Positions 1 to 64,000 of a DNA stretch of 64,000 nucleotides are shown piece after piece. Made by a program: the position numbers and the translations under genes. The stretch is taken from the NCBI GenBank assembly GCA_006247105.1, contig CM016926.1, forward strand, positions 682,001 to 746,000, given 5' to 3'. Below the pieces are notes generated by a model. It saw only the letters and a list, made by a program, of their open reading frames with translations. It made no database searches and was not told where the DNA came from. The DNA comes from Giardia muris. Its lineage: Eukaryota > Fornicata > Diplomonadida > Hexamitidae. The first letter of the stretch is position 1, and the number at the start of each line of letters is the position of its first letter.

Positions 1-1
1 G

Positions 2-3000
2 TCGGGAGTTTCTGCATCGCGCATCCGAGCATTCCTGACCCTTCCAACCGTCGATCGCGGGGTTGTCGAGCGTGTCCCAATGACCGATGATATCGAAAAC
101 GCAATAGAGGTCATAGGTAAGCCCTCCTTCTGCTATGGACTGCTGGAGGACAAGGTAATTCCACCGTTACTCGATGGGGATTATGAGGATAACCTAAAGA
201 GGCAGAAAGATATCATCCGGGGGCGAAACAAGCTTATCTCCAAGCAGAAGAAGGAAGCGGCAGCGCTCCTTAAGTGCGTTCGTGCAGGAACCATCTCCGT
301 TCCCGAGGACGAATGTCGTCTGATAGAGGACTTCCCACGCACACTTGAGCTTGTTCAGAAGTCGGACGAAAGCGCGATTCAGACACTCAATCTCTGGAGC
401 GCGCGTCTGAACCTTCCTCCATGCGATCTGGTCACGAAGGTCAGCGCGTACGACAAGGGACTCTACCGCCCCCCAAAAGGCTCTTCTCAATACGATCGTG
501 TGTGCTACAGTACACTTCACGCACTCGCAGTCGAGGGCCTTTACGCGACATCGGTCGAGCAACAGGCATTTCACAAGCGTGCCCAGCGTTGTCGGAAAGA
601 CCCCGAGCAGTCGCACCACATTCTCCTTGAGCGCTACCGAAAGATCGAGAAGATGGACGACAGTCCTATAGCGCTTCATGAACTCGAGCTGACTATTCGC
701 CGCGGAGAGCTTGTCGGACTCTTTGGAACGGTTGGGTGTGGAAAGACGTCCCTCTTCAGTGCACTCCTGGGAGAGCTCCGTCTTCATCGCAGCTCTCGTT
801 ACTCACATGAGAACTTCTCATCTTACGCACTTGAGGACTCCTACCTCATTTTCGACTACGAGACAGGACACAGCATGCCCGAGAACCGAATCTTCGATAC
901 ACGCGTCCGGCTTGCAGGTCGCATTGCGTACTTCACGCAAGCATCAGTGATCTTCTCTGGGAGCATTCGCGACAATATCCTCTTCTACCGTCCCTATGAT
1001 GAGGAGCGGTATCAGGAGGTCTGTAAGATCTGCTGCCTCATTCCAGATCTTCTCATGCAGGATTATGGAGACCTCACGGAGATCGGTGAGAAGGGTGTTT
1101 CGCTTTCAGGAGGACAGAAGGCACGCGTGGCCCTAGCCCGTGCGGTCTACGCCGATGCAGATATCTATTTCCTAGATGACCCTCTTTCTGCTGTTGATGC
1201 ACATGTTGGGCAGCAGCTTTGGGAGAATGTGATCCTTGGATATCTCCGGGCCAGAGGGAAGACCGTCATCATTGCATCGCATCAGACGCAATACTTCAAG
1301 GACTGTGACCGACTTCTCCAGATGGCCAGCGGGAAGGTTATCTATAACGAGTGTATGTCTGACGTGATGAATGCGGATCCTCTTGAACGTCCCGAGTTCC
1401 TGCGCCAAGTATCGTCAGCTGATACTATTTCTGGTATGCAAACGGTGATGTCAGCAACAGGAATTGTCAATGCCGCTCTTCGTGCGCATCCGAGTATGCC
1501 AGGGTTTAGCAGTGAGAATGTCCAGAAGAACGAGTACACGCAGGAAATGCTCGATCGGGCGTTCCTTAAGACACCACCAGACGTTCAGCAGCAGTCGACC
1601 GAGGAACTTGAGGCAGGCAGTCTATCCTGCAAGATGTACAAACGTTGGTTTAAGTCTGGTACTTATTGGCGTGCGGGAGTATATTTACTCATCCCAATTT
1701 GTTGGCAAGTGGTCTATCAGTATCAGTTTATTTTCATTCAGAGCTGGGCATCGGATGAATTTAAACCCAGCATTCCATATCCATATGGGTATTTCGGGAT
1801 CTATGCAGCAATTGTCGTTGTCTCTGCAGTCTTATCCTGGGGGACCGCCGTTGGAACCATCCCATTCCTTCTTGAGAGCAGTCGTTCTCTCTTTCAGGAT
1901 ATGATCACTTCTCTGTTGCATTCACCGCTGAGGTTCTTTGATACAACGCCTCTCGGGCGCATCCTGAATCGGTTGTCGAAAGACTTTGCAAGCGTCGATA
2001 TGCTTCTGTTTCTATTCATCTCACAGGCTATGCAGGGTATCTTTGAGTTCCTAGGACTTATGGTTACAATCTGTACGTTGGCGTGGCCAACCATTATCAT
2101 TGTTATTCCCATTACTATAGTCTACTTCATATCGTATGGAAGCTTCCGCAGATCAGCACCACAGATGAAACGGCTCGAGGGAGCGGCGAAGTCCCCTGTC
2201 TACAACCTGTGCAATGAGGTCATGACGTCACTTCAATGCATTCGTGCGTATCAGGCTGAAATGAATTTCATCAAAAACAATCGCACTCACCTTGACGCGT
2301 ACCTATCAGCGTACTACTCTCACCTTTCCCTCACCCGCTGGTTTATCCTGCGTCTGAACATTATCTCAACAGTCTTTGGATTCCTCATCATACTTGGACT
2401 CTCAATCATTGCCCCATTGAACATACTGAAGGAATATACAGGTCTTATCATTGGTTACAGCTTCTGGACACAAATCGTTGTAGCCTGGTTCATCACGGTA
2501 TTTGGTCTGTTCGAGTCCGAGATGACATCTGTTGAACGCATTATCGAATATACAGCCCTCCCACCCGAAGACATTGTGCCAAAGGAATGTCAGCGTGTTA
2601 AGGAGCTTGCAGCAGCAGGAACGCCTTGGCCGCGTAAGGAGGGGGCGGGGATCAACGTCAAAGACCTCCGCTATCGTTATCGTCCAGAACTGAGTCTCAC
2701 ACTCAAGGGTTGTACGTTTGAGATTCGTCCCGGTGAGCACGTCGGAGTTGTTGGACGCACAGGGGCGGGGAAGTCCTCCCTGACTCAAGCGTTCTTCCGA
2801 ATTGCGGAGGCAGACCCGGGAAGTTCCATCGAGATCGATGGAGTCAATATCTTGACGGATATCGGTCTGTATCAAGCTCGTGGTGCATTCGCCATCATCC
2901 CTCAGGAGCCTTTTCTCTTCTCCGGAACCCTTCGTCAGTCCCTTTGCGTCTACTCGAGTGCCATTGCAGAAGGTCTTCCACCTCCTCCTGGCGTTGAGAG

Positions 3001-3484
3001 GATCCCCGACGAGAAGCTCTGGCGCGTCTTAGAACAAGTCCAGATGCGTGAGTACTTCGAGAAGCAGCCAGGCGGGCTTGATGCGGAGATCGCGGCCAAC
3101 GGGGATAACCTTTCGGCTGGACAGCGCCAACTCGTCTGTGTCGCCCGTGCTCTTGTCCGTGATCCGAAGATCGTCATCCTCGACGAGGCAACTGCACAGG
3201 TCGACCGCGAGAACGACCGCTTGATCCAGGACACTATTCGTGAGACGATGGCCTCGACGACGATCTTCTCGATTGCGCATCGTCTCGACACGGTCATTGA
3301 CTTTGGTCGCATCCTTGTTGTTGATGCAGGAAAGATTGCGGAGTACGACACTCCTGCAAACCTGCTTCGTCGTGAAGGGAGCATCTTCTCCCAACTCGTT
3401 GAGAAGACAGGTCCGGAGACCGCACAGCATCTCCGTGACGTTGCCTTCGAGTCCGAGCGCCGTCGCGCTGCAGTGAGTGAATAA
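2..3484 (+). CDS. ABC transporter, ABCC/MRP type (5' partial)
   Basis: This is the C-terminal part of an ABCC/MRP-type ATP-driven membrane exporter. The frame is open to the left edge, and its first codons read like the helix joining TMD1 to NBD1 in MRPs (VSASRIRAFLTLP), so the ATG at 80 is internal and TMD1 lies outside the window. NBD1 has Walker A GTVGCGKTS (about nt 728-748), signature LSGGQ (about 1100) and Walker B YFLDDP. It has an Asp where most ABC proteins have the catalytic Glu, which is normal for ABCC NBD1. About 40 extra residues sit between Walker A and the Q-loop. TMD2 spans about nt 1640-2540 with several hydrophobic helices. NBD2 has GRTGAGKSS, LSAGQ and ILDEA, so it is the competent ATPase site. 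The stop codon lies inside an AGTGAAT poly(A) signal. Substrate cannot be told from sequence. Confidence 0.95.
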   Translation, partial: SGVSASRIRAFLTLPTVDRGVVERVPMTDDIENAIEVIGKPSFCYGLLEDKVIPPLLDGDYEDNLKRQKDIIRGRNKLISKQKKEAAALLKCVRAGTISVPEDECRLIEDFPRTLELVQKSDESAIQTLNLWSARLNLPPCDLVTKVSAYDKGLYRPPKGSSQYDRVCYSTLHALAVEGLYATSVEQQAFHKRAQRCRKDPEQSHHILLERYRKIEKMDDSPIALHELELTIRRGELVGLFGTVGCGKTSLFSALLGELRLHRSSRYSHENFSSYALEDSYLIFDYETGHSMPENRIFDTRVRLAGRIAYFTQASVIFSGSIRDNILFYRPYDEERYQEVCKICCLIPDLLMQDYGDLTEIGEKGVSLSGGQKARVALARAVYADADIYFLDDPLSAVDAHVGQQLWENVILGYLRARGKTVIIASHQTQYFKDCDRLLQMASGKVIYNECMSDVMNADPLERPEFLRQVSSADTISGMQTVMSATGIVNAALRAHPSMPGFSSENVQKNEYTQEMLDRAFLKTPPDVQQQSTEELEAGSLSCKMYKRWFKSGTYWRAGVYLLIPICWQVVYQYQFIFIQSWASDEFKPSIPYPYGYFGIYAAIVVVSAVLSWGTAVGTIPFLLESSRSLFQDMITSLLHSPLRFFDTTPLGRILNRLSKDFASVDMLLFLFISQAMQGIFEFLGLMVTICTLAWPTIIIVIPITIVYFISYGSFRRSAPQMKRLEGAAKSPVYNLCNEVMTSLQCIRAYQAEMNFIKNNRTHLDAYLSAYYSHLSLTRWFILRLNIISTVFGFLIILGLSIIAPLNILKEYTGLIIGYSFWTQIVVAWFITVFGLFESEMTSVERIIEYTALPPEDIVPKECQRVKELAAAGTPWPRKEGAGINVKDLRYRYRPELSLTLKGCTFEIRPGEHVGVVGRTGAGKSSLTQAFFRIAEADPGSSIEIDGVNILTDIGLYQARGAFAIIPQEPFLFSGTLRQSLCVYSSAIAEGLPPPPGVERIPDEKLWRVLEQVQMREYFEKQPGGLDAEIAANGDNLSAGQRQLVCVARALVRDPKIVILDEATAQVDRENDRLIQDTIRETMASTTIFSIAHRLDTVIDFGRILVVDAGKIAEYDTPANLLRREGSIFSQLVEKTGPETAQHLRDVAFESERRRAAVSE
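3476..3482 (+). terminator. Poly(A) signal AGTGAAT overlapping the stop of the ABC transporter
   Basis: AGTGAAT matches the Giardia AGTRAAY polyadenylation signal and is built from the last two sense codons plus the first base of the TAA stop. The next start codon is 36 bp away. Confidence 0.7.
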
Positions 3485-3517
3485 TGAGTTTGAAAGCGAT
3501 GTTAGCAGCATTTCCAG

Positions 3518-4642
3518 ATGATGCCAGAGAGTGTGATACCACCCTTATCGGTCGAGATTGTTCGAGGCATACAAAACACAAAGCACATGGACGGCGTTGA
3601 ATTCGCATCGGGCTACGTGCGTTTTGGTAAGATCGCCACGGCAGGGACCCTCGAGGTCTATCCAGCCCAGAAGGGGGACGAGGCGGTGGCAATCCTTACC
3701 TGCGACTATTCCGGTTACACAGACTCGGACGAGCACCGCTTCCGCAACCGCAACAACGAGTACAACGACTATAACGGGGCGAACACGGAGGTCGTCTCCT
3801 CCATCATGAGTCCACACCTAGCACGCCTGACGCACTACTATAACGACGACGGTGCGCGCACTCTCCAGATGGCGATCCCGTACGGCTACGCGACGCTCTA
3901 CGATGTTCTCGTTGAGCGTAAGAACCAGAGCCAAGCGTTCCCCGAGGAGGACATCTGTCAGGTCTTCTCGGCACTCGTTAGCGCACTTAGCTTCATGCAT
4001 AGTGAGGAGAAGCCAGAGACTGATTATGAGGAGATTCCCCATCTTGCTGTCCATCCCAAGAACATCATGCTTCACGATTCTCCGAATTACATCACTCTTG
4101 GGTTTCCGTACCTTTGCCCTGCGGCTTCCTTCAAGAACGGATATCCCGAGACTTTTGGTGAGTTTGGGGAGGCTCACTATGCGTCCCCAAGCTTCTTGAG
4201 GCGTGATTCCGATGGTCACATCAGTGACGACATCTTCTCCTTGGGTATGGTCCTTTACTCCATGGCCACGCTCTCGACTCCTTTCACAGCCTGTAAGGAC
4301 ATCTCGAGCCTTGAGTCTGCGTATCAGGACAAGGGGATCGTAGAGCCCAGTAACCACAAATACTCCAAGGACCTCATGGATATCATCATGAGTATGCTCA
4401 CAGTAGATGGATCACGTCGTCCGAAGGTTACTGATCTTAAGGACAATGCAATTGTCACTAGGACCAAGGCTGGGGCACTTTCAAAGGTACCAGCCCCGGT
4501 TCCAGTCGCTCTAAGTGGAGAGGATGAAAAACCAATGGCCGAGCTAAAACCCATGAAAGCTAAGTCCGAGAAGTCTGAAAATAGACCAAAACCTGTCGAG
4601 CAAAACGATACTTCCTCTTGTTGTTGTTGCTGTTGTTGTTGA
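3518..4642 (+). CDS. Protein pseudokinase (NEK-like fold) with poly-cysteine C-terminus
   Basis: A 374-residue kinase-like protein that probably cannot phosphorylate. The C-lobe layout is recognisable: HLAVHPKNIML (about residues 176-186) sits where HRDLKPxNIL belongs, LGFPYLCP replaces the DFG region, HYASPSF resembles an APE segment (about 219-225), and DDIFSLGMVLYSMAT is the usual helix F. The catalytic Asp of HRD and the Mg-binding DFG are gone, and no glycine loop is visible. The tail is charged, Lys/Glu/Pro-rich and ends in seven consecutive cysteines. The Cys run could be S-acylated and tether the protein to membrane; that is inference. Giardia carries a large expansion of NEK-type kinases, many of them dead. 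There are two adjacent ATGs (3518 and 3521). An ankyrin-RING gene follows on the same strand. Confidence 0.8.
   Translation: MMPESVIPPLSVEIVRGIQNTKHMDGVEFASGYVRFGKIATAGTLEVYPAQKGDEAVAILTCDYSGYTDSDEHRFRNRNNEYNDYNGANTEVVSSIMSPHLARLTHYYNDDGARTLQMAIPYGYATLYDVLVERKNQSQAFPEEDICQVFSALVSALSFMHSEEKPETDYEEIPHLAVHPKNIMLHDSPNYITLGFPYLCPAASFKNGYPETFGEFGEAHYASPSFLRRDSDGHISDDIFSLGMVLYSMATLSTPFTACKDISSLESAYQDKGIVEPSNHKYSKDLMDIIMSMLTVDGSRRPKVTDLKDNAIVTRTKAGALSKVPAPVPVALSGEDEKPMAELKPMKAKSEKSENRPKPVEQNDTSSCCCCCCC
4619..4639 (+). repeat. TGT/TGC trinucleotide run encoding seven cysteines
   Basis: Seven cysteine codons in a row (six TGT, one TGC) directly before the TGA stop of the pseudokinase. It is a short in-frame microsatellite, so its length may vary between strains. 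Confidence 0.9.
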
Positions 4643-4653
4643 ATATTAGATTT

Positions 4654-4660
4654 AGTGAAT
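4654..4660 (+). terminator. Poly(A) signal AGTGAAT
   Basis: A perfect match to Giardia AGTRAAY, beginning 12 bp after the pseudokinase stop codon. The rest of the spacer to 4760 shows no gene; it ends in an A-rich run (4752-4760) immediately before the next ATG, as expected for a Giardia initiator. Confidence 0.75.
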
Positions 4661-4760
4661 AAGAACTGCATGGACTGCAGCCTGCCTTAAGAATGCATCT
4701 GAAGTGATATATTCCTTTCAGGTTGAGGACCGACTTTAGTAATTGAGGAGAAGAAAAAAT

Positions 4761-6332
4761 ATGCCGGAGACCGCGTTGATAGTTGCGGCGGCCCATGGAG
4801 ATGCTCATGCGGTTCGCAAGAACATTGGGGAGGCAAGAAAAAAGTATCGGGGTCTTACTGCTCTTATGTACGCCACGAAGAGAGGACACATTGAGTGTGT
4901 CCGAATACTTGCAAGGCATGAGGCAAAGCTGCTTAGCGACAACCACCATAGTGCACTGCACTTGGCGGCTCAGTATGGATATGCCACAATTGTCGAGCTT
5001 CTTACTCCATTAGAAGCGGGGATACGATCGCAGGAGGGCTGGACGGCCCTGATGTATGCCGTAGCGAATGGGAATCTGGAGTGTATCAAGCACCTCCTGG
5101 CACCAGAGGCAAGAATACAAGATAAAGATGGTCGGACGGCACTCATGCATGCAATCAGCCGGAATAGAGTAGGTTGTGCCCAGGAGCTCCTTTGTGAGGC
5201 GGGAATCCAAGCAAATAACGGGCTAACCGCTCTGATGCTAGCGTCGCGCTATAATATGCAGACCTTGATCGAATTGCTTCTCCCTTATGAACGAGAATTA
5301 CGGGATTCTGATGGGCATAGTGCGTCATGGTACGCCCTAGCAAATATCGAAAAGAGTAGCAGTCAAACGACGTGGAAGTCTTCTCAAGACCAGGACCAAG
5401 ACCAAGACGGGACATTGAAGTCATCGTTGACATCGTTATCTAAGAAGCACCTTGCCACTGGGCTTGAAAATGTAGAGAAAGATTGTACAAAACTAATGGT
5501 TGCAGCCAAGCAAGGAGATATCGAACAGGTCCGAATTCTTAAAGAACAAGAGCTTCGACTTCAAACTCAAGATGGGTGGACCGCCTTGATGTTTGCCGCA
5601 CAGTATGGGCATATTGGGTGCGTAAAGCTTCTTCTTGACGAGGCCGACCTTGAGAACTCCCAAGGAGAGACTGCGCTCGACGTTGCAGAGCTTGCTTGCG
5701 GTTCACAAGAATTCATCAAGCGTTGTATTAGGTGTGCAAGGATTATTAGGGAGCATACCTCTTCTCAGAAAAGGAGTCTTATCACTCATCTCGATAACGC
5801 CTTGACAGACCTAATTCGGGCGCGAGCCGCGCTTGAAACGTTCTCCCCTACAGGTCTGGTACACGAAGTCGATTGCGATATCTCCTCTTTCATCTCGACA
5901 TTGGAGGCGTTGCAACGGAAGGCTGTACAATTAACGGAGAGCAAGGCTACGACGTCTCATAATCAATTCGCCAATCTTCTTGTGGAAAGTCAACAAAAGA
6001 TCACAGCACTTACTGAGGAACTAGAACAGCAACGTCGAGAGCTACAGGAACTTACACGTATGCCTCCAGAGATCCAAAGCGCGAATGAATACACACCGGG
6101 TGAGCTCAACACTTTGCGCGAGACGTTATCTGCTTCTCTGCGTACAGTGACTACGGCTCAAGCGGTCTTTCGAGCCAACGTCTGTATCATTTGTCACTCG
6201 GCTACAAAGAGCATTCTTTTCCAACCATGTACTCATCTTTGTGCTTGTGAGGAATGTGGAAAAGACCTTCCTGGAAAGCCTTGTCCTATTTGCAAGACGA
6301 TAATCAGTTCAGTACGAAAGGTTTATCTTTGA
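4761..6332 (+). CDS. Ankyrin-repeat protein with C-terminal RING finger
   Basis: A 523-residue protein. About eight ankyrin repeats with the core TALM-AA/GH-EC-LL fill residues 20-320, interrupted near 205-240 by a Ser/Gln/Asp-rich stretch containing repeated DQ pairs. A coiled coil (about 395-440, QQKITALTEELEQQRREL) follows. The C-terminus carries a C3HC4-type RING, CIIC...PCTHLCACEEC...CPIC (about 475-511). This suggests an E3 ubiquitin ligase whose ankyrins choose the target; activity is inferred. The ATG at 4761 is preferred over the upstream in-frame TTG at 4743 because an A-rich run lies just before it. It is close in layout to the 815-residue ankyrin-RING protein encoded at 12076-14523. 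Confidence 0.9.
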   Translation: MPETALIVAAAHGDAHAVRKNIGEARKKYRGLTALMYATKRGHIECVRILARHEAKLLSDNHHSALHLAAQYGYATIVELLTPLEAGIRSQEGWTALMYAVANGNLECIKHLLAPEARIQDKDGRTALMHAISRNRVGCAQELLCEAGIQANNGLTALMLASRYNMQTLIELLLPYERELRDSDGHSASWYALANIEKSSSQTTWKSSQDQDQDQDGTLKSSLTSLSKKHLATGLENVEKDCTKLMVAAKQGDIEQVRILKEQELRLQTQDGWTALMFAAQYGHIGCVKLLLDEADLENSQGETALDVAELACGSQEFIKRCIRCARIIREHTSSQKRSLITHLDNALTDLIRARAALETFSPTGLVHEVDCDISSFISTLEALQRKAVQLTESKATTSHNQFANLLVESQQKITALTEELEQQRRELQELTRMPPEIQSANEYTPGELNTLRETLSASLRTVTTAQAVFRANVCIICHSATKSILFQPCTHLCACEECGKDLPGKPCPICKTIISSVRKVYL

Positions 6333-6502
6333 CCCTCTATGTCTTGTCTCCCTCCCATAGAGGTACTCGTCTAGTTAATGATATGTGATCTATCTCTATT
6401 CATACTAGATGGTACCTGCTTAATTTCAAGTAAGAATACCTATCTCCCCATATATGCCCCCACGTCTTCCTCCATTTATAGAGCAATAGTATCGCCCAAA
6501 GT

Positions 6503-6509
6503 GTTCACT
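6503..6509 (-). terminator. Poly(A) signal AGTGAAC of the EGF/CxxC surface protein
   Basis: AGTGAAC on the minus strand begins 7 bp after the TGA stop at 6516-6518. The surrounding spacer 6333-6502 is AT-rich and shows no convincing gene. Confidence 0.75.
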
Positions 6510-6515
6510 ACTATC

Positions 6516-9500
6516 TCAAATGAACGTCCCAGACTCATCTGCGGTCATAAAAGATACGTAGTCGACACTATCTCCCATACGGATACGCCGCGACGAGAAG
6601 GATGACTTTCTTCTTATGGAGCCCTTGTTACGAAAACGGAACCAATAGACGCAGAAACCCACGATTCCGCCGATGATGGCAAGAACGACAACCACGATCC
6701 CAATGATCGCACCAAGACTAAGTCCTGCCTTGCTCTCGAGACAGAAGAGCTCGGCTGACCCATTTCGGAAGATAGGATGACAAAGAGTACAACCCTTCTT
6801 CCCACTAAGGCCCATAATCACCTCTGTATCATCGCAAGGACGACACGTATTAGAGGGCTGGCCATTATATCCAAGCTGATTGAAATATCCGAGACGGCAC
6901 GCATTACACTGATCCGAACGCGGCCCAAAACAGCCCAGACATGAGGGATGGCACCCGACACAGCTTCCATTATCCTGGAAGAACCCCAACTTACATGTGC
7001 TACAGCTGCCTCGCAAGTCACATACCTCACAATTGTCAGGACATGAAAAACAATCATTATTGATACTGAAGAAACCGGAAGAACAGAGCTGGCAGCTTCC
7101 ATTACCAGTCGTTTGTTGGCAAACCGAGCTTCCAGGAAGCCGAGATGATGAATAACACCCTCCCATATAAAGGAAGTAGTCTTCGGAACACTTCGTGCAA
7201 GCGCCTTCCAGAACTCTCAAGCAGGGACTGGCCGCTCGCCCAAGAGAGGTGCAGCTTCCTTCCAAGGGGTACATATCATCGGAGCAGCGCGAGCAGTAAC
7301 GTCCTCCATCTATCACGGCACCGCAGGTGGCGCAGTCATCCTTGCCAACAGTGCATTCAGGAAGGCAGTTACCAGCCATCTCCGTTTGGTTACCACGGAT
7401 AGTGCCTTGAGCACAGGTGATGCAATCTTTCTCGGTTGGGCCTGAACATGTTGTACAGGCTGCATTGCAGATACTGCAAGTGCCGTTCTCGTCAGGATAG
7501 TATCCCGCAACACAGGTGTTGCAGATCTTCTCAGTATCGCAGACGGCGCAATTGGGAATCGTACATAGCATGCATTCCTTCGAGTTATGTTCTAGAAAGT
7601 AGCCAGCACTACAGGTGCACACGTACGAGCGCTGATATTTTGAATACTCGCACTTACCCTTCCCACCACATTCATCATCCCCACGACAGTAATCGGCGAC
7701 GCACACCGCCTCAGATGAAACGCCGTACTCTCTGAAGCCTAGCATGCAGTCCGTGCATAAAGTTCCCATATACCCCGGGTTGCACTCACAAGAGTATGTG
7801 CCATCGACTTGAGAGAACTTGCAGTCGCCATGATTGCTACAAGAGGGGTCGTCGATACAGAAGTCACGGACACACCGGTTAGCAAAGGGGTCATCCCCCA
7901 TGCGATATCCAGCCGAACACCCTGAACAATCCACCCCGGTATATCCTGGGTTACACTCGCAAGAATATGTCCCATTGAGGGGGGATGAGACACAAGTCCC
8001 ATTTCCATCACAAGCAGGGTCACCCACACATAGGTCACGCACACATCGGTTGAGAAACCGACCCTCTCCCAGGCGATATCCAGCTGTACAATCCGAACAA
8101 TTGACTCCGGAATACCCAATACTGCAGTTGCAAGAATATGATCCATCAATATTGGAGGAGATGCAGTCACCATTCCCACCACAAGGAGGGGAACCAATGC
8201 AGAAGTCACGGACGCAGATTCCGGCGAAGCGATTTTCTCCCATACGATATCCATCGGCACAACTCGAACAATCAATCCCAGAGTACCCCGTTCTGCATCT
8301 GCACTCGTATACAAGCCTTTCATCATCGAATTCGCAGGTTCCAGTGCCATTACACGTAAGACCGTTATAATCACATAGGTTGGGGAAGCAATGGTCTTTA
8401 TAAGTGTCGTTCCCCCTCATATATTTTGCCGCGCAATCGGCACATTGGTCTCCAGAGAACTTATCCTCGCACATGCAGATGCCGTTCCATAAGCAAATTC
8501 CACGCCCGCTACACGCTTCGGTCCCCACGATTTCAGACGAGAAACAGCTATCTGGAAGACATGCTCCCGTCAGAGAGTCAAACTTGGTTCCAGTCTCACA
8601 GGCACAGCTCCAACTGGCGACGTTGTTAGTTGTATCAGGACTGAAAATACAAGTGCCTCGACCACCACAGAGGTTGGCGGTGTCACCACAGTTCCCACCT
8701 ATAGGGACACAGCTCCCCGAAAACGTTTGGAAAAAGCCAGGTCCGCACTCGCAATGCCATCCCCGATTGAATACACATTCCCCACCGTTGTTACAGACGG
8801 TTCCATCAAAAATGCACGCAGGACTAGCGCACACAGTACTCGTATTCGTGATCTTGTAGACGTCGTTCTCATCCTTCTCAAGAGTGTAGTATTCGTGTTC
8901 CGTAAGCAAGGGCTCACATTTGTCGCAGAGGTCGCCTTCATATCCTTTTTGACACTCACATACTCCGAAGTTCGAATTCGAGGAAAGAATGCAAGATCCA
9001 TGAGTACCGCAGGTGGTATTATTGGTGCATGCAGGACTGGAGCAATTGACACCCATGTAGCCGGAACTGCACTCGCATACTGAATAGTCAGTGCTACTGC
9101 GTTTGCAAGTTCCCTGGCCGCTACACACCTCAACAGGTGTAACTGTTGAGTCATAACCACAGAGAGGAAGACTGCAATCAAGGCCTCCAAGATAGTCGGG
9201 GCAGGTGGTACAGGACTGAACCCCGTTATTGTCTGTGCATGTCAATTTTTGCGACTCGATGGTCGGGCATAGGTCAGTGCCATTAGCCGCAAGGCACTTA
9301 TAGGTCTCACAAAATTCTCCACTGAAATTGTCACGACACTCGCACCACGAGACATAATATTTCTCGCCACTGCCAGGGACTTTAGTCTGGCAGGTGCCAC
9401 CATTGCTACAATACTTGAGGTTACTCGTGCCGTCTATTAGCTGCATATCACACGAGTTAACGTAACAGTCCGCGCCAGAGAAGCCAGGAAGACAAGAGCA

Positions 9501-10136
9501 ATACGTTCCGACGGCACCGTTGGTCTTCTCGCACACCCCGTCATTGTAGCACGTGGTATCGCCGTAGCACTCGAAGTTCTCGCACTTGTCTCCGGAGAAG
9601 CCGGTTCTACAAGAACAATAGTGTCTATAGTAGCTGTGATTCGTGTCCGGCGCCATTAGAAGGCACTCACCACCCATATTACACGTTACGTTCCCGTTAT
9701 TTCCTGGATTTGAGGTGACGTTACAACTATCGACTTTGCAGTCTGCACCAGAAAACCCAAGGGGGCAGAGACAATAGGAAGACCCAGAAATTTGAGCACA
9801 CTTCCCTCCGTTAGAACAGTCGGCATCACTAGTGCAAGAGAAGGTTTCGCACTTATCACCAGAATATCCAGAACGGCAGTCACATCCTCCAGTGCTGTTG
9901 AGAGTTCCACCGTAATTGCATGGATCATTGAGGAGCTGAGTACTCGAGGATGAGCGCGCGATCATCTCGCAAAAGGCTCCACTGTATCCGAGGTCACAAA
10001 CGCAGCGCCCATTGGCATACAGGCCATGGTTGTGGCATGATGCCCCGTTACCGTTCAGTACGTCATCAACGGCGCGTGACAACTCATAGTATGCACCACA
10101 CACCACGACAACTTCAAGGAAGCAAACGGGAATCAT
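6516..10136 (-). CDS. Large cysteine-rich type I membrane protein: EGF-like repeats plus VSP-like CxxC region
   Basis: A 1206-residue surface-type protein. It starts with a short hydrophobic signal peptide (MIPVCFLEVVVVCGA). Residues about 30-850 are tandem EGF/tenascin-like modules (C-NGG-C, CxCxxGYSGxxC), including three or four near-identical repeats of the type GYRMGxxxFxNxCVRDFC. Residues about 850-1110 change to CxxC-rich furin/VSP-like units (CxxC, CxTC, CxxGYY). One transmembrane helix (about 1143-1166) is followed by a roughly 40-residue basic cytosolic tail ending near VDYVSFMTADESG. The tail is not the CRGKA tail of variant-specific surface proteins, so this fits the high-cysteine membrane protein or cyst-protein class better. 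An AAAAATG context supports the start. Adhesive or protective surface function is inferred. Confidence 0.9.
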   Translation of the reverse strand: MIPVCFLEVVVVCGAYYELSRAVDDVLNGNGASCHNHGLYANGRCVCDLGYSGAFCEMIARSSSSTQLLNDPCNYGGTLNSTGGCDCRSGYSGDKCETFSCTSDADCSNGGKCAQISGSSYCLCPLGFSGADCKVDSCNVTSNPGNNGNVTCNMGGECLLMAPDTNHSYYRHYCSCRTGFSGDKCENFECYGDTTCYNDGVCEKTNGAVGTYCSCLPGFSGADCYVNSCDMQLIDGTSNLKYCSNGGTCQTKVPGSGEKYYVSWCECRDNFSGEFCETYKCLAANGTDLCPTIESQKLTCTDNNGVQSCTTCPDYLGGLDCSLPLCGYDSTVTPVEVCSGQGTCKRSSTDYSVCECSSGYMGVNCSSPACTNNTTCGTHGSCILSSNSNFGVCECQKGYEGDLCDKCEPLLTEHEYYTLEKDENDVYKITNTSTVCASPACIFDGTVCNNGGECVFNRGWHCECGPGFFQTFSGSCVPIGGNCGDTANLCGGRGTCIFSPDTTNNVASWSCACETGTKFDSLTGACLPDSCFSSEIVGTEACSGRGICLWNGICMCEDKFSGDQCADCAAKYMRGNDTYKDHCFPNLCDYNGLTCNGTGTCEFDDERLVYECRCRTGYSGIDCSSCADGYRMGENRFAGICVRDFCIGSPPCGGNGDCISSNIDGSYSCNCSIGYSGVNCSDCTAGYRLGEGRFLNRCVRDLCVGDPACDGNGTCVSSPLNGTYSCECNPGYTGVDCSGCSAGYRMGDDPFANRCVRDFCIDDPSCSNHGDCKFSQVDGTYSCECNPGYMGTLCTDCMLGFREYGVSSEAVCVADYCRGDDECGGKGKCEYSKYQRSYVCTCSAGYFLEHNSKECMLCTIPNCAVCDTEKICNTCVAGYYPDENGTCSICNAACTTCSGPTEKDCITCAQGTIRGNQTEMAGNCLPECTVGKDDCATCGAVIDGGRYCSRCSDDMYPLEGSCTSLGRAASPCLRVLEGACTKCSEDYFLYMGGCYSSSRLPGSSVCQQTTGNGSCQLCSSGFFSINNDCFSCPDNCEVCDLRGSCSTCKLGFFQDNGSCVGCHPSCLGCFGPRSDQCNACRLGYFNQLGYNGQPSNTCRPCDDTEVIMGLSGKKGCTLCHPIFRNGSAELFCLESKAGLSLGAIIGIVVVVLAIIGGIVGFCVYWFRFRNKGSIRRKSSFSSRRIRMGDSVDYVSFMTADESGTFI

Positions 10137-10250
10137 TTTTACTGGCTGCGCTAGTTTCCTCTCTTGGAAGTTGTCTTGGGTACAGTCAGAGCCTAGGACA
10201 TGTTAGGAAATGGATGCCCAAGTTCAAAGGGAGATAGCCCTCACCCAGGA

Positions 10251-10739
10251 CTAGTAAAGAGAAGTCCTTCGCATGATCCTCAAGAACTCTTCCTCGTTGA
10301 TTTCACCATCGCCATCACGGTCGGCCTCGTCGATCATCTCCTGAATCTCCTCGTCCGTGAGGTTCTCCCCGAGCTCCTTGGCGACTTTCTTAAGGTTCTT
10401 GAACGAGATACGGCCTGTATCGTCCTCATCAAAGAGGCGGAAGGCCTTGAGGATTTCTTCACGCGAGTCGCGTTCCGACATCTTTGCGGTCATGATGCGG
10501 AAGAAGTCATTCAGGTCGATCGTCCCGGTTCCAGAGGTATCGACCTCAGCGATCATCCTTTTCAGCTCCTCGCGCTTCGGCTCGAAGCCCAAGGCGCGCA
10601 TGGCGACCTTCAGCTCCTTGACGTCGATTTTCCCGGAGCCATCCGAGTCGAAGAGGTCGAAGGCTTCGCGGATCTCGTGCCTCTGCTCCTCTGTCAAATC
10701 GGGCTCTGCGACGCGTGGATTAGGCTTCCGATTCGCCAT
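10251..10739 (-). CDS. CEN: Centrin (caltractin)
   Basis: A 162-residue Ca2+-binding protein of basal bodies and associated fibres. Four EF-hand loops are visible at residues 31-42 ([12 protein letters not shown]), 67-78 ([12 protein letters not shown]), 104-115 ([12 protein letters not shown]) and 140-151 ([12 protein letters not shown]). Loops 1 and 4 are fully canonical. Loops 2 and 3 have weaker ligands (T and D/T at mid-loop), so they may bind Ca2+ poorly. The linker and the C-terminus ending TSLY are centrin-like. The full length matches the family, and the start ATG has an A-rich upstream run. It would act at the eight flagellar basal bodies and the mitotic poles. Confidence 0.96.
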
Positions 10740-10752
10740 GGTTTTTTAGTTT

Positions 10753-12072
10753 CTATGACCCAGTAGTAGCCAGATCTTGGGAGTGTCGAATAGCGAGGAG
10801 CTTATGGACTGGACTATTCAGATGGCAAGGCCGGAGCTGTTGAAGAGCCATTCGAACGGCCCCAGGCTCCCGATCTAGAAGGAACTGGACACAGTCGAGA
10901 TGACAACCTCTTGCAGCCCAGACGAGGGCAGACCAACCCGCATGCTTTGTATTCGAGTAGGGCATGTGACGCCCAGCCTCACAGGTGAGGAGCTGAATGC
11001 ATGCCAGATGCCCGCGGTAGGCGGCAGCCATCAACGCGGTAAATCCTCGACCGAAGTTACTTCTTTCGTTACTACATAGGCCATGCTCGTATCGAACAAG
11101 GAGTTCTACGACGGCTGGCTTATTCAGATAAGCAGCAAGCATAAGAGCGGTCCACCCATCATCCATCTGAAGACCAACCTCTCGAAGAAGCAGTCGAACG
11201 GTTCGGACCGCCCCCGTCTCGGCTGCGGACATGAGTGCTGTCTGACCTCCAAGTCTTCGCATATGAAGCTCATATGGGATGAGGACTCGCGTCACGAGGG
11301 GAAGGTCGGCTCGTGCCGTATGCATCAAGGCGGTACGACCCGAGTTATCACGAAGGCGGCTTTCGAGGGGAGCGAGTCTCTGAACCACTGAGATTCGGTT
11401 AGCCTTCGCTGCAAGGATGAGCGCTGTATCTCCACGACGGGTTTGAACGCGTGTTTGATGAAGTAAACTAGCTAGAAGTTGAAAAGATCCATCTTCGGCG
11501 GCTCGCATGAGGTCTGTACGGCCATCAGTCCAGACTATTCCTCTGATATCATAATACATCTGTAGAATCGTTTGGACCTCTGGCCCAGCGAAGGGATTCC
11601 CAGTTCTCGTGGCACTTAATCGCTGAAGACATCTGGTAAAGCGTTCAAGGCGCTCAAAATGTTCATCGGTCTGATCTACTACACGAGATAGGGTCAGAAC
11701 TATATCTGCGAGATGGGTGAGGATGTGGCGTGTAGAACTCTCAGGACGTCGTGATATGCCATAGGCATCTACTAAAATATGACCATTATCAGTTATGATG
11801 AGATCAGTGCACGTAATTGAGAGATGCTCGACCAACGACGCGAAGGCGTTATTGAACACGCTACTGACGTACCAGAGGTACTGGTAGACCTCTGCGAAGC
11901 AAGATACAACGAACTCAAAAGGCAGCGTGCGTCCAGTGAAGTAAATCTCTTCTAGAAGGTCAATAAGCCTGTAAGAGGATGACTTCCAACGCCCCTCTAC
12001 GTCATCGGCCGTCCCATGGGCCCATATCATAGTGACGGCCGCCTCCAGCTCGGTTGGATCAGTGGCAGCCAT
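10753..12072 (-). CDS. Ankyrin-repeat protein with degenerate kinase C-lobe at its N-terminus
   Basis: A 439-residue protein. The first 180 or so residues have no named domain but read like a decayed kinase C-lobe. LPFEFVVSCFAEVYQYLWYV resembles the helix before the catalytic loop, EHLSITCTDLIITDNGHIL aligns with the HRDIKPxNILL segment, and VDAYGISR aligns with DFGxSR. All catalytic residues are lost and no N-lobe is present. Residues about 190-410 hold seven ankyrin repeats (TALM-AA). Giardia has many NEK-kinase/ankyrin fusions, so a truncated, dead member of that group is the best explanation. The stop of the ankyrin-RING gene upstream lies 3 bp before this ATG. The pseudokinase reading is inference; the ankyrins are certain. 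Confidence 0.85.
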   Translation of the reverse strand: MAATDPTELEAAVTMIWAHGTADDVEGRWKSSSYRLIDLLEEIYFTGRTLPFEFVVSCFAEVYQYLWYVSSVFNNAFASLVEHLSITCTDLIITDNGHILVDAYGISRRPESSTRHILTHLADIVLTLSRVVDQTDEHFERLERFTRCLQRLSATRTGNPFAGPEVQTILQMYYDIRGIVWTDGRTDLMRAAEDGSFQLLASLLHQTRVQTRRGDTALILAAKANRISVVQRLAPLESRLRDNSGRTALMHTARADLPLVTRVLIPYELHMRRLGGQTALMSAAETGAVRTVRLLLREVGLQMDDGWTALMLAAYLNKPAVVELLVRYEHGLCSNERSNFGRGFTALMAAAYRGHLACIQLLTCEAGRHMPYSNTKHAGWSALVWAARGCHLDCVQFLLDREPGAVRMALQQLRPCHLNSPVHKLLAIRHSQDLATTGS

Positions 12073-12075
12073 AAT

Positions 12076-14523
12076 TTACCTCAAAGACACACTATCAGCC
12101 GTACTGGAGGCGGTGACTAGCGTATTGCATGACCCCACGGAGCCCTCGACGCTGGGTGACCATGACGAGACCGAGAGCGGCCGATCAGAGTCGGAGATCT
12201 CGTTGGTATGTACCATCTCCCGAATCCCCTTGCGGCAGTACGGGCACGTCCCGTCAAGGTACCCGAGACAGTGTGCACACATCACCATATGGAGACATGG
12301 GGTGAAGACCACCGATGGACGCGCATCCATACAGATGATACACTGACAAGCTAAAGGATCCACCCCTTCATCAGAGAGCTCGACAAGTAGCTCGTTGAAG
12401 AGATCAATAGCCCGACTTGCTCGCATAGTCTGGTCCTCACCAAGAAGCTCAGAACCGTCTGTTATTAACGAGGCAGCAAGGTCGAATGCCATGCGAAGCC
12501 GATCTCGATCGTCACCCTCTTCAACCATCTCGAAGAAGAAGCGTTCCAGTCGCTCTATCAACGACGAGTACACACAGGCAGCATACGAAGAATTGCGCAA
12601 GAGTGAAGGAAGTGTCAACTCTATCAAGGCCTCAATCACCTCTCCACCGCTGTGGCTCATGGCGTAAAAGTATGGGCTCTGATGCTCATTGTCCATGGAT
12701 ATCCCCAACTCTGAGATCAAGTATGGGAGCATCTGCACATTCCCAATCTTGCAGGCCAGGCTCAGGGCGGTTAATCCGGCATCTGACCGAAGCCCACATT
12801 CCTGGGTGGCAAGTTGCCGCACACACTCGACGTGCCCGTGCTTGACCGCATGCATCAGCGCGGTTTGTCCTTCCATGTCTTGCACTCGTTTCTCATGCAT
12901 GAGCTCTGGAAGACAGTTGGCGTGCCCACGCCGGGCGGCACGCATGAGTGCAGTCTGGCCCGTTGAATCCTGTAAGCACTGCTCCGAAGTCAAGAGACGA
13001 ACACAGGCGTGAAACCCATTCTCTGCAGCGAGCATGAGCGCAGTTGTCCCGTCCTTCCTTTGCATTCTGGCCTCAAAACGTCGGAGAATGGTGATGCAAC
13101 CATAATTTCCATCCTGAGCGGCAAGCATCAATGCGGTGCGTCCATCTTCGTCCTGGAACCCCGCCTCTGTTAAAAGAGGTTCCAAGCAGCCCATCCGATC
13201 AGCGACAGCGGCATACATCAATGCTGTCCGGCCCGTATGTGTTGTGAGCCCTCGTTCATCCAGAAGCTTATCGACGCATGCCCTATGGCCGGTATAAGCG
13301 GCAAAGACCAAGGCAGTTCGACCTTCAGAGTCTTGAAGGCTGACTTCTCGCTCGAGCAGCTGTATGACGCAGTCCAAATGGCCATACTGTGCGGCGGCCA
13401 TCAATGCCGTCCGCGACTCGTTGGGGCGTAGTTTGGTGGAGCGCATGAGGAGGGAAACGCAGTTTGTGAACCCATTGCGCGCGGCCTTCACGAGAACCTT
13501 GTACGAGTATTTTGCTTTTGGAGCTTTCTGAAGGATGGCCTCGGCGCATTCTGGATGTAAAGCACTAATGGCTTGAGCGAGGGCATGTTGGAGTAGCTTC
13601 CGGTCCAATCTGGACTTGAGAAGGAACTGAACGCAAGGATAATGGCCCTGGGATGCCGCAATACTAAGCGCCGTATCATCGCTTGTTGTCCGTCTTCGCC
13701 CTTGTTTCGCTACGAGAGCTTGAATACAACCCAGGTGGCCCTCGTGTGCTGCATACATGATCGCATACGACCCGTTTCGCACTCGTCCCTGAGCCTTTGG
13801 AAGGAGGAACTGGACTGCCTCTGTATTTCCATGGGCGGCGGCAAGGGTCAATGCGAAGGTGCAGTACTTCTTTTTGTCCTGAACTGTCGGTAAGATGACC
13901 TTCAATGCAGAAGTATCGTTTGTCAAGGCTGCCCGTAGGAGCTGGTGTACTGAGTCAGCCAAATCTGTGAGGCCGTCAAGAAGGGCGATTACACACTCGA
14001 TTTGATGGAGTTCAAAGGCTAATTCGATAAGCTGATAACACTCGTCTTTAGTCCTAATTTCACCCACAAGATCCGGGATACAATGTGCATGTCCCTTCCT
14101 TATGGCACAAAGGAGTGCGGTATCGCCTATAATGTTCTGTAACCCAAGTTCGGATTGCAAAAGGGGAAGACATTCTCGGTACCCGTTCTCCGTCGCGTAC
14201 ATGAGGGCCGTATTGCCGAAGATATCCTGCAGTCCTTGGAGCTGTTGTAGTGGCGGGATTAAATCCGCATACCCAAGCTCGGCGGCAAGCATCAAGGCCG
14301 TATGGCCGAAGAGATCTGTGATATGCATGTCTTCCAGCCGAGTCTCCACGCCCTGGAGGTTATGGAGCAAGATGGCACCGAAGAGTGTCGAGATCGACAT
14401 CGATTGCAAGTCATCGCCATCCTCAACCTCATCCTGGAGGGCGTTCTCCACGATCACGAGGGACCCCATTATGATGTCTCTGATCGAGCCTGTTGAGGGA
14501 CTAAGGTGGTTCCATGGAGACAT
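12076..14523 (-). CDS. Long ankyrin-repeat protein with C-terminal RING finger
   Basis: An 815-residue protein with about 16 ankyrin repeats over residues 45-590 (motifs such as RTALMLAAQDGN and QTALMRAARRGH). A helical region (about 600-700) is followed by a RING finger at about 728-763: CIIC...PCLHMVMCAHC...CPYC, C3HC4-like. A Ser-rich tail of about 50 residues ends the protein. It is probably a substrate-binding E3 ligase, inferred from the architecture shared with the protein encoded at 4761-6332. Start context ATAAAATG is good. The next gene begins 3 bp after its stop, so the two may share regulatory sequence or be co-transcribed. Confidence 0.9.
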   Translation of the reverse strand: MSPWNHLSPSTGSIRDIIMGSLVIVENALQDEVEDGDDLQSMSISTLFGAILLHNLQGVETRLEDMHITDLFGHTALMLAAELGYADLIPPLQQLQGLQDIFGNTALMYATENGYRECLPLLQSELGLQNIIGDTALLCAIRKGHAHCIPDLVGEIRTKDECYQLIELAFELHQIECVIALLDGLTDLADSVHQLLRAALTNDTSALKVILPTVQDKKKYCTFALTLAAAHGNTEAVQFLLPKAQGRVRNGSYAIMYAAHEGHLGCIQALVAKQGRRRTTSDDTALSIAASQGHYPCVQFLLKSRLDRKLLQHALAQAISALHPECAEAILQKAPKAKYSYKVLVKAARNGFTNCVSLLMRSTKLRPNESRTALMAAAQYGHLDCVIQLLEREVSLQDSEGRTALVFAAYTGHRACVDKLLDERGLTTHTGRTALMYAAVADRMGCLEPLLTEAGFQDEDGRTALMLAAQDGNYGCITILRRFEARMQRKDGTTALMLAAENGFHACVRLLTSEQCLQDSTGQTALMRAARRGHANCLPELMHEKRVQDMEGQTALMHAVKHGHVECVRQLATQECGLRSDAGLTALSLACKIGNVQMLPYLISELGISMDNEHQSPYFYAMSHSGGEVIEALIELTLPSLLRNSSYAACVYSSLIERLERFFFEMVEEGDDRDRLRMAFDLAASLITDGSELLGEDQTMRASRAIDLFNELLVELSDEGVDPLACQCIICMDARPSVVFTPCLHMVMCAHCLGYLDGTCPYCRKGIREMVHTNEISDSDRPLSVSSWSPSVEGSVGSCNTLVTASSTADSVSLR

Positions 14524-14563
14524 TTTATCGATGCTTAAGGATATTTACGATGCATACCCTATC

Positions 14564-15049
14564 CTACTCCTGAAAGCGGTCCAGCAGTGCCTGAGAGATC
14601 CCCACCTGCGCCAGGACGGTCTCTCTTGTCAGCCCGCATTCATTGGAGAGGGCGGTCACCAGCTCGTTAAGACAAGTGATCCAAGCCTGTAGTTCTCCAT
14701 CAGCTGTATTCTCTGTTGTTTGACGTTGTAGACGAGAAAGCCTTGCCAATTGCTCCGGAGTCGCTTGGTCCCGCTCACGTTCTTGTAACTGCAAGTGTAA
14801 AGTGACCAGATTGGAACGAAGTTGAAAGCGTTTGGATCCAAAGAGGGGGACGAGAGGATATAGGATCACCAGTTCTGAGACCCGCTCCTCCGCTAAGAGA
14901 CCACTCCTCTTAAGGCTACGTATGGTACGACGTAGATCTTCGGCCTCACAGCCAAGGTTTTTCTGTATGGTGGTTAAGGACAAAGGAGTATTCGCTACAC
15001 GGAAAAGAGTACCCAGACGTCCAGAAAGGTCTATGTGACGCCTTCTCAT
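14564..15049 (-). CDS. Hypothetical protein, possible winged-helix N-terminus
   Basis: A 161-residue protein not matched to a known family. Residues 8-52 (FRVANTPLSLTTIQKNLGCEAEDLRRTIRSLKRSGLLAEERV) have the helix-turn-helix spacing and hydrophobic pattern of a winged-helix domain; this is a weak, pattern-based call. The rest is helical, with a Gln/Arg/Glu-rich segment (about 85-115) likely to form a coiled coil. It sits between the ankyrin-RING gene and the P4-ATPase on the same strand, 14 bp after the ATPase stop. The start ATG follows a short A/T-rich run. Confidence 0.7.
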   Translation of the reverse strand: MRRRHIDLSGRLGTLFRVANTPLSLTTIQKNLGCEAEDLRRTIRSLKRSGLLAEERVSELVILYPLVPLFGSKRFQLRSNLVTLHLQLQERERDQATPEQLARLSRLQRQTTENTADGELQAWITCLNELVTALSNECGLTRETVLAQVGISQALLDRFQE

Positions 15050-15063
15050 CTTTTCTTATACCA

Positions 15064-18000
15064 CTACGATGCATCGAAAAGCGCTTTTGACCCTGAGGGT
15101 GATGGTCGGGAAGGTGGAGTAGCAGTCTTACTCTTACGATTGCATAGCATCTTCCTTATCACGTGCTCGGGCATATTGAAGTAGTACATCCCAGTGGAAC
15201 TACGGGTATGTACGCATGTCGTCCGACAGCCGGGGGCGTCGCATTTGCACCTACAACGGCCAGGCTCACGCATCTTCCGTAGCTTCCGGATGATTGGGGG
15301 CGGGATTGCATGACGGATGACCTGATAACCTAGGTAAACGGGAAGGGTTGCACAGGCGGCCGTACTGACAGACCTCCAGGTGAAATCCCATGAGTACAGG
15401 TAAGCCCGGCTATAAACGTCCGGGTAGATGGTAAGGACGAGGTAAAAGGACAAGTAGCTACCCAGAACGAAAAGGATCAGGAGTACAGACCAACGGTGGG
15501 TCATATATAAGATGATCAGGAGTTGGTTGAGTAAGAGGGCGTTAAAGGTGATGAGCACTAAAACATCAAACTGAACGTTACCTGGGAGAAAGCTGGTCGC
15601 CATCAGGAAGATTAGAAACGAGATGACCACCCCCGCTATGAGCCAAACTGCAAAGGTCTTAAGATTCATCAAGCGACCCTTTGCCGTATACCGATAGACC
15701 TCCGGATAAGCCATGATGAGCTTATAATCGATCTCCTCGTTGATGAAGTAATTGAAGGGGGGAAACATCGTGAAGAAGGTGGCATACCCAAGCATCAAGA
15801 CTCCAGTATAGAGGACCAGGGTGACAAGATAATAGGTGAGACTGAACCAGATCTGGATCAAACTGATCGCGATTCCACGTTGCATGAGGAACTGGCACAT
15901 CAATGCACAGCCCGTATAACTGTTTCGACCATGCCAAAAGAGTAGCTTCCGAAGCCCTTGGAATTCTTCTATGGCATATTCCGAGGCCGCCGCAGCTTGA
16001 CGGCCTTCTTTTCCAAGAATCCCTATACCTACTGAGCAACTTTGAAGAAGGAGAACGTCATTTGCACCATCTCCAATCCCTAAAGATTCTCGACCCGTAT
16101 ACGTTGAAATCAGCTCCGAAATCAAGGCCTTTTGGAAGGGAGTACAACGACAACAGAGTACCGTCTCGATATTGCACGTGGCGGAGGCGAATAACTCTCG
16201 TAAGTCACCGCCCTTTCCATTGAGGCTCCCTTTCCCCGTCCTTGGACGTCCAGTGAAATATAAGTAAACAAATCGAACAAATCTACGCCACAGCCGTACG
16301 CAGATGTTCAATCTCTCAAGAGTGTTAGTGAGAGGATGCAAATCATAATCATAAAAATAATCGGCTGGATGGTTCCCAATAAGCTGTTCAAGTGAGACTC
16401 CATCAACTATGAGAGCGATGCTTGACCCTTGGTCCTTCAGCTTATCCAGCTCGTATAATTGCCGAATCAATGCATCATATGACATGTCTTCAGTCAGAAA
16501 GTAAAGATTCGTCCCATATAGACGACGTGGCCGGAAAAAAGTTGGGTCCTGACGCTTGGATAATCGTCCTTTAGCACTCCCTTTCAATGCGGGAGAAGTA
16601 TCGAGTCCTGTTGCCAATCGAAGGTCAAGTCCCATATCTACCGACAGATTCATGTGGATATTCTCTATAGGAATGCCTAGTGACGTGTCAGTAGGCGTAA
16701 TGAATTGTACTGAAGCACTGGTACTCATCACGGTCGAAGTCGCCCCTTCCCGCGCAGCATGTTGCATGATGGCATTGGTTGGTAGTAATCCACAGGATTG
16801 CGCGATGCAAATGCAAGTAGTTACCTTATCTCCCGTTAAAAGCCAGAAGTTGATCCCCGCACGCTTCAAGGCGACAATAGTCTCCTCAGCATTGTCTTGA
16901 AGCTGGTCCTCAATCCCCGTCACGCAGATCACCTCCAAGTCCTTCACCAACATCTCTTCCAACTCGGCAAGACGAAGGTCACGTTCCTTTATATCAAGAT
17001 ATGCCGCCTCCAAGTCGTCCTGGAAACGTTGTCTCTGCGCCCCAGAAAGCTTCTTATAGGAGTAGACAAGTGTCCGTCGTCCCATCATAGCCAAACTATC
17101 GACAGTTGGTTGCATCCATCCACACGACTCAGATATCTTCGAGATGACACTATCGGCGCCCTTGACATAAAGGTAAACCTCTTGGGTACGTTCATGCTGA
17201 ACTATAACCGACATCCGCTTGGTCTCGGAGCTGAATGGGAAAATATGAAGAATACGGAACGTCTCTGTCCCAGTCGGAGTGGTGAGGCAAATGAGTTCCG
17301 AAGTCCGCTCTCTAATGAAGTAGCCATATTGACAGAAGTATGACACGATAGCCACCTCATCAGGTGAGGCACCAATGCATCTTGGCTGTGTATGTCTCCC
17401 TTCAGTCCCTTCTCCTGTTGGTACGGTGTAGAGGGCGGCTCCCAGATGCGTTGGAGGCTCGAACTTTTCCACCTGACGCTTTTGTTCTTTTAGATTCTGT
17501 GTCGATACCGATTGTCTTTTCTGTCGTTCCCCTCTTCTCAAGACACTTACACGTCCTTCTTGGATCTGTTCAACAGGCTCATCGACATGTGGTTCGACGC
17601 TATGGCAGGTCAAAAGGCCATAAAGGACGGTTTCTTTAGCGTCGGAATTCATCTCGGTCCCAAGAGAGACCACGATTTCATGTAAGGACATTTCATTCTT
17701 AGTTATGGTTCCAGTCTTATCACTAAAGACATGTGAGATGCGTCCAAGCTGCTCTGATAGGTCTGTGGAGCGGACGCTAATTCCCTTGATATCCGGGTCA
17801 TTGGATATGCTACCTGCCATAAAGAACTTCCCGAAATCTTGGGAGACCTTCAAGGAGAAGGGGATGATATTGCTCATCATGATACACCACCGGACATAGG
17901 TGACGACCGTGCCGTTTGTGGACGCGATCGTGCACAGAAAAGCCAGCAGGAGAGTCACGATAAACATCATCTTAACGTAGAGGTTGATCTCTATGTCTGT

Positions 18001-18816
18001 CCGGCCAGTCTTTGGCTTAAGCTTCTGTGGGCGAATGGAGGAACGACTATCCCTTCCGGTGTAGATGACTACTCCAAGACAACTGCCACGGCTTAAGGAA
18101 CAATTCCCCCAGATCGTGTTGGTGATTGAGAGGGGGATCGTCACACTTCGGGACTCGAATGCCTGTATACTTGCTCTGGAGGGGTGTATTTTGGATTCGA
18201 ACTTCCCTAAGAACGCATAAAGGTTCTTCGAGGGCGGTTCATAAGTAAGAAGAGAACCATCTAAAAGGGTGCGCAATTCGGATGGATAATCGGGACCATC
18301 TAAAGGATGGTGTCCAAGCATTGCCGAGCGTGCCTTCAGGTCCGTTTCACCATCGATATTATCCGTTCTGATATATAATTGGCCAGTCGAATGGATTGGG
18401 ATGATATCTGCTGGTACACGCTGTCCAGGGTTCAAAAGAATCAAGTCTCCGACCTGGATGTCCGATGACCGCTTCAGGACGAACTCCCGTGCGTTCAGGA
18501 CATGATACTTAACAGAGTTTGCGGCCTTGTCGCGTTTCCCACGGTTGATCTCATCAAAGAGCTCACGTAGGACACTAACGCATACTATGAATATCAGGGG
18601 TAAGTAGTAAGTGAAGGCTAAGCCGACCTGGAACGAGGGGAAGAGCTGAAGGATGGTGATGACCAGGAAGAATTGATTCGAGAAGTACGTGAACTGACGT
18701 AGAATCGCGATGAAGAAGAAGGACCACCACGTGTACTTGCGCGTTTTGATGACGTTCAGCTTCGAGAGAGGCGCCGTCACAGAGTCCCCAGAAAACGATA
18801 TCACGAATTCATTCAT
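15064..18816 (-). CDS. P4-type ATPase, Neo1/ATP9 subgroup (phospholipid flippase)
   Basis: A 1250-residue polytopic ATPase that would move phospholipid from the exoplasmic to the cytosolic leaflet. It has the P4 signature DGETDLKAR (about residue 155) in the A-domain, the phosphorylation loop SDKTGTITKNEM (about 363) and the hinge GDGANDV (about 920). The Neo1/ATP9 assignment rests on the segment after TM2 (YYLPLIFIVCVSVLRELFDE, then RDKAANS), on NEM after DKTGT, and on GKEGRQAAAASEYAI..HGRNSY. Members of this group act without a CDC50 partner. TM1-2 and six C-terminal helices are visible. The C-terminus has an unusual Cys cluster (CRCKCDAPGCRTTC) not typical of the family. The start overlaps the end of the upstream gene by 8 bp. 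Confidence 0.93.
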   Translation of the reverse strand: MNEFVISFSGDSVTAPLSKLNVIKTRKYTWWSFFFIAILRQFTYFSNQFFLVITILQLFPSFQVGLAFTYYLPLIFIVCVSVLRELFDEINRGKRDKAANSVKYHVLNAREFVLKRSSDIQVGDLILLNPGQRVPADIIPIHSTGQLYIRTDNIDGETDLKARSAMLGHHPLDGPDYPSELRTLLDGSLLTYEPPSKNLYAFLGKFESKIHPSRASIQAFESRSVTIPLSITNTIWGNCSLSRGSCLGVVIYTGRDSRSSIRPQKLKPKTGRTDIEINLYVKMMFIVTLLLAFLCTIASTNGTVVTYVRWCIMMSNIIPFSLKVSQDFGKFFMAGSISNDPDIKGISVRSTDLSEQLGRISHVFSDKTGTITKNEMSLHEIVVSLGTEMNSDAKETVLYGLLTCHSVEPHVDEPVEQIQEGRVSVLRRGERQKRQSVSTQNLKEQKRQVEKFEPPTHLGAALYTVPTGEGTEGRHTQPRCIGASPDEVAIVSYFCQYGYFIRERTSELICLTTPTGTETFRILHIFPFSSETKRMSVIVQHERTQEVYLYVKGADSVISKISESCGWMQPTVDSLAMMGRRTLVYSYKKLSGAQRQRFQDDLEAAYLDIKERDLRLAELEEMLVKDLEVICVTGIEDQLQDNAEETIVALKRAGINFWLLTGDKVTTCICIAQSCGLLPTNAIMQHAAREGATSTVMSTSASVQFITPTDTSLGIPIENIHMNLSVDMGLDLRLATGLDTSPALKGSAKGRLSKRQDPTFFRPRRLYGTNLYFLTEDMSYDALIRQLYELDKLKDQGSSIALIVDGVSLEQLIGNHPADYFYDYDLHPLTNTLERLNICVRLWRRFVRFVYLYFTGRPRTGKGSLNGKGGDLRELFASATCNIETVLCCRCTPFQKALISELISTYTGRESLGIGDGANDVLLLQSCSVGIGILGKEGRQAAAASEYAIEEFQGLRKLLFWHGRNSYTGCALMCQFLMQRGIAISLIQIWFSLTYYLVTLVLYTGVLMLGYATFFTMFPPFNYFINEEIDYKLIMAYPEVYRYTAKGRLMNLKTFAVWLIAGVVISFLIFLMATSFLPGNVQFDVLVLITFNALLLNQLLIILYMTHRWSVLLILFVLGSYLSFYLVLTIYPDVYSRAYLYSWDFTWRSVSTAACATLPVYLGYQVIRHAIPPPIIRKLRKMREPGRCRCKCDAPGCRTTCVHTRSSTGMYYFNMPEHVIRKMLCNRKSKTATPPSRPSPSGSKALFDAS

Positions 18817-20284
18817 TTACCGTCAATCGACGCCCACATAGTACCGCTAAAGAAAACAGGAACAATAGCCTCAAGGGCTCCCCAATAAGCTCGAGGACGA
18901 AAGACGCAACCCTCAAGCCCTTAACATCGCCACCTAGAAGAATATTCAAGATGTACAACAACGCGATCGAAATCGAGACCCCAATGTAAATGCATACGCA
19001 GAGAAGAAGCCCTATTGTCGATGGTGAGGGTCGCTTCCCACGCGCCTCGTGCTTTTTAGTGGTTATACGCAATGCCGCCGTATGCATAAGGTAGGAACCT
19101 ACGATTAGGACGACAATCGAGCTAGCAACCTCAATGACTGTCCCACGATACTCCTGTACATCCTCCTGCATCCTTCCTAATAGCTCCGTCGTACAGAAAC
19201 GAGTTAGAAGCCGTGGAAGGTTAAACATGAAGCAATTACCAAGCAAACCAATCCCTGGGACCACCAAAAGCGAGGCATCATCCAGACTACGGGCATAAAG
19301 GGTCAGAACCCCATAAATCGCCGAGTCCGTGACTCGTAGGTTCGATATCCCAGCCGCCAAGATCAGGATTTGTGTTAAAGTACACATGGCAAGAGACACT
19401 TGGAGCTTACGTTCTCCAGCCATTCTGGGCCGTTGTCGCCGGCAAAGTAACAACGAAAACCCGAGGGAGAACGCGATGAGGACGTAATTCATGTTAATAA
19501 AGCCAGTCCGCATCAAGACGATGTCCCGAAGGCGAGAGAAATAACGGAAGCTGATCGAATAATAGACCTTCTGGAAAGAGCTCTCCCAAACCGAGTTACA
19601 AAGCGGCCGTACAGTATTCATGGTTCGCGTGTAGTAACTTAAGCTGTAGACACTTAAGAACATGATCATGACTGTCGTAAGAGCCCCACAACCTTGCCAA
19701 GCGCTTGCATCGACGTCATCCGTGGATTGGGCGTATTCCAAAGGAAGGGTACGTGCAACCATAAGGTACCAGGGGAACGCGTACAGAAGCCCCGGTTGTA
19801 GAGTCGCTGCAATCCCATAGAAGAGATACGCATTAAGGCGACGCATGATCGCAACATGCCGAGGTGGACGTCTCGAGGCAAATAGAAGGAGGAGTACGCT
19901 CTCAATGAGGAGAGCCGTGCTGAGCTGGCTAAGAGTATCCTCGACAGCTTCGACATGAAAGAATGGATTGGTTCCTGACAAGGCTAGAGCGAAGACTCGA
20001 CTTGCTGGGGTCATCGCATCCGTTATCCTCCACCAGCTCTGCATGCATGCGAAGAGAAGTACCTGATATACCAGAAAATGAGCTGGACGTGGAAGCCAAA
20101 GTCCTTCAAGGAAACGGTTGAAAGCGCCTTGAGGAGTCCTGTAAAGAGTAGTGTCGGGTGGGAGCCAAGTATAGACAGCCAGGAGCGCGTAAAGACTGAT
20201 GACGGCCGTATAGAGCGCGAGGGCGACGCTGGACAAGCGAGATAGCTGGTCAGACCCCATTTCTTTTTCATCCCGTAGTATCAT
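18809..20284 (-). CDS. Multi-pass membrane protein, PIG-U-like (GPI transamidase subunit) candidate
   Basis: About 491 residues with 9-11 hydrophobic helices. The best family clue is YRTPQGAFNRFLEGLWL near the N-terminus, which resembles the conserved loop of PIG-U/Cdc91 (TP..s.kR..EG..L), together with a PIG-U-like length and topology and the loop NPFFHVEAVEDTLSQLS. If correct, it would be an ER-membrane subunit of the GPI transamidase that attaches GPI anchors to proteins. The longest reading frame starts at 20458, but that extension overlaps a separate gene at 20289-20648, so the ATG at 20284 is preferred; 20260 (after GAAAAAGAA) is also possible. Its last 8 bp overlap the flippase start. 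Identity is tentative. Confidence 0.6.
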   Translation of the reverse strand: MILRDEKEMGSDQLSRLSSVALALYTAVISLYALLAVYTWLPPDTTLYRTPQGAFNRFLEGLWLPRPAHFLVYQVLLFACMQSWWRITDAMTPASRVFALALSGTNPFFHVEAVEDTLSQLSTALLIESVLLLLFASRRPPRHVAIMRRLNAYLFYGIAATLQPGLLYAFPWYLMVARTLPLEYAQSTDDVDASAWQGCGALTTVMIMFLSVYSLSYYTRTMNTVRPLCNSVWESSFQKVYYSISFRYFSRLRDIVLMRTGFINMNYVLIAFSLGFSLLLCRRQRPRMAGERKLQVSLAMCTLTQILILAAGISNLRVTDSAIYGVLTLYARSLDDASLLVVPGIGLLGNCFMFNLPRLLTRFCTTELLGRMQEDVQEYRGTVIEVASSIVVLIVGSYLMHTAALRITTKKHEARGKRPSPSTIGLLLCVCIYIGVSISIALLYILNILLGGDVKGLRVASFVLELIGEPLRLLFLFSLAVLCGRRLTVNE

Positions 20285-20288
20285 TCTA

Positions 20289-20648
20289 CTAAGGGATGTT
20301 AGTGATGAAGGGTGGCTCGAAAACGAAACGAATGGGTGGGACATCTGCTCCGGCCCGCGTAAACCGGTTTCGCCCGTTGATGTGTAGAAGGATACTGAGA
20401 ACACGTCGTTCTTCTTGTTGAAAACTACGTGGACGGCCAATGGTACTAGGGGGCTCACGATCTGAAAGCCCGGATAGCGAGCACTCTGTCCTAGGGTCCG
20501 GGTTGAAGGAGGTGCTACGATGGGTCTGAGAAGGATCGGAATCCGGGGGGACCGTATTCGGGAGCAACCCCGAGAAGGGCTCAGGGATGATGCTCTCGGC
20601 CCGGGTATGACAGCCCTTGATAGGTGGGAGGCTCAATGGACCCGTCAT
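20289..20648 (-). CDS. Small hypothetical protein (119 aa)
   Basis: A 119-residue ORF with a strong Giardia-type start (AATAAAAATG) and a stop 5 bp before the preferred start of the PIG-U-like gene, which fits the local packing. The first 75 residues are Pro/Ser-rich and probably disordered. The last 40 (RRVLSILLHINGRNR...PPIRFVFEPPF) look folded, with alternating hydrophobics. I do not recognise a family. The reason to accept it is start context plus spacing; it could still be a chance ORF. Confidence 0.55.
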   Translation of the reverse strand: MTGPLSLPPIKGCHTRAESIIPEPFSGLLPNTVPPDSDPSQTHRSTSFNPDPRTECSLSGLSDREPPSTIGRPRSFQQEERRVLSILLHINGRNRFTRAGADVPPIRFVFEPPFITNIP

Positions 20649-20743
20649 TTTTATTGACTGGTATTCTTCTCATTGAAAGAAGCTCAAGCCATGCACCAAT
20701 CCCTGGGCGTGGGTAACAACGTAGGCGCCGAATATTCATTTAA
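20649..20743. promoter_or_regulatory. Divergent spacer between two small ORFs
   Basis: A 95-bp spacer between start codons on opposite strands. Both ends are A/T-rich next to the ATGs (AATAAAAATG on minus, ATTCATTTAAATG on plus), the usual form of Giardia initiators. Nothing else is seen in it. Confidence 0.4.
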
Positions 20744-20959
20744 ATGGAGCCGGATCGGAAGTTGTCATTCATCCGTTCCACCCGTCACCCTAATCACCCA
20801 ACGTCCCCTTCTACTTCGTCTTCAAAGGTCACTTCTGCATCAATACCAAAAAGGATGGATAAAGAACATGATCACGACCTACCAGAGAACCAACTACAAG
20901 ACTTCAAGGAGTGGCAAGAGAGGACACAAAGGCGTATTCGACTACTTCAAGCAGGGTAA
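20744..20959 (+). CDS. Small hypothetical charged protein (71 aa)
   Basis: A 71-residue ORF with an A/T-rich start (CATTTAAATGG). The N-terminal half is Ser/Thr/Pro-rich. The C-terminal half (LPENQLQDFKEWQERTQRRIRLL) would form a highly charged amphipathic helix. It ends 36 bp before the dynamin stop on the other strand. No family is recognised. A longer overlapping frame (20673-21005) is less likely because it runs into the dynamin coding region. Confidence 0.5.
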   Translation: MEPDRKLSFIRSTRHPNHPTSPSTSSSKVTSASIPKRMDKEHDHDLPENQLQDFKEWQERTQRRIRLLQAG

Positions 20960-20994
20960 AAGTGAGCGTTTTACTTCCATCCTCCTAGGAACAC

Positions 20995-23244
20995 TTAAGC
21001 CTTAGGCCCGACATTCGGCGACTTTTGCGGACCTCCTTTGGCAAGGTCATCAACGTTACGGATGTCACCGATCTTGTCCAAGATATTGCTTGCACGGTGC
21101 ATCACGTCGACAAGCTGCCTGCACGCTGACCTCTTCTCGCGGATCGCCGGGTCTTCGCAAAGAAGATCGTCGATCTTGTCGGGAGAGTACAGGTTACGGA
21201 CGAGAACCTCCTGAAGCTGGCTAATCGAGGCCTTGACAAGGAACGCGATGCACGCCTTTGGAACAGAGTCCTCGATCTTCTTCCTTATGACACGGTAGTA
21301 CGCGGTCATCAGTCGCGGAATAAGGTCGACGCCAAGCTTCTCAGCCTCGGATAACGGGCCTTCGGCAACGAGGCGCTCAGGAACACCATCCTTGAACGCT
21401 GGGCCAGGACCTCCAGGGCCACCGGGCCCATTGGGACCACCAGGGGCACCAGGAGGGCCACCAGGACGCATCCCAGGACCGCCAGGAGGCATCCCACCAG
21501 GAGGTGGACCGCCAGGGCGCATCATGTTAGGTGGACCGCCAGGAGGACCCATGTTGGGCGGACCACCCATTGGACCACCAGGTGGAACGCCACCAGGCCC
21601 ACTAGGAGGGACACCACCAGGTCCGCCGAAGGCGTCATTCGTGGAAAAGCCTTGATTCGATATGTCCATGCTCGCCATGCTACGCTGGCCGTCGATATGC
21701 CCCTTGAACTCCTGAGAGGCGATGAAATCGGGGTGAAGAGTATTGATATAGGAAAGCTCGGCCTGGATCATGTCCTTCAAGAACTTCCCCGTGGGATTTG
21801 TGAGATCGTTGATGAGCCGGATACAGGTGTTGACAAGTTCGTTGCAGAGCTTGCGATACTTGCGCATCTCCTGGTTCGGGATCGACTTCGCGATGGCGAT
21901 GAGCTCACCCTTGACCAACTGAAGACAATGAAGGCATGGGCCCTCGAGACGCTGAACAACTTTCCGGACGAGCAACTCGAATGCGCTTTCCGAAAGGAAA
22001 AGAGTCGAGCGCGTTCCCGACGAGTTCCGAATGAGCGTGCGGACATCCTCGCCGTTTATGATATCCTGGATCGAAATTGTGTCGAACATCCTGGGAAGCA
22101 CGCTCTGGAAGATGTACGAGATACGTGCACCACCATAGAGCTCCGTCTTCGAGGCCCCAGCCGCAGATCCGTTAAGGATCGCGTCATACTCCTTCGAATA
22201 TGTCGCAATCAGGTTGAGGAGAGCGCGCTCCATGTCGGAGCGTCCCTCGAGATGCTGGCCATACGATGACAGCTCGCGCCCGTACTTATCCAGCTGCATC
22301 TGGACCTTCATCTTGAGATCGGGAAGGACGTTCTGGATGTGGTTGATCAGGACCTGGTTGAGGCGACGAGCGAGGTAGTTGACACCGCTGAACTGGGCGA
22401 TCGGCGCGAAGTACTCATGCGACTTGAAGAAGTTCTCCTCATCAAGAAGGTGCTTCGCGATCGGCTTCTTCCCGTCGATATCCTTCTGAGAGCGGTTCAT
22501 GATGGCGATCCAGCCAAGCTTCAGGTAGTGGACTTCGTTCTTCAGGATCGCAAGAGTCGTAGTCTCCGTCCCCTTGTCGATGATATCGATCTTTGTCAAG
22601 ACCCCGACGGTACGGTCCCCCTTCGGGTCACATTGGGTGGCAGCCTGGATGGCGTCGGATGTCGCAAGGTCAGCATTCGCAGCCGAGACAGCGAGGATGA
22701 CTGCGTTCTTCTTCTCGATGTACTCATAAACACACTTCTTGATCTGCACATCAATGTCTGCAGGCTGTCCAGGAAGAGGATTCTTGACGAGCCCTGGGAG
22801 GTCAACCAGGGTCAATGGGACAACAGTAGGGGAGAAAAGCTTGAGACGGATCGGGAGGGACGAGATATTAAGCGTCCCCCCAGTGACTCTATCTGTTTCG
22901 GCAACGATCTCCTGGCAGATCTCACTATGATGAAGGAACTTCTTATCCTTAGTATGGAGAAACTCTCCCCACTCCTCGAAGGTCTGACCGCGCGAGTCCT
23001 TGACGAACTGGCCAGGCTTGGTGGGGACAAGCTGAAGGATGAGGGGTCTGCGGGTACAGATCCCGGCCGAACGGGGGAGGATATCACGACCGCAGACCGC
23101 CTCAAGGACTGATGACTTTCCGGCAGATTGCGACCCCACGACGGCGATCTGAGGCAGGTCGATCCCGGCGCGCTCCTGGCCGATGGCACTGAAGACGTCC
23201 TGGAGCGAGTTGATGATCGGGATCAGGCGATCAATCTGAGCCAT
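20995..23244 (-). CDS. DRP: Dynamin-related GTPase
   Basis: A large membrane-remodelling GTPase of 749 residues. The G-domain has P-loop GSQSAGKSS (about 37-45), the dynamin switch SAGICTRRPL, DLPGL (G3) and TKID (G4). A middle/stalk region follows, then a Gly/Pro/Met-rich insert (about 535-615), then a GTPase effector domain at the C-terminus. No PH domain is visible. Giardia is known for a single dynamin acting in endocytosis at peripheral vesicles and in encystation traffic. The ATG at 23244 is chosen because it follows an AAAAAA run and gives the usual dynamin start (MxQLIPLINxLQDVF-like). The longer frame from 23301 would overlap the next gene. Confidence 0.95.
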   Translation of the reverse strand: MAQIDRLIPIINSLQDVFSAIGQERAGIDLPQIAVVGSQSAGKSSVLEAVCGRDILPRSAGICTRRPLILQLVPTKPGQFVKDSRGQTFEEWGEFLHTKDKKFLHHSEICQEIVAETDRVTGGTLNISSLPIRLKLFSPTVVPLTLVDLPGLVKNPLPGQPADIDVQIKKCVYEYIEKKNAVILAVSAANADLATSDAIQAATQCDPKGDRTVGVLTKIDIIDKGTETTTLAILKNEVHYLKLGWIAIMNRSQKDIDGKKPIAKHLLDEENFFKSHEYFAPIAQFSGVNYLARRLNQVLINHIQNVLPDLKMKVQMQLDKYGRELSSYGQHLEGRSDMERALLNLIATYSKEYDAILNGSAAGASKTELYGGARISYIFQSVLPRMFDTISIQDIINGEDVRTLIRNSSGTRSTLFLSESAFELLVRKVVQRLEGPCLHCLQLVKGELIAIAKSIPNQEMRKYRKLCNELVNTCIRLINDLTNPTGKFLKDMIQAELSYINTLHPDFIASQEFKGHIDGQRSMASMDISNQGFSTNDAFGGPGGVPPSGPGGVPPGGPMGGPPNMGPPGGPPNMMRPGGPPPGGMPPGGPGMRPGGPPGAPGGPNGPGGPGGPGPAFKDGVPERLVAEGPLSEAEKLGVDLIPRLMTAYYRVIRKKIEDSVPKACIAFLVKASISQLQEVLVRNLYSPDKIDDLLCEDPAIREKRSACRQLVDVMHRASNILDKIGDIRNVDDLAKGGPQKSPNVGPKA
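21399..21640 (-). repeat. Gly/Pro-rich low-complexity repeat inside dynamin
   Basis: Roughly 80 codons made almost only of GGP, GPP, PGG and PGM units, with clustered methionines and Asn. The DNA is a degenerate GGNCCN repeat. It sits where other dynamins have their proline-rich domain, but before the GED rather than after it. Confidence 0.9.
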
Positions 23245-23284
23245 TTTTTGAGGCCAGCCCTCTTCTTCAGGAATCGGTTTTAAT

Positions 23285-24037
23285 TTACCTCGAGTCCCCA
23301 TGGGTCAATGGGACGAAGGCGTCTACATCTGGGGTTTCGGACAAGCTTTCCTCCTCACGTAGACGGCCGGAGCTAACCTTTTCACCTAGATCGTCGCGAA
23401 GCAATGGAACCACGACCAATTGAATAGGCCTCAAACCAAGTCTTTGACGTTCAATGTTGACCATATGGCCGCCTATGAGGGTCTCTGTTGAGACGACAAG
23501 GAGGCCATCTGTTAATGCCTCGGTGATGGAGGGACCGTATGGGTCGTAGATGCTAAATGCTTTAACATCAATATTCAGTCGATAATTACTTGGGAGTGTA
23601 CGTTTGAAATAGCTATCTGCTGAATAGGAAGCGGCATAAGGGCCAGAGAGGGAGGATGACTTACGTGACGGTGGAGGCTTACTTACCTGACTTACTCCCC
23701 TCGAAGAGAGTTCGTCTTCTTTAATTAGTTCCAACAATTCAGGTCTTAGGCAAGCATATGATTCGACAATTGAACGGACGTCATTGGCACGATAAGCATA
23801 GTCCCGGACCATCCCCGTGTATAGCTTCTTCGTCAATAGAGGTCCATCTGCGATCCCGATCAATAGTTTCCCACACGGCCTGACACAAGCAATAGCAGTT
23901 GCGATGAGTAAAAGATGTCCACGATGAATCCGGTCAAAGGAGCCACCAAGGCATACGGTCGAGGTCATGGGGATGTGCTTGAGGGTGGGGAGCTGCTCGA
24001 CGTCGAACTCCTCGACGATGTGGACGGTGTAACTCAT
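23285..24037 (-). CDS. Phosphopantetheine adenylyltransferase (CoA biosynthesis)
   Basis: A 250-residue enzyme of the nucleotidyltransferase fold that converts 4'-phosphopantetheine and ATP to dephospho-CoA. The N-terminal motif GGSFDRIHRGH carries the HxGH ATP-binding signature (about residues 30-45). DPYGP and VVSTETLIGG (about 160-185) match the eukaryotic-type PPAT C-terminal motif rather than bacterial CoaD. A Ser-rich insert lies between (about 110-140). No dephospho-CoA kinase domain is fused. The start at 24037 gives a normal N-terminus; its ATG shares bases with the stop of the upstream gene (ATGA). The longer frame to 24103 would overlap serine palmitoyltransferase by 70 bp. Confidence 0.88.
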   Translation of the reverse strand: MSYTVHIVEEFDVEQLPTLKHIPMTSTVCLGGSFDRIHRGHLLLIATAIACVRPCGKLLIGIADGPLLTKKLYTGMVRDYAYRANDVRSIVESYACLRPELLELIKEDELSSRGVSQVSKPPPSRKSSSLSGPYAASYSADSYFKRTLPSNYRLNIDVKAFSIYDPYGPSITEALTDGLLVVSTETLIGGHMVNIERQRLGLRPIQLVVVPLLRDDLGEKVSSGRLREEESLSETPDVDAFVPLTHGDSR

Positions 24038-25614
24038 TTCCCCGTATTTTCTGTGGGCCCACTCAGAAGTTGACGAAACACTGGCATCCGATAACGTAAA
24101 CAATAGAGGCGTGACAATTGTTCCATTTGCTTGATTACCTCATCCAATTGTTCCTTTGTATGACCTGCAGATACACAAAAACGAATACGACTCGTTACTA
24201 ATGGGACGGCTGGAAACCCCACAACTACTGCTGCAATCCCTCTGCGACGTAGCTCTTCTGCCATAGGTTTGAGCTTGACGGGGTTATATAGAAGCACTGG
24301 GACGACTGGGGAGCCTTGTGTACCGTACACCGTCAACCCCACGTTTTTGAGCCCTTCTCTGAAGAAGATACTATTCTCGTGCAATCGTGCAACTCTTGGA
24401 GACCCGGCATCGATCTCTGCCAGCGCGGTTCGGATCTGGGTGGCACAATATGGTGGCATCAAGGCACTAGCGTTGTAATGAATGATGCGCTCACGGATCT
24501 GAGCAATCAACTCCGTCTTACCACCAATATAACCCCCGACCGACGAGAATGACTTCGTAAAGGTCCCCATCTTGATGTCTATCCCCTCTACTCCATAGTA
24601 GTCGCTAACCCCACGTCCGTGGTCTCCTAATGCTCCTATGCTATGTGCTTCGTCTACGAACAACCGGAACTTATAACGCTCCTTCAATTCAAGAAGCTCC
24701 GGAAGACGAAGAATGTCACCATCCATCGAGTATAAACCCTCGACAATGACGATGATATCGCGCCCTTGATACTGTTCTAGACGCCGTGTTAGATCCTCGA
24801 AGTCGTCATGGAGAAAAACCTCCACCGTTGCGTTCGCAACGGCACGTGCATATCTTACTCCGGAAACAAGAGAAGAGTGGTTTAAGGAGTCACAAAGCAA
24901 GACGGTATTGGATCCACATAGACATGGGAGGGCCATCGCATTGGTATCGAATCCCATTGAATGGATGATGCACGCCTCAACTCCAAGGAATGTAGCGAGA
25001 TCAGTTTCAAGGTCAACGTGTTCCTGGGTTGTCACAAAGGCCCCAGAGTGGCACCACGTCGCTCCAAAGACGTTGATTGACATCTCCAACGCGTCGTGGT
25101 TATCAGTGGAACTAAAGTTGAGATAATTGTAGCTTCCAAGATTAATACAATCGACAATTGAACCATCATCTTGACGTAGTGCGATAGTGGCCCCTGGACA
25201 GCCTACAGCCTCCCGATGGAAACAAGTCTTAATACGGCTGTATGACGATTTGAAATAAAGGGCTTGGAAGTCCTTCAAGGTTTGACCATAGCGCCCATCG
25301 ATCTCGTGACGTACCCCGGCAAGTTCAGAGTCGGGAGTACGGCGTTTATACTGAAGAGGTGGAAGCCCTGTTATTTGACTTGCTTCCTTTTCAAGCTCCT
25401 CGTTTCTATCATATACGTCATGGGAACTCGAACGGATCGATTCCGCGGTCTTCTGGACGATACGGAAGCGATGGCGACGCGTCGCTAATCGTAGACGCAA
25501 TAGAGTCAAAGTCTCCATTAGCACTAGGCTTCCAAAGACAAAGACGGCTGCCGCCCATTGGAATGGTGGAACGTATTCGGTAGTCCGGAAGAAGCGTGCG
25601 TAGCCTCCACCCAT
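24034..25614 (-). CDS. LCB2: Serine palmitoyltransferase, catalytic subunit 2 (LCB2-like)
   Basis: A 526-residue PLP enzyme of the alpha-oxoamine synthase family. It condenses serine with palmitoyl-CoA to 3-ketodihydrosphingosine, the first step of sphingolipid synthesis. An N-terminal transmembrane helix (about 18-35) would anchor it in the ER. NLGSYNYLNF, FGATWCHSGAF, VDEAHSIGALG and the PLP-lysine motif GTFTKSFSSVGGY (Lys354) are all present and fit LCB2 better than LCB1 (which lacks the Lys), AONS or KBL. The stop overlaps the PPAT start by 4 bp. Serine palmitoyltransferase genes have been linked to Giardia encystation. Confidence 0.92.
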   Translation of the reverse strand: MGGGYARFFRTTEYVPPFQWAAAVFVFGSLVLMETLTLLRLRLATRRHRFRIVQKTAESIRSSSHDVYDRNEELEKEASQITGLPPLQYKRRTPDSELAGVRHEIDGRYGQTLKDFQALYFKSSYSRIKTCFHREAVGCPGATIALRQDDGSIVDCINLGSYNYLNFSSTDNHDALEMSINVFGATWCHSGAFVTTQEHVDLETDLATFLGVEACIIHSMGFDTNAMALPCLCGSNTVLLCDSLNHSSLVSGVRYARAVANATVEVFLHDDFEDLTRRLEQYQGRDIIVIVEGLYSMDGDILRLPELLELKERYKFRLFVDEAHSIGALGDHGRGVSDYYGVEGIDIKMGTFTKSFSSVGGYIGGKTELIAQIRERIIHYNASALMPPYCATQIRTALAEIDAGSPRVARLHENSIFFREGLKNVGLTVYGTQGSPVVPVLLYNPVKLKPMAEELRRRGIAAVVVGFPAVPLVTSRIRFCVSAGHTKEQLDEVIKQMEQLSRLYCLRYRMPVFRQLLSGPTENTGK

Positions 25615-25649
25615 TGTTATTGTTCATAGGGTCGTTGAGGGCTACAACT

Positions 25650-25656
25650 GTTCACT
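25650..25656 (-). terminator. Poly(A) signal AGTGAAC of asparaginyl-tRNA synthetase
   Basis: AGTGAAC follows the TGA stop (25657-25659) with no gap on the minus strand. Confidence 0.7.
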
Positions 25657-27294
25657 TCATGGCATCAGTAGCCCTGGTGCACGAGGATATAAGACGGAAT
25701 CGCGAATATTATAGATCCCTAGGAGCCAACACACAAAGCGCTCGATTCCTAAGCCCATCCCTCCATGTGGACAGCTTCCGAACTTACGCGTATCAAGATA
25801 CCAATAATAGCTCTCAACCGGTAATCCACCCTCCTGGAAGGCCTTCAATGTATCTTCATACCCCCACTTACGCATGCTTCCTCCTACAACCTCTCCAACT
25901 GTCGGTACAAGAAGGTCTACACTCTCCGTCAGACGATATTCTGGAGACGCTGGATCGTCTGAGCAACGTTGCATATAGAAAGATTTCAAGTGGGATGGGA
26001 AGTGAGTAAGAAAGACTGGTTCCCCAATTGTGTCGATCATCCGACGCTCCTGCGCTTCAGGAATGTCATCATCCTCAGTAAATGGCTCCCCATCATCCCG
26101 CATGACCCCTTGCTCGTTAAGCCATCTGATCGCTTCCGAATGCCGCATCCTTCTGAAGGGCTTGCGAACCATCGCGACGATCTTATCGAACTCCTCCCCG
26201 TTGAGTTGCTGGACCAGCGGATAGAAGGTCTTGTCTCTGGACAGCTCGAGGATCGTCCCACGCACGAAGTCTTCGATTATCTTCAAGAGGTCGTCAAACG
26301 TGATGAACGGATGCTCCGTCTCGAGGTGGGTGAACTCCGAGAGGTGACGACGCGTATGGGACTTCTCTGCACGGTACGAGGAGAGCATGCAGTAACAATC
26401 CCCGAGCGCCGGAAGGACGCTCTCGAGATACAGCTGTGAGGACTGAGTTAGGTATGCCTCCTGACCATAGTAGTCCAGCTTGAATAGGGTTGAGCCACCC
26501 TCGCACTCTGTGTTGACGATCGTTGGTGGCGTTACCTCTGTCCACCCCTTAAAGAAGAAATGGTTACGGAAAGCACGAAGGATGCGCCCACGGACTCGCA
26601 GGATTGCAGACCCCTTCTCCCCACGATGCACGAGATGCCTTTCACGAGCCCGTATATCAAGACCGGAGTCTGGAGTCAAACGCGTCTCAAACTCGCCAGA
26701 GGACGTCCCAATGATCTCAAAGTGGTCCGCATGGACTTCATACCCACCTTGAGCTCTGGCATCCTGCATAACTGTACCAATGACACGGACAGATGCTTCC
26801 GTCTTCAACTGGGTCTGTGCCATCTTGTTCGCTAGACACGCCTCGTCCAGTACGACCTGGCAGAACCCGGTTCCATCTCGAAGGACAACGAATACCAGTT
26901 TCGCAGACGAGACACGAACGCGATGACACCAGCCATAGACGGCGACGGGGCCGTCCTTCTTCCAATACGGGAACTCGGAAATCTTCAGACGGGTTGCGAA
27001 TGGACCGGAGTACGGGGGCATCGCCTCTGGAAGATTTTCAAGGGCGGCCGCGGAGAGAGCCTGCTGCTCCTGTCGCCTACGCTCTTGCTCCTGCTCGGAG
27101 AAGAGCTTCTTGTACTTCGTGTGGACTCCTTTGATAAGCTTCTTCACCCTCTTGTTAGGGAGCTCCGAGCCGTCCTCCTGCCGCATCTCAGCGATCTCAG
27201 CGATCTCCTTCTCGATAGAGGCCATGAAGTGTTGATAGTATGGCTGGGTATGGTCATCCTCACACTCAACCGCATCGTGGTGTTGGCGACTCAT
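25657..27294 (-). CDS. NARS: Asparaginyl-tRNA synthetase, cytosolic
   Basis: A 545-residue class IIb synthetase that charges tRNA-Asn. A charged N-terminal helix region is followed by an OB-fold anticodon-binding domain (about 108-215, VAVYGWCHRVR..LRDG) and the catalytic core. Motif 2 contains YRAEKSHTRRHLSEF, motif 3 is GLGIERF (514-520), and the end is YNIRDSVLYPRAPG. The RRHLSEFTHLE block and LYPR ending separate AsnRS from AspRS. The start ATG follows TAAAAA. Nothing is missing relative to the family. Confidence 0.95.
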   Translation of the reverse strand: MSRQHHDAVECEDDHTQPYYQHFMASIEKEIAEIAEMRQEDGSELPNKRVKKLIKGVHTKYKKLFSEQEQERRRQEQQALSAAALENLPEAMPPYSGPFATRLKISEFPYWKKDGPVAVYGWCHRVRVSSAKLVFVVLRDGTGFCQVVLDEACLANKMAQTQLKTEASVRVIGTVMQDARAQGGYEVHADHFEIIGTSSGEFETRLTPDSGLDIRARERHLVHRGEKGSAILRVRGRILRAFRNHFFFKGWTEVTPPTIVNTECEGGSTLFKLDYYGQEAYLTQSSQLYLESVLPALGDCYCMLSSYRAEKSHTRRHLSEFTHLETEHPFITFDDLLKIIEDFVRGTILELSRDKTFYPLVQQLNGEEFDKIVAMVRKPFRRMRHSEAIRWLNEQGVMRDDGEPFTEDDDIPEAQERRMIDTIGEPVFLTHFPSHLKSFYMQRCSDDPASPEYRLTESVDLLVPTVGEVVGGSMRKWGYEDTLKAFQEGGLPVESYYWYLDTRKFGSCPHGGMGLGIERFVCWLLGIYNIRDSVLYPRAPGLLMP

Positions 27295-27448
27295 TTTTTA
27301 GAGACCGGTTCGATTGATATTGGAGTCTACATAATGAAGAGCGTCACTGGGTTGGCTGCGGGGGTGGAGTGTCTACCAGGGGTCGACCTGTTATCGGTCT
27401 TGAGTCGTGGAAAGCCTTGCTTCTGACAACGTAAAAACACCGCATTAA

Positions 27449-30400
27449 ATGCCCTTGTTACTTCTTTCCTTGGGCATCCTGAGCATGGCCAAACTTTGCA
27501 GCATCGGGCTTCTTTGGAGTGCCACCGGGGAGTATACCCGAGCACCCCCCGACGACATTTCCATCCGTGGAGCGACGTTGGATACCCCACTCGTCGTGTG
27601 TGAGGAGGGATACACAAGTGTCGCTGGGGAATGCCATCCAGACGAGTGTCTTTCGGAGGGGATTGTCTGTGGGGGCCATGGGCGTTGCATCGACGGGAAA
27701 AGACCCCGCTGCGAGTGTGAGCCAGGATTTGTGACCGTCGATACACATCTCTGCGTCTCAACGTCCTGTCTTATCGACGGTGGGGTTTGCCCGAATGGGA
27801 ACTGCGTCCATCAGCCCGGGCAGGACCGTCATGTCTGTGTATGTAAGCCGGGGTATCTTCAAGATGCGGATCAGAGCTGCATCAGTATTAGTTGTGTCAG
27901 CCGGGTAGGGACCAGGTCTCTTGAGATCTGTAACGGACATGGTATTTGCCACGATAACCGTTGCAAATGCAATGAGCTTTACACGGGAGAGCTATGTGAG
28001 CTCTGCCGACCAGGCTTCGCGATGGTTGGAGGAGAGTGCGTCGCGTTCGCATGCCTTAGCTACATCTCCAACCCCAGCCTCATCGTCACGGAGCCTCTTG
28101 ACCTTAACGAAAGGCTTCTGGTCTGTGATGGGTTCGGCCAATGCCTTCTGTCAGCGACGATCCTTGGGAAGCCCACATATCATTGCAAGTGCAATCCTGG
28201 CGCCCTAGCCATCCGTGGGCATTGCTTATCCTCCTATTGCCACACTGAGGGAGCCCCCGGTCCCATCTGTAGTGGCCATGGATATTGTAATAGTGGGACC
28301 TGTATCTGTCAGTCCGGTTATGGAGGTCTTTCATGTGAAAAGACTGACGTCGATTGCCCCTTCGGGACGAAACTCATCGGGGAGGCGTGTGTTCCAGATA
28401 GCTGCGTTAACGGCAAAGATGTTTGTAGTGGTCTCGGAGTCTGCGTTGACACGCCAGAATATAATACAACAACGGGCCTCCCCGTTTATATCTGCGAGTG
28501 CCCACCAGGCTATCACTTTGTAGAAGGAATGTGCGTCGAGGAGGAACTGGTGGATAAGCGTACAAACACACTCTGCACAAATGGACTCTTCATCCGGGAC
28601 GAACACGGTGCACATTGCACATGTAATCCCGGCTTCATAGGACTTCCGACCTCTCTCCCCATACGCTGCGTCAACGCCAACTGCGTCGCCCAAGGTGAGG
28701 TCTGTGGAGGCGTCGGAGAGTGCATCAATGATGCGGGGACATATTCCTGCAAGTGTCCCGATGGCTATGGGGGAGAGCAGTGTACGATTTGCTCCGAGGG
28801 GCTTTTCCTCATCAATAGACGGTGTGTGCCAAAAACCTGTACGTCTCAAGCGTCACGAGCGAATCTCACCCTTCTAGAGTGTGGGGGATATGGTACTTGT
28901 CGGAATGGAGCTTGTATCTGCCGTGTTGGCACAACCCTAGCACAACCTGGGCTATGTGTGCCATCGGCTTGTCTAACTGGCAATCAGGCCTGCTCTGGCT
29001 TAGGACAATGTATCGATGACCATTGTATCTGCGACCCGGGTGCCTCAGGCTTGCTTTGCGAGAAATTAGATATCAAGTGTCGAGATGATGAGACTGTCTA
29101 CAATGGCACTTGTGTCCCTGCTGCTTGCATCAGCCGGTTCCCAGAACTCTCCATCTGTGGTGGGCACGGCGTGTGTGCACGTCTTCCAGAAGGCCCCCGG
29201 TGTAAGTGTGACGACGATTATGTGATCAGCTCGAATACCGTCATTGCCACCCAGTTCGGCTGTGTACCAACTAACTGCTTGATTGATAATATGTATTGCC
29301 CTTATGGGGCCTGCATATCTTCTGGATCCGGATCCACCTGCGTTTGCGACAAGGATTATGAGGCCATCGGTGGGGCACGTTGCATTCATAACTCATGCGT
29401 TGCAGAAGGACTTGAGTGTAGTGGTCATGGCCTCTGCGCGATTACGCTTCCCAACGGCTCTCAATACTCCCAATACAGTCCTCAAGCCTACCTAACTCTT
29501 ACCGAGGGCACCTCCATTACGGGGTATGCATGCCAGTGCGACCAATTCTGCACCGGTCCGACATGCACGGAGTGCGTACTAGAAGCCATACGTTATCCGG
29601 GTGGGTGCGCCCCAATAGACTGTCTTAGTGGTTCGGCTGGGTTTGAAACGGTATGTAATGGCGCAGGGGCATGTCAGAAGATCATGGATAAGTGGAAATG
29701 CGTGTGCACACATCCAGGACTGACTCCTGAGAATACTTGCATGCCAGACTCCTGCTTCTCTGATGGAATCGCATGTAGTGGTCGGGGTATCTGCCACCAA
29801 AACGGGTGCGTCTGTGCTCGGGGTTTCCATGGCGGGCGCTGCGAACTTGGGGAAGCGGCTATTCCCTCTTCTTCACCCAATGACCAACTCTCACGAAAAT
29901 ATTTGACAGATCACAAACTCCTTACCCTTGAGCTTGAAAAGTGTGCTGAGGGACAGGTTCGAATTCGGAACATCTGCTACCCAAGTACTTGCATCTTCAA
30001 CGATAAGCTTTGTGGTCAAGAGTCATTTATCATAACCGATATAACTCTCGTTGATCCGGAGCAGCCAATGAGAGATGTTACAACTTCGACTATATGTATG
30101 GCCGACTTGAAGAACCAGACGGTTTGTGTATGCCCTGAGGAGTTCTCCTTTCTTCCCAACCAAGGGTGCATTCCGACAGCTTGTATTCATGAGAAGGCGG
30201 TGTGTCCTCATGGAACTTGTGTGTTTGAGAAAGATGGCTATAAGTGCCGGTGCAATATAGGGTTTGAAGACCATAACAGCTCCTGTGTTAGTTCTGCCTG
30301 TATCTCCAACGGAAGAGTGTGTGGAAGTAGGCAGAGCATTGTCGCCGGTGTCTGTGTACCGATGAGCACTAATCGAGAAGATCCTGAGGCTTGGAAGTGC

Positions 30401-30805
30401 AATTGTTATTCCCTGTATACGGGGAAGCATTGTGAGTCCTGCGCGGCTGAAGCGGTAGCAGTCGATGGAGTTTGTGCGCCTCCAGACGCCATAACCGTGT
30501 ATCCTGATGGCTCGAGAGAGATCTGTGGTGGTTCAGGACATCTCAGAAGCGTGGGGAAGAAGATGGTCTGTGTTTGTAATGATGATGCAACTCTCTTTAA
30601 CGGGACGTGTGCCCATCAGAAGTGCCTGACGCGTGGAAAGCGTGTTTGTAGTGGGCATGGTTCCTGCCGTGGTGATACTTGTGTATGTGAGTCAGGGTAT
30701 AACTTCCCACGTTGTCGACGAGGGAAGGGTGCGGTTTGGGGAATAACTCTTGCCTCAGCAACTTTCTTTGCGCTTCTCTTCCGCTATCTGCCATGCTGCT
30801 GTTAG
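27449..30805 (+). CDS. EGF-repeat cysteine-rich surface protein with short C-terminal anchor
   Basis: A 1118-residue secretory protein. The N-terminal signal peptide is MPLLLLSLGILSMAKLCSIGLLW. The whole ectodomain is built from EGF/tenascin-like modules of the form C-x-GxGxC-x-C-x-C-x-GYxGxxC, many beginning CxSxxC. N-glycosylation sequons (NGT, NTT, NGS) occur. The C-terminus is a hydrophobic stretch, AVWGITLASATFFALLFRYL, ending in three cysteines with no cytosolic tail. That could be a membrane helix with a palmitoylated CCC end or a GPI-addition signal. It differs from the other surface protein here by lacking the VSP-like CxxC part and the long tail. The stop overlaps the helicase stop on the opposite strand by 4 bp. 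Confidence 0.9.
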   Translation: MPLLLLSLGILSMAKLCSIGLLWSATGEYTRAPPDDISIRGATLDTPLVVCEEGYTSVAGECHPDECLSEGIVCGGHGRCIDGKRPRCECEPGFVTVDTHLCVSTSCLIDGGVCPNGNCVHQPGQDRHVCVCKPGYLQDADQSCISISCVSRVGTRSLEICNGHGICHDNRCKCNELYTGELCELCRPGFAMVGGECVAFACLSYISNPSLIVTEPLDLNERLLVCDGFGQCLLSATILGKPTYHCKCNPGALAIRGHCLSSYCHTEGAPGPICSGHGYCNSGTCICQSGYGGLSCEKTDVDCPFGTKLIGEACVPDSCVNGKDVCSGLGVCVDTPEYNTTTGLPVYICECPPGYHFVEGMCVEEELVDKRTNTLCTNGLFIRDEHGAHCTCNPGFIGLPTSLPIRCVNANCVAQGEVCGGVGECINDAGTYSCKCPDGYGGEQCTICSEGLFLINRRCVPKTCTSQASRANLTLLECGGYGTCRNGACICRVGTTLAQPGLCVPSACLTGNQACSGLGQCIDDHCICDPGASGLLCEKLDIKCRDDETVYNGTCVPAACISRFPELSICGGHGVCARLPEGPRCKCDDDYVISSNTVIATQFGCVPTNCLIDNMYCPYGACISSGSGSTCVCDKDYEAIGGARCIHNSCVAEGLECSGHGLCAITLPNGSQYSQYSPQAYLTLTEGTSITGYACQCDQFCTGPTCTECVLEAIRYPGGCAPIDCLSGSAGFETVCNGAGACQKIMDKWKCVCTHPGLTPENTCMPDSCFSDGIACSGRGICHQNGCVCARGFHGGRCELGEAAIPSSSPNDQLSRKYLTDHKLLTLELEKCAEGQVRIRNICYPSTCIFNDKLCGQESFIITDITLVDPEQPMRDVTTSTICMADLKNQTVCVCPEEFSFLPNQGCIPTACIHEKAVCPHGTCVFEKDGYKCRCNIGFEDHNSSCVSSACISNGRVCGSRQSIVAGVCVPMSTNREDPEAWKCNCYSLYTGKHCESCAAEAVAVDGVCAPPDAITVYPDGSREICGGSGHLRSVGKKMVCVCNDDATLFNGTCAHQKCLTRGKRVCSGHGSCRGDTCVCESGYNFPRCRRGKGAVWGITLASATFFALLFRYLPCCC

Positions 30806-32379
30806 TTGACATGCTGGTCGTAGAACTTGTCGAGAGACAAGTCCCCTCTGCCTTGTAATGCATTGGAGATATCAATAAGGTCATCATTTGTCAGTGTAAA
30901 TGGGCCAACCTTGGAATACTCCAGTAAATCTTCGTCAGGAACGTCCACAACGACGGACTGCTCCTCGATGTACTCATACACGATCTCATTCTCTGCACGC
31001 ACCAACGACATGGCTTGCCCACGAGTGGTGCCGCGAGTGCAGCGCCCAACACGATGAGCTAAGGTTGTCTCTGCTTCGGGGAGGTCAAAGTTAACAGTGG
31101 AACGAAGCGCTGGCCAGTTCATTCCACGGGCCATCGAGTCTAAAGCGATAACAATCGTGTTTGGAGTCTCTTCAAGGAACTCGTTAGTGAGTGTCAAGCG
31201 TGCTGAGAAGCCAGGGCGTTCAAAGGGAGAGTCCTCAACGACCTGAACGATGTTTTGGCGTATATGACCGAAGGTACGAAGAGAAAAAAGCAAGAGGAGA
31301 CAGGCTACATTCTCCTGAGCTATTCTAGTATTACAGAAGATGATACAGGGCAACCGATCCTGAGTCCTAAGAGAATCTTCATGAGCGCATTCAAGCCAGC
31401 GCCACACGAAGAAGAGGAGGTCTATTTCCGTTTGGGGATGTGCGAAACGCATAAGGGTGTGAATAACGTTCGGGGATAGAGTAATGGGGACCCCAGTCGC
31501 CGCGAAGTCAATCATGGCACCTCCATGAATCTGAAGATTCTCGAGCAGGCTGGAACGATACTTCAGCGTCGCCGAGAGAAAGACGAGTCTATCGGTAGGG
31601 CGCTGTTGTACCAAGTACTTGTTGAGATAGCGAGGGACACGCATGACGGCGGTCGACTGTTTCTGTGCGAAGAAGTCTCTCATCAAACGAAAGAACATGG
31701 ACCGATCCGAAAGAAGCATGTGGTCCGCCTCGTCAACCAAGACGGTTCTAAGCTTCGGTAGCCTATCGCCAAAGTCAAGGTTCTGAATGGATAGAAACAA
31801 AGAGGTGGCCGTCGTTGGAGTTGCAGTAACGAAGTAGGAGCAATGATCGTCTGCATACCGCACGATATCGGCAAACGATGGGGTATATGCATCTAATGCA
31901 CGCTCAAACCCTCTGATGATTCGTTTGATATCCTTGCTCGTTAGCTCGGTATCGGGTGGTTGAGATAAGACTCTTTCGTCAAGCTTAAGAAGGGCAGGTG
32001 CCTCAAAGATCGAGGCATCGATGCAATCCGTGCCCTTTAGCACTGTCACTTCTGGAAGCCCTTGGAGAAGAGCTTGAAGGAAGGTATGTACCTGATCGGC
32101 TAGGTGTTGTGTAGGAGTAACATAGATCGCCGTGAATTCGAGTCCGGCATACGCCTCGATGACTAAGGGGAGTATGGCTGCAAAGGTCTTGCCAGAGCCG
32201 GTGGCACTGGCGATAAAAAGATTGTCGGCCATGGAATGAAGAAGATGGTCTCGAGGGTTCTGGCCATGGAACCATTGTTCAAGGACGAGTTCCTGGATGG
32301 GGTAGAGACTCTTATAACCCGCTCGCTTCAGGTTCTCTTGGAATGTCGATGGGAGCGTCCTCATTAGGTCGTTAGTCAT
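30802..32379 (-). CDS. DEAD-box RNA helicase (Dbp6/DDX51-like candidate)
   Basis: A 525-residue SF2 helicase. Q-motif region YPIQ, motif I ATGSGKT (59-65), motif II DEAD (216-219), motif III SAT (269-271) and motif VI HRVGRCTRG are all present. The spacing between motifs I and II is long. NPRD before motif I and the order of linker segments resemble Dbp6/DDX51, a 60S ribosome-assembly factor, but this subgroup call is tentative. Motif VI has Cys where most members have Thr (HRxGRTxR). The gene is tail-to-tail with the EGF-rich surface protein and 5 bp below the Ser/Arg-rich gene's poly(A) signal. Confidence 0.85.
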   Translation of the reverse strand: MTNDLMRTLPSTFQENLKRAGYKSLYPIQELVLEQWFHGQNPRDHLLHSMADNLFIASATGSGKTFAAILPLVIEAYAGLEFTAIYVTPTQHLADQVHTFLQALLQGLPEVTVLKGTDCIDASIFEAPALLKLDERVLSQPPDTELTSKDIKRIIRGFERALDAYTPSFADIVRYADDHCSYFVTATPTTATSLFLSIQNLDFGDRLPKLRTVLVDEADHMLLSDRSMFFRLMRDFFAQKQSTAVMRVPRYLNKYLVQQRPTDRLVFLSATLKYRSSLLENLQIHGGAMIDFAATGVPITLSPNVIHTLMRFAHPQTEIDLLFFVWRWLECAHEDSLRTQDRLPCIIFCNTRIAQENVACLLLLFSLRTFGHIRQNIVQVVEDSPFERPGFSARLTLTNEFLEETPNTIVIALDSMARGMNWPALRSTVNFDLPEAETTLAHRVGRCTRGTTRGQAMSLVRAENEIVYEYIEEQSVVVDVPDEDLLEYSKVGPFTLTNDDLIDISNALQGRGDLSLDKFYDQHVN

Positions 32380-32384
32380 ATTTC

Positions 32385-32391
32385 ATTCACT
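32385..32391 (-). terminator. Poly(A) signal AGTGAAT spanning the stop of the Ser/Arg-rich gene
   Basis: AGTGAAT contains the TGA stop codon (32387-32389) and lies 5 bp before the helicase ATG at 32379. Confidence 0.7.
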
Positions 32392-33193
32392 GATGTGGCT
32401 TATTGAGGACGGGTAAGGACGCTAAGGACGAGCCTCGGACAGGCTGAGCGCCTTGTGAGGAGGCTCGTACCCCGCGAGGTTTCCAGCTCGCGAAGTGTGG
32501 GTCGGCTTGTGTCATCCCGGCTTTTGCATATGCACTTGCGGTGGGAAGTGCAATCTTCGGCTCAGTAAACATCTGCTCTGCTTGCCGCTTTGCTCGGGCA
32601 TCTGCATTGATCGCGGGGAGTCGTGGTGTTATTTCGTTTGAGTTCCGAGTCCGTAAGGTATACCCACTAGATTCTCTGCTCTTCGACCTGCGTAGCCCAT
32701 CTCCAGGTGATTTGGCTCTTGCACCTTGTCCCGATGATGCCCCTCCATACCGTTCATAGGTTGGAGCTTGATAATTCCGTGGTCCCGCGTATGTGGTAGG
32801 TCCACGAGGAGACCCAGCCCTATCTGGGGAGCGTTCACTCCCACCACTGACCGGAGCATATGGGTTAGCGATCTTCCGGATCTTCACCTGCACACGGCTT
32901 TCTGAGCCACCATCTGTGAAAGTACCCGAATCTGTGGCTGTCCGCCACGTACTATATCGCCGCATGGCGTTGGGGTTTGGGGTTGCGACGGGCCTCCATG
33001 ACCCACCTTCTGGTAAATCGTCAGCGTTGAAAGACTTTGAAAGCGACGAGGAACGTTTGGGGGTACTACACCGGTTATAGTTTGAGCTGATTCTGGCGGA
33101 CTGTGCGGACGCGGGGACGCTGGACTCCGAGATGGAGAAGTACCGCTGATCCTCCTCCTCCGTATAAAGATCCCTTAGGCGGGTCGATGCCAT
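32387..33193 (-). CDS. Hypothetical Ser/Arg/Pro-rich basic protein
   Basis: A 268-residue, largely disordered, basic protein rich in Ser, Arg, Pro and Gly, with SP and RSxS sites suited to phosphorylation (KSPGDGLRRSKSRESS; SPDRAGSPRGP). No folded domain is evident. The ATG at 33193 is chosen over the longer frame from 33256 because it follows TAAAAA and avoids overlapping the upstream gene. Composition closely resembles the middle of the neighbouring 980-residue WW protein. A cytoskeleton-binding role is possible but only a guess. Confidence 0.7.
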   Translation of the reverse strand: MASTRLRDLYTEEEDQRYFSISESSVPASAQSARISSNYNRCSTPKRSSSLSKSFNADDLPEGGSWRPVATPNPNAMRRYSTWRTATDSGTFTDGGSESRVQVKIRKIANPYAPVSGGSERSPDRAGSPRGPTTYAGPRNYQAPTYERYGGASSGQGARAKSPGDGLRRSKSRESSGYTLRTRNSNEITPRLPAINADARAKRQAEQMFTEPKIALPTASAYAKAGMTQADPHFASWKPRGVRASSQGAQPVRGSSLASLPVLNKPHQ

Positions 33194-33215
33194 TTTTAGT
33201 TCTTCGTTTACGACG

Positions 33216-36158
33216 TCAAGGGATCCCACGCTTTCGCGCGTCGGCGAAGGCGCCAAGCCGGATCGAGGGCTTCAACTTCTGGAGGTGTGTGAAGAGCGAG
33301 AGGACGCCTTCGCAAAGCGTCCGGAGCGGGATACGGCAGTCACGGACATCAGCCACCGTGTACTTTGGAGTGTAGAGGTTCGCAGACCGTCGCCCATAGC
33401 ACTTCCCGATCTCCGAGTCGATCCGCTCGCATGTTCCATGTAAGAAGGCCATGGTCTCGGTTAACCAAGCGCGTGTGATCCCATCGATCTCAGAAACGAT
33501 GAACTTGTAATTCTCCGCCACGACAATCGGCATTCCGACATAGAAGTCAGCTGTATTCAGGACGTAACCAAAACAGGCAGAGGTTGGACTCCCATCGATG
33601 ACGTTTCCATTGACATAGTAATGAATGTCCGGCACACACCATGGAGCCGTCCCCTTGAAGTTCTCGCTTGTCGCGCGCTCGTTATAGATGTTCCCGGTCG
33701 TAGCCTCAAGGTCATACTCGATCTTGACCTTCAAGCGAAGACATATGAAACGTCGGTCTGTCACGTCCTTGGGAAGCTCCCGGATAAGGATCTTGTTGAT
33801 AGGATCCCAGTTCGCGTTATCCATGTACCTGTGTACGAGCGTCTTACGAGCCATCTCGGAATCAACCTGAAGGACGGCATAGAAAAGACTGATGGTCGGC
33901 GGCGGCGTGACTAGAAGCGAAAGCGCAAAGTCCGTCGACGTGTACTCCGTCAAGCCCGGGAGCAACGTCGTATTCCGGTGCTGAAGCAACCGCTGCCGCT
34001 CGACATCGTCTGCCACACGTTGGGAATGCGGCGTAGGTGTGATCCCTCGGGTTGGAGAGACAGCCGGATGCAATGTGCTTTCCCCCACGCTCTTCGAACG
34101 GGTTGGCCCCCCTTTAGAGCGTGCAAGTTGCGTTGGAGAGGTACGACGCCCACTAAGATACAGTTTGCTCCCAGAAAGATCTCCCACCCTAGGAGTACGT
34201 GTTCGCGAATCACCGAGAGGAGTACGAGAAGATGACCGAGGAACTGACGCGTCACGCCCTGGAGAGCGTGACGCGCGAGATCTAGAGACAGATGACCCAC
34301 CAATAAGAGGTGTTGCGGGTGGAGACTTCCCAATCTTTCCACTTAGCCGTACCCGGCTCCCACCCGAGACGCTTCTTTCCCGACTGCGAATACGGGCAGT
34401 AGTGCCCTCATGAGACATGTCATACACGGGAGTTGAGCCAAGAACCTTTGCCATTCGGAGAGAGCGATTTGGAGTGGAGTCCGGATTTCCGGCGACAGGC
34501 CTTGCAGTCTCGCGTGGGGAGGATAGATAGAGGTCTGTCGTCGCATTCTCAAGCGCTCGCTCCGCCGCCATTGTCTGAAGCTGCATAGTTGCATTCCCAC
34601 CGCTTGGATCGACGAGCGCTTGGTGCCCCGTATTTCCACCTGCCACAATAGCACACTGATTCGAGATTTTGTTACTCCTAATGGTCTTTTCGACCTTACT
34701 CTTCTGATCTGCCCGCTGATACGCGTAGTATGACGTGCTCAGAAATTCCCCAGTCTCGATGACCTTGTACCGGGTATCATTCGCACCCGTGCTCGCCACC
34801 ATGGGTCCCTTTGTCTGGGAGCTCGTCGTTGACGGTGTTGAGGGGGTTGAAGACTGAAGAGGCTTTGATAAGTGTAAGTCGAGCTGTTGAAGGCCTAGTA
34901 TCTCATCACGTTGACGCTGCTCCTCACGGGCACGTACAAGCACCTCACTAACAAAAGCCTTGTTGCTGAGCCTGGCTCCAGCATATGCGACGAGAGATGG
35001 GAAATCGTTGGGTATTTCGTGTTGAAGCCGCTCAAATATATCGACGACGGATTCCGCTTCAATTTGCTTGGCCTTTTGGAGCTGTGTGAGTGTTTGCCGA
35101 TCTGCAAGCGTTGCGCGTGGCCTTGGAAGGGGAGGAGGAAGAGTACCGCTTGAAACCTGCGCTGTTGCATCGCGTACCCCGTTCATAAACAGTTCGTCGA
35201 CTAATGCATTATCAATGAGTCCAACACGTCCTGTTTGAGGGTCTCGTGCCTCGAACCCCGCAGAGTTCAACAAGGCGCTTACCACGAGGCTGTCTGCCAG
35301 GCGTTGTCGCTTCACGTCTGCTGGGGCGTCAACGTACAGTCCTTTACTCGGCGCGGACTGCGTGGAGTAGACGTCCGCACCGAAGACCGCGTTGGAGGCG
35401 TTGGCAATGGCGCCCTGGATCCAGCTCGGCTGGTGTTCTCCAAATGAGGCTGGAGGGGTGATGCGCCGAACAGTCAGGACGACGGTCTCATCAAGGATGC
35501 AGGCGCGGCATTGCTTGAAGCTATAGGCGAGGATCTTCCCCTCGGGGATTCGTGCACTCTCCTGTGCCGAAAGTTTTGGGAAGATCCATTCCCCCGCTGG
35601 TTCGGGATAATTCCCGGCTTCCCTAACCCAGGTATAGAAGAGGAGATCGCAAGGGTGTGACGCTGACTCCTCCTTGGTCTCGACGTTGACGTAGGTGTAA
35701 TCATCGCGTTGGTACCAAGTCGGAGGGAGGGGAGTACAAAGAGCTACAAGTGCTACCCACACATGGGGCGAAGTGGGATCGATATCTAAGAAGGCGCACA
35801 TATTAAGGACGTCGATACAAACATTTGGAGGACGCTGAGTGAAATAATAGACTGGCTCTGATGAATTCAAGCCTGCAAGCTGTTCTCGTAATCGTCGTGT
35901 GAAGGAGAGGTAGAAGGCGTCAACGGGATGGACCCATGTGCTCTTCATTGAGGGAGGCTTCCAATAATAGGGTCTATTGTTCCTTTTAGCTGAGACCCCT
36001 TCTTCCCAAGCTAAAGGTAAAGGGGCGACCATTGTCTCATCGACGATCCAGAGAAGCCCCGCGTCGGCGGTCGAAAACCCGAAGTACTTGGAGTATTGGC
36101 TGATGATGGGGTCTGTGAAATACTTCGAGAGCCGTGGATCGAAGCCATCAGGTGCCAT
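33216..36158 (-). CDS. CEP164-like protein with two WW modules
   Basis: A 980-residue protein. Its N-terminus has two copies of the module seen at the start of CEP164, a centriole distal-appendage protein. Copy 1 (about 14-84) reads LLWIVDETMVAPLPLAWEEG then YYWKPPSMKSTWVHPVDAFY. Copy 2 (about 110-176) reads VWVALVALCTPLPPTWYQ then YVNVETKEESASHPCDLLFY, with the second WW Trp replaced. The middle (about 380-760) is disordered and rich in Ser, Arg and Pro. The C-terminal 220 residues (from about 760) are well structured, with many conserved-looking aromatic and Cys residues, but I do not recognise the fold. A basal-body role is inferred from the WW modules. The start follows AAAAA. Confidence 0.75.
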   Translation of the reverse strand: MAPDGFDPRLSKYFTDPIISQYSKYFGFSTADAGLLWIVDETMVAPLPLAWEEGVSAKRNNRPYYWKPPSMKSTWVHPVDAFYLSFTRRLREQLAGLNSSEPVYYFTQRPPNVCIDVLNMCAFLDIDPTSPHVWVALVALCTPLPPTWYQRDDYTYVNVETKEESASHPCDLLFYTWVREAGNYPEPAGEWIFPKLSAQESARIPEGKILAYSFKQCRACILDETVVLTVRRITPPASFGEHQPSWIQGAIANASNAVFGADVYSTQSAPSKGLYVDAPADVKRQRLADSLVVSALLNSAGFEARDPQTGRVGLIDNALVDELFMNGVRDATAQVSSGTLPPPLPRPRATLADRQTLTQLQKAKQIEAESVVDIFERLQHEIPNDFPSLVAYAGARLSNKAFVSEVLVRAREEQRQRDEILGLQQLDLHLSKPLQSSTPSTPSTTSSQTKGPMVASTGANDTRYKVIETGEFLSTSYYAYQRADQKSKVEKTIRSNKISNQCAIVAGGNTGHQALVDPSGGNATMQLQTMAAERALENATTDLYLSSPRETARPVAGNPDSTPNRSLRMAKVLGSTPVYDMSHEGTTARIRSRERSVSGGSRVRLSGKIGKSPPATPLIGGSSVSRSRASRSPGRDASVPRSSSRTPLGDSRTRTPRVGDLSGSKLYLSGRRTSPTQLARSKGGPTRSKSVGESTLHPAVSPTRGITPTPHSQRVADDVERQRLLQHRNTTLLPGLTEYTSTDFALSLLVTPPPTISLFYAVLQVDSEMARKTLVHRYMDNANWDPINKILIRELPKDVTDRRFICLRLKVKIEYDLEATTGNIYNERATSENFKGTAPWCVPDIHYYVNGNVIDGSPTSACFGYVLNTADFYVGMPIVVAENYKFIVSEIDGITRAWLTETMAFLHGTCERIDSEIGKCYGRRSANLYTPKYTVADVRDCRIPLRTLCEGVLSLFTHLQKLKPSIRLGAFADARKRGIP

Positions 36159-36203
36159 TTTTTAAACTCTCCCTTCCTCTTATGCCACCCTTTAAATTGA
36201 GAG

Positions 36204-36422
36204 ATGAGTAAGGATTGGCTTGGACAAGAGTTGAGGATTACTACCCGTGACGCCTGCGTCTTCGTGGGCCATCTTTCGGCCCTGGAGGCCGATGGGTCTG
36301 CAGTCCTCGAGACCGTCACTCAAACCATTCAGGATGGCCCTACAGATGCCATCTCAACGGTTCGAAGGCCTCATATCTACATCAAGGGAGAGGACATCTC
36401 CATGGTCGAGACTCGGAAGTAG
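36204..36422 (+). CDS. LSm-fold small protein (NAA38/LSMD1-like)
   Basis: A 72-residue protein. The pattern LGQELRITTRDACVFVGHLSALEADGSAVLETV then PHIYIKGEDISMVE follows the Sm1 and Sm2 strands of an LSm domain. Its short length and the loss of the Sm2 IRG-type motif (here IKGEDI) make it a divergent member. NAA38/Mak31, an accessory subunit of N-terminal acetyltransferase C, is a fair candidate; a spliceosomal or decay LSm is less likely. It lies 14 bp upstream of a NOT2-like gene on the same strand, with AGTAAA in the spacer. Confidence 0.65.
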   Translation: MSKDWLGQELRITTRDACVFVGHLSALEADGSAVLETVTQTIQDGPTDAISTVRRPHIYIKGEDISMVETRK

Positions 36423-36424
36423 GA

Positions 36425-36430
36425 AGTAAA
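36425..36430 (+). terminator. Probable poly(A) signal AGTAAA
   Basis: AGTAAA begins 3 bp after the LSm-like stop and 7 bp before the next ATG. It matches AGTRAA but not the final pyrimidine. Confidence 0.45.
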
Positions 36431-36436
36431 AAGGAG

Positions 36437-36952
36437 ATGAGACAACATTCATCCGGGCCATTGATCACCATTCGTGCGGCACCAGTTCCGACACCAACTC
36501 AAGAGCATCTCCCGGAGGAGAAGGAGATCTTTACCCCACAGGAGTGTCGTCATAAGCCCCTTTATGCCACCCTACCCTGCATTTATTCTCGACAGGAACC
36601 TGAAGTTCGTTGGCCTCCGGTACATACGAACACGTATTGTTTGGATACTTATGAGCGTCCCACCCCGTGTGGGCGCAGAAGGCTTTCCACGCTAGCGGGC
36701 GCTGATGATGATACGCTCCTTTTTATGTGGCATAATTTATCAGGAACTCAGGAGCAGGAACTTGCTGGACGTATTTTAGGGGAACGGGGCTGGGTTTTGG
36801 AACCTGAGTCACACCTCTGGTATAGAAGTGGTGCGGGGACGTATCAGTATTACGAACCTATGCAAAGCGAGACACGACAGGCGAGCAACTTACCCCCAGC
36901 CTTGGTAAGCCAAGAACCGTCACGATACCCCTTCCTGACGCTCCTCCTCTAA
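36437..36952 (+). CDS. Minimal NOT2-type subunit of the CCR4-NOT deadenylase complex
   Basis: A 171-residue protein consisting of little more than a NOT2/3/5 C-terminal box (about 82-142). LSTLAGADDDTLLFMWHN then QEQELAGRILGERGWVLEPESHLWYR matches the family pattern of a DTLF-YxFY helix followed by Q-AA-EL-xRxWxYH-xxxxW. The YCLDTYERPTP segment before it fits the linker preceding the box. Typical NOT2 proteins are longer and have an N-terminal NOT1-binding arm; here only about 60 residues remain. It would act as scaffold in mRNA deadenylation and repression. The assignment is from motif pattern and should be checked by profile search. Confidence 0.65.
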   Translation: MRQHSSGPLITIRAAPVPTPTQEHLPEEKEIFTPQECRHKPLYATLPCIYSRQEPEVRWPPVHTNTYCLDTYERPTPCGRRRLSTLAGADDDTLLFMWHNLSGTQEQELAGRILGERGWVLEPESHLWYRSGAGTYQYYEPMQSETRQASNLPPALVSQEPSRYPFLTLLL

Positions 36953-36959
36953 TGACTCG

Positions 36960-38372
36960 TTATGTACTTGACCCGAAGATGGTTAAGCCTTGGTCTCCTC
37001 GACACCCAAGACCAGCGTGCTCGTATTCTTCCGCATGTGTGGCACTGACGAATTGTAGACGGCACCCTATCCCACATAAGCATCGTGGTCGATCTCTAAA
37101 GGGTTCCGGTAACATCGTAGTTGCCAGACGTCCGCGATAGAACGTGCAACAAGCATTCACGACGAAAGGGAGACAACGATAACAGCACATCGTACTTAGA
37201 CTGATATGGTGTTCCGCCTCGACAACTGGATAGAAAGGTAAGGTGAATTTCGCCAGTAATTCCTTGGTGAAGCGTTCCCAAAGGACTCGTGTGTATCTGT
37301 CTCCATATAGCGCCTCCAAGACCTTGACCTCTTCCCGATTTCCAGCTAGGTCTGACAGCTTCCCAACAATATGGTCCACATCATCAGGAGTCCATAACCC
37401 AATTGGTCTACAAAGACGTGCACACTTACTACCATTAAGCTCATACGCTATCGGAGTCGAAGCTGAAGAGTCCTTGGTTCGTCCCTTCTTCGAGTTTGGC
37501 GCCAAACACGAACAGAAGGCTCGTGCACATACCGTGCAACGAAATTCTGGAGGTACATCCTGCTCAACAAAAAGGCGTCTAAGAAGAGTGAAAAGATCAA
37601 TGGTCTCATCACTGCGACCTCGTTCCATGTACTCCGGTAACATGTATGAACCATCAGATCTACCCTCTAAGCTTGTACCGAGATGACCCATATGAGTCTC
37701 AGGGTTGAGCGGAAGGCTGGTATTACAAACCGTACATGAGGTGCTTGAGGAATCCCCACAAATCTCATTTGGAGTAGTGGCCAGAAAGGCAGCTGCTGTT
37801 CGTTGCAATGCACGATTACTAAAGATCGATTGCTCATATCGTATTCCTTGCTCGACTAGAGTACAGATGGGACAAATGGCTGTCTTCGGTACATCGGAGT
37901 GAGAGGGACTAACGGGTATCTCCACAGAGATGAGATGAGGAAGGAAAAGACATGCTCGGCAAACACTGTGCCCACAATCGGCGAAGCTGTATGGATCATG
38001 TAAAATAGAGGTGCAGACCGGGCATTGTAATGACGAACGTAACGACCGTTGGCAGCTTTCAACGAGGCCATAAGGGACTGACTCACCAAGAAGATGATTG
38101 GAAAATGCTAAAAACCTCTTCCGAGCTGGTTCAAGTTCCTCGGCTACGTTCTCAAAAAGGTGTTCTTCCTCCTCATTCTTAGGAGTCGGCAGCTCCTGAT
38201 CGTTATCGGCATCAATTGCGTCGCATAGGAGGTAATGGCTATACTTGATCCGAAGGAACTTGCTCTCGCTCAGGTCTATGACCGGGGGCGCGTGGGAGGA
38301 GCCCGAGTCGCTGGACGTGCTCGACTCCTTCGTTTCGTATGAACTGTCGCTCGAGTTCGAAGCTTCACACAT
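36960..38372 (-). CDS. CHFR-like RING E3 ligase with C-terminal PBZ finger, no FHA domain
   Basis: A 470-residue protein. The N-terminus is acidic and Ser-rich. A RING finger runs from C117 (CPVCTSILHDPYSFADCGHSVC) to about 168 (CPIC), with a long loop between. A Cys-rich region starts at about 280. The last 50 residues contain a poly(ADP-ribose)-binding zinc finger at 428-452: R-x2-C-x2-G-x2-C-x8-H-x3-Y-x-H. RING, Cys-rich domain and PBZ in this order match CHFR, a mitotic checkpoint ligase, but the N-terminal phosphopeptide-binding FHA domain is absent. The PBZ Phe/Tyr after the first Cys is Cys here. It ends 7 bp from the NOT2-like stop, tail to tail. Confidence 0.8.
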   Translation of the reverse strand: MCEASNSSDSSYETKESSTSSDSGSSHAPPVIDLSESKFLRIKYSHYLLCDAIDADNDQELPTPKNEEEEHLFENVAEELEPARKRFLAFSNHLLGESVPYGLVESCQRSLRSSLQCPVCTSILHDPYSFADCGHSVCRACLFLPHLISVEIPVSPSHSDVPKTAICPICTLVEQGIRYEQSIFSNRALQRTAAAFLATTPNEICGDSSSTSCTVCNTSLPLNPETHMGHLGTSLEGRSDGSYMLPEYMERGRSDETIDLFTLLRRLFVEQDVPPEFRCTVCARAFCSCLAPNSKKGRTKDSSASTPIAYELNGSKCARLCRPIGLWTPDDVDHIVGKLSDLAGNREEVKVLEALYGDRYTRVLWERFTKELLAKFTLPFYPVVEAEHHISLSTMCCYRCLPFVVNACCTFYRGRLATTMLPEPFRDRPRCLCGIGCRLQFVSATHAEEYEHAGLGCRGDQGLTIFGSST

Positions 38373-38392
38373 TTTCTTGACGACCCCTCTGA

Positions 38393-39214
38393 ATGGGGGG
38401 TAGCAGGAAAATGTTCCGTAACCGATGCACCACAGCCCTCCTCAACCAACGGAGGATCTGTCGCTACCTCGGCTTTAGCGAGGAATCGTTGGCCGTTGCA
38501 GTCCCTGTCACAGATCAACCGGAACCAGTCTATCAGCTCAACGGCCTCCTCTCCATTGATGAGACCTCGCTCACCGCTCATTTACCCAATGGCTTAAGCT
38601 TCACCTTCACCGCAGCTTGTCAAGTCATCATCACAGCTCTTTTTGGAGTCACTAACTTCGATACGGGCTCTCCTATAGGCTTCAGCTTCATCACTCCTGG
38701 TCAGATCTTCAGCGTGAATAATCATGAGCCTCAAACGTTCACTTCCTTAGCGACGCAAGGAGTGTTAAAGACGACAATTGGGATGATCGTTGCAACCGCC
38801 GTTGGCCAACTGGATGAGTCCTCCCCCTGCAGTCAGTTCTTTATCCTTGATTTACGCCCTCCAGGAAACCCCGAGAAGCCTGACATCATCGCTGTTAGGA
38901 TCCGGGTCGGAAACTCGTTCTTCGACCTGAAACAAATCTATAACACATCCGAGACACCCACAACGATCCGTACCGTCAGCACGGCTCCTCCGATCGCCGC
39001 GTGCGTCATCTGCCTCAGCAAGAAGTGTAGCGCCGTCATTCTTCCTTGCCGTCACATGTGTCTCTGCCGTACTTGTGCCTGCGAGTTCCGGAGGAAGACC
39101 ACCCAATGCCCACTTTGTCGAACGGAAGCATCCGCATTGATCGACATCACTGACATCAATAGCGCCCTCCCACCCAGTACCGCGATGACTATCGCAACCA
39201 GGACTGACGTCTAA
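38393..39214 (+). CDS. Mahogunin/LUL-type RING E3 ligase
   Basis: A 273-residue protein. The C-terminal RING (204-242), CVICLSKKCSAVILPCRHMC, LCRTC and CPLCR, followed by a TEASALIDI tail, is characteristic of MGRN1/RNF157 and plant LUL/LOG2 ligases. The N-terminal 190 residues would correspond to the family's beta-rich domain (about 40-180). The protein begins MGGSRK, so the Gly2 could be myristoylated as in plant members; weak inference. The start is 20 bp from the CHFR-like start on the other strand. The stop overlaps the Vps39-like stop by 4 bp. Confidence 0.8.
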   Translation: MGGSRKMFRNRCTTALLNQRRICRYLGFSEESLAVAVPVTDQPEPVYQLNGLLSIDETSLTAHLPNGLSFTFTAACQVIITALFGVTNFDTGSPIGFSFITPGQIFSVNNHEPQTFTSLATQGVLKTTIGMIVATAVGQLDESSPCSQFFILDLRPPGNPEKPDIIAVRIRVGNSFFDLKQIYNTSETPTTIRTVSTAPPIAACVICLSKKCSAVILPCRHMCLCRTCACEFRRKTTQCPLCRTEASALIDITDINSALPPSTAMTIATRTDV

Positions 39215-42200
39215 CCCTTGTAGCAGTCCGGATGTGCCGGAAAGATCTTCCCAGCTCCGTCCGGGAGGAAGACGAGGCTCGCAGCCAGGGCCGGGTTGAT
39301 TAGCGCCCCACAGATCTTACACTGAGAGAACGCATTGACAACCAGACGACCTCCGCGACAACGCTCAAGATCCTCCATCACTTGTTGCTGCCTACTCTGG
39401 AGCGTCATCAAGTTGGCATCAAGGAGAGAAGTGACCGTGCCGCTCTCCGCAATAGTGTTCGTCAGAAAGCCTACCAAGTACTTCATAGGGAACTCCTGGG
39501 GGATCATCTTGAGGACCTCTCCGCTAAGATATGCGCAGACGAGCCCAGAGGTTCCCCGCTTGCACGCTTCCCGGCCGTCTATGAGCGTCGTAAAGCAGTA
39601 TGCGAAATCTCCATGCGTGATGAGCCCCTGGTTATGAAGAAGACAGAGCCGAACCAAGACAGAGTGAATCAGAGCCACAGGAGAACGACGGACACGCGCC
39701 ATCTCGACATCTCCAAGGGTAATGTTTTCAAGAAGTGATAACTGATAGGAGAAGCAATCCTCCATAAGAGTTCGAGCGGCTGCAAGGTCATCATCCCGTT
39801 CTTGACTTGTGGCCGTCAAACACCACTCAATCGCAGCGGCAAAGGCCTTCCTATCAATAGGGTAAGGATTCTCCGAGGTAGGACGTGGTTGTCGTGTGGA
39901 ATAGGGTGTGATTTCTGGGTCCTTTCGCTCATACCTGAGAACCAGGTCCGTAAGCGTTTGCTCCGAACCAGGGAACGACTGTCCCATCAACCGGTCTAGG
40001 ACTAGTCCGACACGATTGAGAAGAAGACAAGCTTGAAGCTGGGCATCGGAGAAGAGGGAATCAATTCGAACTATTGCATCGAGAGTCTCTAGAAGCTGAT
40101 GTAGTTGTAGAAAGTCATTTGCCTCTCGTTCGTGACGAAGAGCTGGTGCCATAAGTCCATCACGGATGAAATGTGCCGCCTTAGTCGAGATGTACGAATT
40201 CTCAATGACCGAAAGCCCGGTCGTACGCCGTCGTAAGGCGGAGAGGGCACAAGACGCCACAACATTCAAGAGGACATGCATCAATGACGCTTCGAAGTAC
40301 TCATGTTGCTTGCCCGCCCCAATATATTCCAGAACCATCTCTAGTGGGAGGGTATGGACAATGTGCTCGATAACGTCTGAAGAGACGGGTTCATAACACC
40401 TAGAAAGATAACCCGAAGCGACCTCGAGTTTAAGAAGATGTGACAAATAATCCGATCCGGAGACCTCCCGTTTGAGGAACCGTAAGCAAATCCGTGGATA
40501 GAACTCTGCCAGATATGCAAAACTTTGCAGGACTAACGGCAACACTTCTTGAGGACGAAGAGAAAGCGTATAGAAATCGAGGAACCGTGCCAACTCCGCC
40601 TCTGGCACAAGAGGCTCCCCATTGGTTGGTATGGGAGTACTTTGAGCAAGCGATAGATATGTACAAAGAAGTGCCTCGACTAAGTCTTGGGTCTGGTCGT
40701 CAACTAATTCAAGCTCTCCTTCCTCCATTGTGACGAAGACGTCAAGGTATGCCCGAAGAAGCGCAAGGGCAACCTCCGGTCGCCGGAGAATCGTCAAAAG
40801 CCCAATGGCAGACGCGTACACGTCACTATTGTTCGATAATCTATCCATACTGACCTCACGAGAGGAGACCAAAGGATAGAAGGGATCTCCAGGATTTAGA
40901 GATGTACGAAGTAACAGAAGCTGGTCTTTAGGAGCAACGTGGAAGGCGGGCCTAAGAAGTAAGATGAGCATCAAAGAACGTAGGACGAGAGCAACGGCCT
41001 CATGAACTGGCGCGGGGTGCGAAATGTGGAACTCTCCGATCGCCGTTGGGACTGGGTGTTTGTGCTTGTGACCGTTTCTCACTTCAATACACTCGTTGAC
41101 AAGATGCTCGGCAAGAGGAACCTTCTCCTCATCGACATCGCGACATAGGCCATGTAGGGCGAGGTTCCACTCACCAGTGGGATCCAAGACGATCTTTAAA
41201 TATAAAAGGCATGCATCAAGACGGTCATCCACAGACCCTGGGAACTCTTCGATATGCAAGGAGGCCAAGAGCTGCGCCGGTTCCAAGCTTGGGGGTAGTC
41301 GAATGTAATCTCCATTCATCGATAAGGCGTCCATGAAGTCATATAGACGACGGAAGAGCTCATCCACGGGAGTGCTCGGGTCCATATCCAAGACCTCCTG
41401 GAAGCAGCCGAAGGTGCTTCCCATCTCCTTCAACGCCTGGAAGGTATGATAAAAGGGCTTTAAGTCGTTCCCAGCTAAGTCCCGAATGGTTAGGCCATGC
41501 AACATGATATAGATTGTAAGAATGGGACTTAAAAGGCGAGCGTTGACAAAAGCGAAGGCGGCACGCGAGAAGTCGCGCTGGGAGAGGCGTAGTGCGCCAA
41601 GGACGACCCAACAAAGCGTCCAGTCGCGCTGAGACATATCAAACCTCTCGGAAAGGGGCCTAGATAGCTTATTCTCTATTGTCACAACCAATTCTGTCAC
41701 AGTTTTCTTCTCCCCTCGAAGGTCGTCAAGAAGCGACGTGAAAAGGGAGGAGCGGCGTAGAAGCAGGACGGAGTTCGCAGTGACGATGTAAAAGACGGGA
41801 GTGTCACAGGGGAGAGTGTTCTGTTCTCCATAATACATCTTTGAGAGCCCATAGATGAGCGTATTTCCCGTGAAGTGTGCTGGAATAATGGCAAGAGGCA
41901 TGAAGGGCCTTCCAACGACCGTAGGTGTAAGAGATCCGAGCGGGTCTGTCATCTCAGGAGTACGGATCCCCATGTCTGCAGACCGGATGAGTCGAACAAG
42001 TTGTAGAGATGTTGTTGAGAGGGTTAGCAAGTCGCGCCTTGGAACCGCTAGCTTGTAAAGGGGTCCATATGCGAAAAGATTCTCCTGTCCTTGCCCATTG
42101 TACCTCTCAGCATAATGGTCGTTCTCATTGGGATCGGGGACTATATGATTGATCTCAGTATTGATGAAGACATAATTGTCATGGCCCACATGGATGCGCA

Positions 42201-44010
42201 GGATGACGGGGAGTGGGAGATATGCGCCACAATACTTCAAATCCCGCTCATATTCCATCGAGGCCATATCCGAGTCGTCAAGTATGGAGTTCTTCCCGGT
42301 GATGCTTTCCAGAGAGGCGACTGGCGCCCCCAATAATAGGGAGTTGTAGAGACCGCGCGAGAGGTGCTGGACATATTTGAACAGCTCTGGGGCCTGCAGC
42401 TTTTGCTTATCCGCGTCTGTCACTTCATTAGCCGTCACCTCATTGAGCGCATGTTTCGACGTTGCAGAGGCCAGGGTGATAAGCGGACTACTCCTGGCTG
42501 ATGGAAGCTTCTTTGGTTCAAGAATACCACCGGAGAAAAGGACCTGGCTCGATATCATGTTATTTGCGTCTCGAAGTAATTGGAAGCAGATCCGAGGGAA
42601 GTCTGAGAGCCGCCGGATCGTACAGTTTCCGGAGATAACCGTATCCCCCTCGCCTTGACGGGACAGATTACTGGTTGAGGAGTTCACCCGTGATAGGATG
42701 TCAGCCGTCTGGGTCCAGGCGATACGGTTATGCATGTCCCGGTCGTCAAGGAAGGTAAGATCCTGCTGTTTAACAAGCTGCGGTGGGGTGACTTCATGTT
42801 TGGCCGAGGTTTGAGTACGGGCACAGTGGACGGCATGGCCAGCCGTCGGCCAGGAGTAGCTATACATAGTCGTCCCAGATCGATAGTCTCTACAGAACCG
42901 TCGATCCATATACTCGTGGTTCTCAATCCGTAGGTTGATCTCGTTCATCAAGGCGCTCTTCAAGCCTGCATCGACATAGGAGGGACGGATGAGGAGTAAG
43001 GAGTCATCGGAATCGACGTAGTCCTTCAAGGGAAGCTCGGCCAGCTCTGTGAAGACGTAGGGCTTCAAATACATGTAGGTGTTCTTCGCTATTGACCCAT
43101 CTAACGAGTTCGAGGACTCCGTGACCGTGGTGGCGTGCTCGATGAGCGCGAGGAGGTAGACGAGCTTCCGGATGTCCAATGCGTAGTAGATCAATGACCC
43201 CTTTATATGGCATTTCTCCGCCAAGACCAAGCTCTCCCCGATCCACGCATACCTATCGCAGGTCTCAGAGAGGTCCAGCTGCACGAGCTCAATCCCCTTC
43301 AGCTGCGTCTCGCAATCGAACTTGAAGGTTAGTGGATTACAGGTGCAAGGGTGGTGTAGGGCTGCAAGGTCCGAGTACGGGATGGGGAGGGTCTGATATG
43401 GAAGGGAGGAGACGGGGAGAGGGAAGGCTTTGACGAGCTCAGTGCTCTTACAGACCACGAGGGAGACACATTTCGCGTGACCCTTCCCAGTACGCTCGTG
43501 GATGACAATGAAGTCTATTAGCCCGTGCTCATGTTCATGCTGTAGCACTGGCCTATGTGCTTGGGAAAGTGCGCGCTGTAGATGCCCAGGTTTTGTCGAG
43601 ATCGGAACATAATATAGTTTGCGTTGTCCCTGCGGGAGGTTGCTCGCCTGGGTCGAATCTGGGAAGCGCACATAGACAGGCTCGTAGCCAGAGAAGTGAG
43701 GGACCAAGGAGATAACGCCGGTGAGGAAGGAAATCGGGACGGACTGGAAGGTGTCTACGTTGAGGACGTGAATCGTCTTCCCAGCGTGCACGAGCCCCAT
43801 ATTGATCTCAGGATAAACGACGTAGCTAATCACCCCATCTGTGAACGTGGTCGAGCCACGATATAGGGCACAGTGGCCAAGCGTTAATGCGTACCTGACG
43901 AGTGTTCCGGGCCCCTTGAGGACGTACAGGTCATTGTGTGATGTCAGGACGCAGGAGCGAATGTCCTTATCAGTCAAGAGGACATCGATACGATAGGAGG
44001 AGCCACTCAT
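39211..44010 (-). CDS. Large Vps39/Vam6-like vesicle-tethering protein
   Basis: A 1599-residue protein. Its N-terminus (about 1-330) has beta-propeller-like strands resembling a CNH domain (SHNDLYVLKGPGTLVRY, then GKTIHVLNVDTFQSVP). The middle and C-terminal 900 residues are all helical, as in clathrin-repeat solenoids. The end has two cysteine pairs, CKIC and an HPDC close, with FLPDG between, like the zinc finger at the end of Vps39 and TGFBRAP1/Vps3. These are HOPS/CORVET subunits that tether endosomes and lysosomes. It is almost twice the usual length, so a different tether such as Vps8 or Vps41 is not excluded. The stop codons of this and the RING gene overlap. Confidence 0.6.
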   Translation of the reverse strand: MSGSSYRIDVLLTDKDIRSCVLTSHNDLYVLKGPGTLVRYALTLGHCALYRGSTTFTDGVISYVVYPEINMGLVHAGKTIHVLNVDTFQSVPISFLTGVISLVPHFSGYEPVYVRFPDSTQASNLPQGQRKLYYVPISTKPGHLQRALSQAHRPVLQHEHEHGLIDFIVIHERTGKGHAKCVSLVVCKSTELVKAFPLPVSSLPYQTLPIPYSDLAALHHPCTCNPLTFKFDCETQLKGIELVQLDLSETCDRYAWIGESLVLAEKCHIKGSLIYYALDIRKLVYLLALIEHATTVTESSNSLDGSIAKNTYMYLKPYVFTELAELPLKDYVDSDDSLLLIRPSYVDAGLKSALMNEINLRIENHEYMDRRFCRDYRSGTTMYSYSWPTAGHAVHCARTQTSAKHEVTPPQLVKQQDLTFLDDRDMHNRIAWTQTADILSRVNSSTSNLSRQGEGDTVISGNCTIRRLSDFPRICFQLLRDANNMISSQVLFSGGILEPKKLPSARSSPLITLASATSKHALNEVTANEVTDADKQKLQAPELFKYVQHLSRGLYNSLLLGAPVASLESITGKNSILDDSDMASMEYERDLKYCGAYLPLPVILRIHVGHDNYVFINTEINHIVPDPNENDHYAERYNGQGQENLFAYGPLYKLAVPRRDLLTLSTTSLQLVRLIRSADMGIRTPEMTDPLGSLTPTVVGRPFMPLAIIPAHFTGNTLIYGLSKMYYGEQNTLPCDTPVFYIVTANSVLLLRRSSLFTSLLDDLRGEKKTVTELVVTIENKLSRPLSERFDMSQRDWTLCWVVLGALRLSQRDFSRAAFAFVNARLLSPILTIYIMLHGLTIRDLAGNDLKPFYHTFQALKEMGSTFGCFQEVLDMDPSTPVDELFRRLYDFMDALSMNGDYIRLPPSLEPAQLLASLHIEEFPGSVDDRLDACLLYLKIVLDPTGEWNLALHGLCRDVDEEKVPLAEHLVNECIEVRNGHKHKHPVPTAIGEFHISHPAPVHEAVALVLRSLMLILLLRPAFHVAPKDQLLLLRTSLNPGDPFYPLVSSREVSMDRLSNNSDVYASAIGLLTILRRPEVALALLRAYLDVFVTMEEGELELVDDQTQDLVEALLCTYLSLAQSTPIPTNGEPLVPEAELARFLDFYTLSLRPQEVLPLVLQSFAYLAEFYPRICLRFLKREVSGSDYLSHLLKLEVASGYLSRCYEPVSSDVIEHIVHTLPLEMVLEYIGAGKQHEYFEASLMHVLLNVVASCALSALRRRTTGLSVIENSYISTKAAHFIRDGLMAPALRHEREANDFLQLHQLLETLDAIVRIDSLFSDAQLQACLLLNRVGLVLDRLMGQSFPGSEQTLTDLVLRYERKDPEITPYSTRQPRPTSENPYPIDRKAFAAAIEWCLTATSQERDDDLAAARTLMEDCFSYQLSLLENITLGDVEMARVRRSPVALIHSVLVRLCLLHNQGLITHGDFAYCFTTLIDGREACKRGTSGLVCAYLSGEVLKMIPQEFPMKYLVGFLTNTIAESGTVTSLLDANLMTLQSRQQQVMEDLERCRGGRLVVNAFSQCKICGALINPALAASLVFLPDGAGKIFPAHPDCYKG

Positions 44011-44252
44011 TCTTTCTTTCTTTCAGCCAAGAACCGTATGAAGCCGACGGCCAAGACGAGGAGGTGTAGAAGGCCCGCTTGCCAGGCTTCCACATGTAAC
44101 TGTTGAGGTGGGTCTGAGTTGACTCCACAGTATAGGACCAAGTCCAGGTCTAAGTGTTGGACATCCGTGCCATGTGCCAGGCGTAAAGCTAGATGTATGA
44201 GCCATCGGACAAGCATTAGGATTGCCCAAGGAAGCAAAAGAACCAGTAGCAT
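44007..44252 (-). CDS. Small two-helix membrane protein
   Basis: An 81-residue protein with a hydrophobic N-terminus (about 1-26, MLLVLLLPWAILMLVRWLIH) and a second hydrophobic helix (about 59-76) ending in a basic ERKKE tail, likely cytosolic. No family is recognised. Its TGA overlaps the ATG of the Vps39-like gene (ATGA). Its ATG is only 4 bp from the PPIP5K ATG on the other strand. The tidy packing at both ends supports it as a real gene. Confidence 0.65.
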   Translation of the reverse strand: MLLVLLLPWAILMLVRWLIHLALRLAHGTDVQHLDLDLVLYCGVNSDPPQQLHVEAWQAGLLHLLVLAVGFIRFLAERKKE

Positions 44253-44259
44253 TTATATG
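44250..44259. promoter_or_regulatory. Divergent start codons 4 bp apart (CATTTATATG)
   Basis: The ATG of the small membrane protein (minus) and of PPIP5K (plus) are separated only by TTAT. Any promoter for either gene must lie inside the other's coding sequence or be this A/T patch itself. Confidence 0.6.
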
Positions 44260-47200
44260 CAGTGCGAGCCATCCCAAAGAATTCGTCTTGGACTCCTTTG
44301 CATGAGCAAGAAGGCGCGGTCCGATCCGATGCAGGAAATTCTTAAGCGGTTGAACCATGACAACCTGATGGAACTGATCTACTTCCCCGATGACATGCTC
44401 TTGAATATGCCGATAGAACAATGGCCGGAGGTCGACGTGGTGATCGGGTTCCATTCAAACGGTTTCCCCCTGAAAAAGGCCATAGCCTACGAGGAGTTAC
44501 GTGGACCATATTCCATTAACTCCTTGAAGGGACAATTGACATTGCTCAGTAGGTTTGAGTCATATAAGAAGATGGCTAGGCATTCCATTCCCCTACCGAG
44601 ACACATTTTAGCATGTCGACGACCACCGCCAGATGAGAAGAGGTGTGAGGCTTGTTGTATGGCTTTGCCTAACGAGCAAGGTTTGAGGTCTGCGGATTCG
44701 ATCCATTGCACCTGTATTTACGAGGACCCTATAGGGTTCATCGACGGCGGTTCCTATGTCGAATACAATGGCGTTCGGATCATGAAACCGTTCCTAGAGA
44801 AGCCTGCAGATAGTGAGGACCACAATATCTGGATTTACTATCCTCCTCCAAGCGCACCAGGGGATAAACCTGAGGGGGTAACCAAACTGTTCCGAAAGGT
44901 GGGTAACTGTTCCTCAGAATTCATTCCAGGAAAGCACAGTATCCGCAGGAACGGTTGTTACATCTATGAAGCCTTCCTTCCGCCACAAGATAATACTGAC
45001 GTGAAGATCTACGCCGTCTTCCCGAATTATATTCTAGCGGAGACTAGAAAAGCACCACATATCGATGGGGTTGTCGTTCGCGATCCAGAGACTAAGAAAG
45101 AGGTAAGAATGTTGACAGAACTGAGCGTGCGTGAGCGTGATATCTCCATGCTGATCTGGCAAACGTTTGGGCAGCGCGTATGTGGCTTCGATTTTGTCCG
45201 TTCCGAGGGGAAAACTGTCGTTTGTGACGTTAACGGCTGGTCTTTCGTCAAGACAAATCCACGCTATTATGATGTCTGTGCACGTATTCTTCGTGAGCTG
45301 AGCATCCAAGCCATAACGCAGAGCCAAAAGGACATCGCACGCGCTTTAAAGTTCCCACGGGATGAGCTTTTGCCAAACGCTCTACATTTCAGCCGAGTGA
45401 CACACCCGAGTGTTGTTTACCCGAAAGGCGGAACGTATTACATTGATAGCACCTATCTCGATATGCTTGACAAGATAACCGAGATGCTAGTCAAACGGCG
45501 GCAGGGCGGTGGGGAGAACAAGTCAACGATCTTCCCAGCAATGAACGATATTCTGTTCACCAGGTATAAGGAGTGTACCCTACGTAGACGTGGTTTTGTT
45601 GGACTGATTCGTTCGGGAGATCGCGTGCCAAAGTTCTGGTATGCGATCACCTCATCAAACCAATGGATTCTGACTTTATTTGCAGGGGTTTCCGATAACG
45701 AGTCGGAATCTTCTGAGATACGCCAACAGTACCGAGAAAAAGGCGTTCGAGACATCATCATCCGTCCAAGTTATACCCCCATGCGTGCCAAGGGAATCTC
45801 AGATACCATTGAAGCCCTCTTGGAACGTAAAGGGATCAATCCTCAGGAGATTCGACGCACCCCCTTCCTCCTCCTACAAAAGCATACCACCTCCGGCCGT
45901 CATTCACGAGTCCCAACAGACTCCGTGGACTTCTTTGAGGAATCAACGGTAACGAAAACTTCTGACGGTCTTTTCCCCACCCCACGGGTTCTGAAGTCAG
46001 CGTTGACATATGACTCCGATGATGAGTTTACAGTAGAAGAGATGGATGCCCTAAAACTGTGCTACGCCCTCTTCTCGAACGAGATCGCAGGCGTTCGAAT
46101 CAAGCTTCGGCGACAAGATCGCACAACTACCACTTTCAAGCTTAGCATTTCATGGGGTGGTTACCTCACCGTCTCCGGCTTACGCCAGGCCTTTTCATTG
46201 GGTAAGATGCTACGTCGGATGTTCATTCCATATACCCCTGACCGCCTCGTAGAACCCGAGGAATCCGATGGTGACTGTGTTGAGGGTTACGCTTCCACTC
46301 CCAGTTCTGATCTCTTAGAGAAGACCCAGCTCCTTTTACCCAGTGATGACGTCCCCACCTTAAGTGCTGAGTCTCCAATGGAACAGAAGAGTCGAAGCGA
46401 TCTTTATAAGAGAACCTTAAGAGTCTTCTTCTCTGGAGAGCGTAGAGATCGTCATTGCGCCCTTGGCGTGCTGATTGGGATCTGTACCGACGATTCGAAG
46501 GAGATCGACGATATCTTCCCACAACTACGAGAATATCGAAGCTACGAGCTCTCCCCTAACATAATGAGCTATCTATCAGAGCGTTATCAGCCTGATCAAC
46601 CAATCCCATACATTAACCTCTCCATCTCACAATTACGACAGATGCTCGTCTATGAAGATACAATCCTTCATAACGTCCCCAGGCCCGTCGAAGAGCTTCT
46701 GGAACGAGAAAAGACGCGTATCAATAAGTATCTGAATGAGCGTTCGACCAAGGAAAACTATCTGACGCTTCCTGTTTTCACTACGGCTGGACGTGGTTCA
46801 ACTAAGCATCTCAGTATCCTTTCCGGAGCCGATAATCTTGATATTGAACGTATTCGAACTGGAGTTGGAAGCACCTGCGCTACCATAGCGATGGGTGATC
46901 TTTATCGGAATCCTGAAACATCCATACGATCTCTCTCTAAGCTATTCGCAACAACCCACACCACCTCATCGGACTCGTGCCAGAGTGCAATGATCGGCTT
47001 TATGCACAAGTCAACAAGCTATTCGAGTCTTCAAGAGGAGATGATTCCTGCTATTCGCTTTGGAACCGGGATTGAAACTGATGAAGATGAGGTTTTGATA
47101 GAAGAGGAGCATCATAACGAATGGTCGGACTCGTCACTCCCTAGTGGCGTGCATCTTCCATCCTCCTCTTACACAGACTCCCATTTGAGTACCTCGCAGC

Positions 47201-49992
47201 TTTCCCATGTGCATTCCTGGGAGACACTTCCGCGCCTACGTTGTTCGACTTGTACTAGTGAGCCACGTTTGAGTTCGGAGATCGACTTGAGGAATCGTAC
47301 AAGCATTAGACAGCACTTCGAGGCCTGTCTGAAAAACGAGCAGTATGCAAATCACATTGAGATGGCGAGTGATATATATGACTTCCTTGAGTCGTTTCTG
47401 GATGAACTCGAGCATATGCACTTCCGTACCGCCCCGAATCTCAGTGTTTCTAGACGGGTGACCTTACACGACGTATCTGCCTCACGCTCCAATACTCCCT
47501 CGGGGCTGTCTACTATCGAGCCTCTCGAGTCAAGGTTTTCCCCGCTATCTATCATTTCCCAAATCAGATATGTTTTGTATGACTTCCGTGTTGGAAACCA
47601 GTACGACTTCTCGGCGATTGTCGCCCTGAATCACAGTATGAGATTCCTTGCGATCCACTTCCCAGAGCTGGCGAGTAATGAGAAGCTCGACCGACTGATC
47701 AAGCTCTTGTCTCGTTACGCCGTGCAGGTCGTCCATACGATCTATGGGATCACAATGAGTAACCAGGCGAACATCAGCTACCAGATCGCAGGGGTTCTGT
47801 TTCAGACCCTCATCGACGATCTCAGTGAGGTTACGACACGTCAACATCCCCAGTACACGCCCACGCTCGATGGGGACGGCACCAATAGCTCTCAGCGTGG
47901 AAGGCACCTCAAAGGACAGCGTTCAGACGTCCCTCTAGAGGACATCATGATGGCAAAGCTATACGTTGGCAGTATTCCATGGATTCATTCAATCCTCAAC
48001 CTCATCACCCTCAACCCAGACTTCTCGGAGTTCCTCATCCATTCACGTGAGGTGACACGCCAATTGTCCTTTGGGGCGAGCCTTAGCTTTGTCCTTTGGG
48101 AATTAGTTAAAACCGATATGGAACCGGCCTTTTTGGTGCAGATCTTCTATTCCAGTGGCGCCAGCGCAGATGTCTTTCAGCATAACGCCTATAACGTGCA
48201 GCCATTGGATCAACCGGAACCGCTCATGTATCCGATACCCCTCTTCTTATTGACACAGTTTGCCGCCAAGATACCAAAGTACAGGAAGCGCCTGGCCTCG
48301 GATGAGCGCCTTTTCTCGATGATCTGCGTCGTCAGACATGCTGATCGTACACCAAAGCAACGCCTTAAGTTCAAGGTGGACCATGACGACCTAGCGCAAC
48401 GAGTCATGAAGCGATTGCGAATCAGCGAGATCGCCCCAACAGATGTGACCTTCCGAGCCGAGGACGCAGAGGAAAGACTTGCCATCATGAAGATCAGTGA
48501 GGAAGTTCAGAATTGGATGACACTTATCAAGGAATGTCAAGGCTCAGCTTCAGTACTTGCAGACCCTGGTGTGCAGAAGCTTGTTGAGAACTTGACCCAG
48601 TTCTTAGTCGTAGTAACCAACCCTCCGCCGGCCTTGAAGGTACAGTTGAAGTTCCCATTTCCTTGGCGTGGGGTTCGAAGGTTTACGTTATTGGCGAAGT
48701 ATGATGGCGTTCTGACGACGATGGGGAGGTTACAGAGCCATCTTTGTGGTAGACTGCTATATCAAACCCTTCTGGATGATTTCTTTGAGCTTGGTGTTGA
48801 GGTCATCCCTGGAAGCTTGAATCGGGTTTATAATCTGTTAAAAGAGAGTAGCGCCTATTGCTCTGATGAACCGCGGGTTCGAACGACTGCTGAGGAGTGT
48901 CTGAAAGAGATTGTGGACAATTATAATCAATTGGCACAAGACTTGCAGTACTCGCAGCTTCTGAATCAAGACGATATCACCATTGAGGAGTTGCCCTTGT
49001 TATCAAAGGTTGACAAGATCGCTCGTGAACTCATCTCAATGGAAAAGGAGACTCTCAACAAGGCACTTACAGAGAAGATTGACCTATCAAACGAGAATCC
49101 AAAGAACTTGCAAGGGTGTCTCTTGGATTTCATTAGAAGCATTCCACATCGTGCATTGGAGGAGCTTGGCGTTCCTTTCACTCGTCTGGAGGAGCTTCGA
49201 AGACTCTTGACGGATCTTGTTATCGGTTATGAAGAATACTTCAGTGATAAGGAGCAGTTCCCAGAAGGCTTCCAGACCGTCTTACAAGACGGTGAGACGA
49301 TCCATTCCATCATTCGGCGAATGCGGTTCATTACGGGAGGCTATTATGACCCAGAAACTCAGTCCTATAACGTCAGCAAGATTGCTGATATCACAGACCT
49401 ATTACGATACGAAATCCTACAACACCATTACATCCTGAACGAGGAATTGCAACGGATTCTCAAGGATGCCTGGGATTCAGTCCGTGTCCTCATTCCTTTC
49501 ACAGCAAGTCAGGAATTTGGTTTGACGGACTTCACGAAGTTCGCCATCGCCTCCTTTATTACCCGGGACTTGTTGAGTACGATTACTGATAACCTTCGAA
49601 CACCGGGTCTTTCCTTTTACTTCACCTCGGAAAGCCATATCCATGGCCTTCTAAACTTATTGCTATGCTCCCCAGGTAGCCCTTGCAAGGTTGATAGAGA
49701 TAGTGTGTCAGGTGTTGACTTCCTTTCACACTTTGTCTTCAAAGGGTATGCAAGAGGAAGTAATGACTTTTGTAGCCGTGTAGAGGTATATTGGAGCCGT
49801 GGGAGTGCTCACTCTCCATATAAGATAGATATGAGTCTTGCCGAAAACGTCATTCGAGTTCAAGCACCCCTCTTGATATCAGATACTCTTTGCATAAAGG
49901 ATTTCGAGGCCATTCTAACTCACAGTCAGAACATCACAAACATGTTACAGAACCGTGCCAATGATAACCTCCCTCTCCTCCCAACCCATTAG
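44257..49992 (+). CDS. VIP1: Diphosphoinositol pentakisphosphate kinase (PPIP5K/Vip1)
   Basis: A 1911-residue dual-domain enzyme that makes inositol pyrophosphates. The N-terminal RimK/ATP-grasp kinase starts at once: RIRLGLLCMSKKARSDPMQEIL, EQWPEVDVVIGFHSNGFPL and LKKAIAYEELRGPYSINSL are family landmarks. CGFDFVRSEGKTVVCDVNGWSFVK (about 305-330) holds the metal-binding core. A long Ser-rich, poorly conserved linker spans about 560-1330. The C-terminal histidine-phosphatase-like domain has RHADRTPKQ (about 1360) and YFTSESHIHGLLNLL, both active-site motifs. The ATG at 44257 is chosen because the reading frame upstream (to 44119) has no family similarity and overlaps the divergent gene. Confidence 0.94.
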   Translation: MQCEPSQRIRLGLLCMSKKARSDPMQEILKRLNHDNLMELIYFPDDMLLNMPIEQWPEVDVVIGFHSNGFPLKKAIAYEELRGPYSINSLKGQLTLLSRFESYKKMARHSIPLPRHILACRRPPPDEKRCEACCMALPNEQGLRSADSIHCTCIYEDPIGFIDGGSYVEYNGVRIMKPFLEKPADSEDHNIWIYYPPPSAPGDKPEGVTKLFRKVGNCSSEFIPGKHSIRRNGCYIYEAFLPPQDNTDVKIYAVFPNYILAETRKAPHIDGVVVRDPETKKEVRMLTELSVRERDISMLIWQTFGQRVCGFDFVRSEGKTVVCDVNGWSFVKTNPRYYDVCARILRELSIQAITQSQKDIARALKFPRDELLPNALHFSRVTHPSVVYPKGGTYYIDSTYLDMLDKITEMLVKRRQGGGENKSTIFPAMNDILFTRYKECTLRRRGFVGLIRSGDRVPKFWYAITSSNQWILTLFAGVSDNESESSEIRQQYREKGVRDIIIRPSYTPMRAKGISDTIEALLERKGINPQEIRRTPFLLLQKHTTSGRHSRVPTDSVDFFEESTVTKTSDGLFPTPRVLKSALTYDSDDEFTVEEMDALKLCYALFSNEIAGVRIKLRRQDRTTTTFKLSISWGGYLTVSGLRQAFSLGKMLRRMFIPYTPDRLVEPEESDGDCVEGYASTPSSDLLEKTQLLLPSDDVPTLSAESPMEQKSRSDLYKRTLRVFFSGERRDRHCALGVLIGICTDDSKEIDDIFPQLREYRSYELSPNIMSYLSERYQPDQPIPYINLSISQLRQMLVYEDTILHNVPRPVEELLEREKTRINKYLNERSTKENYLTLPVFTTAGRGSTKHLSILSGADNLDIERIRTGVGSTCATIAMGDLYRNPETSIRSLSKLFATTHTTSSDSCQSAMIGFMHKSTSYSSLQEEMIPAIRFGTGIETDEDEVLIEEEHHNEWSDSSLPSGVHLPSSSYTDSHLSTSQLSHVHSWETLPRLRCSTCTSEPRLSSEIDLRNRTSIRQHFEACLKNEQYANHIEMASDIYDFLESFLDELEHMHFRTAPNLSVSRRVTLHDVSASRSNTPSGLSTIEPLESRFSPLSIISQIRYVLYDFRVGNQYDFSAIVALNHSMRFLAIHFPELASNEKLDRLIKLLSRYAVQVVHTIYGITMSNQANISYQIAGVLFQTLIDDLSEVTTRQHPQYTPTLDGDGTNSSQRGRHLKGQRSDVPLEDIMMAKLYVGSIPWIHSILNLITLNPDFSEFLIHSREVTRQLSFGASLSFVLWELVKTDMEPAFLVQIFYSSGASADVFQHNAYNVQPLDQPEPLMYPIPLFLLTQFAAKIPKYRKRLASDERLFSMICVVRHADRTPKQRLKFKVDHDDLAQRVMKRLRISEIAPTDVTFRAEDAEERLAIMKISEEVQNWMTLIKECQGSASVLADPGVQKLVENLTQFLVVVTNPPPALKVQLKFPFPWRGVRRFTLLAKYDGVLTTMGRLQSHLCGRLLYQTLLDDFFELGVEVIPGSLNRVYNLLKESSAYCSDEPRVRTTAEECLKEIVDNYNQLAQDLQYSQLLNQDDITIEELPLLSKVDKIARELISMEKETLNKALTEKIDLSNENPKNLQGCLLDFIRSIPHRALEELGVPFTRLEELRRLLTDLVIGYEEYFSDKEQFPEGFQTVLQDGETIHSIIRRMRFITGGYYDPETQSYNVSKIADITDLLRYEILQHHYILNEELQRILKDAWDSVRVLIPFTASQEFGLTDFTKFAIASFITRDLLSTITDNLRTPGLSFYFTSESHIHGLLNLLLCSPGSPCKVDRDSVSGVDFLSHFVFKGYARGSNDFCSRVEVYWSRGSAHSPYKIDMSLAENVIRVQAPLLISDTLCIKDFEAILTHSQNITNMLQNRANDNLPLLPTH

Positions 49993-51746
49993 TCGATGGA
50001 AATCACCGATGCGTCATGAAGCGTCACTGAGCTTGGATATGGAAGGGTGATGACGTCCCAAAACTCCAGGATTTGGGTTCTCAATTCATCACGGTCCTGT
50101 TCTTCTATTAAGCGTATCCAACGGGTTCTAAGACAGCTCACAACGTCAAGGACATAGACGGCCTCCTTCCCAGGCGCCAGACGAAGCCCACGTCCCATCT
50201 GCTGGACGAATAGGCGCTCTGATTCCGTCCTTCGTAAGAGAACAACCATATCGACCATAGGCAGATCAAATCCTTCAGTTGCCATGCCGACGGTGATAAG
50301 CACTAAGCTCCGGGACTGTTCGGGCCTACTCTTACTATCGGGTGCTCTGCAGAAGGCCTTGAGACGTTCGTCAAGGATGGGCTTCGGGACCTTATAATGT
50401 ACAACTAGGAAGGTGAGGTTCTCTGGGATGAACTCTCTGCCAACGCGCTCAAAAAGGTCGATCTCCTTGATCGAACTCACGAAGATCATGACGCGTCGAG
50501 CTTGAAAGGTAAGGATTCGCTTGATGATATCGGAACAGATATAGGGGGCATTCTCTTCGGAGAGTGAGGTAATCCCCCCTTTGATACTTTTCCGTAGGCG
50601 TGAGAGGAAATCTGGCAGAGGGATATGCGTCCTACGTAGGTTTTCGACTAGGAGAGAATAGGATACGTCGCCGTACTCGTAATAGCGCACGGTGGGGAAG
50701 AAGCGAAGGCGTTTGGCGACCGTCCAAGGCAAGTCGATGAAGACCGTGTTTCCAAAGAGTTGACGGATCCGAGCTCCTTTAGGGTCAGTTTGGTGTGTCA
50801 AAGTGGCGGTCATCCCCAATCCTAAGCGGAGCTTTGGGTGTCTTAGTATTTCCTCGATTGATGCACGGTACTTTGGAGCAATGCTATGGTGCGCCTCATC
50901 TGCAACGATATATCGCACATTATTGATGAGTGTAGGAGGAAGGACATGCATCGTCTGAAAAAGAACGAAGATAACACGAGCACGACTATTCAGGACCGTC
51001 TTCTTGCCAGCCTCGACATTTAGGAAGACCTCGTTTGGGTTCTTCATATGACAGCGTTGACTGAAATATCGCAGATACTTGTCATGTGCCTGGTTCCTGA
51101 TCATAACACTGTTCACCACGAACAGGACCACTCCCTCATCTCCGGACCCATTAAGGAACCGCTGAAGGGAACAGATACGAGTGATCATGGCTTCAACTAT
51201 GAACATCGACACGTATGTCTTTCCAAGCCCGGTCGCCACCACCAATAAACCCTGCACAACAGTCTTTTGTTCAGCAAGTGTCCTGATGTGCTCAATGATG
51301 GCCATTTGTAACCCGTTCGGCGCCGGGCTTGTGGCCTCGGTCTTGGAACCGGTAGGGGCAAAAGTGATCATCTCCGGAGTGATCGTGGATAAGTCGATTG
51401 GGTCACAAGACGGCGGCCGTTCATCTAAGGATTGGTAGTAAGAGTCAAGGACGTCGACAAAGGGGGGTAAAGTATTGGAGTGTTCGTATCGCTTGAGAAA
51501 GGTCCGGACGTTCCCCTCTGGGATCCCGATCTCTTGCATCATAGTGGAATAATCCTGAAGGTACTCCGAGACCACTTTCCGTGTCTCTGAGACGTCAAGC
51601 TCGAAATCCACGACCGAAGGCTCGGGACGAAGTTCCTGGCCCACCGCTTGTCTATATTGCCGCTTAAAGAAGCGGAGCAGGTGTTCGAAGGGCGCCGTCT
51701 TTAGAAGTCCAACCAGCGCCTGAAGGTCTGCCCCCGACGGTTCCAT
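49989..51746 (-). CDS. SF2 helicase, ResIII/DEAH type (Irc3-like)
   Basis: A 585-residue helicase. Walker A ATGLGKT (171-177), DEAHH (283-287), motif III GMTATL and motif VI QQMGRGLRLAPGK are visible. The DEAHH box and QxxGRGLRL ending resemble the type III restriction/UvrB branch of SF2, as in bacterial DEAD/DEAH helicases and yeast Irc3, not the DEAD-box RNA helicases. The first 150 residues are unassigned. Giardia lacks mitochondrial DNA, so the Irc3 role in mitochondria cannot apply; the substrate is unknown. A bacterial origin by transfer is possible. The stop overlaps the PPIP5K stop by 4 bp. Confidence 0.85.
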   Translation of the reverse strand: MEPSGADLQALVGLLKTAPFEHLLRFFKRQYRQAVGQELRPEPSVVDFELDVSETRKVVSEYLQDYSTMMQEIGIPEGNVRTFLKRYEHSNTLPPFVDVLDSYYQSLDERPPSCDPIDLSTITPEMITFAPTGSKTEATSPAPNGLQMAIIEHIRTLAEQKTVVQGLLVVATGLGKTYVSMFIVEAMITRICSLQRFLNGSGDEGVVLFVVNSVMIRNQAHDKYLRYFSQRCHMKNPNEVFLNVEAGKKTVLNSRARVIFVLFQTMHVLPPTLINNVRYIVADEAHHSIAPKYRASIEEILRHPKLRLGLGMTATLTHQTDPKGARIRQLFGNTVFIDLPWTVAKRLRFFPTVRYYEYGDVSYSLLVENLRRTHIPLPDFLSRLRKSIKGGITSLSEENAPYICSDIIKRILTFQARRVMIFVSSIKEIDLFERVGREFIPENLTFLVVHYKVPKPILDERLKAFCRAPDSKSRPEQSRSLVLITVGMATEGFDLPMVDMVVLLRRTESERLFVQQMGRGLRLAPGKEAVYVLDVVSCLRTRWIRLIEEQDRDELRTQILEFWDVITLPYPSSVTLHDASVISID

Positions 51747-51757
51747 TCTTCACCCCT

Positions 51758-51764
51758 GTTCACT
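51758..51764 (-). terminator. Poly(A) signal AGTGAAC overlapping the IFT57 stop
   Basis: AGTGAAC begins inside the TAG stop (51763-51765) of IFT57 and lies 11 bp before the helicase ATG. Confidence 0.7.
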
Positions 51765-52908
51765 AATGCATCATGCTAGACGTCATTGGGGCCGTGACGG
51801 CGAAGAGGCGCTGCTGAGCTAGAGTGATCTGCAGATCTAGCCGACGAAGCTCCCCTGCCATTGTGGTAATCGCCCCCTTGACCTCGTGGATACTACTCGT
51901 GTCGGAGATCCGCGTTGACTCCACCTGCAGTTCCGTCTTCAAGGCTCGAAGGCGCTCGCTCACGGTAGCCAACTCCTCGGTCAGCTCGGCAAGGGTTTGC
52001 TCAAGCTCTGCTTCTTCCGCGGCAACAGTCTTATATGCCATGCTCACCTCGGTAAGCTGACCACTATACTGGGCGAGCTGGCCGCTCAGGTGCTGTTCGC
52101 GGCTTGCAATCCGCTCGAGTTGCTTCGCAATCCCGCTCGCCAGCCCGGTCAAGGACTGGGAGCACTGTACTGTGTCTCGCCCCAAAGCCTTCGCTAAAGA
52201 TGACATCGATGTGATATCCCGACGCCAATCCTGGCTCGCAAGGTGTGCGTCACGGCTTGCAAGCTGTGCCGTCGCCTCCGCCACCTCCGTCGCCCAATTC
52301 TGAGGGTTAGAAACGCCCGGGGCAATTGCATCGCCCTCACGGATAGCGGGGAACGGACGCTGAGTATTCGAGCCGGTGACAGCGTTGGAGGCAAGGCTGG
52401 GAGTGCTGATGAACTCCTCGAAGAGGTCGTCTTGGAGCTGTTGTTGCTCTTCTTCCTCACGTTCCACAGCCGCCTCCTCACTTCCAAGAGACTTCCACGA
52501 CAATAACGCTGGCTGAAGCTTCTGAAGGCAAGCGTCACACAAGGCGAGGATCAGGGCGGTGATGCCATCCCCATAGCCCTGCTTTATCTTATGCGGAGGA
52601 ATACGCTCGACATTAACGACATCACGACAAGCCGTGACTAGATCTGTCGCGACGGCCGTCGGCTCATCGAACTCCGAGACCGCCTGGGTCTGAATACCGA
52701 GGAGGGAGAGAAGCCACTGAGCAAGCCGAACGGTTTGTACGAGCTGATCAAGTGGACTAGGAGACTCAAGGTAGAAGTGAGCTGGGAGAAGGCAGGGGAG
52801 CCCCGCGGGGGCGCAGTAGCGCTCCTCGTATCGCAGCTGGCGCAGGCGCGCAACGATGTAGTGGGAGTTGACGACGGCGGGCATGTTGAGGCGCGGCTCG
52901 ATGGCCAT
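51763..52908 (-). CDS. IFT57: Intraflagellar transport protein IFT57 (IFT-B)
   Basis: A 381-residue flagellar transport subunit. The N-terminal calponin-homology-like domain (about 10-150) has family landmarks: RLRQLRYEERYC, HFYLESPSPLDQL, VRLAQWLLSLLG, FDEPTAVATDLV and KIKQGYGDGITALILALCD. An acidic EEEEQQQLQDDLFEEF stretch follows. The C-terminal third (about 240-370) is a long coiled coil (AEEAELEQTLAELTEELATVSERLRALK) that would pair with IFT20 in other organisms. It is slightly shorter than the vertebrate protein. It fits a cell with eight flagella. The start is 6 bp from the stop of the ankyrin gene upstream. Confidence 0.88.
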   Translation of the reverse strand: MAIEPRLNMPAVVNSHYIVARLRQLRYEERYCAPAGLPCLLPAHFYLESPSPLDQLVQTVRLAQWLLSLLGIQTQAVSEFDEPTAVATDLVTACRDVVNVERIPPHKIKQGYGDGITALILALCDACLQKLQPALLSWKSLGSEEAAVEREEEEQQQLQDDLFEEFISTPSLASNAVTGSNTQRPFPAIREGDAIAPGVSNPQNWATEVAEATAQLASRDAHLASQDWRRDITSMSSLAKALGRDTVQCSQSLTGLASGIAKQLERIASREQHLSGQLAQYSGQLTEVSMAYKTVAAEEAELEQTLAELTEELATVSERLRALKTELQVESTRISDTSSIHEVKGAITTMAGELRRLDLQITLAQQRLFAVTAPMTSSMMH

Positions 52909-52914
52909 TGAATT

Positions 52915-54660
52915 TTACATCTCCGGTTCCTGTTGGGCTTGAAGGTATCGAGTGATGAGGCTACACAGGTATTTCCGGGTGTTCCGCCACCTGCGTACCC
53001 GCTTCCCATATTTCTCCCCCTCAAATTCCAAGATAAGGCGAACCATTGCTGCAGAATCCGACCGAACCGCATGGTCGAGTGCACATATGTTTCTGGTGTC
53101 CGTCACCCCGGCCTCTCGCGGGCCGAGTAGTTCGGCACACCCAATGTTCCCTTCATTGACTGCCTTCATCAATGCCGTGCGGCCGCCGGAGTCAGTCTTT
53201 TTGGCCTCATATTCCATAAGGATGGAGACGCAGTCCGGATGTCCGGCAGTGGCCGCTGCAAGCAATGCCGTGTTCATGTACTTATCTGTTGCCATCCCAG
53301 CCTCCAAGCCTACTAAGAGACGCACGCAATCTGCATGGCCGTTCCAGGCGGCTAGCATCAGCGCCGTCCCGGACATCAGGTTGAAGAAGACCCCAGACGA
53401 GGACAAGCGTTCTGGGGCGTGAAGGATGGTCATCCGAGCCTCCGGAAGGAGCAAGGAGACAACGGCGGCATGTCCCGCATCGGAAGCATAACAGAGGGCC
53501 GTCCATCCCCGTTCGTCTTGAATCCCGATTTCGTCGTGAAGAAGCTGTACGCAGTCTGCATGACCATTCTGGGCGGCAAACATCAAGGCGGTTCTTCCTT
53601 GTTTGGAAGTCTGGCGAGTGCCATAGCGTGCAAGGATAGCAACACCATCGGCATCTCCTTGGTATGCCGAAATCATCAATGGAGTCAGTAGTGTTGCGCC
53701 ATTGACCAGTCCATGTTCGCGTTCGGCGAGCACGGAGACAATCCCGGTATATCGTTGGCGTGCAGCGATATGAATTGAGGCGGCCCCCTCAAAGACCCAT
53801 CCTCCAACGTTGACCTTGAAATTCAAGGTCATTCCAGCTTCCTTTTCAAGAAGTAATTGAACACCATCGACGTTGCACCTTAGAGTACAAACCCCAAGGG
53901 CGAACCACCCATCCTTCCCATACGTCCCCGCAAAACGTAAGAGACGCTCGATCCCTTCAAGGTCGTCATTCCTAGCCGCCTGGATCAAGCCTTCGACGCT
54001 CTCCTCATACTCATAGCAGAGGATTGAGTCTGCCGATGCGTCACCTTCGTCTTTTGACTCGGTATCCGGTTCCGATTGGAGACTATGTGCCTCCTTTGGT
54101 TCATCGGTAAAAGCTATCGTCTTTGTGCGGCGCGTGGGAGCTGGTAAGAGGACACGTATCTGCTGCACCTGTGCAGGAGTTGACCCCGATGGCATCCCTA
54201 CTCCCGGAGTATCCATACTTGGTTGACCTGATATGACGGTGGTGAACGAGTCTGAAACGGGCTCAAGTTCTGCTGCACCTAAACAAAGGGTATTCGTCTC
54301 TCCCTCGTTGTCTGTTGGGAAGACGTCGTCAAATGAGTCAACGAGAGCATCAGACGTTTGAAATTGCACGGCCTCATAATCACGAAGCTGCCACTCAACC
54401 CCAGGCTCCTTGAGACTCACTGAGACGTCCTCCCGCTGCAACAGGGAAAAGGGCTGCAATTCTTTGGTTTCATGCAGTGGGGACATGTCTTGGGACGAAG
54501 ACGCATAGGACCCTAGGGTGACCATTTGAGTCTCCGACTTCGAGTTGAGTCTTAGTCCAGGGTGGATGACGATCTTCGGGGCGCGCCGTGGAGGCATCGC
54601 GACGGACCTCGAGGAGCCTCCATCGCCAGAGGTCTGAGAACATGTACATGCTTGCGACAT
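52915..54660 (-). CDS. Ankyrin-repeat protein without RING
   Basis: A 581-residue protein. The first 220 residues are disordered, rich in Ser, Thr and acidic residues, starting MSQACTCSQTSGDGG. About nine ankyrin repeats fill residues 228-545 (RTALMFAAQNGHADC, GTALMLAAWNGHADC, NTALLAAATAGHPDC). One repeat carries an insert (LHAPERLSSSGVFFNLM). The C-terminus is a basic helix (YGKRVRRWRNTRKYLCSLITRYL). There is no kinase or RING part. It is one of the Giardia 21.1-like family; the partner is unknown. The start is 3 bp from the stop of the coiled-coil gene upstream. Confidence 0.88.
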   Translation of the reverse strand: MSQACTCSQTSGDGGSSRSVAMPPRRAPKIVIHPGLRLNSKSETQMVTLGSYASSSQDMSPLHETKELQPFSLLQREDVSVSLKEPGVEWQLRDYEAVQFQTSDALVDSFDDVFPTDNEGETNTLCLGAAELEPVSDSFTTVISGQPSMDTPGVGMPSGSTPAQVQQIRVLLPAPTRRTKTIAFTDEPKEAHSLQSEPDTESKDEGDASADSILCYEYEESVEGLIQAARNDDLEGIERLLRFAGTYGKDGWFALGVCTLRCNVDGVQLLLEKEAGMTLNFKVNVGGWVFEGAASIHIAARQRYTGIVSVLAEREHGLVNGATLLTPLMISAYQGDADGVAILARYGTRQTSKQGRTALMFAAQNGHADCVQLLHDEIGIQDERGWTALCYASDAGHAAVVSLLLPEARMTILHAPERLSSSGVFFNLMSGTALMLAAWNGHADCVRLLVGLEAGMATDKYMNTALLAAATAGHPDCVSILMEYEAKKTDSGGRTALMKAVNEGNIGCAELLGPREAGVTDTRNICALDHAVRSDSAAMVRLILEFEGEKYGKRVRRWRNTRKYLCSLITRYLQAQQEPEM

Positions 54661-54662
54661 AT

Positions 54663-56861
54663 TTACGCGTTCGTCTGAGCAAATAATGGTTCCGCATAGA
54701 GGGACGAGGGCGACGCCCCAGGCCTTCGTGGGCTCATCCCTGGGGACTGGTGATCGCTCTGCCGAAGGATGTCCTTCAAAGTCCCCAGCTGGGAACTAGC
54801 CGATGCTAGACGACGAAGTGCATCATCAAGCCCCTTGCAGCCCCTCTCAAGGGCGTCAGCACCATCTCCAATTCCTTCCTGTGCCAGTCGGACGGCCTGC
54901 AACGCCTCCTTGACCGTGCTCAGTAGGTCCAGGGTCCCATTAGTGTCACGAGTCGCCCCCTCAAGAACGGCACTCGCCTCGGAGAACCGTCGAAGTATTT
55001 CTTCAATCAAACGCTCTCCGGATGGGTGGTCCGCCGTCGGAGGAGCCGGCCCCCGGCTCTCCGGAAGGGCGTTAAGCCTCTGTTGCAGGACTCGATTCGT
55101 CTCCGAAAGTTTAGCGAAGGACTCTTCCAAGATGTAGACCTTCGACTTGTAGAGCGCGTTCTCCCGGACCAGCTCGTCCTCATGCGTCGAGAGTCGAAGG
55201 TTATCGCGCCCATAGTCATTGACCATGTCGGTCAGCCGCTTCACCTCCTCCTTGTACGTCTCCTCCGACCGACTATCGAGTGCCGCCTCGTCCTGGAAAG
55301 TGACGGCGAGCCGGTTCGGAGCGGTGCTGTGGCCAAGACGACGAGAGGTACCACTCTTCCTAGTCGCAGACGCCGAGAGAGAACCATCGAGACCCGCGTT
55401 ACTGAGTGCAAGTTCGGGAGCCAAGTCAAGACGAGTCGCACTCCCTACGCTTGGGCGAGCACTTCGACTATCAAGAAGCCCCTCGAGCTCCATCAGCTGA
55501 CTACGTAAAGCCTCATTCTCCTGCTCCTTCAGTTCGAGCTGGGCGGTGAGGGCTAGAACCCCCTCAACACAGCTCGCCTCGATGATGCTGACGGCCTTCC
55601 GAAACGCTGGCTCCCTAATAATACTCTCGTACAGCTGTTTCGCTTGCGGGGTGTTCGGAGCCTCTCCACGCAGGTATTGGCGGACAAACTCGAGCCTATC
55701 GACCAAGGCCGAGCTAACAAGGTCATGTGCCGTGACGGGGGTTTTGAGAGCATCGTATTTGGCGGCAACGCCTGGCCTATCGACCCCGGGTGTCAGGGCT
55801 TGTCGACGACCCGGAGGCCCCCCATCTTTTTGAGGCTGGGTCAGGTGGGTTTCGGCCCCATCGACCTTGTCGAGCTTCAGTTTCTTAAAGATAGCCTCCG
55901 TATCAGGAGCCGCTGGGTCTCCAGACCGCCCACTTGGGGTCTGAGGGACGAAGGAAAGGGCAAGGTTTCCACTCATCGACTGGGCAAGGGTATTGAGCTT
56001 CGAGATCGCACCACTCCTTGAGCGGCCGAGGAACTTGAGGATAGTCGAGTAATTCATGATGGTCGCCTGGTTGATCGTGAAGGCGGTGCGGTCTGGCGTC
56101 CCTGGCGCAGGACCAGGAACCACCCGATCCAAAGCATCCGCCCCAGGCTGGTCGACATCGGGACCACTGATAGTTGCATACCGGTGACTGTAATTGACTG
56201 GGTAGTCGGGACCAAGATACCCCATGAAGCCAGGGTTGACCTGGCTCGCCGTCAAGGTCGTACGCTGTCTAGGAAAGTAAGCGTCTTCGGGTTCCATGCT
56301 TTTGGATATGCTCCCTGGTACCAACCCGGGTTTTTGGGCTGGTCCGGTGCTCACAAGGAGACGGCTGCCGACGGTGGGACCATAGCTAAGGGCGAGGTCG
56401 TCCCGTCGAGGGGCCTTTGATACTGATGATACGAGACTGCCTCCATGAGACGGGATATACGGCTTGGCAACGCCAAATTGGGCGGCCGAGTCGGCCACCG
56501 TCTCCCCTTGTGTGGGGTGCGACGTAAGATGAGTAGACAGCTTCAAGCTCTCAGAAATCCCTGTCGTTCCCTCTTCTCCATGCACACTAGCCTCAGCAAG
56601 TGCTAACCTCGAGGAGAGGTTAGTGATATCCGCGGCATAGTTCTTGCATAGCTCCGCGTTACGAGTACGTTCGACCTCCAAGGCCGTCCCCAACTCCTTG
56701 ATGCGCTTGTTTGCCATCTCAAGGTCAGTCTCGTCCGCTGTGGCCGACCCACCCTGCTTGGCTCCCTCGGCCCCGGAGGGCTCGGCAGAGGCCCCGTCGT
56801 GATCCAGGTCCTCGGGGCGTAGGAGGTCACGAGTTCTCGTCTCGGAGTTCATCGAGGGCAT
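54663..56861 (-). CDS. Hypothetical coiled-coil protein
   Basis: A 732-residue protein. An acidic N-terminus with a short coiled coil (about 45-90, KRIKELGTALEVERTRNAEL) is followed by a long low-complexity, Pro/Ser/Gly-rich region (about 100-390). Several coiled-coil segments follow (about 470-700, e.g. LKEQENEALRSQLMELEGLL). The tail is disordered. No domain is recognised. The composition is like basal-body or cytoskeletal structural proteins, but that is a guess. The ATG at 56861 follows AAAATTT; the longer frame starts with TTG at 56876 and is rejected. A second Met (56852) is possible. Confidence 0.75.
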   Translation of the reverse strand: MPSMNSETRTRDLLRPEDLDHDGASAEPSGAEGAKQGGSATADETDLEMANKRIKELGTALEVERTRNAELCKNYAADITNLSSRLALAEASVHGEEGTTGISESLKLSTHLTSHPTQGETVADSAAQFGVAKPYIPSHGGSLVSSVSKAPRRDDLALSYGPTVGSRLLVSTGPAQKPGLVPGSISKSMEPEDAYFPRQRTTLTASQVNPGFMGYLGPDYPVNYSHRYATISGPDVDQPGADALDRVVPGPAPGTPDRTAFTINQATIMNYSTILKFLGRSRSGAISKLNTLAQSMSGNLALSFVPQTPSGRSGDPAAPDTEAIFKKLKLDKVDGAETHLTQPQKDGGPPGRRQALTPGVDRPGVAAKYDALKTPVTAHDLVSSALVDRLEFVRQYLRGEAPNTPQAKQLYESIIREPAFRKAVSIIEASCVEGVLALTAQLELKEQENEALRSQLMELEGLLDSRSARPSVGSATRLDLAPELALSNAGLDGSLSASATRKSGTSRRLGHSTAPNRLAVTFQDEAALDSRSEETYKEEVKRLTDMVNDYGRDNLRLSTHEDELVRENALYKSKVYILEESFAKLSETNRVLQQRLNALPESRGPAPPTADHPSGERLIEEILRRFSEASAVLEGATRDTNGTLDLLSTVKEALQAVRLAQEGIGDGADALERGCKGLDDALRRLASASSQLGTLKDILRQSDHQSPGMSPRRPGASPSSLYAEPLFAQTNA

Positions 56862-56937
56862 AAATTTTCGACGCAAGTTTTCCTTTTACACGAGGGCTTT
56901 CGCTCTACCTCTCTCACATAGCATCAGGACGGACCAT

Positions 56938-57351
56938 TCATGCATCGATCACGAGCTTGGTGAAGAACCAGCCGTCCTTGTTGTCGTTGAGGCGCTGGGT
57001 GAAGTCCTTAGTGACGAGCTCGAGCGCCTGAGTCTTCTTCGTCTTGTCGGCGAGTGTCTGGGCGTCGATCTTCTGAGAGAAGGAGTGGGAGAGGGTGTAC
57101 GCGGTCGGCATCAGATGGTTGACGTTCATCCGCTTGACGAACGTGCGCATGGCGCGGCGGCGCATGGCCCTCTCGTTCTTCGGGTCGACGGGGGCACCGC
57201 GCGGAAGGGAATCGACGCCAGCGACGAGGACGTAGGAGCCCTTCGAGTCCTTCGTCGGCTCGAGGACATTGATGACCGTCGCCTTCTTGCCCGCGTGGCG
57301 GCCCCGGAGGACGACGCAGATCATCCCAGTCTTGAAGATCGGGTTTGGCAT
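56938..57351 (-). CDS. RPL27: 60S ribosomal protein eL27
   Basis: A 137-residue large-subunit protein. It starts with a KOW-like strand set (FKTGMICVVLRGRHAGKKATVIN), then LVAGVDSLPRGAP, the conserved block FVKRMNVNHLMPTAYTLSH and the eL27 ending WFFTKLVID. Length and order match the family, so this is confident. The longest frame extends to 57573, but that part overlaps the divergent hydrolase and has no similarity, so the ATG at 57351 is used. It lies about 57 bp from the hydrolase start on the other strand. Confidence 0.95.
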   Translation of the reverse strand: MPNPIFKTGMICVVLRGRHAGKKATVINVLEPTKDSKGSYVLVAGVDSLPRGAPVDPKNERAMRRRAMRTFVKRMNVNHLMPTAYTLSHSFSQKIDAQTLADKTKKTQALELVTKDFTQRLNDNKDGWFFTKLVIDA

Positions 57352-57407
57352 AGCTTCGTCTCTCTGAGTGTTTGTACTCGGGATTTCATTTTGATCTGGT
57401 TTGGGGG

Positions 57408-58808
57408 ATGGAGGACAGGACTGGGGAAATGTCGACGGTGTTGGTCTGGACCGGGGTTTTAGGCTCGTTGGTGACCGTTCTGGTCCTTTTCTCGCAGCGG
57501 AAAAGGTACCTCCCGGTCCTAATGCGGCCCAGTAGCCCACTCGCCGAGAGATTAATGCGAAGGCTTTCAACACTTCAACGACGGGATCTTCGGGTTCCTA
57601 GGTCATTATGGACTCGTTACCAGTTCGCTGTGGCACCCTACCGCTTCCCAGCGCCGTCGATTGAGTACTCGATCGTCTGCCTTCGTGCAAATCGTAATGT
57701 GGCCGACTTTTGTCACGTGGCTCTTACGCGTGGCATTGTAGACAAGCTACGACGAGGAGAGATGGATGGAAGGGCTGTAGACCTGGTCCTCATCCAGCCG
57801 CAGTTCGGGGGAAGCTCCTATTCCCGTCCGATACGTCGTCTCATCAACGAGCTGAATAAGAAGGGCATTCCTACGGCATGCTTATTGCAGCGGGACCTTC
57901 CGAAGTATGAGTACCCGTATGGGGTCCCACCATATCGTAACTCGTACCTCTGTCATGAGGACGTCTACTTGGCCATTGAGTACTTGACCCTACTTGCTTT
58001 CAAAGTGCATACTATGGCCGCTCCCATGAAGGAACCACTGGATGAGGAGACTCTTTTGCACTCGATTGACCTTCTCCCTCCTCTAGCTCCTGAGGAACCT
58101 CATCCCCCGCCCACTGGGAAAACCTTCACTGTCAGCATTCATATTCTAGGCTATTCTCTTGGTGCGATGAGGATCACACACACCCTGATTGACCCTGAGC
58201 TACAAGGACGCCTCAAAGATATCGGGCGACGTGTTCAACAATTCCTGGCTCCGGACTATGCCACTATCAAGGTGCGCTTAGCATCGGCGGCTTTTGGTTA
58301 CTGTACGTTAGATGCTATGGCTCCTACGCGTCATCCACCGTCTCTTCAACGATCCATGGCCAGGTTCCTCATCGAGCACTTGCAACGCGATGAGAAGGCG
58401 CGTTCATACATCCTTCATCACCTCTCCGAGAAGACTTCCGAACCCGAGGCCGTCCTGCAACGGGCCCTCTCCTCTGGACTCCTCTCAGATCTTGACAAGC
58501 ATATCAGCTGCACGTTGTACGGTTTCGACGATTACGTCGACTACTATCGCCAGCTGCTCCCCACTGGACGGATCCACCTCTTCGACCCGTCCATCCCGGT
58601 CCTCTTTGTAGCCACCAATGACGACTTCATCACCGGTCCAGTCGTCTACACTGAAGAGATTGGCACGCACCCGTGCTCGTTGGGCGTCGTCTACAATCGA
58701 GGGGGCCATCTAGGGACGCTCCTCTCCGACGGGGGAGACGTCACCTCCAAGATCATGGCCGAATGGGTTGTCGGGGTTCGTGCCGAGTCAATGGACGGAG
58801 AACACTAA
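57408..58808 (+). CDS. Alpha/beta hydrolase, ABHD1/3-like
   Basis: A 466-residue serine hydrolase. The nucleophile elbow is GYSLGA (Ser250). The acid is Asp405 or Asp406 in FVATNDDFIT, and His434 lies in NRGGHLGTL. These spacings are those of the ABHD1/ABHD3/YheT group, whose members include phospholipases and esterases. An N-terminal hydrophobic helix (STVLVWTGVLGSLVTVLVLF) would anchor it in a membrane. The usual position of the oxyanion loop is hard to see. The longest frame starts at TTG 57372. ATG 57408 is used, with ATG 57429 (after GGGAA) an equally good alternative that would remove seven residues. Confidence 0.85.
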   Translation: MEDRTGEMSTVLVWTGVLGSLVTVLVLFSQRKRYLPVLMRPSSPLAERLMRRLSTLQRRDLRVPRSLWTRYQFAVAPYRFPAPSIEYSIVCLRANRNVADFCHVALTRGIVDKLRRGEMDGRAVDLVLIQPQFGGSSYSRPIRRLINELNKKGIPTACLLQRDLPKYEYPYGVPPYRNSYLCHEDVYLAIEYLTLLAFKVHTMAAPMKEPLDEETLLHSIDLLPPLAPEEPHPPPTGKTFTVSIHILGYSLGAMRITHTLIDPELQGRLKDIGRRVQQFLAPDYATIKVRLASAAFGYCTLDAMAPTRHPPSLQRSMARFLIEHLQRDEKARSYILHHLSEKTSEPEAVLQRALSSGLLSDLDKHISCTLYGFDDYVDYYRQLLPTGRIHLFDPSIPVLFVATNDDFITGPVVYTEEIGTHPCSLGVVYNRGGHLGTLLSDGGDVTSKIMAEWVVGVRAESMDGEH

Positions 58809-58834
58809 TTTTTTTTCGATCACCGAAGGGGCCA

Positions 58835-59440
58835 ATGCGCGTCGCCTCCCCACCCGCCAGGAGCGAGTGGTCAACCGAGGAGACTTGGCGTTTCTTCTGG
58901 CTCATCGCGCGCGAGGCCCGCTGCGTCCCCTCCCGGGTCTCCCACATGCTCAAGGGGCATAGGGAAGATAAGCTTTCTGCGAAGTACCAGGCGGAGCGCT
59001 ATCGGGTTGAGCGGAATGGGCCCTTGCACGATTGGCGGACGCTCGTAGTCTGCGCCCTCTCCCACTTGCGTCAGATGCTCATTGAGGGCCATCCTGCGGT
59101 TGAGGGCGTCCGTGAGCGACTGCTGGCACTGCTAGCGACCATGCATATTTCTCTAGGTGAGGAGGGGTTCGATAGTGCGCTTGGCTGTCATCTGTATCAC
59201 CTCTTCTCCGTCTTCCCGCAAAACCCTTTTAAGGCATGTCTTCATGACTTCGATTACTTGGGTCTGGGCGCCCTTTCACGGTGCGATGAGCCTTCTGAGG
59301 CGACCGAGGAACTTCGTCATCGGTTCGCCGAAAAGTATCTTAGGATAGGACTTGCTCACTTTTCGGAGTCACGTGACCCATATCTGAGGGGATATGATAC
59401 GTGGGCGCTCACGGATTGGCCCAACCGACCGGAGTCGTAG
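58835..59440 (+). CDS. Hypothetical protein, possible SANT/Myb-like N-terminus
   Basis: A 201-residue protein of unknown family. SEWSTEETWRFFWLIAREAR then SRVSHMLKGHREDKLSAKYQAERYRV (about 8-60) resembles a SANT/Myb helix set with spaced Trp, though only one or two of the usual Trp positions are filled; weak call. The rest is helical with many aromatic residues. The ATG at 58835 follows GGGGCCA, not A-rich. The longer frame from 58673 overlaps the hydrolase and is rejected. The TAG stop overlaps an AGTGAAC poly(A) signal. Confidence 0.65.
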   Translation: MRVASPPARSEWSTEETWRFFWLIAREARCVPSRVSHMLKGHREDKLSAKYQAERYRVERNGPLHDWRTLVVCALSHLRQMLIEGHPAVEGVRERLLALLATMHISLGEEGFDSALGCHLYHLFSVFPQNPFKACLHDFDYLGLGALSRCDEPSEATEELRHRFAEKYLRIGLAHFSESRDPYLRGYDTWALTDWPNRPES

Positions 59441-59445
59441 TGAAC
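59439..59445 (+). terminator. Poly(A) signal AGTGAAC between two plus-strand genes
   Basis: AGTGAAC starts inside the TAG stop (59438-59440) and ends 4 bp before the PDK1 ATG at 59450, with AAAA between. The signal of one gene and the A-rich initiator of the next are therefore contiguous. Confidence 0.7.
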
Positions 59446-59449
59446 AAAA

Positions 59450-62400
59450 ATGGCGTCGGACGCGCACGATAGCATGGACGCGTATGCGATCCTCGAGTAC
59501 CTCGCCGAGGGGAGCTACGGGAAGGTCTACCGAGCCGTCCATCGGCGGACGGGGCTGGAGGTCGCGATCAAGGTCATCGACTATTCTGCACTTGAGAAGC
59601 GGCGCCTGAATTACATGATCCAGCGCGAGGTACGGGCGATCTCGAAGCTCAACACACTCCGCGCCGTCGTCCACTTCTATAGCTGGTTCCCAGTGCACAA
59701 CACGAAGCACTTCGTATTGACAATGGAATACGCCGGACTTGGCGATTTGAGCACTCTGGTGAAGTGCTATGGTGCATTACCCGAGGCCTGGTGTCGTTTC
59801 TTCTTAGCAGAGATCGTGGTGGGTCTTGAAGGACTAACAAGTGCTCGTTATGTCCATCGCGATATCAAGCCACAAAACATTCTTCTTACTCGCGACGGTC
59901 ACGTCAAGATCTCAGACTTCGGAACAATTAAAGATTTGACCGAGGAAGAGCTAGAGATGGCTGAGGGGCGAACCGATTTCGTTGCGCGCCCTCTAGGCGT
60001 TGCCGTCGATCGGAAGCCTAAGCAGGACTCACATGAACGAGCTAGTGTCTATGGGACGGCCGTTTATTTGGCACCTGAGGCGAATCTTGCGGGTCCGATT
60101 TATGAGAGCCCTTTAGACGTCTGGAGCCTTGGGTGCATCATGTACGAGCTGTTGACAGGGAAGCCCGCCTTCATGGGGAACAACGAGCTCAATATCTTCT
60201 TCTCAACGGCCAATACCCAGACCCCTATCCCAACGGATGCTAGTCGTGCAGCTCAAGACCTAGTCGCAAAGCTCCTTACCAAGGACCCCTGTCGCCGTTT
60301 CGCTGGCGGCTGGCCCGCCATCAAGCGTCACCCATTCTTCCATGGCGTCAATTTCGAGCTTATCACAGAACAGAAGCCACCCTTCGAGCCAAAGATCATA
60401 TATTCTGACCTTTCCGACTACAATGCAGTCGGAGGTAGCAATTGGGAACGACGACGCCCCGATCGCGCCACACGTGCCGACTTCAACATTGCTCCGACAA
60501 CGGACTATGGCTTCCTCCAGCGGTTCCTCATGCCAAGCGAGCGTGTTCTCTTTACAACAGACGTTATCAAGCGCCGAGCTTTGAGAGTCGACAGGCGTCG
60601 AAGATTTGTCCTCACAGACTTTCCACGTCTGTTCTATATCGATCCCGAGACGATGATTCAGAAAGGTTCTGTTGACTTAACGTCAGCTAGTCTACGAGTG
60701 ACACGTGTGGAACAACGAGTCCTCGAGTTCTCACAGAAGACGAATTGCTTTTCCGTTGAAGTCTCAACGCAAGACATTTGCGATAAGTTCTTGAACCTTC
60801 TCACAAAGATTATCTCCACAAATGGGGCAGATAGCGCCAGCGCAGAGCTGATCTGCGATCAGTGCGGTGCAAAACTCTTGAAGAGTGGGTTCTGTAACGT
60901 GTGTGGAAATGTCGCCCAGGGAGAGTACAAAGGTCCCTCGACGATCCAGTGCATCATGCAACTCGACCCACGTTGGCTTCCAACCGCCGAAAAGAAGGCC
61001 TTCTTCAACGATTACCTCGCTCTCAAATCTGACGTCCAACCGGAACTGGATAATGTCTACGCTGTGACCCGGTTCCGAGTCCAAGAGTCCTTACAGCGCG
61101 CGGCCGAGCGTTTCCGACGTCAGTCATCTGACGTAGTAGTCACACGGCTTTCACATCATCGTCGTAATTCTCGGTTACCGACCAGTTCTCCTACGTCTAG
61201 CGCGTATTCTCAACTCGATGACTCGAAGGTTCAAGTCTCTGCCGCTCCCGAGCATGACTTTTTCGAGTTCTTCCAACAAAATGACCCTCCCGGTGAAGGG
61301 GATGGTCTGGGCTCTTTTGACGCTAGTATTGGAAGAGACGACTTGAAGGCGCTTGATCCCGCAGGCCTGCCAGTTGATACACCCAACGTCCTCCCTGAGG
61401 GGTCTGCAGACCTCCGTTGTCTTCTAGCAAAGGTCTACGCCGTCTCTGTCGCCAGTGAGAACATCAAGTACCCGACGCTCCCGCTCCCACGGATCCTGGT
61501 CCTAGGGAGTGACCACCTCATCACGAAGTATGAGGAGAACTTCCCGTATACGACCTGCCTTTTGGCCACCTTGAGGCTCTCAACCATGCGCTTCTTAAGA
61601 ATGCCTCCCATCGCCGACACGGCTGCATCATCTCTCCTCTCGACTTGTCTTTGTACTTGCACTGCTAAGCGTAGAGATCGACTCAGCCGGACAATTGGCC
61701 AAACCTATGACCTGATGACTGACCATACGGCTGCCTGCTATAGCTGTGGCGGTGACGTTTACAAGACAGCACGGCACGAGCCACTCAATGCTAATTTTGA
61801 GTCCCGGCCTCCTCGGGTCCGAGTTCCTATGGTTCTCTGTCCTGAAGGGATCTTATGCGCGGCTAAGATGCTGATGTCAAGCTCATCGGTTCAACACTCT
61901 CCCGCGTCCGCATCCGCCTCTGGATACCCGGACCTACGGCCGCAAACGATTACCGACGAGGAAATCTCCGCCGTGGTGTATCCTGATGCTGGGGTCCGCT
62001 CGTCCGGGCATCAACAGGAGCCTCTATCCCACTCCTGCTCGTGCAACGTCTCTTTTGACGAGGTGATTCACGAGAGCCAATCCTATCGAACCCGCGCCAG
62101 CTGGGGTGTCGAGATGGTTGCCTCCTACTATTACAAGCTTGACTCCGGACTCGTCCCCGAGCGTCTCCGTGAAGAACTTTATCTTCCCGAGGAGCGGAAG
62201 GCAGCTTGCATACATCACTCCATCCAGCGTGCTCCCGGAGTCGTTGGAGCGCCTCGGCGCTGCGACCTCCAGGAGCTGAACTTCATCAGGGATCAGACCG
62301 TTTGGGAGTCGAAGAGCTGGTATGCCTATCTGCATAGTACTGGTTACTGTCCGAGCATCACTCATGAGAACTTCCTGACGAGCAAGTTCAAGGACATCCA

Positions 62401-62989
62401 GCACATCCTTCAGCGTTGTTCTTGCACTCAAAAAGTCAGCTTGGACGTTACTATCAAGTATGTCTCTGATGAGAGCTATCAGAGCTACCAGGCTCGACGT
62501 GGGGAACTAGGCTCGCTCTCCTCAACGGGCAGGTCGACGAGCACCTCATCCGACGAGAATCAACAGGCTCATACGAGTAGCACCACGCAGGAACCGCCCC
62601 TGAGTAGGCACGAGCCCCCGAACCGTCAGCTTTTCAGTCAGTATTGCCCTCAGTGTCACTGCCCGATGTGTCTCGCGCGAGCTGACAAGGACGCCGTCCT
62701 CCCGTCGTCCCTTCTGTCTCGGGACGTATTCTTCGACTCCGAGTTCGGGATGGACGCGTACTCTCTCTTCCTCTTCCACCATTGGGCCTCCCGAAGCTAT
62801 GGGACCGTGTATGCCGAGCCGGGCTTCCCGGTCCGCCGAACCTGCGTTCAATGCGAGCGGTTCATGGACTCCCACGGGCCTTGTGTTAACGTCTCGACCT
62901 GGGTGCATCTCCGTACGCGTCCTCCTGCTAGACGCGCACCCCTCGTGGCCGATGCCGCCCTACCGGTCGAGCCAGAATTTTGGGTATAA
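59450..62989 (+). CDS. PDK1: PDK1-type AGC kinase with PH domain and a roughly 700-residue C-terminal extension
   Basis: A 1179-residue protein. The kinase domain (about 12-305) is intact: glycine loop EGSYGKVY, AIKVI (catalytic Lys), YVHRDIKPQNILL (about 135-147), DFGT (about 156), YGTAVYLAPE and DVWSLGCIMYELLTG. DFGT and the absence of the AGC hydrophobic tail motif point to PDK1. A PDK1-type PH domain (about 358-465, RRRRFVLTDFPRLFYIDPE) follows, as in the family. It would phosphorylate the activation loop of other AGC kinases. The extension has a zinc ribbon CDQC-x9-CNVC (469-485) and scattered Cys/His pairs up to the end (YCPQCHCPMC; CVQC). Other PDK1 proteins end shortly after the PH domain. 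The extension's role is unknown. Confidence 0.9.
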   Translation: MASDAHDSMDAYAILEYLAEGSYGKVYRAVHRRTGLEVAIKVIDYSALEKRRLNYMIQREVRAISKLNTLRAVVHFYSWFPVHNTKHFVLTMEYAGLGDLSTLVKCYGALPEAWCRFFLAEIVVGLEGLTSARYVHRDIKPQNILLTRDGHVKISDFGTIKDLTEEELEMAEGRTDFVARPLGVAVDRKPKQDSHERASVYGTAVYLAPEANLAGPIYESPLDVWSLGCIMYELLTGKPAFMGNNELNIFFSTANTQTPIPTDASRAAQDLVAKLLTKDPCRRFAGGWPAIKRHPFFHGVNFELITEQKPPFEPKIIYSDLSDYNAVGGSNWERRRPDRATRADFNIAPTTDYGFLQRFLMPSERVLFTTDVIKRRALRVDRRRRFVLTDFPRLFYIDPETMIQKGSVDLTSASLRVTRVEQRVLEFSQKTNCFSVEVSTQDICDKFLNLLTKIISTNGADSASAELICDQCGAKLLKSGFCNVCGNVAQGEYKGPSTIQCIMQLDPRWLPTAEKKAFFNDYLALKSDVQPELDNVYAVTRFRVQESLQRAAERFRRQSSDVVVTRLSHHRRNSRLPTSSPTSSAYSQLDDSKVQVSAAPEHDFFEFFQQNDPPGEGDGLGSFDASIGRDDLKALDPAGLPVDTPNVLPEGSADLRCLLAKVYAVSVASENIKYPTLPLPRILVLGSDHLITKYEENFPYTTCLLATLRLSTMRFLRMPPIADTAASSLLSTCLCTCTAKRRDRLSRTIGQTYDLMTDHTAACYSCGGDVYKTARHEPLNANFESRPPRVRVPMVLCPEGILCAAKMLMSSSSVQHSPASASASGYPDLRPQTITDEEISAVVYPDAGVRSSGHQQEPLSHSCSCNVSFDEVIHESQSYRTRASWGVEMVASYYYKLDSGLVPERLREELYLPEERKAACIHHSIQRAPGVVGAPRRCDLQELNFIRDQTVWESKSWYAYLHSTGYCPSITHENFLTSKFKDIQHILQRCSCTQKVSLDVTIKYVSDESYQSYQARRGELGSLSSTGRSTSTSSDENQQAHTSSTTQEPPLSRHEPPNRQLFSQYCPQCHCPMCLARADKDAVLPSSLLSRDVFFDSEFGMDAYSLFLFHHWASRSYGTVYAEPGFPVRRTCVQCERFMDSHGPCVNVSTWVHLRTRPPARRAPLVADAALPVEPEFWV

Positions 62990-63019
62990 AGCAGCTTCTA
63001 TTCTGGCCCTTTTGTCCGA

Positions 63020-64000
63020 TTACGGTCCTAGGTCTGCCGTCCGAAGGATCGTTGCACCCCCTTCCATCCCAAGGTTCTGGAGGAGCAGGTCGTCGGTTGT
63101 TATGAAGGCCGAGGAACGGTCCGCACTCCCACGAGATGAGCAAAGAAGGCTTGGGGGGACGTTACCACTTATGCGCAGCTCCTTTGAATCTAGTCGTGCT
63201 TGAAGCTCCTGTACGGTTCGTTCCAGGGTCTCCACAATTGCCCCGAGGGCCTCGTTATCTTCTCGAAGCGCCGCGATCTGCCCCACGGCGCGGCGGTATT
63301 TGGCTCGTTCTGTGTCCAACTCCGCGCTGAGGAGGCTATACTTCTCTTCACCCCCCTCTTCCGTGCGGGCCTTTCGCAATTCATCAAGCTCTCTCCGAAG
63401 CTTCTCGATCTCATCCCGCTGCCCTTCAAGTATCCGCTTCCGAGCGGAGTCTACGAGCTGTTCACGCCTTTCTCGCTCAGTCCGTAAAGTTTCCCGCAAC
63501 TGATCCAGTTCTGCTCGATACTCGGAGGCCCGAGTGCCAAGCTCGCGTCGGAGGGCGGCGTTTTCCTCTCCAAGAGCTTCAACATGACTCAGGGCAACCT
63601 CCAGCTCATCGTTACGCTTTGGCCGAACGGTCCGAGGATTCCAGGAGTTGGGGCGACATACCTTTTCCACTCCACCATCTGCCGAGGATATCATCTCCGT
63701 ACGACGAGTACGACCGGTTCTCTCTGCTATCAATGCCTCCTCGAGCTCTCGTACCTCGACCTCGCGCGCGAATAGCTTTTCCTTCAGCCGTTGCATGCTC
63801 TCCTTCAGTGCATGCGCCTCTGTGGCGCTTAAAGCCTGGCCGCTCCTCGTCGCCCGGGACTGAGAGCGAGAGGCTGCGCGAGCATCTGCTAGAAGCAAGG
63901 TTTCCAGAAGACGTGTGCATTCTCCATTGGGATCGGCGAGGTCAAGAGCTGTCTGGCCGTTCCAATTGAGGAGGGAGATCTCGTCATGGAGAGGTTCGAT
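63020..64000 (-). CDS. Ankyrin/coiled-coil protein (5' partial)
   Basis: The frame runs off the right edge. Its first codons in the window (63899-64000) read ISLLNWNGQTALDLADPNGE, the end of an ankyrin repeat. The apparent first codon at 63898 is TTG and is not a start. So 326 C-terminal residues of a longer ankyrin protein are seen. After the ankyrin end comes a long coiled coil (about residues 50-280) with heptads such as EALGEENAALRREL, interrupted by a short Arg/Pro stretch. The tail is disordered. It belongs with the 21.1-like ankyrin family. It converges on the PDK1 stop, 30 bp away. Confidence 0.8.
   Translation of the reverse strand: MEPLHDEISLLNWNGQTALDLADPNGECTRLLETLLLADARAASRSQSRATRSGQALSATEAHALKESMQRLKEKLFAREVEVRELEEALIAERTGRTRRTEMISSADGGVEKVCRPNSWNPRTVRPKRNDELEVALSHVEALGEENAALRRELGTRASEYRAELDQLRETLRTERERREQLVDSARKRILEGQRDEIEKLRRELDELRKARTEEGGEEKYSLLSAELDTERAKYRRAVGQIAALREDNEALGAIVETLERTVQELQARLDSKELRISGNVPPSLLCSSRGSADRSSAFITTDDLLLQNLGMEGGATILRTADLGP

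Follow-up and report, generated by a model that had tools for sequence, protein, structure and literature searches.

A RING protein gene and its neighbours

The window analyzed here is the whole stretch of Giardia muris DNA, 64,000 nucleotides long. On its minus strand lies a gene for a 470-aa protein that carries a RING finger, a cysteine-rich region and, near its C-terminus, a finger resembling the poly(ADP-ribose)-binding zinc finger (PBZ). The gene is single copy in the G. muris genome. Its parts, and the gap that separates it from the next gene, are as follows.

36960..38372, minus strand: whole gene of the 470-aa RING protein (open reading frame, stop codon included)
38037..38372, minus strand: N-terminal region, residues 1-112, with a Ser-rich start (alignments)
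37863..38024, minus strand: RING finger, residues 117-170 (Pfam RING models, 21-23.6 bits)
37131..37556, minus strand: zf-CRD, the CHFR-type cysteine-rich domain, residues 273-414, partly degenerate (PF17979)
37017..37091, minus strand: PBZ-like zinc finger, residues 428-452 (pattern, alignments, profile, shuffles)
36963..37016, minus strand: conserved tail, residues 453-470, with Cys457 and CRGDQ..TIFG (alignment)
38373..38392, no strand: 20-base gap between this gene and its divergent neighbour (ORF map)

The divergent neighbour, 20 bases away at 38393-39214 (+), encodes a second RING protein of 273 aa, with its RING at the C-terminus (PF13920, 44.5 bits). On its 3' side the focal gene has as neighbours the genes for a small LSM protein (36204-36422, +) and a protein with a NOT2/3/5 C-terminal domain (36437-36952, +); these two frames lie head to tail with 14 bases between them.

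All eight expected ligands of the RING are present in the G. muris protein (C117-x2-C120, C133-x-H135-x2-C138-x2-C141 and C167-x2-C170). With the C3HC4 model PF00097 the RING scores 21.0 bits, which is exactly the cut-off, and with the other Pfam RING models it scores below theirs. Just before the RING, LEPARKR aligns with the LEPVKKK/LEPAKKR of several CHFRs, but the stretch is short and we give it little weight.

To find relatives, we searched about 5.8 billion proteins and scored the 7,994 candidates sharing the most words with the query, using a threshold of E <= 0.01. Six proteins passed, including the focal protein itself: P0003, which is 83% identical to it, and four others at 35-36% identity. 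Among the four is P0004, named Giardia duodenalis ('DHA2_11054'), and the close likeness of the remaining three to P0004 suggests that they are also of G. duodenalis type. With residues 270-470 as the query, the search picked up the focal protein and P0003 alone, and no more distant homologue. Compared with the four G. duodenalis-type proteins, the G. muris protein is 46-47% identical over residues 1-112 and 47-50% over 113-146; identity falls to 18-25% over 147-190 and 21-26% over 191-272, and rises through 33-36% over 273-392 and 41-47% over 393-424 to 58-67% over 425-457 and 62-69% over the last residues, 458-470. The PBZ block is thus conserved well above residues 273-392. In the C-terminal half, twelve Cys and His residues are invariant in all six proteins (C279, C282, C396, C397, C400, C409, C431, C433, C437, H446, H452 and C457), and six of the invariant Cys fall in the zf-CRD region.

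The uneven conservation raises the possibility that the protein is a scaffold and not a ligase, its RING having decayed across the genus while only the zinc-rich C-terminus works. The replacement of C167, in the last RING pair, by Glu or Lys in all four G. duodenalis-type proteins would fit such decay, as would the position of the second RING half, together with residues 191-272, among the least conserved parts. However, the eight ligands are intact in both G. muris and P0003, C170 is invariant in all six proteins, and three Pfam RING models match all six. In the alignment the G. duodenalis-type proteins also have a C-x4-C that could be a replacement for the lost pair. We regard a pure scaffold as quite improbable, and ligase activity in the G. 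duodenalis-type proteins as uncertain because of the loss of C167.

The PBZ-like finger and its departures from the consensus

The minus strand at 37017-37091 reads RPRCLCGIGCRLQFVSATHAEEYEH, corresponding to residues 428-452 of the 470-aa protein; the plus strand of the same interval contains two stops. The PBZ consensus is printed in PMC4030884 as [K/R]xxCx[F/Y]GxxCxbbxxxxHxxx[F/Y]xH. The finger matches it at R428-x-x-C431, at Gly434, in the spacings C431-x5-C437 and H446-x5-H452, and at Tyr450, so that it ends in H-x3-Y-x-H as the consensus does. The first-pass annotation had described a fit to PBZ at all four zinc ligands, at the RxxC lead and at the HxxxYxH end, and on the minus strand this is what we find. 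The four putative zinc ligands, the leading Arg and the final Tyr are the same in all six Giardia proteins.

The same comparison turned up four departures absent from that annotation. The consensus aromatic [F/Y] is replaced by Cys433, and this Cys is found in 6/6 Giardia proteins; in the alignment CHFR carries Trp at this position. The gap between the second Cys and the first His is 8 residues, as against 7 both in the consensus as printed and in aligned CHFR. The two 'basic' positions of the consensus are occupied by Leu439 and Gln440, where CHFR has Thr and Gln. Lastly, Gly434 is Ala in one of the six proteins (P0005).

How much such a pattern means depends on how it is written. A strict PBZ pattern, which demands the aromatic and a gap of 6-7, matches nowhere in the window, not even at the focal finger. 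A relaxed one, with the aromatic free and a gap of 6-8, was met just once when the window was read in all six frames (127,996 residues), at the finger itself, and it occurred in none of 200,000 shuffles of the focal protein. The ligand spacing alone is by no means rare: it appeared in 107 of 20,000 shuffles and has two matches in the window. One of these two, a bare C-x5-C ... H-x5-H, runs antisense to the finger, from 37018 onward on the plus strand, apparently by chance.

Similarity to CHFR

CHFR is a human E3 ubiquitin ligase of a cell-division checkpoint that senses poly(ADP-ribose) through its PBZ; structures of its C-terminus are 2xoc, 2xoy, 2xoz and 2xp0. Like the focal protein, it has a RING, then a cysteine-rich domain and, at the C-terminus, a CCHH finger. 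In both, the finger is single, stands at the very end of the protein and has CR-x-Q after its second zinc Cys. The differences are that the focal protein lacks an FHA domain, misses several CRD cysteines and has Cys for the aromatic, that its finger sets Cys and His one residue further apart and is followed by a longer tail, and that the sequence similarity as a whole is weak. We find this similarity to be above chance.

With zf-CRD (PF17979), the full-length protein scores 16.9 bits and its C-terminal 213 residues score 21.4 bits (E 3.3e-4), the latter being the sole Pfam match in that fragment; both scores are below the cut-off of 26.3 bits. The model matches two of the six Giardia C-termini, and human CHFR (P0010) scores 154.5 bits. 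With Pfam PBZ (PF10283) there is no match at E <= 10 in the focal protein, in its C-terminus or in the Giardia relatives. Since human CHFR itself reaches only 21.2 bits with this model, under its 22.7-bit cut-off, the PBZ test does not discriminate, and failure to match it says little against PBZ identity in a protist as divergent as this. The Pfam checks proposed in the first-pass annotation gave a sub-threshold match for the CHFR cysteine-rich profile and none for PBZ.

A single-sequence search of the PDB (177,635 sequences) with the C-terminal 213 residues returned only two entries at E <= 10, both CHFR (E 0.008 and 0.009), and the alignment runs through the PBZ. When the full-length protein was used, RING domains came above CHFR, which had an E of 0.022. 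With a profile built from the six Giardia C-termini, CHFR was missed in the PDB search and an unrelated chain received E 0.0088, suggesting that E values near 0.01 may arise by chance.

We also built a profile of the CHFR CRD and PBZ from eight mammalian CHFRs, taken from the best 120 of 799 CHFR hits, among which all those named to species are mammals; the comparison set is one without protist CHFR. The G. muris C-terminal fragment scores 21.7 bits with this profile and the whole protein 18.1 bits, while shuffling the fragment 20,000 times gave 13.4 bits at best, and none of the 384 other ORFs in the window reaches the score of the whole focal protein. P0003 scores 17.7 bits and the four G. 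duodenalis-type proteins 0.5-7.2 bits. When the CHFR profile is limited to the PBZ, the G. muris fragment scores 12.1 bits (1/20,000 shuffles is higher), P0003 6.6 bits and the G. duodenalis-type proteins -0.9 to 1.0 bits.

Smith-Waterman alignment to CHFR was run for five of the six Giardia proteins (P0006 was omitted), and for two of the six over the PBZ block. For the C-terminus, no shuffle out of 5000 reached the score of G. muris or that of P0003, while 28, 36 and 8 of 5000 reached those of P0004, P0005 and P0007, respectively. For the PBZ block the numbers are 0/5000 for G. muris and 14/5000 for P0004. Among the 227 window frames of at least 80 aa, the focal protein scores 83 and the runner-up 50. 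Profile-profile comparison with CHFR gives P 4.7e-4 and a probability of 32% (27% at full length). Seven residues, R428, C431, C437, R438, Q440, H446 and H452, are identical in the six Giardia proteins and five CHFR proteins.

A contrary reading is that this is not a CHFR but a Giardia-specific RING protein, whose CCHH finger came to look like a PBZ through convergent Cys/His spacing. The frequency of the bare ligand spacing in shuffles would agree with this, as would the G. duodenalis-type proteins barely scoring with CHFR profiles, the Giardia C-terminus profile missing CHFR in the PDB and the lack of a Pfam PBZ match. The full-length zf-CRD score is also about that of a six-frame match elsewhere in the genome (L009, 17 bits, one internal TGA), the one place that the genome-wide search reported for zf-CRD, which we took to be spurious after reading its DNA by eye. 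Convergence does not sit well with the collinearity of the CRD and PBZ with CHFR over some 90-150 residues, seen with several methods, nor with the G. muris score being beyond every shuffle in both the CRD+PBZ profile (0/20,000) and the Smith-Waterman (0/5000) tests. We consider it unlikely. That the focal protein descends from CHFR is likely, though not proven, and the CHFR-like domain order of RING, Cys-rich region and PBZ-like end, as first annotated, is supported by Pfam, PDB, profile and Smith-Waterman comparisons.

Structure prediction added little to this. An AlphaFold2 model from the Giardia sequences alone has a mean pLDDT of 38. Adding five mammalian CHFR rows raised the mean to 50, with residues 428-440 and 447-470 below 50, and this second model is circular because the CHFR rows were supplied. 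In Foldseek, the Giardia-only model had CHFR as the first and second of five matches (E 0.38, with a target TM of 0.36, and E 0.59), and the supplemented model had CHFR 8th-10th and 16th among the best 50 of 97 matches (E 0.032-0.061), with mostly RING domains ahead of it. None of these CHFR matches is significant, and both models are too poor to establish the zinc geometry that the first-pass annotation proposed to look for.

Missing FHA domain, apparent absence of PARPs and possible roles

We found no Pfam match to FHA in the focal protein at E <= 10. All six Giardia proteins align from their start Met, and the missing domain is therefore not the result of a truncated gene model. The stop-to-stop frame of the gene is 493 aa, so only 23 codons are to spare beyond the 470, and the divergent ORF begins at 38393 (+), so that an FHA exon could not be fitted into this frame. 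The earlier remark that the FHA domain is missing is thus borne out, both by Pfam and by the lack of room upstream.

Six FHA loci were found in the G. muris genome, and our RING scan covered two of them, L001 and L002. Both have FHA without a RING match, so a split CHFR, with its FHA on a separate RING protein, is not supported so far. L002 (C3:905207, +) and L003 (C3:915242, -) have identical FHA scores and lie about 10 kb apart in opposite orientation on contig C3, perhaps as an inverted duplication. By eye, another FHA locus, L004, resembles a kinesin.

Citarelli et al. 2010 reported no identifiable PARP genes in Giardia intestinalis and Spironucleus vortens (PMC2964712). Perina et al. 2014, who cite this absence, describe PBZ as having 'coevolved strictly with PARPs' (PMC4245714). 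In the G. muris genome, family searches of low sensitivity gave no match for PARP, PARP_reg, WGR, PARG or ADP-ribosyl-glycohydrolase, and a search with the PARP1 catalytic sequence, run without a control, gave none either. We reject the family searches as proof that PARP is absent, because they also missed the focal locus with PF17979 and PF10283, and control genomes likewise gave no match for PARP, PARP_reg and PARG. The sole macrodomain match found in the genome is L008 1066-2127 (+), which is of note given that no PARP or PARG was found.

These results bear on the earlier suggestion of a stripped-down PAR-sensing ligase. The finger could still read PAR or ADP-ribose and guide a ubiquitin ligase, with an unrecognised ADP-ribosyltransferase or host material as the source. 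It keeps the four ligands, the [K/R]xxC lead and the CR-x-Q of CHFR; variant PBZs can bind PAR, as in CHK1 (review PMC9404506); and the genome does encode one macrodomain protein. However, the survey lists G. intestinalis and S. vortens as having no identifiable PARP genes, neither PARP nor PARG was found in G. muris even if those searches were insensitive, and the consensus aromatic is Cys in all six proteins. For residue-level PAR contacts of the CHFR and APLF PBZ we relied on reviews. PAR sensing by the focal protein is possible but unsupported, and as an account of the finger we think a surviving PAR reader rather unlikely.

We lean, if only slightly, towards a different explanation, in which the protein would derive from CHFR and carry a zinc module that persisted after PAR signalling was gone. 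Its FHA domain would have been lost, and what stayed would be the RING, the cysteine-rich domain and a finger derived from the PBZ. The RING would recruit a ubiquitin-loaded E2, most plausibly in G. muris because all eight RING ligands are present there. The zinc-rich C-terminal block would hold a substrate or partner, serving as a recognition or folding module, and would be under selection for something other than poly(ADP-ribose). The lineage would have lost its PARPs, and the finger would have lost the PBZ aromatic and kept its zinc ligands along with Arg438/Gln440, becoming a former PAR reader uncoupled from PAR. More tentatively, we suggest that the PBZ was kept after PARP loss by being re-aimed at a new ligand, with purifying selection across the genus, which we see as possible rather than probable. 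The new ligand may be a protein or a nucleic acid, or else ADP-ribose that does not come from a PARP.

The fungal FHA-RING ligases Dma1 and Dma2 also have a reduced CHFR-type architecture, in which FHA is kept and no CRD-PBZ is known; the focal protein is the mirror image of these. SNM1A is a nuclease carrying a PBZ. According to a review (PMC9404506), the SNM1A PBZ lacks critical PAR-binding residues and is predicted not to bind PAR. By this description it may parallel the focal finger as a PBZ that does not bind PAR, but it occurs in an organism with PARPs.

Because PBZ is held to coevolve strictly with PARPs, it has been taken to mark PAR metabolism (PMC4245714). If our explanation is correct, a conserved PBZ-like finger in a lineage reported to have no PARP would break the strict co-occurrence of PBZ and PARP, and would show how a protein modification can lose its writer and the reader persist. 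PMC8516963 cites a paper whose title describes Giardia as having no conventional spindle checkpoint. A CHFR-type protein in such an organism would make the age and original role of CHFR testable. Among the matches listed from open-licence PMC papers, there was no earlier description of a CHFR/PBZ module in Giardia.

The explanation would also replace an existing label. In a published inventory of ubiquitin-system genes in G. intestinalis, GL50803_11054 appears as similar to Xenopus RNF168, and the main text of that paper does not mention CHFR, FHA or PBZ (PMC7029713). By its matching number, this gene is presumably that of P0004. The same inventory describes an ankyrin-RING group in G. intestinalis (PMC7029713), which two frames in our window resemble, at 4743-6332 (+) and 12076-14523 (-), both with ankyrin repeats and a C-terminal RING by eye. 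RNF168 resembles the focal protein in having a RING-type zinc finger. It is not known to carry a CRD-PBZ. Elsewhere in the window, a 1957-aa frame at 44119-49992 (+) contains a stretch that we take to resemble the phosphatase-like part of PPIP5K inositol pyrophosphate kinases.
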